NCBI GenBank assembly: GCA_003247225.1
Contig: QKAK01000045.1
Location: 1-32,856, forward strand
DNA: 32,856 nt
Reading direction: 5' to 3'
Origin: Spirochaetota bacterium
GTDB taxonomy: Bacteria; Spirochaetota; Spirochaetia; Treponematales; UBA12059
The notes under the pieces are model-generated. The model saw only the letters and a program-made list of their open reading frames with translations, made no database searches and was not told where the DNA came from. The position numbers and the translations under genes are program-made. Positions 1 to 32,856 of this stretch are shown piece by piece. The stretch's first letter is position 1, and each line of letters opens with the position of its first letter.

Positions 1-90
1 CTGCTCGCCGAGCTCCAGGACGACCCCGACGCCCGCGTCCGCAAGTACGTGCTCTGGGCGATGGAGCGCGTCCGGGCCAAGGCGCTGTAA
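1..90 (+). CDS. C-terminal end of a HEAT-repeat-like protein (5' truncated by window)
   Basis: Frame 1 is open from the first base to a TAA at 88-90 and encodes 29 residues (LLAELQDDPDARVRKYVLWA and nine more). The D-x-D-x-x-V-R-x-x-x-x-x-A-(M/L) pattern is the second half of a HEAT / PBS-lyase-type helical repeat. Such a repeat closes many scaffolding proteins and also epoxyqueuosine reductase QueG, so either is possible; 29 residues do not decide. The next gene follows 48 bases later with its own promoter. Confidence 0.5.
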   Translation: MLAELQDDPDARVRKYVLWAMERVRAKAL

Positions 91-99
91 GGGCCGCCC

Positions 100-128
100 T
101 TGACCGCTCGCCGGAGCGCGGCTACTCT
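100..128 (+). promoter_or_regulatory. Sigma70-type promoter for the cyclase gene
   Basis: TTGACC at 100-105, a 17-base spacer, and TACTCT at 123-128. The ATG of the cyclase is at 139, ten bases after the -10 box, so the predicted 5' leader is only a few bases long. No Shine-Dalgarno sequence is seen before that ATG. The -35 is 5/6 consensus and the -10 is weak (3/6). Confidence 0.5.
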
Positions 129-138
129 ATCGGTCGCA

Positions 139-1593
139 ATGAACGATATCAAGGAATACGGCCCGTCCAGCTCGGTCTACGAGGTGCTGTCGCACCTGAC
201 GGACAAGGTGACCTCCGGCGAGCTGGCGACGTTCGAGTCGCTAAAGCGCTACGTCTCGGTGCTGCCGCGGGGCCAGCGGCTCGAGGCGATGCTCAGGCGC
301 GCGTTCTTCCTGCAGCGCAGGCTGTACTGGGGCTTCTTCAAGGACGTGTCGCCCGAGTCGTACCCTTCGGTCTGGGAGCAGGTGGTCATACCGGACCGCG
401 ACTACCCCTTCGCCGGCGACCTGAAGCGCTACATGTCGATCCAGAACGTGTACCTCTGCATGGTCGACATCCACGGCTATACCAAGTACTGCCACGACCA
501 GCGCCACAACATGTCGATGCTCGACCTGCTCGACAAGATGCTGCAGGTCGACGTGCCCAGGATCGCGGCCGAGTCGGGCGTCGTGTCGAAGCGCGCCCGC
601 GGCGACGAGCTGCTGCTGCTCGGCTCGAGCGCCGCCTCGGTGCTCGACGCGGTGCTCAGGATAGTCAAGTACCTGTCGAGGCGCCGCCGCCTCGAAGGAT
701 GCCCGGGCAAGCCCGGCGAGGGCTTCGTGCTGCCGGAGTTCTTCATCTCGGCGGGCATAGCCGGGGGGCAGAGCTACACGAGCCTGGTCATCACGAGGGA
801 CGGCGACCTATCCGGCGACCTCGTGAACACGGCCGCCAGGCTGCAGGCCCGCGCCAACGCGATAGCCCCGGACCGCAATAAGATACTCCTGACCAGCCAC
901 GTCTACCAGAGGCTCAAGGGAGCCGGCGTATCGATACAGCGGGTAGACGGCATCAACAAGGTGGACTTCTTCAACACCGGCGCGATCGAGTTCAAGGGCG
1001 TCAGCCTGACGGTCTACGACACGGTGTTCCTCGACACCGAGGGCTACAGGCTCGGCTACCGCGAGGCGATGGAGAACCTGTACGTGGCGATCGACAAGGG
1101 CATGTGGAAGTCCAGGATCTTCGAGGCGGCCGCCGCGGTCGCCGAGGCCATCATCGACAACCTGCCCGGCGAGGACAAGGGCGGCGTAGCCAGGCGCGCG
1201 ATGCTCGACGACCTCAAGGCCGCCGCCGATAGCTTCGGCGTCGAGCGCTACGAGAAGGCGGTCGCCTCGTTCGGCGAGCTGGTGCGCAGGCTGGAGGCGG
1301 TCCCGGGCGTGGACGGACTGGCGCTCGAGTACCTGCGGGCGGTGCGCGATAACTACGCGGTCCTCGTCGACGCGTTCACTTCCAGGCTCGACCGCGATAT
1401 CGACGAGCACCTCGACGCGGTATTCGGCCAGAAGGAGCTGGAGCGCTTCAGGCTCTACCGCCAGCACTACGCGATGTACGGCGAGCTCAGGGAGCAGACC
1501 AGGCTGCAGGCGCGCTCCCGCAAGGCGATCTGGTTCCGCGAGGCGGACAGGATATCGCCCGAGCTGCGCGTACGCATCATGTCGAGGAAGTAA
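139..1593 (+). CDS. Class III adenylate/guanylate cyclase domain protein
   Basis: 484 residues from the ATG at 139; the frame is open to a TTG at 100, but that TTG is the -35 box, so the ATG is preferred. The catalytic domain spans roughly residues 103-300. MVDIHGYT (108-115) carries the first metal-binding Asp (D110), RGDELLLL carries the second (D156), and SGDLVNTAARLQARA contains the Asn and Arg that stabilise the transition state in class III cyclases. These sites appear intact, so an active enzyme making cAMP (or cGMP) is expected. About 100 N-terminal and 180 C-terminal residues are soluble, charged and helix-rich without a domain I recognise. There is no signal peptide or membrane segment, so the protein is probably cytoplasmic. 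Substrate choice cannot be read safely. rsmG follows after 37 bases. Confidence 0.85.
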   Translation: MNDIKEYGPSSSVYEVLSHLTDKVTSGELATFESLKRYVSVLPRGQRLEAMLRRAFFLQRRLYWGFFKDVSPESYPSVWEQVVIPDRDYPFAGDLKRYMSIQNVYLCMVDIHGYTKYCHDQRHNMSMLDLLDKMLQVDVPRIAAESGVVSKRARGDELLLLGSSAASVLDAVLRIVKYLSRRRRLEGCPGKPGEGFVLPEFFISAGIAGGQSYTSLVITRDGDLSGDLVNTAARLQARANAIAPDRNKILLTSHVYQRLKGAGVSIQRVDGINKVDFFNTGAIEFKGVSLTVYDTVFLDTEGYRLGYREAMENLYVAIDKGMWKSRIFEAAAAVAEAIIDNLPGEDKGGVARRAMLDDLKAAADSFGVERYEKAVASFGELVRRLEAVPGVDGLALEYLRAVRDNYAVLVDAFTSRLDRDIDEHLDAVFGQKELERFRLYRQHYAMYGELREQTRLQARSRKAIWFREADRISPELRVRIMSRK

Positions 1594-1630
1594 CTATGCG
1601 AGCGGCGCGCTTTCAGGCTACATTCGAGCC

Positions 1631-2299
1631 GTGAACGAAACGCTGCTTTCCCGAGGGCTCGCCGAGCTCGGCCTATCGGACGACAGGATTTCCGGCCTGC
1701 TCGATCGCTACGTCGCCCTGATAGAGGCCTGGAACCCCGCCTACGGCCTCGTCGGCGCCTCGGGCGACGAGCTGGTCATCAAGCACATACTCGACAGCCT
1801 CGCTCCGCTCGCCGCGATCAGGCGCCTGCTGGCCGAGGCCTTGCCCGCCGACGAACGGCCCCGCCTCGTCGACCTGGGCACCGGGGCCGGCCTGCCCGGC
1901 GTGCCGCTCGCGGTCGCGATGCCCGAGGTCGACGTGACCCTGCTCGACCGCATGACCAGGCGCATCCGCTTCCTCGAGGCGGTCCGCTCCGAGCTTGCCC
2001 TGGACAACGTCGACATCGTCGAGGAGCAGGTGGAACGAGCCAAGGGGTCCTACGACGTCGTCACCTTCAGGGCCTTCAGGCCCTTCGAGCGGAAGCTGTT
2101 CAAGCGGGTCTTCTCGGTATGCTCGCCCGACGGCCGCGTCGTCGCGTACAAGGGCAAGGCCGACAAGGCCGAGGCCGAGCTCGCCGAGATAGAAGGGCTC
2201 TACGCGAGCGCCGAGATCCTGCCGATCGCGGTGCCGTTCCTTTCCGACGAGCGCTGCGTCGTCGTCATGAGGCCGAAGGCGGCCCCAGGCAAGCGCTAG
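1631..2299 (+). CDS. rsmG: 16S rRNA (guanine-N7)-methyltransferase RsmG (GidB)
   Basis: 222 residues, the normal RsmG length. RsmG transfers a methyl group from SAM to N7 of G527 in 16S rRNA. The helical N-terminus contains the family pattern WNPAYGLVGASG-x-x-x-x-IKHILDSL (about 34-57). The SAM-binding loop VDLGTGAGLPGVPLA lies at 80-94 and is followed by the acidic strand VTLLDRMTRRIRFL. VTFRAFRPFE later in the fold is also typical. The start is a GTG at 1631; a possible -10 box TACATT (1619-1624) ends six bases before it, with no Shine-Dalgarno and only a poor -35. The gene converges on the NlpC/P60 gene with 12 bases between the stop codons. Confidence 0.95.
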   Translation: MNETLLSRGLAELGLSDDRISGLLDRYVALIEAWNPAYGLVGASGDELVIKHILDSLAPLAAIRRLLAEALPADERPRLVDLGTGAGLPGVPLAVAMPEVDVTLLDRMTRRIRFLEAVRSELALDNVDIVEEQVERAKGSYDVVTFRAFRPFERKLFKRVFSVCSPDGRVVAYKGKADKAEAELAEIEGLYASAEILPIAVPFLSDERCVVVMRPKAAPGKR

Positions 2300-2311
2300 G
2301 CCGCCCGTCGG

Positions 2312-3178
2312 CTACCGTTCCTCCCGCTCGGCGACCATGAACTCGCGCTCGACGAGCGGATTCCCCCACGAGTCCTTGACCACGAGCTTATACTTGCCGG
2401 GCGAGTCGAAACGGTACGGCGGCAGGCTGAAGGCCGCGCCGGCGTCGAGCTTGACCCGCTCGTCGTGGATCTGCCTGAGCCTGTAGGTCTTAGAGTCGGT
2501 GACGAAGAACAGCACGGTAAAGCCGCCCGGCCGGCCGGTGCCGTTCGTCACGGTGAACGCGACGCTCGTGCCGGCGGCCGTCGGGATGCGGTCCGAGACG
2601 GCCGCCCGCTCGGCCGGGATCTCCACGCCGATATCGGCGATGACCGCCTCGTCTTCGATCCTCGTTGCGGCGGCGCTCGGCGCGGTGGCCGAGCGCGGCG
2701 ACGACGGCGCAACCAGGGACGACGCGATGAACGAGCGGGCCCCGAGCAGGCGCGGCGCCCAGTATTTGTCGCTCATCGGCGAGACGATGACGCCGGTCCT
2801 CGGCCCGGCGGACACGGCGTGTATGACGGTGCCGTCACCGACTACCATCGCGACGTGGCTCGGGGCGCCCCCTACCGTATCGTAGACCAGCACGTCGCCG
2901 GCCTTGGCCTTGCGCCAGTCTATCGGCGAGCCGCTCGACCAGAACGACCGGGCGCTGCGCGGCAGCTCGACGCCGAGCGCCTCGCGGTACACGTAGCGGA
3001 CGAACCCGGAGCAATCGAAGGCCCTGGGAGACTCGGCGCCGTAGACGTACGGCACGCCCCTGTACTTGAAGGCGGCTTCGACGAGCCGGCGCCTGGCCTC
3101 GTCCTCCGAGCCCTGGGCGAAGGCCGCGGCCGCGAGCAACGCCAGTGATACCGTCAAACCGAATCGTTTCATATCCAT
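2312..3178 (-). CDS. Exported NlpC/P60 family peptidoglycan hydrolase
   Basis: 288 residues. A signal peptide (MDMKRF followed by a hydrophobic stretch ending AFAQ, about 1-21) directs export. The NlpC/P60 cysteine peptidase domain spans about 24-150: FDCSGFV places the nucleophile at C56, PSHVAMVVG the general base at H108, and VIHAVS the third polar residue at H120. Such enzymes usually cut the D-gamma-glutamyl-diaminopimelate bond in peptidoglycan stems. From about 185 on, a second domain of alternating beta strands (FTVTNGTGRPGGFTVLFF, KYKLVVKDSWGNP) looks like an immunoglobulin-type sandwich, perhaps for substrate or wall binding. ATG codons at 3178 and 3172 are both possible; the first fits the promoter six bases upstream. 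Confidence 0.88.
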   Translation of the reverse strand: MDMKRFGLTVSLALLAAAAFAQGSEDEARRRLVEAAFKYRGVPYVYGAESPRAFDCSGFVRYVYREALGVELPRSARSFWSSGSPIDWRKAKAGDVLVYDTVGGAPSHVAMVVGDGTVIHAVSAGPRTGVIVSPMSDKYWAPRLLGARSFIASSLVAPSSPRSATAPSAAATRIEDEAVIADIGVEIPAERAAVSDRIPTAAGTSVAFTVTNGTGRPGGFTVLFFVTDSKTYRLRQIHDERVKLDAGAAFSLPPYRFDSPGKYKLVVKDSWGNPLVEREFMVAEREER

Positions 3179-3184
3179 GCCTCG

Positions 3185-3213
3185 ACTATCCCGCCGCCGT
3201 TCCCGCTCGTCAA
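3185..3213 (-). promoter_or_regulatory. Promoter for the NlpC/P60 gene, predicted leaderless
   Basis: Reading the minus strand: TTGACG (3208-3213), a 17-base spacer, GATAGT (3185-3190), then six bases to the ATG at 3178. The -35 is 5/6 and the -10 is 4/6 consensus. A start site 6-8 bases after the -10 box would fall on the ATG itself. Confidence 0.6.
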
Positions 3214-3238
3214 GCGCGAGGCGCCTTCATGTGCTATG

Positions 3239-3267
3239 CTATCGAATATGATAGCGATAAACTATCG
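3239..3267 (+). promoter_or_regulatory. AT-rich inverted repeats, candidate enhancer (UAS) for the sigma54 activator
   Basis: Two adjoining dyads in an AT-rich patch: CTATC-6 nt-GATAG (3239-3254) and CGATA-AAC-TATCG (3255-3267). They lie about 85-115 bases upstream of the start site predicted from the -24/-12 promoter at 3327, the usual distance for NtrC-type activator sites. That the NtrC-family regulator at 5839-7182 binds here is an inference. Confidence 0.5.
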
Positions 3268-3326
3268 ATTCTGATACTCATTAGGATCGGCACGTTTTAA
3301 GACGGCCTCCTATCATGTCTAGAGCA

Positions 3327-3342
3327 TGGCACGCTTTTTGCT
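3327..3342 (+). promoter_or_regulatory. Sigma54 (-24/-12) promoter
   Basis: TGGCACGCTTTTTGCT matches the RpoN consensus TGGCACG-N4-TTGCW at every defined position. GG at 3328-3329 and GC at 3340-3341 are separated by exactly ten bases, and the site is intergenic. Transcription would start near 3353, about 35 bases before the ATG at 3388, which has the ribosome site GGGAGG. The region between 3179 and 3387 otherwise holds only the divergent promoter and the inverted repeats. Confidence 0.85.
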
Positions 3343-3387
3343 TTACTACCACTAGGCGCCCGGTATTCGAGCGCCGGGAGGTTCACC

Positions 3388-4110
3388 ATGAAACGATTCA
3401 TCTGCCTGGCGATGATAGCCTCGACGCTGTCGATCGGCGCCTTCGGCCAGTCCTTTAGCTCGCTGCCGACCGGCTCCGTCGGCTCGGCCGACCCGCAGTT
3501 CGCCCTGTCCATCCTGACCGACTACTTCGAGAAGGACGAGCGATCGAGCAGGACCGGCGGCGTCGTGATGTCCGGCATAGGCGGCGCCCTGCTCGCCGGC
3601 GGCCTTGCGGGCGTCGGCTACTCGTTCGCGGCCCCCGCGTCGAATTTCTCCGATCCCGAGGGCCAGATGCTGATGCGCGGCCTATCGATAGGCGTATCCG
3701 GCGCCGGGCTCATCGTCGGCGGCATAGGCATCGGGATGCTGGCCAAGCCCGACGACGCGTACAAGCGCGAATACGCCTACCTGTACGCGGAGACCGATCC
3801 GGTCGTGCAGGAGGCGATAGCGTTCGGCATCATGAAGGAGCTGGCCGACGACGCGAAGCGCGGCAGGATAGTCGGCGGCATCGTGAACATCGCGACCCCT
3901 CTGGCCGCGGCCGGCGGCAGGGCCGTATACGCGGCCGCTACCGGCGACTGGAGCGACTTCGACGACAAGGTCCTCGGTTCGATGAGCTGGACCCTGCCGA
4001 GCCTCGTCTCGGGCATCGTCATGCTGGTGTCGGGGAAATCGACCGAGGAGCGCATGCTCGACTCGTACCGCGCGATGAGCGCCAGCTACGCCTCCGGGGC
4101 GCGCGACTAG
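3388..4110 (+). CDS. Exported small protein of unknown function, first gene of the sigma54 operon
   Basis: 240 residues. I do not recognise a family. An N-terminal signal peptide (MKRFICLAMIASTLSIGAFG, cleavage likely near residue 20) is followed by a short soluble stretch. Two or three glycine/alanine-rich hydrophobic segments come next (around 56-80, 95-118 and 155-180), with another near the C-terminus (LPSLVSGIVMLVSG). The glycine-rich segments could be closely packed membrane helices. GGGAGG lies eight bases before the ATG. The gene is the first read from the -24/-12 promoter and is followed by the DUF4390-like gene after nine bases, so its product may belong to the envelope process that the downstream two-component system senses. 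Confidence 0.7.
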   Translation: MKRFICLAMIASTLSIGAFGQSFSSLPTGSVGSADPQFALSILTDYFEKDERSSRTGGVVMSGIGGALLAGGLAGVGYSFAAPASNFSDPEGQMLMRGLSIGVSGAGLIVGGIGIGMLAKPDDAYKREYAYLYAETDPVVQEAIAFGIMKELADDAKRGRIVGGIVNIATPLAAAGGRAVYAAATGDWSDFDDKVLGSMSWTLPSLVSGIVMLVSGKSTEERMLDSYRAMSASYASGARD

Positions 4111-4119
4111 CGCGGCGGC

Positions 4120-4635
4120 ATGAGCTCCTGGCTCAAGGCGCTCGCCCTGGGGATAGCGGCGGCCCTGGGACTCTCCAGGGCCGCCGAGCCGCCTCCGCTC
4201 GAGATGCGGCTGTCGCGCGACGAGACGACCGTCTACGCCTCTGTCGAGGTCTGGGACCTGCCGGGGACCGACCTCGAGCGGCTCGTCGAGGCGTCGTTCG
4301 TCGTACGGCTCGAGGCGACGATATGGGCCGGCCGCGCCGCGGCCGAGGCCTACCGCGATATCCGCTACAACGGCCGCTACTACGAGATCCGCGTCTCGGA
4401 GACCGGGGGCGTCCACCGTACCGAGGACCCGGCGGCGGCTTGGGCGATAGCGTCGCGCTTCTCGCGCGTGCCGCTCTGCCCGGCGGCCGGATTATCGTTC
4501 CCGCTGAGCGCCGGCTGCAAGGCGACGCTCTCACTGCCGGAGGATCCGGGCTACGACCCCATGGTCGTATGGGGCTACAAGGCGGCCGCCGATTATCGGG
4601 AGATCGATTCCCTCGGCCACGTGCCATACTTGTAG
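4120..4635 (+). CDS. DUF4390-like exported protein
   Basis: 171 residues with a short signal peptide (MSSWLKALALGIAAALGLSRA). The remainder is beta-rich: LEMRLSRDETTVYASVEVWD, a middle VVRLEATIWAGR segment, and RYNGRYYEIRVSETGG. This order, including the R-Y-x-x-x-Y-x-I/V motif, resembles DUF4390, a family often found directly upstream of NtrY/NtrX-type two-component genes. The same arrangement holds here: the kinase ATG is two bases after this stop. The match is by eye and the function of DUF4390 is not known to me. A periplasmic partner of the kinase is a reasonable inference. Confidence 0.6.
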   Translation: MSSWLKALALGIAAALGLSRAAEPPPLEMRLSRDETTVYASVEVWDLPGTDLERLVEASFVVRLEATIWAGRAAAEAYRDIRYNGRYYEIRVSETGGVHRTEDPAAAWAIASRFSRVPLCPAAGLSFPLSAGCKATLSLPEDPGYDPMVVWGYKAAADYREIDSLGHVPYL

Positions 4636-4637
4636 CC

Positions 4638-5846
4638 ATGAGATTGCGATCCGGTATCTTCATCGTATCGTTCTCCGTATCGGCGGCCCTGCTCGGCGGG
4701 GCCGCGATCGCGCTGACGGCCTTCTACCGATCCGGGGGCGACCGCTCCCTGTCGTCGCTCGAGGCCGCGGCCGACGAGCTGTCGGCGATGGCCCGCGCCT
4801 TGGCCGACGGCGAGGCCCCCGACCCGGACGCCATGATGGACGCGGTCGCCCCGATCAGGCGCGACCTGGCGACGCGGACGGTGCTCGAGCGCGACGCGGC
4901 CGTATCGTCGGCCCTGGCCTGGGCCGCCTTCCTCGGCGTCGAGGCCGTAGCCGCGCTGCTCGCCTCGGCGCTCGCCGCGGCGGCCCTGACCAGGCGATGG
5001 TCCCGGCTGCGCGACGGCGTGCTCAGGATACGCCGCGGCGAGGCGGCGGAGCCGTTCTTCGCCGGCGCCCGGGACGAGTTCGGCGCCGTCGAGGAGGAGC
5101 TCGACGGCCTCGTCGCGGCGCTCGGCGAACGCGAGCGCATGCGCTCCGAGCTGCGCGCCCTCCAGGGCTGGGGCGAGGCCTCGGCCTTCCTGGCCCACCA
5201 GGCCAGGACGCCGCTCGCCTCGCTCGAGCTGTCCGCCGGCTCGGCGAGGCTGGCCATCGAAGGCGGCGCCGAGGCTAGCGACGCGCTCCGCTACCTGGAC
5301 AGGGTCGAGACGGAGGCCGCGAGGATACGGGGCCTGTTCGCCAGGGTGCGCTCGATGTCGGGATTCAAGGATCCGGAGCCGGTCCGGCTCGACCCCGCCG
5401 AGGCCTTCTACGAGGCGGCCGCGACGCTCCGAGCGCGCGGGGCGGCCATAGCCGACGGCGAGCTGTCCGTCGAGCGCGCCGGGGGCGAATCGCTCGCGAG
5501 GATCGATCGCGGCTACCTCGTCGAGGCCTTCGTCAACCTGCTCGATAACAGCCTCGAGGCCTGCGCCGAGCGTTCGATCCCGTTCGGGGCCCGGCTGCGG
5601 CTCGGGCGGGATGGACCGCGCTACGTCATAGAGTATTCCGACTCTGTCACGGGCCTGCCGGCCGAGCTGGCCGAACGCGTCGGCTCGGTCCGATACTCGA
5701 CCAAGCCAGGCGGCTCGGGCCTCGGCGTCTGGCTCGTGCGGCGCATAGCCGCCCTACACGGAGGCGAATTGATCGTCCGGTTATCGGACGCGGGCGGGCT
5801 CGCGTTCACGCTCGTATTCCCGAACGGAGGAGAAGGCGATGGCTAG
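4638..5846 (+). CDS. Membrane sensor histidine kinase (NtrY-like)
   Basis: 402 residues. There are two membrane segments (about 7-29 and 90-113) with a short exported loop between them, then a HAMP-like linker (about 112-160). The dimerisation/phosphoacceptor helix is FLAHQARTPLASL with the phosphorylated histidine at H187. The ATPase domain carries the N box LLDNSLEA (N304), a degenerate G1 (DSVTGLP) and the G2 box SGLGVWLVRRI. Autophosphorylation and transfer to the regulator encoded next are expected: the regulator ATG at 5839 lies inside the last codons of this gene. The sensed signal is unknown. No Shine-Dalgarno precedes the ATG at 4638, so translation is probably coupled to the DUF4390-like gene. 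Confidence 0.9.
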   Translation: MRLRSGIFIVSFSVSAALLGGAAIALTAFYRSGGDRSLSSLEAAADELSAMARALADGEAPDPDAMMDAVAPIRRDLATRTVLERDAAVSSALAWAAFLGVEAVAALLASALAAAALTRRWSRLRDGVLRIRRGEAAEPFFAGARDEFGAVEEELDGLVAALGERERMRSELRALQGWGEASAFLAHQARTPLASLELSAGSARLAIEGGAEASDALRYLDRVETEAARIRGLFARVRSMSGFKDPEPVRLDPAEAFYEAAATLRARGAAIADGELSVERAGGESLARIDRGYLVEAFVNLLDNSLEACAERSIPFGARLRLGRDGPRYVIEYSDSVTGLPAELAERVGSVRYSTKPGGSGLGVWLVRRIAALHGGELIVRLSDAGGLAFTLVFPNGGEGDG

Positions 5847-7182
5847 GGTGCTCGCGATAGACGACGACGCGTCGTACCTCGAGTCGATGACCGACTACCT
5901 GAGGCTCAAGGGCCATGAGGCGGCCGGCGCGACGAGCCCGCCGGAGCCCGAGGCGATAGTCGGGGCCTACGATATCGTGCTGCTCGATATAGCCCTGGAC
6001 GGCGAGAGCGGCTTCGACTGGCTCGATCGCTACGCGGCGGCCGGCGTGCCGACCGCGATGGTATCAGGGCTGGCCGACGCCAAGACCGCGGTACGCGCGG
6101 TCAAGGCGGGAGCCGTCGACGTGCTCGAGAAGCCGGTCGACACCGGGCGGCTCGAAGTGGCCATCGCGATGGCCGAGGAGAAGTCGGCCCTCGCGCGATC
6201 CGACCGGGCCGGCCGCGACGCCTGGCTCGAGGAGCACCTCTACGTCGGCGGCTCCGAGGCGATGCGCTCCCTCGTCGAGGCCGCGGAACGCGGCGCGGCG
6301 ACCTCGCTGTGCGTACTGCTCCACGGCCCGAGCGGCTCCGGCAAGGACCCGCTCGCGAGGTGGATACATTTCCGCTCGAGACGCTCGTCCGGCCCCTTCG
6401 TCGCGGTCAACTGCGCGTCGATACCCGGGGAGCTGGCCGAGAGCGAGCTGTTCGGCCACCGGAGGGGCGCGTTCACCGGGGCCGACCGCGACCGGGCCGG
6501 CTGCTTCGCCGAGGCCGCCGGCGGCACGCTGTTCCTGGACGAGATCGGGGAGCTGCCGCCGGCGCTGCAGCCCAAGCTGCTCAGGGCCATCGAGTCCGGC
6601 GAGTACCGGCCGATCGGCGCAGACGCTCCGCGCCGTTCCGACGCGCGAGTCGTGGCGGCCACCAACCGCGACCTGAAGGCCGAGGCGGCGAAGGGCGCCT
6701 TCAGGGAAGACCTGCTCTACAGGCTCGCGCAGATACCGCTCGCGGTCCCGCCGCTGTCGGCTCGGGCCGACGATATACCGGCCTTTGCGCGCTTCTTCGC
6801 CGCGAGGCTCGGCGGCCGCCGCTTCTCGGACGACGCCCTCGAGTACCTCCGGCGGCGCGATTACCCCGGCAACGTCCGCGAGCTGCGCAACCTCGTCGAG
6901 CGGGCCCTGGCGCTGGCCCCCGGCGCGGCCGAGGTGGACGCGGCGACCCTGCGCGCGATCGACGAAACCGGCTGGGCGCCGCTCGGCGGAGGCGCCGGAG
7001 GCCGCGCCTTCCCGCTCGATCCCGCGATGCCGCTCAGGGAGGCCAAGCGCCGCATGGAGCTGGCCTACATCGAGCGCCAGGTGGAGCTGGCCGGCGGTTC
7101 GGTCGGCCGGGCCGCCGAGCGGCTCGGCGTACTGCCGAACAACCTGTCGCGGAGGCTCGGAGAGCTGCGGGAGACGGACTGA
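5839..7182 (+). CDS. NtrC-family sigma54-dependent response regulator
   Basis: 447 residues. The receiver domain (1-120) has acidic residues at 8-10, phospho-acceptor D50 in VLLDIAL and conserved K in LEKPVD. The AAA+ domain (about 135-365) has Walker A GPSGSGKD (163-170), the sigma54-contacting loop GAFTGA (210-215, intact), Walker B GGTLFLDEIGELPP, and the arginine-containing RREDYPGNVREL-like segment (RRDYPGNVREL). A Fis-type helix-turn-helix lies at the end (SVGRAAERLGVLPNNLSRRL). It should activate RpoN promoters when phosphorylated by the preceding kinase. The operon is headed by a clean -24/-12 promoter with inverted repeats ~100 bases upstream, so positive autoregulation is likely. 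Confidence 0.95.
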   Translation: MARVLAIDDDASYLESMTDYLRLKGHEAAGATSPPEPEAIVGAYDIVLLDIALDGESGFDWLDRYAAAGVPTAMVSGLADAKTAVRAVKAGAVDVLEKPVDTGRLEVAIAMAEEKSALARSDRAGRDAWLEEHLYVGGSEAMRSLVEAAERGAATSLCVLLHGPSGSGKDPLARWIHFRSRRSSGPFVAVNCASIPGELAESELFGHRRGAFTGADRDRAGCFAEAAGGTLFLDEIGELPPALQPKLLRAIESGEYRPIGADAPRRSDARVVAATNRDLKAEAAKGAFREDLLYRLAQIPLAVPPLSARADDIPAFARFFAARLGGRRFSDDALEYLRRRDYPGNVRELRNLVERALALAPGAAEVDAATLRAIDETGWAPLGGGAGGRAFPLDPAMPLREAKRRMELAYIERQVELAGGSVGRAAERLGVLPNNLSRRLGELRETD

Positions 7183-7191
7183 CCCGGGAGC

Positions 7192-8081
7192 TCAGGCCTC
7201 GGCCAGCTCGAGGACCGGCTCGTCGTAGGCCTCTAGGAAATCGACGATGGCGTCGTAGCGATCCTCGGGGCGGCCGCCCGCGGGCGCGACCCGGTCGTAG
7301 AGGCCGGCCATGTAGTCGACCACGCGAGCCCTGTCCCCGGAGTCTACCTCGACGTCGAGGGAGAACAGCTCGGCCATGAAGGCCTTGGCCTCGCGTTCGT
7401 CGTAGCCGGGCAGGATCACCGACAGCATCGCGAGCGCGGTCGGTATGCAGTTGACGCTGTGCTGCCGCACGAAGAGTATCGACTCGGTGATCTCGACCGC
7501 CCTCGCGCGGAGGGCGTCCAGCTCGCGGCCGAAGCGCCCGTCGTCCCCCGTCGCGGCCAGCAGCTCGCGCAGCCTGAAGTACGTATAGCAGACGACCAGC
7601 ACGTGCAGGCTCGGTACGCAGAACAGGTGCGGGTCGACGGCGTAGACGAAGGCCAGCCTGAGGCTCGGAGCCCTATCCGGCCGCCTGGTCGTCGACAGGC
7701 AGCGCCCGTAGACCGAGCCCGCGTCCGAGTAGCAGCGCCCGAGCCCGGCTAGGAACTCGATAACGGAGTCGTCGAAGGCCCGTCCGAGGCGGCGCCTGAA
7801 GTAGCTGAGCGCGCCGATCCACAGCTTGACGAAGGTCAGGTAGACGCCGGCCGCCTCGTAGCGGATCGGTACGCTCGCGTCGAGCGGGTGCTCGATATTC
7901 TTGACCCGCACGGGGCTGACGCCGCGCCTGAGCCTGCTCGCGTGGGCGTACTGGTCGAGGAAGAAGCGGCCGACGACGGTGGCGGCGAACGAGGCGGCCG
8001 CCCTGAGCGTCTTCAATCGGACGGCCACCGTCATGACGAGATAGGCGGCGCTCCCCGTCGGGAGCGCGTCGTCGGGGTCCC

Positions 8082-8085
<4 letters not shown>
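7192..8085 (-). CDS. Conserved protein of unknown function, possibly PAP2-like
   Basis: 297 residues from a TTG at 8085 that overlaps the glnS stop (TTGA); an ATG at 8034 would shorten it by 17 residues. I do not firmly recognise the family. [20 protein letters not shown] resembles the central P-S-x-x-H motif of PAP2 lipid phosphatases / phosphotransferases, and [13 protein letters not shown] could be a degenerate third motif (R-x-x-H) whose usual Asp is absent. There are weakly hydrophobic segments but no convincing multi-pass membrane topology. Third gene of the gltX-glnS unit; no functional link to the synthetases is evident. The gene converges with the sigma54 operon, with nine bases between the stops. 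Confidence 0.55.
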
Positions 8086-9821
<1,736 letters not shown>

Positions 9822-9846
9822 GTCGTTCTCCTTGTACCGCGCTTCA

Positions 9847-9879
9847 GGGGCGCGGCGGGATCAGTATGCCCCGCGCCCC
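9847..9879. promoter_or_regulatory. GC-rich 9-bp dyad enclosing the glnS -10 box
   Basis: GGGGCGCGG (9847-9855) pairs perfectly with CCGCGCCCC (9871-9879) around a 15-base loop. The loop contains the glnS -10 element. There is no T-run on either side, so it is not a standard intrinsic terminator for gltX. It could be a regulatory structure or an operator; nothing in the sequence decides. Confidence 0.45.
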
Positions 9880-9892
9880 CGAAGGCGGTCAA
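9863..9892 (-). promoter_or_regulatory. glnS promoter
   Basis: On the minus strand: TTGACC (9887-9892), an 18-base spacer, CATACT (9863-9868). The start site would be near 9856, giving a ~35-base leader with the AAGGAG ribosome site. Confidence 0.6.
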
Positions 9893-9897
9893 GGACG

Positions 9898-11409
9898 CTA
9901 GATCGCCGCCTTCAGCGCGGCGAGGGCCTTCTCGGCGCGGGCGATGGCCGCTTCCTTGCCGAGGACGGCGATGCTCTGGAACAGGGGCGGGCTGACCTTG
10001 GTGCCGGTCACCGCGACGCGCAGCGGCATCAGGAGGTCGCCGAGCTTGAGGCCGGCCTCCGCGGCGCCGGCGCGGAAGGCCGCCTCGCAGCCGTCGTGGT
10101 CGGCCGGGTCGTTCGCGCCGAGCAGCTCGACGGCCAGTCCGAGGGCGCGCGCGGCGCCCGCGGCGTCCATCTTCTTGGGCAGCAGCTCCTCGACCGGCGG
10201 CACGGCCGGCTCGGCGAACAGGAAGCGCAGCGCCTCGGGCGCGTCCGACAGGTACTTGAGCCGCTCCTTGACCAGCGGCGCCGCCGCGAGCAGCTTGGCG
10301 GCCTCGGCCGCGCCCGGCTCGGCCGCGATCAGCCCGGCCTCCGCCATGAAGGGCGCGATCCTCGCGGCCAGCTCCTCGTCGGACAGCATGCGTATGTACT
10401 GGCCGTTGAACCACTCGAGCTTGACGTAGTCGAACACGGCCGGCGCCTTGTTGATATGGTCCATGCTGAACAGCCGGGCCAGGTCCTCGAGCGAGTAGAG
10501 GTCGCGGCCGTCCTCGTAGGAGCAGCCGAGCATCGCGACGTAGTTGATCAGCGCCGCCTCGAGGTAGCCGCGCTTGCGGAACTCGTCGACCGCGGTGGCG
10601 CCGTGGCGCTTGCTGAGCTTGTGGCCGTCGTCGCCGAGCACCATCGGCAGGTGGCATAGCTTCGGCGGCTCCCAGCCGAAGGCCTCGTACATGATCATGT
10701 GGAGCGGCGCGGACGGGATCCACTCCTGGGCGCGCATCACGTGGGTGATGCCCATCAGGTGGTCGTCGACGACGTTGGCCAGGTGGTAGGTCGGGAAGCC
10801 GTCGCTCTTCAGGAGCACCGGGTCGGGGTTGACGTCGGCGTTCTTCCACTCGATGCGGCCGAGCAGGATGTCGTCGAAGCCGGTCACGCCGTCGAGCGGT
10901 ATCTTGAGCCGTATCACGTGGGGCTCGCCGGCGGCGGCGCGTCGCTTCGCCTCGGCCGGGTCGAGGCCGCGGCAGGTGCGAGGATAGCCGAAGCCGCCGG
11001 AGGCCTGGGCGTCGCCCTCCTGCTCGGGCTGCTCCTGGGCCAGGCCGGCTTTCTCGGCGTCCTTGGCCGCCGACTTGTCGTCGGAGCAGAAGCAGTAGTA
11101 GGCCTTGCCCATGTCGACGAGGCGCTCGGCGTGCTCGCGGTACAGCGCGAAGCGCTCCGACTGCGTGTACGGGCCGACGGGGCCGCCGACGTCCGGGCCC
11201 TCGTCCCAGTAGAAGCCGAGCCATCGGAAGGTGTCGTATAGGTTCTTGACGTAGACGTCCTGAGACCTGGTCCGGTCGGTGTCCTCGAGGCGGAGGATGA
11301 AGTCGCCGCCTACCGACCTGGCGAACAGGTAATTGAACAGGGCGGTGCGTACGCTCCCTATATGCTGCAGGCCCGTCGGCGACGGCGCGTATCTGACTCT
11401 GGCCTTCAT
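9898..11409 (-). CDS. gltX: Glutamyl-tRNA synthetase
   Basis: 503 residues, ATG start with GGAGG eight bases upstream. The N-terminal RYAPSPTGLQHIGS has the HIGH-type motif at 16-19, LEDTDRTRS follows, and the KMSKS loop is HKLSKRHG (264-268 for KLSKR). Together these are diagnostic of GluRS. The zinc-finger-like region has CFC (C106, C108) and C146 in YPRTCRG. Between them sits a 28-residue charged, Gln/Ala-rich insertion (about 110-138). The C-terminal helical domain binds the anticodon. It charges tRNA-Glu; with GlnRS encoded next, a discriminating enzyme is likely (inference). Its promoter carries a perfect palindrome over the start site. Confidence 0.97.
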   Translation of the reverse strand: MKARVRYAPSPTGLQHIGSVRTALFNYLFARSVGGDFILRLEDTDRTRSQDVYVKNLYDTFRWLGFYWDEGPDVGGPVGPYTQSERFALYREHAERLVDMGKAYYCFCSDDKSAAKDAEKAGLAQEQPEQEGDAQASGGFGYPRTCRGLDPAEAKRRAAAGEPHVIRLKIPLDGVTGFDDILLGRIEWKNADVNPDPVLLKSDGFPTYHLANVVDDHLMGITHVMRAQEWIPSAPLHMIMYEAFGWEPPKLCHLPMVLGDDGHKLSKRHGATAVDEFRKRGYLEAALINYVAMLGCSYEDGRDLYSLEDLARLFSMDHINKAPAVFDYVKLEWFNGQYIRMLSDEELAARIAPFMAEAGLIAAEPGAAEAAKLLAAAPLVKERLKYLSDAPEALRFLFAEPAVPPVEELLPKKMDAAGAARALGLAVELLGANDPADHDGCEAAFRAGAAEAGLKLGDLLMPLRVAVTGTKVSPPLFQSIAVLGKEAAIARAEKALAALKAAI

Positions 11410-11432
11410 CGTGGCTATCCTCCGCTGTAAAG

Positions 11433-11449
11433 TACTCGGTTACCGAGTA
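11433..11449. promoter_or_regulatory. Perfect 17-bp palindrome over the gltX transcription start
   Basis: TACTCGGT-T-ACCGAGTA, eight-base arms around one central base. It overlaps the last four bases of the gltX -10 box and the predicted start site, the classic place for a repressor operator. It is also upstream of the divergent gene at 11522. Confidence 0.6.
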
Positions 11450-11475
11450 TATAGGCCGCCGCGGGCCCTGATCAA
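11446..11475 (-). promoter_or_regulatory. gltX promoter
   Basis: On the minus strand: TTGATC (11470-11475), an 18-base spacer, TATACT (11446-11451). The leader to the ATG at 11409 is about 30 bases and contains GGAGG. Confidence 0.7.
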
Positions 11476-11521
11476 TCCTGCGCTATGGAGCGGGAGGCAT
11501 TATTCCGATACTATAGGGGAT

Positions 11522-12829
11522 ATGAAAGCGATGAAATCCGCGATCGCGTCGGCGCTGCTCGCGCTGGCGGCTCTGTCCCCCGTCCTGGCCCAGGACGGCG
11601 AAGGCTCGGTGTTCGCGCCCTACCCGTCACGCATACGGATAGGCGTGCGCGGCCGCGAGATAGTGCTGTCCTGGGAAGACAGCGCCGATATCACGTCCGG
11701 CTACGCGGTCTACCGCCACGACGAGTTCCCCGACGCGACGAACTTCGAGCGCGCCATGCTCCTGGGCTACTCGGATAACGGAGCCAAGGGCTTCGCGTAC
11801 GCGCCGGTCGACGATAAGCCGTACTATTACTTCGTGCTCGGCCGCGTCCCCGAGCCGGTGCCAGAGGGCTCGCCGGCCGAGTACCGTATCTTCATCCCGC
11901 TGCGCAACGTCCCTATCGAGCCGGTGGCCCTGGCCGCCCAGGCCGCCCCGCCGGCCGCTCCCGCTCCCGCGGCCACGGCCGGCGCCGAGCGCCCCAAGGC
12001 CGCGAAGCCCCGCCTGTCCGGCATCCTGGCCAGGGCCGACGGCGACTCCATCGTCGTATCGATAGACGCGGTCGGCGAGACCGGCAGGCTCGTCGTATAC
12101 CGCGGCACCGCGCCGATACGCTCCTCGTCGAACCTGCTCGACGCGGCTCTCGCCGCCATCGTCGACCAGGCCTCCGGCCCCTACCGGGATTATCCGGTCC
12201 CGGGCGTCGATTATTATTACGCGATCATCCCGGAGAAGGACCTGGTAGCCGGAGTCGTCGAGCTCAAGGCCGGCGTCAACGCGACGGCCTCGCCGGTATC
12301 GCTAAAGGCCGGGGCGTTCCGCGTCGGGTTGCCGTCCTCGGGCGCCGCCTCCAGGAGCATGCCGCTGCCCTACCTCGTGCTGACCAGGGGCTTCGAGGAC
12401 GCCAAGCCGGTCACGGCCGGCGACCCGACGCCCCGGGGCCGCACCCTCAGGGCCGAGACCGAGAAGGCCATCGCCTCGCTCGTGTCTACGTCCGGATCGA
12501 CGACCCGCGCCGAGCGCCCGATGATAACGATCTTCCCCGAGGACCTGCAGTCGGGCGGCGGAGGCGAGGAGTACGCGCTGCGGTCGATCGTCTCCGGCTA
12601 CTTCTCCAAGGGCTCGTACGCCGAGGCGGTCAGGCAGTTCACGCTGTACCTGTCGCTGCCGCGCTCCGACGCGAACGCCGCCAAGGCGCGATTCTACCGC
12701 GGGCAGGCGGAGGCGCTCGTCGGGTCGTACCGAGAGGCGTTCTTCGACCTACTGCAGTCGCAGGAGAGCTATCATATCGAGTCGTCGGCCTGGATCGACT
12801 ACATCCTCGAGGAGCTTCGCCGTCGCTAG
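11522..12829 (+). CDS. Exported protein with two fibronectin-III-like domains and a TPR-like tail
   Basis: 435 residues; no family recognised with certainty. Signal peptide at about 1-23 (MKAMKSAIASALLALAALSP). A first beta domain (about 35-130) has the fibronectin-III-like pattern IVLSWEDSADITSGYAVYR and later PYYYFVLG. A Pro/Ala-rich linker (about 140-165) precedes a second similar domain (170-260: GRLVVYRGTAPI, DYYYAIIPEKDL). The last ~90 residues form a TPR-like pair of helical hairpins (SGYFSKGSYAEAVRQFTLYL, AKARFYRGQAEALVGSYREA). An exported scaffold or envelope-associated protein is inferred. A -10-like TACTAT (11509-11514) ends seven bases before the ATG and no Shine-Dalgarno is seen; the -35 is poor. 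Confidence 0.75.
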   Translation: MKAMKSAIASALLALAALSPVLAQDGEGSVFAPYPSRIRIGVRGREIVLSWEDSADITSGYAVYRHDEFPDATNFERAMLLGYSDNGAKGFAYAPVDDKPYYYFVLGRVPEPVPEGSPAEYRIFIPLRNVPIEPVALAAQAAPPAAPAPAATAGAERPKAAKPRLSGILARADGDSIVVSIDAVGETGRLVVYRGTAPIRSSSNLLDAALAAIVDQASGPYRDYPVPGVDYYYAIIPEKDLVAGVVELKAGVNATASPVSLKAGAFRVGLPSSGAASRSMPLPYLVLTRGFEDAKPVTAGDPTPRGRTLRAETEKAIASLVSTSGSTTRAERPMITIFPEDLQSGGGGEEYALRSIVSGYFSKGSYAEAVRQFTLYLSLPRSDANAAKARFYRGQAEALVGSYREAFFDLLQSQESYHIESSAWIDYILEELRRR

Positions 12830-12879
12830 CGCTCCGTCGTCGCCGTCGCTAGCGCTCCGTCGCCGCTAGCGCCGGACTC
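12818..12879. repeat. 23-bp direct repeat with CGCTAGCG palindromes across a stop codon
   Basis: Two adjacent 23-base units (12818-12840 and 12841-12863) match at 22 of 23 positions. A third, partial copy follows. Each unit contains the palindrome CGCTAGCG or a close variant, and the TAG in the first unit is the stop codon of the upstream gene. The repeats fill the gap between two convergent genes (this stop and the galM stop at 12885). There is no T-run typical of a terminator. Confidence 0.75.
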
Positions 12880-12884
12880 CGTCC

Positions 12885-13922
12885 CTAGAAGCCGAAGCGA
12901 TACTCTATCGTATGCGCGTAGAGCCTGCCGGGCCTGAGCACGCAGTCCGGATACTCAGGCCGGTTCGGGCTGTCGGGGTAGTACTCGGCCTCGAGGCAGA
13001 AGCCCGAGTGCCTGTCGTAGACCGAGCCGCGCTTGCCGGCGACGCCCGACAGGAAATTACCGGAGTAGAACTGCACGCCGGGCATGTCGGTGAGCAGCTC
13101 GAGCCTGCGCCCGCTCCCGGGCTCGACGACGATCGCCGCTGTCCGCACCGCGCCGTCATAGCCGTCTACGGCGTAGCAATGGTCGTACCCGCCCGCGGCC
13201 CCTATGTCCCGGCCTATGGGCTTCGGCGCCGTAAAGTCGAACGGGCCGCCGGCGACCGGCGCCGGGGCGCCCGGCAGCGGGATAAGCGCGTCGCCGACCG
13301 GCAGGTAGGCCGTCGAGCGCAGCTCGAGCTCGTGGCCGAGCACGGAGCCGTTCCCCTCGCCGCGCAGGTTGAAGTAGGCGTGGTTGGTCAGGCTGACCGG
13401 CGTCGGCGCGTCGCTCCTGGCCTCGAAGCGCATGGTCAGCGAGCAGTCGTCCCCGAGCGTGAACAGGACCGACGCCTCGAGCCGCCCGGGATAGCCCTGG
13501 TCGCCGTCCGGGCTGACCAGCTCCATCCTGACGGCCGCCTCGCTACGGTCCGCCCCCGGCTCGGCGTTCCAGCAGCGCTTATCGAAGCCCTTGACGCCGC
13601 CGTGGAGCGAGTTCTCGCCGTCGTTGGCGCTCAATTCGTATTCCCGGCCGTCGAGCCCGAAGCGCGAACCGCCTATCCTGTTGGCGAAGCGCCCGACCGT
13701 CGCGCCGAAGTACGGCTGACGCGACGCGTAGCCGGCCAGCGACGACGGGCCGAGCAGCAGGTCCAGCCAGCCGCCCTCGCCGGTCGGCACCATCGCCGAG
13801 GTAACGGCTGCGCCGTACTCCGTGAGGCCGACGCGCATAGAGCCGTTATCGAGTATGAATAGCCTCGGCTGGTCGCCGTCCGGCAGCGTTCCGAAGGGCA
13901 TCGACTTGACGCTTGACGACAT
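12885..13922 (-). CDS. galM: Aldose 1-epimerase (galactose mutarotase)
   Basis: 345 residues, the usual size. GalM interconverts alpha and beta anomers of galactose/glucose. Motifs seen: YFGATVGRFANRIG with the substrate-binding Arg/Asn, NDGENSLHGGVKGFD, VSLTNHAYFNLRG with the catalytic His, GGYDHCYAVDG, and PGVQFYSGNFL with the C-terminal catalytic Glu in GFCLEAEYYPDSPN. The start is the ATG at 13922 (MSSSVKSMPFG). It lies two bases after the stop of the SDR gene, so it is the last gene of the murC-yicC-cmk-SDR unit and probably translationally coupled. An upstream in-frame extension to 14030 runs into the SDR gene and is not used. A carbohydrate role fits the GH57 gene nearby, but no shared pathway is proven. 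Confidence 0.93.
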   Translation of the reverse strand: MSSSVKSMPFGTLPDGDQPRLFILDNGSMRVGLTEYGAAVTSAMVPTGEGGWLDLLLGPSSLAGYASRQPYFGATVGRFANRIGGSRFGLDGREYELSANDGENSLHGGVKGFDKRCWNAEPGADRSEAAVRMELVSPDGDQGYPGRLEASVLFTLGDDCSLTMRFEARSDAPTPVSLTNHAYFNLRGEGNGSVLGHELELRSTAYLPVGDALIPLPGAPAPVAGGPFDFTAPKPIGRDIGAAGGYDHCYAVDGYDGAVRTAAIVVEPGSGRRLELLTDMPGVQFYSGNFLSGVAGKRGSVYDRHSGFCLEAEYYPDSPNRPEYPDCVLRPGRLYAHTIEYRFGF

Positions 13923-13924
13923 GG

Positions 13925-14764
13925 CTACGCTCCCTTCACGGAGTAGATCCTGAAATACGCCTTGAGCAGGGCCTCGCCGAGCCGCCTCGGCAGGAGGTCC
14001 TTGAGCCGCATCGCGGCTCGCTGCGGCCACGGCCCCAGCCGGTAGCGCGGGGCCAGACGCCTCTTCTCGAGCAGAGCCGTGACGAGCCTCGCGAACAGTA
14101 TGGGATCGGCGCCGTGCCTCTCCGAGTCGGCCATCACCGCGATGGCCCTGCGGCCGTTGTCGGCGTAGGGGCTATCGTCGGCCAGGCCGAAGGTACGGCG
14201 CGACGCGGTGAAGCCGGTCCTGAAGTCGCCCGGCTCCACGAGGGTAGCCTGCGCGCCCATGCCGACCAGCTCGAGGCGCAGCGCGTCGACGAAGGCGGCG
14301 AGCGCGGCCTTGCTCGCGGCGTAGTACGCCTGGTACGGCACGGCTATCGAGCCGGCGAGCGACCCGACTACGACGAGGCGGCCGCCGCTCGCGCGCAGGC
14401 CTGGCAGCGCGGCCCGTACGACGCGGACGACGCCCATGAAGTTGACGTCCATCTGGGCCGCGGCCTCGACGACGGGCGTCTCCTCGACCGGCCCGGCGAC
14501 GCCCATGCCGGCGCAGCATACGAGGGCGTCGATGCGCCCTTCCTTGGCCAGCACGTAGCCCACGGCGGTCGATACGGAGTCGTCGTCGGACGACTCGAGC
14601 CGTATCAGCTCGAAGAACTCGTCGGCCTTCCGGTCGCGGGCGCCGGGGTCCCGGCTCGTCCCGTAGACGGCGTAGCCGCGCTTGGCCAGCAGGGTCGCGC
14701 AGGCGTTGCCGAGGCCGCTGGAGGCGCCGGTCACGAGCGCCACCGTCCGTCTCCGCTCAGGCAC
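13925..14764 (-). CDS. Short-chain dehydrogenase/reductase (classical SDR)
   Basis: 279 residues. The Rossmann cofactor loop TGASSGLG is near residue 14, the NAG-type motif is replaced by CCAGMG, the catalytic Ser is in VVGSLAGS, and the catalytic pair is in YYAASKAAL (Y-x-x-x-K). TSRDPG after the second strand, with an Arg rather than an acidic residue, hints at NADPH preference. Substrate is unknown; the C-terminal extension (RLGPWPQRAAMRLKDLLPRR) resembles SDRs acting on lipid-like or retinol-like substrates, which is only a suggestion. The start overlaps the preceding cytidylate-kinase-like gene by eight bases. Confidence 0.88.
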   Translation of the reverse strand: MPERRRTVALVTGASSGLGNACATLLAKRGYAVYGTSRDPGARDRKADEFFELIRLESSDDDSVSTAVGYVLAKEGRIDALVCCAGMGVAGPVEETPVVEAAAQMDVNFMGVVRVVRAALPGLRASGGRLVVVGSLAGSIAVPYQAYYAASKAALAAFVDALRLELVGMGAQATLVEPGDFRTGFTASRRTFGLADDSPYADNGRRAIAVMADSERHGADPILFARLVTALLEKRRLAPRYRLGPWPQRAAMRLKDLLPRRLGEALLKAYFRIYSVKGA

Positions 14765-15314
14765 GTTCCGGCCCCCGGCCTATCGCCGCGATCACGACGT
14801 CGGCTATCCGCTCGGCGCTCAGCCGCTCGGTGTTGATCACCAGGTCGGCGAAGTCGTAGCGGTCGTTGTCGATGCCGTAGATGGACAGGTATCGCTCGCG
14901 GTCGGACTCGTCGCGCCGCTTCGTGAACGCGAGCACGTCGGCGTACTCGCCTCCCTCGCGCTGCTGGATCCGCCTGGCGCGCACGTCGCTCGAGGCGAGC
15001 AGGTAGACCTTGAGCTCGGCGTCGCGGACCAGCCAGATGGCCAGCCTGGAGCCGATCACGCAGTCGCCGCGATGGGCCATCTCCACCTGCCGCTCGTCGA
15101 GCCTGCGGTCGTACGACGGGTCGGCCTTGGCCATCTCCAGGAGCTTCGCGAACGGCACGCCCATCTCGTCGGCCATCGTATGGAAGGTATAATTGACGAG
15201 CTGGCGCCCGAGGCGCTCGGTTACCAGCCTCGATACGGTCGAGTTCCCGCAGCCGCTCTTGCCCGATATGGCTATGATCGACGGTTTCCTGGGGCCTTCC
15301 GCTACATCGCTCAT
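14757..15314 (-). CDS. Cytidylate-kinase-like protein with a non-canonical P-loop
   Basis: 185 residues, similar in layout to the short archaeal-type CMP kinases. An N-terminal P-loop strand IIAISGKSGCGNSTVS (13-28) is followed by DRRLDERQVEMAHRGDCVIGSRLAIWL, the nucleotide-monophosphate-binding region. RARRIQQREGG forms the lid, and YLSIYGIDNDRYDFADLVINT completes the fold. In the P-loop the usual G-K-S/T is G-N-S, so the phosphate-contacting lysine is an asparagine. Either another lysine substitutes or the protein has a different role. The start overlaps the yicC stop (ATGA), placing it between the YicC ribonuclease and the SDR. (d)CMP phosphorylation is the family expectation, unproven here. 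Confidence 0.75.
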   Translation of the reverse strand: MSDVAEGPRKPSIIAISGKSGCGNSTVSRLVTERLGRQLVNYTFHTMADEMGVPFAKLLEMAKADPSYDRRLDERQVEMAHRGDCVIGSRLAIWLVRDAELKVYLLASSDVRARRIQQREGGEYADVLAFTKRRDESDRERYLSIYGIDNDRYDFADLVINTERLSAERIADVVIAAIGRGPERA

Positions 15315-16174
15315 TCGACGTTCCTCGCCTGCTCGCGTATATTCTCGACCGCGTCCTTCATCCGGATGACCGCGTCCGAGACCTTCGCGTCGGCGCTCTT
15401 CGAGCCTATCGTGTTGGCCTCGCGGTTCATCTCCTGGCAGATGAAGTCGAGCTTCTTGCCGCAGACCGGCTCGTCCATCGCCGCCCTGAAGGCCGCGATA
15501 TGCGAGCGTAGCCTGACTATCTCCTCGTTGATCGTGTGCTTGGCCAGGTAGGAGGCCAGCTCGCCGAGCACGCGCGACTCGTCGACCAGGTCGCCCATGA
15601 CCTCCTCGAACTTGGCCCTCAGGGCCGCCTTAAGCCCGGCCTCGATGCCGGGGCCGGCCGCCTCGATGACGTCGAGCGCGGAGCCGAGCGACGCGAGCTT
15701 ATCCTCGAGGTCGGCCCGGGTGGCCGCCCCCTCGCGCTCGCGCTCGGCCTCGAACTCGTCGAGGCAGGCGCTCAGCGCCGGTTCGAGCGCGGTCCAGAGC
15801 CGGTCCGCGTCGACGTTTCGCTCGTAGCTCAGGATGCCGTCGACGCCGAGCAGGTGCGACAGCCTGACCGGCTCGTCGATGCCGGCGGCCTGGCCGAGCC
15901 CGCGTATCGCGTCGGCGACGGCCTTGGCGCTCGACGCGTCTATGGCGACCTCGGTGGGCATGTCGCCGCCGAGCACCCTGACGGACAGCTCCAGCTTGCC
16001 CCTGGCCACGCGACGCTCCACGAGCTCGCGCACCCGGCGCTCGAGCGGGCCGAGATAGCCGGGCATCTGTATCGACAGCTCGAGGAACCTGTTGTTCCAG
16101 GACTTGACGACTATCGAGGCCTTGATGGCCGGCGAGTCGAGCCGCGCCGAGCCGTATCCGGTCATGCTCTTCAT
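15311..16174 (-). CDS. yicC: YicC-family endoribonuclease
   Basis: 287 residues, the standard length. The start is the ATG at 16174 (MKSMTGYGSA, the conserved family N-terminus) with AAAGGA upstream. It overlaps the murC stop by four bases (ATGA). The C-terminal signature PVCGKKLDFICQEMNREANTIGSK-like segment (GKKLDFICQEMNREANTIG) is intact. It is a region of metal- and RNA-contacting residues in the family, whose E. coli member is an endoribonuclease acting on small RNAs. In many bacteria yicC sits beside a guanylate kinase gene; here a CMP-kinase-like gene takes that place. Cytoplasmic. Confidence 0.93.
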   Translation of the reverse strand: MKSMTGYGSARLDSPAIKASIVVKSWNNRFLELSIQMPGYLGPLERRVRELVERRVARGKLELSVRVLGGDMPTEVAIDASSAKAVADAIRGLGQAAGIDEPVRLSHLLGVDGILSYERNVDADRLWTALEPALSACLDEFEAEREREGAATRADLEDKLASLGSALDVIEAAGPGIEAGLKAALRAKFEEVMGDLVDESRVLGELASYLAKHTINEEIVRLRSHIAAFRAAMDEPVCGKKLDFICQEMNREANTIGSKSADAKVSDAVIRMKDAVENIREQARNVE

Positions 16175-17652
16175 GATTGTCCTTTCGATCGCGCCTCGGC
16201 CGCGGCCCTGGCATCGTACAGGGCGCGTCCCAGCTTCCAGTTGTCGCCGGCGCCCATCGTCACGAAGAGGTCCCCCGGGCGCAGTTCGTCCGACAGGAAC
16301 GGCAGCGCGTCGAGCGGGTCCTCGTAATAGCGGCGGCTCGGCCTTTCCGGCTCCGGCGTCGCCGCGAGGGTGCGCTCGTAGAGGAGCCGTCCCGTCGTCT
16401 CCGGGTCCGGGGCCTCGCGGGCCGACGGGTAGATGCGATGCAGCGCGAGGAGATCGGCGTCCGCGAATGACGAGGCGAACTCGTCGAGCAGGGCCTTCGT
16501 CCTCGAGCAGGTATGCGACATGAAATCGACGACGAGGCGCCGCTCCGGGTAGAATTCGCGCAGGCCGGCCAGGGTGGACCGTATGGCGGTCGGATGGTGG
16601 CCGTAGTCGTCCATGAACAGGACCCCGCCGGCCTCGCCGAGCACCTCGGACCTGCGCCGGGAGCCGGAGAACGACTCGAGGGCCTCGGACATCGCCCGCA
16701 GCTCGCCTCCGGTCAATCGCCTGCCCCCGTCCCTGTCCGCGACGATGGCGGCTATCAGCGCTATCGCGCCGGCCGCGTCGAGCGCGACGTGGCGGCCGGG
16801 CACCCGGAGCCGCCACTCGAGGCCGAAGCCTCGCAGCCTGAAGACCCCGCGCTCGCGCTCGACACGGTAGCCCTCCATGCCGAAGTCGCCGGGCGCCGTA
16901 TAGCCGTACGGCACGCCGCGCAGGTCCGGCCTGGCGGCCTTGGCCAGGCTCCAGGCGTCCACGGCTCCGGGGTCGTCGGCGCAGTAGACGGCCGCGCCGC
17001 CCGGAGGCAGGGCGCTCAGGTACTCGACGAAGGCCGCGCGGATGGCCCCGTAATCGGGATAGTAGTCCTGATGGTCCGGCTCGACGCTCGTCAGCACGAC
17101 GCGGCGCGGCTTGAAGGCCATGAAGCTCCTGCGGTACTCGCAGGTCTCGGCTATCAGCAGCTCGTTACCCATCGTTATGGTCGAGCGGCCGCCGAAGGCG
17201 CCGACCGCGCTGCCTACGAGCACCGCGGTCGGCAGCCCGGCGGCTCGGGCCATCACGCCGGCGAGCGCGGTCGTCGTCGTCTTGCCGTGCACGCCGCAGA
17301 CGCCGCTCGAGTCGCGGCTCGCCGACAGCGAGCCGAGGGCCTCCGGGTAGCTCATCGTCGGGACGCCGGCGGCCTCGGCCTCGGCGAGCTCGGGGTTGGA
17401 GGCGGCTGAATAGGCCTTCGAGTAGATGACCAGGTCGACGCCGCCGCGCACGTTATCGGCGGAGAACGGCGATACGGGCACGCCTATGGCGGCGAGCACC
17501 TCGTCGGTATAGAACGTATCGTCGACGTCCGAGCCGGTGACGACGGCGCCGGCGCCTACGAGCAGCTCAGCCAGGGCGCAGACGCCCGTGCCCTTGGCGC
17601 CGACCAGGTGTATTCGGAATCCCGCCAGGTCGGCGGGCAAGGTTGCGGACAT
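16171..17652 (-). CDS. murC: UDP-N-acetylmuramate--L-alanine ligase
   Basis: 493 residues. MurC adds L-Ala to UDP-MurNAc with ATP, the first step of peptidoglycan stem-peptide synthesis. The N-terminal UDP-binding loop is HLVGAKGTGVCALAELL, a variant of the more usual G-I-G-G-x-G-M. The central ATP-binding motif GVHGKTTTT is at 120-128 (K124). Also visible are AETCEYRRSF, TSVEPDHQDYY and FMDDYGHHPTAI. The C-terminal domain ends GDLFVTMGAGDNWKLG. It is the first gene of a five-gene unit with yicC, the cytidylate-kinase-like gene, the SDR and galM. Its promoter ends six bases before the ATG and no ribosome site is present, so a leaderless message is predicted. Confidence 0.95.
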   Translation of the reverse strand: MSATLPADLAGFRIHLVGAKGTGVCALAELLVGAGAVVTGSDVDDTFYTDEVLAAIGVPVSPFSADNVRGGVDLVIYSKAYSAASNPELAEAEAAGVPTMSYPEALGSLSASRDSSGVCGVHGKTTTTALAGVMARAAGLPTAVLVGSAVGAFGGRSTITMGNELLIAETCEYRRSFMAFKPRRVVLTSVEPDHQDYYPDYGAIRAAFVEYLSALPPGGAAVYCADDPGAVDAWSLAKAARPDLRGVPYGYTAPGDFGMEGYRVERERGVFRLRGFGLEWRLRVPGRHVALDAAGAIALIAAIVADRDGGRRLTGGELRAMSEALESFSGSRRRSEVLGEAGGVLFMDDYGHHPTAIRSTLAGLREFYPERRLVVDFMSHTCSRTKALLDEFASSFADADLLALHRIYPSAREAPDPETTGRLLYERTLAATPEPERPSRRYYEDPLDALPFLSDELRPGDLFVTMGAGDNWKLGRALYDARAAAEARSKGQS

Positions 17653-17658
17653 GGATCC

Positions 17659-17687
17659 ATACTAGCTGAAAGCCGGTACCTGTGCAA
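17659..17687 (-). promoter_or_regulatory. murC promoter, predicted leaderless
   Basis: On the minus strand: TTGCAC (17682-17687), a 17-base spacer, TAGTAT (17659-17664), then six bases (GGATCC) to the ATG at 17652. The -35 and -10 each match five of six and four of six consensus bases or better, and nothing resembling a Shine-Dalgarno fits before the ATG. Confidence 0.65.
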
Positions 17688-17693
17688 TCGCGG

Positions 17694-19589
17694 CTATTCG
17701 TGGACGGATAGCAGTATATCGGTCTTCCAGGTCTCGTCCGCGGCCAGCTCGACGCGCCAGAGCAATAGGGTCGCGACGCCTTGACCGGCCGGCGAGCCTA
17801 CCATCGCGCACGATACGACCGCGGGCGTCGTCGTCGCCATCGCTATCGACTTGACCGTACCGACCGTCTTTATCGCCAGCTTGGCTATGGTCCCGAAGCT
17901 ATGGCCCCGCGTCGACGAGAGGGACGACGGATCCACCGATACGACGTCCGAGCCCGACGCCTCGAGCCACTCGATCCTGTCGGTGCCGAGCGACGCGTTC
18001 AGCTCGACGCCCAGCCAGAAGCGGGCGTCGCTGTCGGAGCGGTTCTGCACGCCGTAGGCGACCCTGACGACCTTCTTGTTGAACGAGTAGCGCTTGGTGA
18101 CGGCGATCGACCGCTTGGCGCCGTTCAAGCCGACGACGCCGTCCTTGGCGAAGCACAGGGTGGCGTGGTTGCCGTCGGTCAGGACCTCCTCGTACGGGTG
18201 GCTCGAGAACGGCCCTATGTCGCCGGCCCACGGCTCCAGGACGGCGTCCGGCCCCGGTTCGGCCGAATAGAGCCTATCGACGAAGCAGGCCTTCCTGGAG
18301 CGGTCCCCCTCGGGTTCCGGCGCGAACAGGTCGCAGAGGTTGCGCCTGGCCTTGAGCGCGTCCAGCTCGACGAGCACCGCCCCGCGCGGGTGCAGGTACG
18401 CGTTGAGGTCGTTGCCCTGGTAGATATATTCCTTGACGCCGTCGAAGTCTATGTCGGCCTTGACCACGCCGGGCACGAAGACGCCCTTCTGCCTGGTCGT
18501 CAGCTCGGCGTCGAGCAGGGACCTATAGGCCGCCTCGCGTATCGCCGGGTCGCCGATGCCGCCGGTCGGCGCCATCCAGTACGCGTCGCCGCACTGTCCC
18601 TTCCAGAGGTCCTCGACGGCGCTCTTCTTCCGCGACTTGTCGCCGCGGAGCTGCCCGATCAGCAGGTGGACGTAGTACATCCTCGAATAGAGCGCCGAGG
18701 ACGCGGCGTAGCGGATGATGGAGCGCCTCAGGCTGCCGCAGGCGTGCTCGGCGCCTTCGCGGGCGCTCGCCTTCATGAAGCGCTCGGAGGCCGATCCGCC
18801 GAAGTACAGCTTGCGCGTCACGCGCCTGGACTTCAGGTAGCGCGACGGCGTGGTGGTCTCCGCCTCGAGGGAATTCTTGCGGAACCAGGCGAGGGTACGC
18901 TCCATGTACAGGTCGGGCGACTCGAGCCCCGACTCCTCCCAGAGCGAACGTATCCTCTCGCCGGCTACCATCAGCACGGTCAGCTGGCTCGGGCCGGCCG
19001 CCTCGGCCGCCTCGACAAGACCGAGCGGCCTATCGAAGCTGAGGCTGCAGTCCCTCACCGGCAGCACGGTGAGGCATCGGCCCTGGTCCTCGGTGACGAC
19101 CGGGCTCGGGGCCGCGTCGTCGCGCCCCTCGGCATCCTTGAACTGACGGTCCAGCAGGAAGGTATAATCCATGCCCGACGACTGGAGGGTCGAGGCGAGC
19201 CAGGGCTCCCAGGCGTATTCGGGCAGCCAGCAGCCCCTGGGGCGCTTACCGAAGCTCTTGCGCAGGTAGGTGGTCATCAGCTCGATCTGGCCGAGCCTGT
19301 CGGAATTTGGTATCAGCGGCAGGATCGGCGCGTAGAAGCCGCCGCCTATCAGCTCGATCTGGCGCCTGGCGCTCATCTCCTCGAGGAGCATCAGGTACTC
19401 GGGATGCCTCGCCTCGAAACGCTTAAGCAGGCTGCCTGAATAGTATAGGGCGGCCTGGATCTCCGGGAAACGGTTCAGCGTCGACAGGAACGGCCTATAG
19501 CACGACTGGTAGGTCTTCTCGAACTCCGTCTCGTCGAGCCCTTCCGGGAGATGATTGTACGTCCCTAGTATGAGGTGCGTCTTAAGCAT
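17694..19589 (-). CDS. GH57-family alpha-glucan protein lacking the acid/base aspartate
   Basis: 631 residues from the ATG at 19589 (MLKTHLILGTYNHLP), with AAGGA upstream; an upstream in-frame ATG at 19622 lies within the -10 region and is rejected. The fold is that of the GH57 4-alpha-glucanotransferase / amylase-like group. A GTYNHLPEG start is followed by ELIGGGFYAPILPLIPNSDR, CWLPEYAWEP with the nucleophile Glu (E124), and C-terminal beta domains (FWLGVELNASLGT). In active relatives a DGE(K/R)-type motif supplies the acid/base Asp about 90 residues after the nucleophile. Here the sequence at 207-212 is MVAGER, so Ala209 stands where Asp is expected. The protein is therefore probably catalytically impaired, or a binding/regulatory homologue. 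No signal peptide is visible. Confidence 0.85.
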   Translation of the reverse strand: MLKTHLILGTYNHLPEGLDETEFEKTYQSCYRPFLSTLNRFPEIQAALYYSGSLLKRFEARHPEYLMLLEEMSARRQIELIGGGFYAPILPLIPNSDRLGQIELMTTYLRKSFGKRPRGCWLPEYAWEPWLASTLQSSGMDYTFLLDRQFKDAEGRDDAAPSPVVTEDQGRCLTVLPVRDCSLSFDRPLGLVEAAEAAGPSQLTVLMVAGERIRSLWEESGLESPDLYMERTLAWFRKNSLEAETTTPSRYLKSRRVTRKLYFGGSASERFMKASAREGAEHACGSLRRSIIRYAASSALYSRMYYVHLLIGQLRGDKSRKKSAVEDLWKGQCGDAYWMAPTGGIGDPAIREAAYRSLLDAELTTRQKGVFVPGVVKADIDFDGVKEYIYQGNDLNAYLHPRGAVLVELDALKARRNLCDLFAPEPEGDRSRKACFVDRLYSAEPGPDAVLEPWAGDIGPFSSHPYEEVLTDGNHATLCFAKDGVVGLNGAKRSIAVTKRYSFNKKVVRVAYGVQNRSDSDARFWLGVELNASLGTDRIEWLEASGSDVVSVDPSSLSSTRGHSFGTIAKLAIKTVGTVKSIAMATTTPAVVSCAMVGSPAGQGVATLLLWRVELAADETWKTDILLSVHE

Positions 19590-19620
19590 TCCGGAACATC
19601 CTTTATTATCATGAACGGTC

Positions 19621-19626
19621 ATTATA
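19621..19626 (-). promoter_or_regulatory. -10 box for the GH57 gene
   Basis: Consensus TATAAT on the minus strand, about 31 bases before the ATG at 19589, leaving a short leader with AAGGA. No good -35 box is seen at 16-18 bases. Confidence 0.45.
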
Positions 19627-19654
19627 TCTCAGTTCGTGGCGGCGCGATAGACTG

Positions 19655-19672
19655 AAAGGCCCGGACCGGGCC
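19655..19672 (-). terminator. Weak terminator-like hairpin after rnfA
   Basis: On the minus strand the rnfA stop is followed three bases later by GGCCCGG-T-CCGGGCC and then TTTC. The stem is strong but the T-run is only three bases, so termination may be partial. It separates the rnf cluster from the GH57 gene. Confidence 0.45.
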
Positions 19673-19675
19673 CTA

Positions 19676-20248
19676 TCAGATTGAAAGCCTCGAGAAAAAG
19701 CCGGCGTCGACCCCGGCGAAGGCGAGCGCCATCAGCGCCGCGCTCAGGAAGCGCAGGGGGGCGCCCCTGAAGGGCTCGGGCACGCGTTCGAGCTCGAGCC
19801 GCTCCATGATAGCCTCGAGGAAGCCCGTCGCCGCGACGTAGCCCAGCGCCGCCGCGGCTCCGCCTACTAGCAGGAGCCAGGTCGACGAGAACCGCGAGCC
19901 GATGGATAGGGCGACGGCGTAGAGCACCAGCGTCGTCGGGAAGAGGCCTTCGTCGTGGAGAGGCCGCGACGGCTTTCCGAGCGCGGTCCGCAAAGCCTTG
20001 AGCGCGGCGAACGCTCCGAACAGCAGGGCCGAGAACAGGATAGGCGCCAGCGATTCGAGGCCCCACGGCGATAGCAGGTACCTGAACGCCAGGCCGTGCG
20101 CCAACGAGGCCAGGGCCGCGGCGGCGAGGAAGGCGACGAGCGACGACGCCGAGAAGGCGCCGCCCTTCTTACCCGACGGAATCAGGCCCCACTGGACCAT
20201 CACGTTGCCGCCTAGGGTTAAGTAGAAGACCAAGCCTATGACGCTCAT
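19676..20248 (-). CDS. rnfA: RnfA-like integral membrane protein without cluster cysteines
   Basis: 190 residues, six predicted membrane helices. The C-terminal pattern VPEPFRGAPLRFLSAALMAL and the position after rnfE identify it as RnfA (NqrE family). In typical RnfA two cysteines, in G-I-C-P-F and T-N-C-A-V-L-G, hold a membrane [2Fe-2S] cluster with two cysteines of RnfE. Here the first motif reads GLIPS (Ile23 for Cys) and the second VLYAVAL (Tyr110 for Cys), and the protein contains no cysteine at all. The ATG overlaps the rnfE stop (ATGA). It is the last gene of the cluster; the usual next gene, rnfB, is not present, and a hairpin and the GH57 gene follow. Confidence 0.8.
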   Translation of the reverse strand: MSVIGLVFYLTLGGNVMVQWGLIPSGKKGGAFSASSLVAFLAAAALASLAHGLAFRYLLSPWGLESLAPILFSALLFGAFAALKALRTALGKPSRPLHDEGLFPTTLVLYAVALSIGSRFSSTWLLLVGGAAAALGYVAATGFLEAIMERLELERVPEPFRGAPLRFLSAALMALAFAGVDAGFFSRLSI

Positions 20249-20829
20249 GATTCCGATCCCCTCACGGCCTTGATGACGACCTTGAACGCCGCCGCGGCCA
20301 GGGCGATCAGTATGAACGCCCCGGCCGGCTGGGCGAAGATAGGCAGCAGCGAGCCGTGCTCCGCGCCGAAACGCGTCGAGACGGCGCCGGTAGCGAGGAA
20401 TTGCCTGACCGCGCCGGTCACGGCGGTCAGGAACGCGTAGCCCACGCCCCATAGGAGGCTCTCTATGGCCCGTTCACGGTCCGATACCGTCTCGGGCATG
20501 ACGCAGGCTCGCAGCACCGGGAGCGTGAATACCGACAGGAACACCCTGCCATAGGCGGCCTCGAATAGGAACGGGTCGAACAGGCGCAGCGCCGAGGCCG
20601 TCAGCGACGCGACGACCGCGGCGCCCGTCAGCGAGAACGCGAATACCGCGGGGCGACCGAGCCGGGCGGGCAGCAGCAGGGCCATGGCGCCGGCCGCGCT
20701 ATAGGCCAGGAAGAAGGCTATGCCGAGCGCGACGCCGAGCGACAGGCTATTCGAGAACACCAGGAGCGGCGCCAGCCCGGCGATCGAGGCCAAGGGCCCG
20801 GCCGGAACGCGTCCGTCGTCAATCGTCAT
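20245..20829 (-). CDS. rnfE: RnfE-like integral membrane protein with one of two cluster cysteines
   Basis: 194 residues, multi-pass. The N-terminal half-motif SIAGLAPLL corresponds to L-G-L-C-P-x-L of RnfE/NqrD, and LLWGVGYAFLTAVTGAVRQF to G-M-G-L-G-F-T-L-A-L-x-x-x-G-x-x-R-E. Ala20 stands in place of the first cluster cysteine. The second, in LRACVMPE (C109, for N-C-I-I-L-G), is kept and is the only cysteine of the protein. The start overlaps the end of rnfG by 11 bases. Identity rests on these motifs plus gene order; divergence is marked, so automated annotation may miss it. Confidence 0.75.
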   Translation of the reverse strand: MTIDDGRVPAGPLASIAGLAPLLVFSNSLSLGVALGIAFFLAYSAAGAMALLLPARLGRPAVFAFSLTGAAVVASLTASALRLFDPFLFEAAYGRVFLSVFTLPVLRACVMPETVSDRERAIESLLWGVGYAFLTAVTGAVRQFLATGAVSTRFGAEHGSLLPIFAQPAGAFILIALAAAAFKVVIKAVRGSES

Positions 20830-21319
20830 CTTCAGCCTCCGTCCTGCCCCGCTCGAGCGCGGCCAGCGTCTCGAGCGTATCGGTGACGAGCGCCTTGAGG
20901 CTCGCGTCGAGCGTCGAGGCGTCGGCCCGGGCGGCGCCCTTACCGGCGCCCGAGAACAGCGCGGCGAGCCGCTTCGAGTAGGCGTCGCCGGAATCGCCGA
21001 GCGGGCGCAGGTCCAGTATGGACCCGTCGCCGTCGACGCTGGCCGCGGCCCTGAATTCGCCGTCGGGATAGCGCGCTACCACCAGGTAGGCCGCGGGCTC
21101 CCCCCGCTTGTCCACCCGGCCGAGCACGCTCCCCTCTCGTAGGGTCGTCCAGTCGGCCTCACCGCGCGCGGACGGGACGAGCGCCTCGCTCGCCGCCTTG
21201 GCCAGCTGCCTGGCGGCCTGCCCGGAGGCGTAGGCCGAGGCGAAACCGGAGGCCGCGACGATCAGCGCCATCGCGGCCGCCAATATCCAGGTATCCCTGG
21301 TCTTGTCTGATACGTCCAT
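20819..21319 (-). CDS. rnfG: RnfG-like protein lacking the flavin-attachment threonine
   Basis: 166 residues: one N-terminal membrane anchor (about 10-30) and an exported domain. Normal RnfG carries FMN covalently on the last Thr of an S/T-G-A-T motif near the C-terminus. The aligned stretch here is DASTLDAS (133-140), with Leu-Asp-Ala where Gly-Ala-Thr is expected, so Ala139 replaces the flavinylated Thr. The upstream strand pattern (YLVVARYPDGEFRAAASVDGDGSILDL) fits the FMN-binding domain. Assignment depends on this and on the position between rnfD and rnfE. One base separates it from the rnfD stop. Confidence 0.68.
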   Translation of the reverse strand: MDVSDKTRDTWILAAAMALIVAASGFASAYASGQAARQLAKAASEALVPSARGEADWTTLREGSVLGRVDKRGEPAAYLVVARYPDGEFRAAASVDGDGSILDLRPLGDSGDAYSKRLAALFSGAGKGAARADASTLDASLKALVTDTLETLAALERGRTEAEDDD

Positions 21320-21320
21320 G

Positions 21321-22409
21321 CTAGGCGACCCCCCCGCGCTTCAGCCGTAGCCCCGTCGCGGCCTTCTCGATGAACGGTACCGTCACGTTCATGACGAGCA
21401 CGGCGTACGCGACGCCTTCGGTGAAGGCGCCCCAGCGCCTGAACACGAAGCTGAGCGCGCCTATCGAGGCGCCGTACAGGAGGCAGGCCCCCCGCCCTAC
21501 CGGCGAGCTTACGGGATCGGCCGCCATATAGAAGGCCACGAGCAGGAGGCTGCCGCCGGACATGGCGAACATGGCGTCGCCGGCCAGGAAGCCCTCGCCC
21601 GGCAGGCCGGTGCCGAAGAGCCTGGCTAGGAGCCCGAAGACCGCGAGCATGGCTAAAGGTATCTCCAGCTTGATCAGCCTGAGGCTGACGAGGACGATGG
21701 ACCCGAGGGCCACCGCCAGGAGCGCGCTCTCGCCGAGGGCGCCCGGCTTGAAGCCTATGATCAGGTCGATGTAGCCGTCGGGCAGCCTCGCCGACAGCCG
21801 CGAGAACAGAGAGTCGTTCAGGAAGCCGGTCACGGCGCCGTCGATGGCAGACAGCGGATAGGAGGCGCCGCGGAGAGCGTCCATCACCTTGATGTCCAGC
21901 CCGCCGGCCAGGCCCTTGGCGAAGGTCAGCGGGGTCGCCGCGGTGACGCCGTCGACGCCGGCTACGAAGCGCGGCAGCACGTACTCGCGCATATGGGCGG
22001 GCCAATTGGCGTAGGCGAACGCCACTCCGGCGAGCGCCGGATTCATCCAGTTAGCCCCGAGCCCGCCGAAGGCGGCCTTCACTATCAGTATGGCGAAGGC
22101 GGCCGAGGCTACGGGAACGTACCAGGGCGCGCCCGGGGGCATGGCCGCGGCTATGAGCAGGCCCGTCAGGACGGCGCTGCCGTCTCCCAGGGTCCAGCGC
22201 CTCGTCAGCGCCGAGGCCGCCGCCTCGGCGACCAGCGCGGCCGCGACGGCGGTCAGCCAGGTAACGACGGCGATCCGCCCGTAGAGCACCGACGACCACA
22301 GCGCCACCGGGACGAGCGTCGCCGAGCAGATCCACGCCGCCTTGGCGCTCGTCTTCCAGTCGTGGATGAACGGCGGATACGAGCGCAGCTCGAGCTTGGT
22401 GCAATTCAT
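21321..22409 (-). CDS. rnfD: RnfD-like membrane subunit with flavin-attachment site
   Basis: 362 residues, about ten membrane segments. GGLGANWMNPALAG and GFKPGALGESALLAVALGS are the two signature loops of the RnfD/NqrB family. The covalent-FMN motif, normally D-x-(S/T)-G-A-T-P-L, reads DGVTAATPL with the acceptor Thr at 159 retained and only Gly157 changed to Ala. Of all the subunits encoded here this one keeps the most complete redox signature. The true start is the ATG at 22409 (MNCTKLELRS), which overlaps the rnfC stop (ATGA); a longer in-frame extension runs antisense-like through rnfC and is not real. Confidence 0.9.
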   Translation of the reverse strand: MNCTKLELRSYPPFIHDWKTSAKAAWICSATLVPVALWSSVLYGRIAVVTWLTAVAAALVAEAAASALTRRWTLGDGSAVLTGLLIAAAMPPGAPWYVPVASAAFAILIVKAAFGGLGANWMNPALAGVAFAYANWPAHMREYVLPRFVAGVDGVTAATPLTFAKGLAGGLDIKVMDALRGASYPLSAIDGAVTGFLNDSLFSRLSARLPDGYIDLIIGFKPGALGESALLAVALGSIVLVSLRLIKLEIPLAMLAVFGLLARLFGTGLPGEGFLAGDAMFAMSGGSLLLVAFYMAADPVSSPVGRGACLLYGASIGALSFVFRRWGAFTEGVAYAVLVMNVTVPFIEKAATGLRLKRGGVA

Positions 22410-23698
22410 CGCCGTACCTCGTTCTGGCGGGCTTCGTCGAAATAGCGGACGAGCGGAATACGCGATCGGCAGGCGTAGGAGCACGAGCCGCACGAGGAGC
22501 AGCGGCCGAGCCCGGCCGCCAGGGCGTCGTCGGGCCGGCCCGAACGGAGCAGCTTGAGCAGGCGATACGGCGACAGCCCCTCCGGGCAGGCGTCGACGCA
22601 GTCGCCGCAGCGCACGCAGGGACGCTCGGGGGCGGACTTCGTCTCCTCCGGGGACAGGGCCAATACGGCTCGCGTGGTCCTGGTGACAGGCGCGTCTAAG
22701 TCGGCGGCCGCCCTTCCCCTGAACGGCCCGCCGATCACTATGGTCTCCGGATGCCCCGAGAAACCGCCGCATTCCTCTATCAGGTCGCCTATAGGCGCGC
22801 CTATCCTGGCCTTGAGTATCGCCGGCCGCTTGATCGAGCCGCCGCCTACGTAGACGTACTGCTCGATATGCGGCTTGTTCGATACGACGGCCTCGTGCAG
22901 CGCCACGAGCGTGCTCGGCTCGATGATGAACAGCGTCCCCGGATCGGCGATATCCATCGCCTCGGCTATCTGCCCGGGCAGGTCCTGCGGGAAGCGACGC
23001 CGGAAGGGCTGGATCGCTATGTCCAGCTCGCTGCGGGCGGCCAGCTCGCGGAGCGGCTCGAGCGTCGCGGGCTCGATGCGCTCGTCGACGGCGAACATGA
23101 TGCGCGCCGGCAGGGCCATCCTGGCGGCGATGGCGCAGCCGTCGACCACGTCCTCGGCCCGGAGCGCCAGCAGCTCCTCCTCGGTCCGGCGGTACGGATC
23201 CATCTCGAGCGCGCTGACGACCATCACGAAGCCGGGCGCGTCCGACCGCTCCGATAGGATCTCGTAGAGCGGCTCGCCGCTCGACACCCTGACGATGCCC
23301 TTGTCCTGGACTATATGGGATATATCGGCCTTGTTGAGTGACTTCCAGAGGTAGCGCTCGGGGCGCTTGCCGAGCATGCTGAACGAGCCCTCGAGCGATA
23401 CGAGTATGGCCTTCGAGTCGAAGCCGCCGGACGTCCTAGTCGTCTCGATGCGCCGCACTATGCCCGGGATGGGCGAATGCACGTTCGACGACGCCTTGCC
23501 CGCCGACCTGGCTAGGAGCTGCCCCTCGCGAACCTCCTGGCCGACCGACACCACGGGTATCGGCTCGACCGCGCATCGGTGCTCGCGGAGCTGGACGATC
23601 GCGTTCATCGGTAGGAAGGCGTTCTCTATGGGGCCAGTCTTGAACGGGGCGCGATGGTCGACTGGCACGCCGCCGCGCTTGAATCCGCGAGCTCTCAT
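22406..23698 (-). CDS. rnfC: RnfC-like subunit with [4Fe-4S] motifs but no nucleotide-binding loop
   Basis: 430 residues, the normal core length. The N-terminal GG-x-x-x-x-x-x-K pattern, the biotinyl-like hammerhead (VSVGQEVREGQLLA) and VHSPIPGIV are preserved. Two [4Fe-4S] motifs are intact: CVRCGDCVDACP (C361, 364, 367, 371) and CSSCGSCSYACR (C400, 403, 406, 410). The region normally reading G-I-V-G-x-G-G-A-x-F-P-T, which binds FMN and NADH, reads GIVRVSSGEPLYEIL (134-148). The following N-x-x-E-C-E-P-Y is SALEMDPY. NADH oxidation by this subunit is therefore doubtful. First gene of the rnf run, with an AGGA ribosome site and a promoter about 75 bases upstream. Confidence 0.9.
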   Translation of the reverse strand: MRARGFKRGGVPVDHRAPFKTGPIENAFLPMNAIVQLREHRCAVEPIPVVSVGQEVREGQLLARSAGKASSNVHSPIPGIVRRIETTRTSGGFDSKAILVSLEGSFSMLGKRPERYLWKSLNKADISHIVQDKGIVRVSSGEPLYEILSERSDAPGFVMVVSALEMDPYRRTEEELLALRAEDVVDGCAIAARMALPARIMFAVDERIEPATLEPLRELAARSELDIAIQPFRRRFPQDLPGQIAEAMDIADPGTLFIIEPSTLVALHEAVVSNKPHIEQYVYVGGGSIKRPAILKARIGAPIGDLIEECGGFSGHPETIVIGGPFRGRAAADLDAPVTRTTRAVLALSPEETKSAPERPCVRCGDCVDACPEGLSPYRLLKLLRSGRPDDALAAGLGRCSSCGSCSYACRSRIPLVRYFDEARQNEVRR

Positions 23699-23777
23699 CT
23701 ATGATCCTACTCGTTCGATACGGTCGGGCCGACCATCTCGTCTGGATGTCAGGCCCGCCCGGGCGAGCCGCGATGCC

Positions 23778-23808
23778 ATTATATAGAACAACCGTACCTC
23801 CGTTGCAA
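23778..23808 (-). promoter_or_regulatory. Promoter for the rnf cluster
   Basis: On the minus strand: TTGCAA (23803-23808) with TATATA 17 bases or TATAAT (23778-23783) 19 bases downstream. It sits just after the stop of the upstream gene and allows rnfC-D-G-E-A to be read separately from it. The leader would be roughly 75 bases. Confidence 0.55.
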
Positions 23809-23815
23809 GGCCGAT

Positions 23816-25174
23816 TCAGCGTCCACGGGCCTTTTTATCCGAGGCCGGCTCGATCGACGACGGCCCTCGCTCGCGGAGGGCGGCGATAGACTCGGCGTAG
23901 GCCCCGTTAGACGGCGGCGGCGACGATCGGTCCTCGGCCGGCGAGCGTATCATCCGCCCGTCGCTCTCGGCGTAGCGGTAGGCGGGATCGTACCGGCTCC
24001 TTCCCCAGGCCGCGTCGCCGATGCGCCCGTAGGTAAGCGCCTCCTGGTACGCCAGGTGCTCGGCGAGCAGCGTCTCGGCGTCGGTCCCGTCATCAACGCC
24101 GCGCTGGTCCCTGGAAAGCGCGTAGGCGGGCCGGAGCGACGCGTCGCCCGAGCGATAGGTCCCGGTCGACGTGAACGGCTGCAGGACGGCCATGGCCAGC
24201 GCGGGCGCCAGCGCGGCCTTGGCCACCGCGCGCGACGCCCGCGTCGCCCGGGCCCCGGACAGCGCAACGAACCGAGGCGCCTCGTGTAGCCGTCTCGACG
24301 CCAGGGCCTTGACCAGCCTCGGATAGAGCATCGCCGATAAGGCCGACAGGGCCGCGGAGGCCGCCAGGTACGGCAGGCTCTGGCGTTCCGACGCGACGAC
24401 GGCGGAGAGCGGGACGGCTATCGCGAGGCCGTACGGCCAGGTCGCGTCGAAGATAGCTCGCGAGCGGTCGCGGCCTCGGGCCGGCGCGCACGCGGCGGCG
24501 CGCTGAGCCGCCGCGAAGGCCGCGGCCAGCGCTACGAACAGCGTGGAGGCTCCCAAGGCGCCGGGCGCGAGGAGCGGCGAGAACGCCAGCGCGGCGACGA
24601 GCCTGGCGGGCCATCCGCGACGCGGCCTCATGACGAGGAGCCACAGGGCGAACGCCGCGGCGGGGATCCAGAGGATCGGGGACGAACGCGCCCCGGAGCG
24701 GGCGTCCCAGGCCCATGCGGCGCCGAGCGACGATAGGGACCGGGCCGCGGCCTCGTCCCGTTCCGGCGTCGGCCCGGGCAGGTAGATGACCGTCCAGGCC
24801 GAACCGTCGGGGCCGATCGCCTTAAACCGCGAGGCCAGCTCGTCGAGGAAGGGCGTACGGCGCGGATCGGAGTCGCGTGAACGGCGAAGGGCGCCGTCGA
24901 GCGGGACGTCGGCGACGCGGGAGAAGTCGCTGAACGGTACCGTGACCCTCGAGGCGGCCAGCGCGTCGTCGATGCCATGCGCGGAGAGGGCGGCTAACGC
25001 GCTCCGCTCGTCCGCCTCGGGCGCTATGGCCACGGCGCGCATCGAGGCGCTCGAAGCCAGTCGCGACGAGGAGCCCCCGCGGCCGCCGCCGGAGCAGGCG
25101 AGCGAGCCCAGGCAAGGCGCGCAGATCAGCAGGGAGGCGGCTATGGATGCGGCTAGACGCGCGTACCGGCTCAC
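23816..25174 (-). CDS. Unknown lipoprotein-like membrane protein upstream of rnf
   Basis: 452 residues; no family recognised. The N-terminus is a lipoprotein-type signal ending LGSLAC (Cys27), followed by a Gly/Ser-rich stretch. A soluble region (about 45-165) includes FKAIGPDGSAWTVIYLPGP. Five or so hydrophobic segments follow, between 167 and 330 (for example ILWIPAAAFALWLLVM, YGLAIAVPLSAVVAS). A hydrophilic tail (340-452) has SGDASLRPAYALSRDQRG and AYQEALTYGRIGDAAWGRS. The combination of a lipobox and later membrane helices is unusual. It starts three bases after the DUF212 stop and is followed by rnfC after 117 bases, so it could be an assembly or partner protein for the divergent Rnf complex (inference). 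Confidence 0.65.
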   Translation of the reverse strand: MSRYARLAASIAASLLICAPCLGSLACSGGGRGGSSSRLASSASMRAVAIAPEADERSALAALSAHGIDDALAASRVTVPFSDFSRVADVPLDGALRRSRDSDPRRTPFLDELASRFKAIGPDGSAWTVIYLPGPTPERDEAAARSLSSLGAAWAWDARSGARSSPILWIPAAAFALWLLVMRPRRGWPARLVAALAFSPLLAPGALGASTLFVALAAAFAAAQRAAACAPARGRDRSRAIFDATWPYGLAIAVPLSAVVASERQSLPYLAASAALSALSAMLYPRLVKALASRRLHEAPRFVALSGARATRASRAVAKAALAPALAMAVLQPFTSTGTYRSGDASLRPAYALSRDQRGVDDGTDAETLLAEHLAYQEALTYGRIGDAAWGRSRYDPAYRYAESDGRMIRSPAEDRSSPPPSNGAYAESIAALRERGPSSIEPASDKKARGR

Positions 25175-25177
25175 GCG

Positions 25178-25657
25178 CTACAGGGTGTTGACGGCCAGGG
25201 CTATGAAGAAGCCCATCAGGCTTCCGGCGACGACCTGCGGGAAGGTATGCCCGTTGATCTCCTTGACCGGCTTGAACGGTATATGGAAACGCTTCGAGAG
25301 CCTGGAGCCGAGCGAGTTGAGGGTCTTGGCCTGCACGCCCGCCGCGCGCCTGACGCCCATCGCGTCCCGTATCACCACCAGGGCGAAGAAGAACGACAGC
25401 GCGAAGACGTCCGAGCCTATGCCGCTGGAGAACGCTATCGAGGTCGATATGGCTATGACCAGCGCGCTGTGGCTCGAGGGCATGCCGCCGGTCTTCCATA
25501 GGAGCGTGGAGAATATTTCATGGATACCGGCCTTGCGGTTCGTGAAGACCACGACGAGGGCCTTGGCGAACTGCGCCATGAAGAGGCTCAACGCCGCCGA
25601 CAGGAACACGCTATTCCTGAGTAAGGCGCTAACGAACAGTACCCGCTGGTGTTCCAT
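25178..25657 (-). CDS. Divergent PAP2 family protein (DUF212)
   Basis: 159 residues from the ATG at 25657 (MEHQRVLFVSALL). The diagnostic motifs of the DUF212 / divergent PAP2 family are present: KTGGMPSSHSALV (P-S-S-H), RDAMGVRRAAGVQA and INGHTFPQVVAGSLMG. There are four to five membrane segments. The family is distantly related to acid phosphatases and vanadium haloperoxidases; a lipid phosphate substrate is probable but unproven. The frame extends upstream to 26122 only across the antisense strand of the pseudouridine synthase. A TTGACA promoter ends seven bases before this ATG. It is the first gene of the unit that continues into the unknown lipoprotein-like gene and, possibly, rnf. Confidence 0.88.
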   Translation of the reverse strand: MEHQRVLFVSALLRNSVFLSAALSLFMAQFAKALVVVFTNRKAGIHEIFSTLLWKTGGMPSSHSALVIAISTSIAFSSGIGSDVFALSFFFALVVIRDAMGVRRAAGVQAKTLNSLGSRLSKRFHIPFKPVKEINGHTFPQVVAGSLMGFFIALAVNTL

Positions 25658-25664
25658 CGCGAGA

Positions 25665-25693
25665 ATTTCAAGTATAATCGCTCCTCTTGTCAA
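25665..25693 (-). promoter_or_regulatory. Promoter for the DUF212 gene, predicted leaderless
   Basis: On the minus strand: consensus TTGACA (25688-25693), a 17-base spacer, TGAAAT (25665-25670, 4/6), then seven bases to the ATG at 25657. TATACT (minus, 25671-25676) is an alternative -10 but has no suitable -35. Confidence 0.55.
25673..25678 (+). promoter_or_regulatory. -10 box for the pseudouridine synthase gene
   Basis: Consensus TATAAT, 55 bases before the ATG at 25734. The -35 (TGTTCC, 17 bases upstream) is poor. The box overlaps the divergent promoter of the DUF212 gene, so the two may compete. Confidence 0.4.
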
Positions 25694-25733
25694 GCCTATT
25701 CGAGCCGTTTCACGGGAGTCGCTGAGAACAACC

Positions 25734-26747
25734 ATGGCGTACAGCACCAAGCGCTTTATAATCGGCCCGGACGATTCGGGCAGGCGCGCCGACCGCGTCG
25801 TGCGCTCGCTCCTGTCGGCGATGCCGCTCTCGGCCGTATACCGCCTGTTCCGCGACGGCGCCGTCCGGGCCGGAGGCCGCCGCATCGACGGCTCGTCCAG
25901 GCTCGAGGCGGGAGCCGCCCTCGATATCCGCCTACCCGATACCGTAGGGGCGCCGGAAACGAGCGCGGCGCGGGAAGCGGCCTCCGCCGATCCGCGGCTC
26001 GCCGACGGGCGGGCCAGGCGCTTCTCGGAGATCATACTGCTCGAGACGCCGGACCTCGTCGTCGTCAATAAGCCGCGGGGACGATTGACCCACGGACCGG
26101 ACGGAGTCGACGAGGACGCCAAGGCCTATTTCGCGGACCGCATGGCCCGGTCCCTCGCCTTCGCGCCGGGCCCGCTCCACAGGCTCGACCGCAACACCTC
26201 CGGAGCCTTGGTCGTATCGGCCAGCCAGGCCGGCGCCGTGGCCTTCAGCGAGGCGCTCCGGGCCGGCCTGGTCGGCAAGCTATACCTCGCCTTGCTCGGC
26301 GGCGAGCTAGCTGGCGCGGAGCGTTGGATCGACCGCCTGAGCCGCGACGGCCTCAAGAGCCGCGTCGGCGACGACGGCGCCGCCGCCGAGGCCGAGGCGA
26401 TACCCGTCGCGGCGCGCGGAGGCATGACGCTCGCGGTCATACGATTAGGCACCGGGCGCACGCACCAGATACGCGCCCAGGCCGCCTCCCGCGGCCTCGC
26501 CCTGGCCGGCGACGCGAAGTACGGCGGCATGCCGCTGCCGGGCGGCTATATCCTGCACTGCGCGATGCTCGACCTGCCGGCCCTGCCCGGCGGCGTCGGG
26601 CCGTTACGCGTCGAGGCGCCGCTGCCGCCCCGGGCCGCCGACGCGCTGCGCTCCATCCTCGGGCCGTCCTGCGTCGAGGCGGCCTCGGCCGCCCTGAGCG
26701 AGGCCTTGGCTCGCGCGCCGCGAGCGAGCTACGACCAAACGAGCTAA
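25734..26747 (+). CDS. RluA-family 23S rRNA pseudouridine synthase (RluC/RluD type)
   Basis: 337 residues from the ATG at 25734 (MAYSTKRFII). An S4 RNA-binding domain occupies about 15-70 (AVYRLFRDGAVRAGGRRIDG). The catalytic motif HRLDRNTSG lies at 149-157, with the nucleophilic Asp at 152. GRTHQIRAQAASRGLALAGD is the second conserved motif. LVVVNKPRGRLTHG is the first. The enzyme isomerises specific uridines in 23S rRNA; whether at RluC or RluD positions cannot be told by eye. The frame is open far upstream (to 24786), but that stretch is antisense to two other genes and is not coding. The ribosome-binding site is poor. Confidence 0.92.
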   Translation: MAYSTKRFIIGPDDSGRRADRVVRSLLSAMPLSAVYRLFRDGAVRAGGRRIDGSSRLEAGAALDIRLPDTVGAPETSAAREAASADPRLADGRARRFSEIILLETPDLVVVNKPRGRLTHGPDGVDEDAKAYFADRMARSLAFAPGPLHRLDRNTSGALVVSASQAGAVAFSEALRAGLVGKLYLALLGGELAGAERWIDRLSRDGLKSRVGDDGAAAEAEAIPVAARGGMTLAVIRLGTGRTHQIRAQAASRGLALAGDAKYGGMPLPGGYILHCAMLDLPALPGGVGPLRVEAPLPPRAADALRSILGPSCVEAASAALSEALARAPRASYDQTS

Positions 26748-26761
26748 ATTCGTCGATTCGC

Positions 26762-26790
26762 TTGATTAACGACGGCTACGGCGGTACCCT
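26762..26790 (+). promoter_or_regulatory. hflK-hflC promoter
   Basis: TTGATT (26762-26767), a 17-base spacer, TACCCT (26785-26790). The predicted start is near 26797, followed by a strong AGGAGG (26801-26806) and the ATG at 26811. Confidence 0.55.
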
Positions 26791-26810
26791 AAACCATCAT
26801 AGGAGGTTCC

Positions 26811-27782
26811 ATGCCTGAAAGGAACGTTACGCCGATACGCGGCCTGAAGGTCGGCACGGTAGTGCTGATCGTCATAGCGGTCGCCGTTATCGCGCTCTTC
26901 TCCACGAGCTTCTTCGTCGTCGACCAGACCGAGCAAGCCGTCGTACTGACCCTAGGTAAATTCAGCGGCATAGCCGAGCCGGGGCTCCACTTCAAGTGGC
27001 CGTTCGGACTGCAGCGCAACTATAACATCAAGACCAAGGTGGTCCAGACCGAGCAGTTCGGCTTCAGGACCGCCCAGGCCGGCATCCAGACCAGGTACGA
27101 GGACCGCACCTACCCCGAGGAATCCACGATGCTGACCGGCGATCTCAACATCGTCGACGTCGAGTGGATCATCCAGTACCGCATCACCGATCCCAAGGCA
27201 TGGCTGTTCAACCTCCAGGATAAGCAGAAGACCATACGGGACATCAGCCAGTCGGTCATCAACATGCTCGTAGGCGACATGACGATCCTCGACGTGATGG
27301 GCTCGCAGCGCGTGGCGATCGAGCAGGCCGGCCAGCAGCTGATGAACGAGACGCTCAAGGGCTACGGCCTCGGAATCGAGATAATTACCGTCAAGCTGCA
27401 GAACATCGTGCCGCCGGTCGGCGTGCAGGCCGCGTTCGAGGACGTCAACAAGGCCATCCAGGACATGAACCGGCTGATCAGCGAAGGCAAGGAAGCCTAT
27501 AACAAGGAGATCCCGAAGGCCCGCGGCGAGGCGGACCGTATCGTCCAGATCGCCCAGGGCTACGCCGCCGAGCGCGTCAACAAGGCCAACGGCGACGTCG
27601 CGCGCTTCAGCGCCGTCTACGAGGAGTACCGCAAGGCGCCCGACGTGACGAAGGATCGCCTGTACTACGAGATGATCGAGGCGGTGTTCGCCGACGAGCA
27701 GAACGTCGAGCTGATCGACAGCGAGCTCAGCAACTTCATACCGATTAAGAACTTCGGTACCCAGGCCGGAGGCGACCGATGA
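26811..27782 (+). CDS. hflK: HflK, SPFH-domain membrane protease modulator
   Basis: 323 residues. A single N-terminal membrane helix (about 13-38) is followed by an SPFH/prohibitin domain: VDQTEQAVVLTLGKFSGIAEPGLHFKWPFG, then TGDLNIVDVEWIIQYRITDP and LGIEIITVKLQNIVPPVGVQ. A long coiled-coil region comes next (AFEDVNKAIQDMNRLISEGKEA and onward). HflK and HflC form a large membrane cage that encloses and regulates the FtsH protease; ftsH itself is not in the window. The strong AGGAGG site and the codon choice (mostly GC-ending codons) suggest good expression. The stop overlaps the hflC start by four bases (ATGA). Confidence 0.93.
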   Translation: MPERNVTPIRGLKVGTVVLIVIAVAVIALFSTSFFVVDQTEQAVVLTLGKFSGIAEPGLHFKWPFGLQRNYNIKTKVVQTEQFGFRTAQAGIQTRYEDRTYPEESTMLTGDLNIVDVEWIIQYRITDPKAWLFNLQDKQKTIRDISQSVINMLVGDMTILDVMGSQRVAIEQAGQQLMNETLKGYGLGIEIITVKLQNIVPPVGVQAAFEDVNKAIQDMNRLISEGKEAYNKEIPKARGEADRIVQIAQGYAAERVNKANGDVARFSAVYEEYRKAPDVTKDRLYYEMIEAVFADEQNVELIDSELSNFIPIKNFGTQAGGDR

Positions 27783-28759
27783 AAAAGCTCATTACCGTAC
27801 TCGTCGTGGCCGTCGTCCTGCTCGGCCTGCTCGTCCTGATGGGCCCCTTCTATATCCAGCAGGAAGGCTACCAGTCGGTCATCGTCCGCTTCGGCCAGAT
27901 CACCAGGGTCGAGACCGACGCCGGCCTCAAGCTCAAGACCCCGTTCGTGGACAACGTCGTTACCTACCCCAAGAAGATCCTGATGTGGGACGGCGAGGCC
28001 CAGCGCATCCCGACCAAGGAGAACCAGTTCATCTGGGTGGACGCCACCGCGCGCTGGCGCATCTCCGACCCGGCCAAGTTCTACGAGTCGATATCGTCGC
28101 TCGATAGCGCCTTCGGCAAGCTCGACGACGTGATCGACAGCGCCGTCCGCACGGTCATCTCGTCCAACTTCCTGCGCGAGGCCGTCCGCAACAGCAACGA
28201 CATCATGAACTCCACCTCGAGCGAGACCTTCGAGACCGGCGACGCCGAGGGCTCCGACTCGCTCAGGCAGCTGACCCAGACCGACGCCTCCTATGACTCC
28301 ATCGAGAAGGGCCGCCGCGCGCTGTCCACGGACATGCTCGCGATGGCCCAGCAGCTGACGCCCGAGTACGGCATCGAGATCATCGACGTGATCCCGCGCC
28401 AGATCCGCTACTCCGACGAGCTGACCGAGAGCGTCTACAACAGGATGATCAAGGAACGCAACCAGATCGCCCAGGCCTTCCGTTCCTTCGGCGAGGGCAA
28501 GAAGTCCGAGTGGATGGGCAAGCTCGAGAACGAGCAGCGCTCGATCCTGTCGAAGGCCTACGAGGAGGCGGAGATCATCAAGGGCAGCGCCGACGCTCGC
28601 GCGACCAAGATCTACGCCGACGCGTACGGCCGCGACCGGGGCTTCTTCGACTTCTGGCGCTCGATCGAGTCCTATAGGACCACGATGCCAAAGTTCACCA
28701 AGACCCTGTCCACCGACATGAGCTACTTCGACTACCTCTACGGGCCCAGGGGCCGCTAG
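27779..28759 (+). CDS. hflC: HflC, SPFH-domain membrane protease modulator
   Basis: 326 residues, paired with hflK through an ATGA overlap. An N-terminal membrane helix (about 4-24) is followed by the SPFH domain: QQEGYQSVIVRFGQITRVETD, WDGEAQRIPTKENQFIWVDA and RWRISDPAKFYESI. Next come a coiled coil (KERNQIAQAFRSFGEGKKSE) and the typical AEIIKGSADARATKIYADAY-like segment. The acidic/serine stretch around 140-165 (SSETFETGDAEGSD) is a family-typical variable insertion. HflC partners with HflK around FtsH. A strong intrinsic terminator follows 19 bases after the stop. Confidence 0.93.
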   Translation: MKKLITVLVVAVVLLGLLVLMGPFYIQQEGYQSVIVRFGQITRVETDAGLKLKTPFVDNVVTYPKKILMWDGEAQRIPTKENQFIWVDATARWRISDPAKFYESISSLDSAFGKLDDVIDSAVRTVISSNFLREAVRNSNDIMNSTSSETFETGDAEGSDSLRQLTQTDASYDSIEKGRRALSTDMLAMAQQLTPEYGIEIIDVIPRQIRYSDELTESVYNRMIKERNQIAQAFRSFGEGKKSEWMGKLENEQRSILSKAYEEAEIIKGSADARATKIYADAYGRDRGFFDFWRSIESYRTTMPKFTKTLSTDMSYFDYLYGPRGR

Positions 28760-28777
28760 CCCCCCGCTCCCGCGACC

Positions 28778-28818
28778 GAGGCCCGTCCATGGCGACATGG
28801 ACGGGCCTCTTCATTTAA
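28778..28818 (+). terminator. Intrinsic terminator of hflK-hflC
   Basis: A perfect 14-bp stem (GAGGCCCGTCCATG, 28778-28791, and its complement at 28796-28809) with a GCGA loop, followed by TTCATTT. Confidence 0.85.
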
Positions 28819-28867
28819 CCCTACGACGCTGACGGACGGCGGGCGCATGTACGGGAGCGCCGGAAGG

Positions 28868-28897
28868 TTGTGCTAATCGGCGATCTCCCCTTATACT
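28868..28897 (+). promoter_or_regulatory. Promoter for the regulator-kinase pair
   Basis: TTGTGC (28868-28873), an 18-base spacer, TATACT (28892-28897). The leader to the ATG at 28966 would be ~60 bases; GAGG lies seven bases before the start codon. Confidence 0.5.
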
Positions 28898-28965
28898 GCG
28901 ATATCGGCGCATTGACGCATCCGCAGCCCGCGGCCCCGCGAGGGGCTCGCTACCCGAGGTCGCCC

Positions 28966-29589
28966 ATGAGGACGGTACTAGCAGACGATCACCTGATGGT
29001 CAGGGAAGGCCTGAAACGCGTGCTGTCCAAGCTCGAGGGCATCGAGATCGTCGCCGAGTGCGCCGACGGCGCCGAGGCCGTGGAGAAGGCGCGGGAAACC
29101 GCCTGCGAGCTGCTCATCGTCGACATCGGCATGCCCCGCATGTCCGGCCTCGAGGCGCTACGTGCGGTTAAGGCCTGGGACCCGGCTCCGAGGGTCGTGA
29201 TGCTGTCCATGTTCTCCGATCCGGGCAACGTCGGGCGCGCGGTGGCCGACGGGGCCGACGGCTACCTTTTGAAGGACGACGACGAGAGCACCGTGCTATC
29301 GGTCGTCAGGAACGTGATGGCCGGCGTCGCGAACTTCTCCCCTCGGGTACAATCCATCCTCGCGTCCCGGCTGAGCGGGGCGGACCGTTCGCCCGAGGAT
29401 CTGCTGACGCCCCGCGAGATGGAACTGTTCCGGTGCATCGTCAGGGGGTACCAGAACAAGCGCATAGCCTCCGAGCTGGGCATAGCCCCCCGGACGGTCG
29501 ACTTCCACAAGCGCAACCTACGTGACGCCCTGGGCGTCGAGTCGGTGGCCGACCTAGTACGACTAGCCCAGCGCTACGGCATAGCCTAG
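28966..29589 (+). CDS. NarL/FixJ-type response regulator
   Basis: 207 residues from the ATG at 28966 (MRTVLADDHLMVREGL). The receiver domain (1-118) has acidic D7-D8, phospho-acceptor D53 in LLIVDIGMP, and the signalling Thr/Lys positions (VMLSMFSDP, YLLKDD). A LuxR-type helix-turn-helix lies at the C-terminus (LTPREMELFRCIVRGYQNKR, IASELGIAPRTVDFHKRNL). A transcription factor controlled by the kinase encoded 33 bases downstream; targets are unknown. An in-frame TTG at 28870 falls in the promoter and is not used. Confidence 0.94.
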   Translation: MRTVLADDHLMVREGLKRVLSKLEGIEIVAECADGAEAVEKARETACELLIVDIGMPRMSGLEALRAVKAWDPAPRVVMLSMFSDPGNVGRAVADGADGYLLKDDDESTVLSVVRNVMAGVANFSPRVQSILASRLSGADRSPEDLLTPREMELFRCIVRGYQNKRIASELGIAPRTVDFHKRNLRDALGVESVADLVRLAQRYGIA

Positions 29590-29622
29590 GGCTTCCGCCC
29601 GGACGTTAGGGGAAGCGAAGGC

Positions 29623-31689
29623 ATGGAGGTCACCAAAGATAGGGCCGGCGCCGTCCGGAAGGCGTCGCGGAAGGACGTGGCGCGGATAGCGGCGATCCTG
29701 GCCGCGTTCTCCGCCGTCGTCGCCGCGCTGGTAGCCGGGACGGCCGAGGGGAACGACGCCCTCCTGGCCCGGGAGGGCGTACTCGACGTCCGAGGCGGCA
29801 TAGCCGCGGCCGACGGCTACCTGCCCGTCGAGGGCGGCTGGGAATTCTACTGGATGGAGTTCGTCCCCCCGGGCGGCGGAGGCCCCGCGCCCGACTTCTA
29901 CTCCCCCGGGCAGGAATGGAACCGCTTCTCGATCGACGGGAGCGGCGAGCGCCTCCCCGGCCAGGGCTACGCGACGTACCGCATGACGATCATGCACGCC
30001 CCGGGCCAGGACCTCGCGCTCCTGGTCCAGCGCGTCTACTCCAGCTACCGCGTCTACGTCGACGGCCGCCTCGCGGCGACGGCCGGCGCGCCGGGCCGTA
30101 CCCGCGACGCGACCGACCCGTGCTTCGCCACCCGGGTCGTCCCCCTAGACACCGACGGGAGGGACAGTACCGAGGTAGTGATCCACGTAGCCAACTACGA
30201 GCAGTACAAGGGCGGCCTCTGCGGCTACGAGCCCGTGTACATCGGGCGCTCCGACGCGATCCGCGGCCTGCGCCAGCGCAAGGAGGCCGCGCTCGTCTTC
30301 CTCCTCGGCTTCCTCCTCATGGGACTCGTGCTGAACGTGATGCTATTCCTGTTCTCGCGGCCCTACGAGCGGTCGTACCTCTACCTCGCCATACTCTGCC
30401 TCGTCGTGGTCGTCGTCATCTGGATCGACGTCAAGGCCTTCGCGGTCACCATCCGCTACCGCCTCCCCTGGGCGACGCGGGAGGAGATCAACTACGCGGT
30501 GCAGTACATCGGCACGCTCGTCTACATCCTGTTCCTCCGCAAGATGTTCCGGAAGGACTTCCCCACGGCGCTGATGCGCGCCTGCGCCGTCGTCTTCTCC
30601 GCCATAGCCGTCCTGACGATGACCCTGCCCGCGCCGGCCAGCATGGGCATGTACAACGTCTACCTCGGCTTCGCGTGCGCGTTCTTCGCCTACTGCCTCT
30701 ATATCCTGGTACGCTCGACCCTGTTCGGCGAGCCCGACCAGCGCTTCTTCGGACTGGCCTACATCCTGCTCTGCATGGCGGTCATCGTCCAGAGCGCCCT
30801 CTACCAGCGGCAGGCCTACCTCTTCGACACGATCCCGATGCTCCACCTGCTGGTGTCGGCTATCTTCCTGCTCAATACAGCCTACCTGGCCCTCGATTAT
30901 CGGAACGCCCTGAAGAAGGCCGGTGAGCTGTCGCGAGGCCTCGAGCTCAAGGTGGCCGAACGGACCCGCGAGCTCGAGCAGAGCGCCCGCATCATCGAGA
31001 CGGTCAACGACGAGCAGAAGGAGCTGCTGCGCCTCCTGTGCCACGACCTCGCGGGGCCGTTCGTCTCCATGCGGTACCTGCTGGACATCTTCCGCGACAT
31101 GCCCCCGGGCTTCGACGAGCGGCGCGGCCTCTACCTGGACGAGATCGGCGGCGCCCTGCGGAGCAGCATGTCGCTGATCGAGGACGTCCGCGACTCCGCG
31201 GCCGATGACGGGCTGAGGCCCCAGCCGCGGCTCGTGGACCTGGCCGAGTGCCTGAGGCTCGCCGAGTCGATCAGCAGGGGCGTCCGCGACAAGAAGCGTA
31301 TACGGCTATCGATAGAGGCGGACGAGGGCCTCGCCGCGTATACGGAGCCGTCCCTGTTCGTTCACTCGGTCCTGCTCAACCTGATCCGCAACGCGGTGAA
31401 ATTCTCGCCGCCCGGGTCGACCGTACGCGTGACGGCCCGGGGCTCGGGCGGCCGGGTCGTAGTCGCCGTTATGGACGAGGGCGTCGGCATGCCGCCGGAG
31501 ATGCTGGCCAAGGTCCTGGAGCGGCCTTCCGAATGCCGCCGGAACGGTACCGAGGGGGAGAGCGGCTCCGGTTTCGGCCTGCGCCTAGCCAGGAAGTACA
31601 CTGAGCTCTTCGGCGGCTCCCTGAGGCTGGAGTCCGTAGAGGGGCGCGGTACTACCGTCGTCCTGGAACTCTCGGGCAGCGAGCCGTAG
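29623..31689 (+). CDS. 7TMR-DISM histidine kinase
   Basis: 688 residues. An N-terminal membrane helix (about 22-42) leads into an exported DISM-type carbohydrate-binding-like domain (about 50-222), with PVEGGWEFYWMEF near the start and a jelly-roll pattern (SSYRVYVDGRLAA, TEVVIHVANYEQYKGG). Seven membrane helices follow (about 225-430), then a coiled coil (ELKVAERTRELEQSARIIE). The kinase core has LLCHDLAGPFVSM (H474), N box LLNLIRNAVKFSP (N590), G1 MDEGVGMPPEM and G2 SGFGLRLARKY. Phosphotransfer to the NarL-type regulator encoded just upstream is expected. The ligand may be a sugar or other small molecule (family inference). Confidence 0.93.
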   Translation: MEVTKDRAGAVRKASRKDVARIAAILAAFSAVVAALVAGTAEGNDALLAREGVLDVRGGIAAADGYLPVEGGWEFYWMEFVPPGGGGPAPDFYSPGQEWNRFSIDGSGERLPGQGYATYRMTIMHAPGQDLALLVQRVYSSYRVYVDGRLAATAGAPGRTRDATDPCFATRVVPLDTDGRDSTEVVIHVANYEQYKGGLCGYEPVYIGRSDAIRGLRQRKEAALVFLLGFLLMGLVLNVMLFLFSRPYERSYLYLAILCLVVVVVIWIDVKAFAVTIRYRLPWATREEINYAVQYIGTLVYILFLRKMFRKDFPTALMRACAVVFSAIAVLTMTLPAPASMGMYNVYLGFACAFFAYCLYILVRSTLFGEPDQRFFGLAYILLCMAVIVQSALYQRQAYLFDTIPMLHLLVSAIFLLNTAYLALDYRNALKKAGELSRGLELKVAERTRELEQSARIIETVNDEQKELLRLLCHDLAGPFVSMRYLLDIFRDMPPGFDERRGLYLDEIGGALRSSMSLIEDVRDSAADDGLRPQPRLVDLAECLRLAESISRGVRDKKRIRLSIEADEGLAAYTEPSLFVHSVLLNLIRNAVKFSPPGSTVRVTARGSGGRVVVAVMDEGVGMPPEMLAKVLERPSECRRNGTEGESGSGFGLRLARKYTELFGGSLRLESVEGRGTTVVLELSGSEP

Positions 31690-31973
31690 GGAAAAGCGGC
31701 TAGTTCGACGGCCTCGAGCTTGATGAAGCCCCCGATCCCGCCTCCATCGGCGCTGACGCCTCCGGATGAGGCGCTTATGTCCGCGCCTAACGAGCCGGAC
31801 TCCCGGATCGTCAAGCGCGGATCATGATCGCGCCACAAGGATCATGCTCTACATCATTTCTTCTATGCCCGCAGGACTACGATTCCGGGTATTCCGTTAC
31901 GGCTAAGCCGTGCTGTGGCACGGCACGCCTCCACTCCAACCCGGCCTCGAAGCCCTACAATTTTCTGCAGAAC
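31690..31973. other. Intergenic region with nested dyads at a compositional boundary
   Basis: 284 bases with no gene I can support. The first ~120 bases are GC-rich; the composition falls after about 31830. It holds a GCGCG-9 nt-CGCGC hairpin (31815-31833) containing the palindrome GATCATGATC, and two overlapping, mutually exclusive dyads: ACGGCT-A-AGCCGT (31899-31911) and GCCGTGC-TGTG-GCACGGC (31907-31924). Neither is followed by a T-run. A glycine-rich minus-strand frame (about 31690-31800) could be a gene remnant. Confidence 0.6.
31907..31924 (-). other. Hairpin 50 bases downstream of the SUMF1 gene stop
   Basis: Seven-bp GC-rich stem with a four-base loop (CACA on the minus strand), beginning 50 bases after the stop codon and lacking a T-run. 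Many diversity-generating retroelement targets have a similar small GC-stem, four-base-loop hairpin shortly after the variable region; the distance here is longer than in the phage prototype. Confidence 0.4.
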
Positions 31974-32856
31974 TCAGGGGCGGACAACCCGGAACCCGTT
32001 ATTGTAGGACTGGACGTACGGATTGTCGTGGTTCCGGAAAGCAACGGTGCAGCCAGACGCATAGTTGCCCCAACAGCCACCGCGCCGAACGCGTCTCGTG
32101 CCCGAAGCGGCTCCCCGGTAGTCTGTCTGAGCACTGGCCGGGTAGCTGGCAGCATACCAGTCCCAGCACAATTCCCAGACGTTCCCGCTCATGTCGTACA
32201 GCCCCAGCTCGTTGGCAGTCTTCCCGCCCACCGTATGGGTGGTGCTTGAATTCGTCCCATACCAGGCTACATCGTCAATCGTGTCCGACCCGGCATAGGT
32301 ATAGCTGTTACTGATATTCCCTCCCCGGGCTGCAAACTGCCACTCCGCCTCCGTCGGCAAGCGGTAGCCATTGGCACTCCAGTCCGCTATGGCGGCATTC
32401 CAGGTTGTACTGGTCGTCGTGGGTACGGTTCCCCAATCATCGGGATCAGTACTGCTACTAATCGTATACACCGGCGTAAGGCCTTCCTTGATGCTCAGGG
32501 CATTGCAGAACACCAGGGCGTGGTACCAAGTAACGTACTGTACGGGGCCATTTGTGACGCTGGTAAAATACGTACTGGGATTGGCCAACCCGGTTACCGC
32601 CACAAACTGCTCCATGGTGATCTCGTACTGGCTCATGCGGAAACTACTCACCGTCATGTCTGCCGTGTCGTTGTTAAAGGTGCCGCCCTGTACCGCTTTC
32701 AGGGTTCCAATGTTGGTCGATGTTGCATCGCTTACGGCGTCGGTGTTGGCCGTTGTATTGGTAAATACCGCGGCGACCACGCCGGAATCGGCGCTATTGG
32801 TTGCCGTGGCGTCCGTAACGGTAAAGGTGTTCGCGGCTACGCCAGTCAGGGTATAG
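31974..32856 (-). CDS. SUMF1/FGE-fold protein, candidate variable surface protein (5' end outside window)
   Basis: The frame is open from the window edge to the TGA at 31974-31976 (293 codons visible). A GTG at 32780 is in frame, but the codons upstream of it read as protein (TLTGVAANTFTVTDATATN), so the gene starts beyond the window. A Thr/Ala/Asn-rich repeat-like region precedes a formylglycine-generating-enzyme (SUMF1) fold: FRMSQYEITMEQFVAVTG, YRLPTEAEWQFAARGG, GLYDMSGNVWELCWDWY and a C-terminal RGGCW...GFRVVRP. Of the two FGE active-site cysteines, the first position is Asn, so the protein is not an FGE enzyme. The same C-type-lectin fold is used by Treponema TvpA, a DGR-diversified surface protein. 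Base composition is clearly lower in G+C than all other genes here, suggesting acquisition. Confidence 0.85.
   Translation of the reverse strand, partial: YTLTGVAANTFTVTDATATNSADSGVVAAVFTNTTANTDAVSDATSTNIGTLKAVQGGTFNNDTADMTVSSFRMSQYEITMEQFVAVTGLANPSTYFTSVTNGPVQYVTWYHALVFCNALSIKEGLTPVYTISSSTDPDDWGTVPTTTSTTWNAAIADWSANGYRLPTEAEWQFAARGGNISNSYTYAGSDTIDDVAWYGTNSSTTHTVGGKTANELGLYDMSGNVWELCWDWYAASYPASAQTDYRGAASGTRRVRRGGCWGNYASGCTVAFRNHDNPYVQSYNNGFRVVRP
31977..32093 (-). other. Candidate DGR variable region at the 3' end of the SUMF1 gene
   Basis: The last 39 codons encode RVRRGGCWGN-YASGCTVAFR-NHDNPYVQSY-NNGFRVVRP. Invariant framework residues (RGG-W, R, GFRVVRP) alternate with positions whose codons mostly fit N-N-C (GGC, AAC, GGC, TTC, AAC, CAC, GAC, TAC, GTC, TCC, TAC, AAC), as expected if an AAC-rich template were copied with adenine mutagenesis. 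No template repeat or reverse transcriptase is in the window, so this remains a hypothesis. Confidence 0.5.

Follow-up and report, generated by a model that had tools for sequence, protein, structure and literature searches.

The 32,856 nt window that we analysed (contig QKAK01000045.1 of assembly GCA_003247225.1; Spirochaetota bacterium, Treponematales, UBA12059) contains, on the minus strand, homologues of the core Rnf subunits C, D, G, E and A in that order. The RnfC-like protein (430 aa, 22406..23698) scores 248.6 bits with TIGR01945, above the cut-off of 245.95, and was also assigned from its ligand columns; the RnfD-like protein (362 aa, 21321..22409) scores 262 bits with PF03116. The RnfG-like protein (166 aa, 20819..21319) has no Pfam match and was assigned with AlphaFold2 and Foldseek. 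Pfam and NCBIfam models match the remaining two subunits weakly: the RnfE-like protein (194 aa, 20245..20829) gives 27.7 bits with PF02508, and the RnfA-like protein (190 aa, 19676..20248) gives a match to TIGR01943 (E = 7e-8) that falls below the model's cut-off. The C-D-G-E-A order and tight overlaps reported in a preliminary description of this DNA are borne out by the coordinates, with ATGA overlaps joining C to D and E to A. The actual unit is longer than these five genes and reads U452-C-D-G-E-A-GH57, in which U452 (23816..25174, minus strand) is the first conserved gene and a GH57-like gene (17694..19622, minus strand; PF03065, 99 bits) the last. Upstream lies a DUF212 (divergent PAP2) gene (25178..26122, minus strand; PF02681). 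The conserved part of this ORF is its C-terminal half; PF02681 is also found at L092:9522-10013, and Treponema pallidum has the same neighbour. The DUF212 gene is a marker of the common locus, and we do not claim its membership in the complex. Many genomes have a Mur ligase beside the cluster, which with DUF212/PAP2 makes up a set of envelope-type neighbours.

Both motifs of the RnfC FMN/NADH site, the GGAxFP loop and N..E.EP, are present in all 13 canonical sequences and in all six sequences from intact in situ loci, and both are absent from the window RnfC. Alignment with canonical same-order Rnf/Nqr copies places SSGEPL opposite GGAGFP, in the loop region from residue 134, and S..E.DP opposite N..E.EP. 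All eight [4Fe-4S] ligand cysteines are present (residues 361, 364, 367, 371, 400, 403, 406 and 410), so that both features previously attributed to this protein, a replaced glycine loop and two retained [4Fe-4S] motifs, hold in the alignment. The window RnfC carries the subfamily motif PIGDLIEECGGF, and residues that are invariant in the subfamily and absent from canonical copies include E58, G104, F106, W118, G304 and an IEECGGF motif.

The window RnfD aligns over its DGVTAATP motif, with the covalent-flavin Thr159 retained as had been claimed, and keeps the ion-path residues of the GGLGxNxxNP, GES and xDxxSSP motifs. The RnfG-like protein has one predicted membrane helix and a small domain, and its AlphaFold2 model (pLDDT 81.7) finds RnfG chains 8rb9_G, 7zc6_G and 8ahx_G as top Foldseek matches, with probabilities of 0.99-1.00 but E-values of only 3e-3 to 6e-3. 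Pfam search gave no FMN_bind match to this protein and alignment revealed no SGAT covalent-FMN motif; the motif loss described earlier therefore stands, although the aligned target position is Asp138 rather than Ala139. The [2Fe-2S] cysteines, of which two each are expected in RnfA and RnfE, are absent from the window proteins. As first described, the RnfA-like protein has no cysteine and the RnfE-like protein has one, C109, which lies close to but off the canonical column and is variable in sister species. No rnfB was found in the cluster, again as reported, and a genome-wide search for a copy encoded in trans found none above the model cut-off of 68.7 bits (best 43.5 bits; assembly 95% complete). 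The preliminary description had also proposed looking for a second canonical set and mapping the ligands against Rnf/Nqr subunits: the genome has a canonical Nqr set apart from this cluster, on contig C217, and the ligand mapping gave the losses described above. Misalignment as the cause of the apparent loss is ruled out by its recurrence in ~100 loci and in 29-row alignments.

The stripped cluster is found across nearly the whole order, T. pallidum included, in ~100 loci with open frames. The GGAxFP loop is absent from all of these and the eight RnfC cysteines are kept in all, making the latter the only universally kept cofactor ligands across the variants. Nearly all variant RnfD proteins keep GGLGxNWxNP (N127 in 96%, N130 in 99%) and the D/E of the riboflavin/ion motif. 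The RnfD flavinylation segment is lost in treponemes, T. pallidum among them, and in most of family f5; in treponemes and f5 several ion-path residues (GES, PEG) are lost or altered too. In the tree, intact U452-C-D-G-E-A-B-GH57 loci, with RnfC and RnfB in situ, branch basally to the variants. A single event removed the RnfC loop; after it came repeated losses of RnfB, of the [2Fe-2S] site and of the two covalent-flavin sites, the RnfG and RnfB calls in the trait table being approximate ones made with regular expressions, with sequences read for key loci. This comparison with other spirochaetes, one of the checks suggested at the outset, shows that the order-wide gene unit descends from a complete U452-rnfCDGEAB-GH57 operon. 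Loci L162 and L167 have only C and D left between U452 and GH57, which points to C-D as the core of the complex. A second suggested check, dN/dS, gave 0.09-0.15 against the nearest relative for all five rnf-like genes, far below 1 (neighbours: GH57 0.08, Mur ligase 0.14), and mostly 0.06-0.46 against other relatives.

U452 is a membrane protein with a small N-terminal alpha/beta domain (AlphaFold2 pLDDT 78); it matched no known family in Pfam or NCBIfam, and a structure search with its model gave no significant PDB fold match. Most loci, variant as well as intact, contain it, but it is missing from T. pallidum, an absence of a proposed partner that we count against the explanation favoured below. 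The GH57-like protein of the window genus shares with the GH57 4-alpha-glucanotransferase (1k1w) its fold and its nucleophile, Glu135 aligning with E123 of the enzyme, and differs from it in the conserved DDG segment. In the motif table this segment, which we take to hold the acid/base Asp of the GH57 reference, reads VAG in the window protein, which is therefore probably not catalytic. The nucleophile too is lost in treponemes, including T. pallidum, and in family f5.

The T. pallidum genome, recognised by an ApbE identical to the solved ApbE sequence, carries the stripped form alone and lacks both RnfB and any covalent-flavin motif. Rnf-family models were insufficient to assign its E and A subunits, for which an in-family profile and synteny were used. 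The noncanonical RNF proposed for this organism, a flavin-dependent pump (PMC7512555; PMC10194888), corresponds to the orthologous locus, with RluA/DUF212, C-D-G-E-A and GH57 in the same order; in the library that we searched, none of the papers found mentions TP0151 together with TP0152. The published model is a redox pump, whereas the T. pallidum proteins are without the covalent-flavin sites, [2Fe-2S] sites and RnfB that it needs, and as far as ligand motifs indicate they conflict with the proposal.

Compared with the Rnf complex (RnfABCDGE), the window cluster has in common the gene order C-D-G-E-A, subunit homology, the two [4Fe-4S] of RnfC and, in its genus, the RnfD Thr motif. It is without RnfB, the RnfC FMN/NADH loop, the RnfG FMN motif and the RnfA/E [2Fe-2S] cysteines, and it has the extra U452 and GH57-like genes. 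Na+-NQR is likewise an rnf-operon derivative without rnfB, and its RnfC homologue NqrA has also lost redox sites; the window complex differs in being the reverse of Nqr, its RnfC keeping both [4Fe-4S] while the membrane relay is lost. Membership in Nqr is ruled out by the eight RnfC cysteines, the TIGR01945 score above the rnfC cut-off and the absent A/E cysteines.

On its predicted ligand set, the window complex cannot perform ferredoxin:NAD+ ion pumping by the established route, because there is no RnfB to take ferredoxin electrons and RnfC has lost the means of holding FMN/NADH. Since almost all the electron-carrying parts are lost yet the genes are under purifying selection, the complex probably now serves another purpose, and repurposing of an Rnf descendant is very probable. 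We regard it as likely that the cluster encodes a repurposed RnfC-RnfD complex. In solved Rnf, the RnfC clusters receive electrons from the RnfD riboflavin, and RnfD resembles ammonium/urea transporters (PMC9588780; PMC12174285). The working core would be RnfC docked on RnfD, a protein related in fold to those transporters, and the two [4Fe-4S] clusters would form the cytoplasmic redox element of a putative RnfD-built membrane transporter or gate; in the lineage to which the window belongs, electron transfer between the RnfC clusters and the RnfD flavins could still take place. This specific mechanism is tentative and less likely than not. One redox-gated transport mechanism shared by all variants is argued against by the lost or changed RnfD flavin segment and ion-path residues in treponemes and f5, and the role of the RnfC clusters could be structural only. 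The earlier suggestion that the complex uses only the RnfC iron-sulphur centres and the RnfD flavin likewise fits the window genus but is not a general mechanism, the segment being lost in treponemes, T. pallidum and most of f5.

Purely structural clusters are the basis of a non-redox envelope scaffold, in which they would only stabilise the RnfC fold while U452 and the probably non-catalytic GH57-like protein are held at the membrane. We think this unlikely: cofactor sites go one by one while the subunits remain, the GH57-like protein is without its acid/base motif and, among treponemes and f5, without its nucleophile as well, and the neighbours are of envelope type, but eight invariant cysteines are a high price for stability alone and RnfD keeps channel-like motifs. 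NqrA, the RnfC homologue in Nqr, has no redox cofactors (PMC12174285), and loss of its cluster cysteines with a structural role kept has been proposed (PMC4014512). Slightly more doubtful is a truncated electron wire, from a soluble ferredoxin or flavodoxin through the RnfC [4Fe-4S] clusters to the RnfD riboflavin and FMN and on to an extracytoplasmic acceptor. The RnfC clusters and Thr159 motif kept in the window genus and an encoded ApbE flavin transferase would suit such a wire; its periplasmic partner RnfG is without a flavin motif, and T. pallidum, other treponemes and most of f5 have a deletion of the RnfD flavinylation segment. A still-working pump, supplied with RnfB from elsewhere or with flavodoxin as proposed in print for T. 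pallidum (PMC7512555; PMC10194888), is most improbable: some genus-mates do encode RnfB elsewhere, but there it is part of a canonical rnf operon distinct from this cluster (G046, G042, G022, G026), none is present in T. pallidum or above cut-off in the window genome, and the ligand alignments, with RnfC FMN motifs, [2Fe-2S] cysteines and RnfG motif gone, already contradict it. Plain decay of a redundant operon, which the lost ligands and the canonical Rnf or Nqr found elsewhere in many genomes might suggest and which the preliminary description had weighed against repurposing, is rejected by the dN/dS test, the invariant residues of the RnfC subfamily and order-wide retention in ~100 loci with open frames, and repurposing is what these data support.

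The redox chain of Rnf/Nqr is regarded as fixed. The loci described here form a natural series at one genomic position, ranging from intact to almost devoid of cofactors, and it reveals in what order such a pump can lose its parts yet stay worth keeping. The repurposed complex may plausibly, if not quite as an even prospect, represent a second major Rnf descendant besides Nqr, one that wholly abandoned the trans-membrane electron chain and retained only cytoplasmic iron-sulphur clusters, carried on a transporter-like core of RnfD. In that case, the complex presumed to supply energy in the syphilis agent would be something other than a redox pump. The series also bears on the energy question in T. 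pallidum, where the genes of the current RNF-pump model, judged by sequence, are unable to provide the known route for electrons. The published hypothesis thereby becomes directly testable, and attention is drawn to a conserved complex that even a genome of 1.14 Mb has retained.

Five open reading frames on the minus strand at 19676-23698, their ends overlapping, encode Rnf homologues in the order C-D-G-E-A. RnfC scores 248.6 bits, narrowly above the NCBI rnfC cut-off of 245.95, and RnfD matches PF03116 strongly (262 bits); RnfE and RnfA give only low scores against the Rnf/Nqr membrane family (27.7 and 21.4 bits), and a Pfam profile search with RnfG matched no family. The best fold matches of an RnfG structure model (pLDDT 81.7) are RnfG chains, so this protein most probably represents an RnfG that has been shortened and lacks the flavin site. 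We mapped cofactor ligands by aligning each subunit with canonical Rnf and Nqr copies from the same order. RnfC has lost the GGAxFP loop, with its second FMN motif altered, and retains all eight cluster cysteines; RnfD keeps DGVTAATP, SGAT is absent from RnfG, RnfA has zero cysteines, and the one cysteine of RnfE is not conserved in the sister species. Because the alignments show the same losses and retentions, the ligand list of the preliminary description stands for all five subunits, except that in our alignment the residue opposite the RnfG flavin threonine is Asp138 and not Ala139. The lack of rnfB noted there also agrees with our genome search, in which nothing reached the model cut-off in an assembly that is 95% complete, so that absence is not certain. 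Nor did this assembly (G000) yield a second rnfC above cut-off or a second canonical rnf set; a separate canonical Nqr set lies on its contig C217, and the genus-mates G046 and G042 carry a second, canonical rnf operon including rnfB.

That the cluster is simply a decayed Rnf, one of two readings initially offered, is ruled out by pairwise dN/dS against the closest relative (C 0.09, D 0.15, G 0.15, E 0.13, A 0.13; for comparison, neighbouring GH57 0.08, Mur ligase 0.14, U452 0.39).

Most of the loci covered by a neighbour analysis are arranged as U452-C-D-G-E-A-(B)-GH57. U452 (23816-25174) is a conserved membrane protein of no known family and without a match in a fold search, and opens the operon throughout the order, whether the form is intact or stripped. 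The GH57-like protein (17694-19622) keeps the nucleophile glutamate (E135, aligned with E123 of 1k1w), and the segment expected to hold the acid/base aspartate, from its presumed position in 1k1w, reads VAG. The nucleophile is lost too in T. pallidum and family f5. Catalysis thus appears to have disappeared from this neighbour alongside the Rnf cofactor sites, which suggests a non-catalytic enzyme relative.

A profile built from 29 variant RnfCs (A1) found a match in 197 of 197 sampled genomes of the order; by our own count from the table, 109 of them are at 396 bits or above and about 169 have E <1e-80. Canonical copies from these spirochaetes score 218-250 bits and other canonical copies up to 349, while forms intact in situ (355-450) overlap the variants (from 396 up). 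We therefore fetched and scanned nineteen further loci, including low-scoring Treponema-family ones; all 19 lack the RnfC loop and have both [4Fe-4S] motifs, and as two are contigs already counted, distinct variant loci total about 100. The motif GxLIEECGGF, scanned against named genomes, recovered 80 loci, nearly all from spirochaetes.

The preliminary description had proposed subunit trees; we built one from RnfC and RnfD, in which six loci (L154, L155, L157, L161, L164, L206) branch at the base of the variant clade. Their RnfC loop is intact, as are the [2Fe-2S] cysteines in the subunits recovered, and all except the truncated contig L154 have an intact RnfB between A and GH57. The five complete rnfCDGEAB-GH57 operons, with U452 upstream except in L206, where it was not recognised, apparently represent the intact state from which the stripped form descends. 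Loss of the RnfC loop can be placed on a single branch (support 0.93). Some lineages afterwards retained RnfB with its first motif changed; it is shortened in L158, L163 and L185, and absent from the window's genus and most Treponema-like loci read. The [2Fe-2S] cysteines, RnfG SGAT and RnfD threonine have gone in several separate lineages, the exact number of losses being uncertain as several deep branches are weakly supported; the RnfC cluster cysteines are unchanged throughout. At L162:8365-12931 and L167:8983-13609 only U452, RnfC, RnfD and GH57 are left, G, E, A and B having gone. L153, L156 and L169 have no RnfG between D and E and retain E and A, which in L153 and L156 still hold all four cysteines. 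Since the RnfD proteins of the in situ intact loci L155, L157 and L206 have serine in place of the flavinylated threonine (e.g. AASPLGF), serine flavinylation, or loss of the RnfD flavin, may be older than the stripping.

Genome G013 (1,139,633 bp) is identified as T. pallidum by its ApbE, whose 295 aligned residues are all identical to those of PDB 4ifu, the enzyme of that species. The gene order at its locus is RluA / DUF212 - C-D-G-E-A - GH57, matching the window's neighbours with U452 missing. The genome has a single RnfD homologue and no RnfB was found in it; RnfD and RnfG carry no flavin motif, and the FMN_bind proteins are encoded away from the locus. The RnfC-like protein (L092:7902-9446) has a long insertion at the FMN/NADH loop position. 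A flavin-dependent RNF pump has been proposed for this organism (PMC7512555; PMC10194888); for these genes, the established electron path finds no support in the sequences.

In the solved Rnf, electrons pass from ferredoxin through RnfB, the RnfA/E metal, RnfG FMN, RnfD FMN, riboflavin, the RnfC clusters and RnfC FMN to NAD+ (PMC9588780). The variant, by comparison, is without both ends and the middle of this chain, whereas two parts remain everywhere, RnfD and the cluster domain of RnfC, and these dock on each other in the solved complex. The RnfD motif GGLGxNWxNP is nearly invariant among variants, and other ion-path residues are kept in the window's genus. On these retained parts we favour a working complex in which RnfC and RnfD would form a transporter or gate bearing an iron-sulfur element on its cytoplasmic side; the main rivals are a truncated electron wire and a non-redox scaffold. 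We found no published description of the stripped complex in a literature search that covered few subscription journals. Nqr likewise arose from an rnf operon minus rnfB; in that case the membrane relay was retained and RnfC turned into NqrA, which holds no cofactors (PMC4014512; PMC12174285), whereas the variant RnfC keeps its clusters and the relay is lost. Because this outcome is the reverse of Nqr, the stripped complex is a distinct derivative of Rnf.
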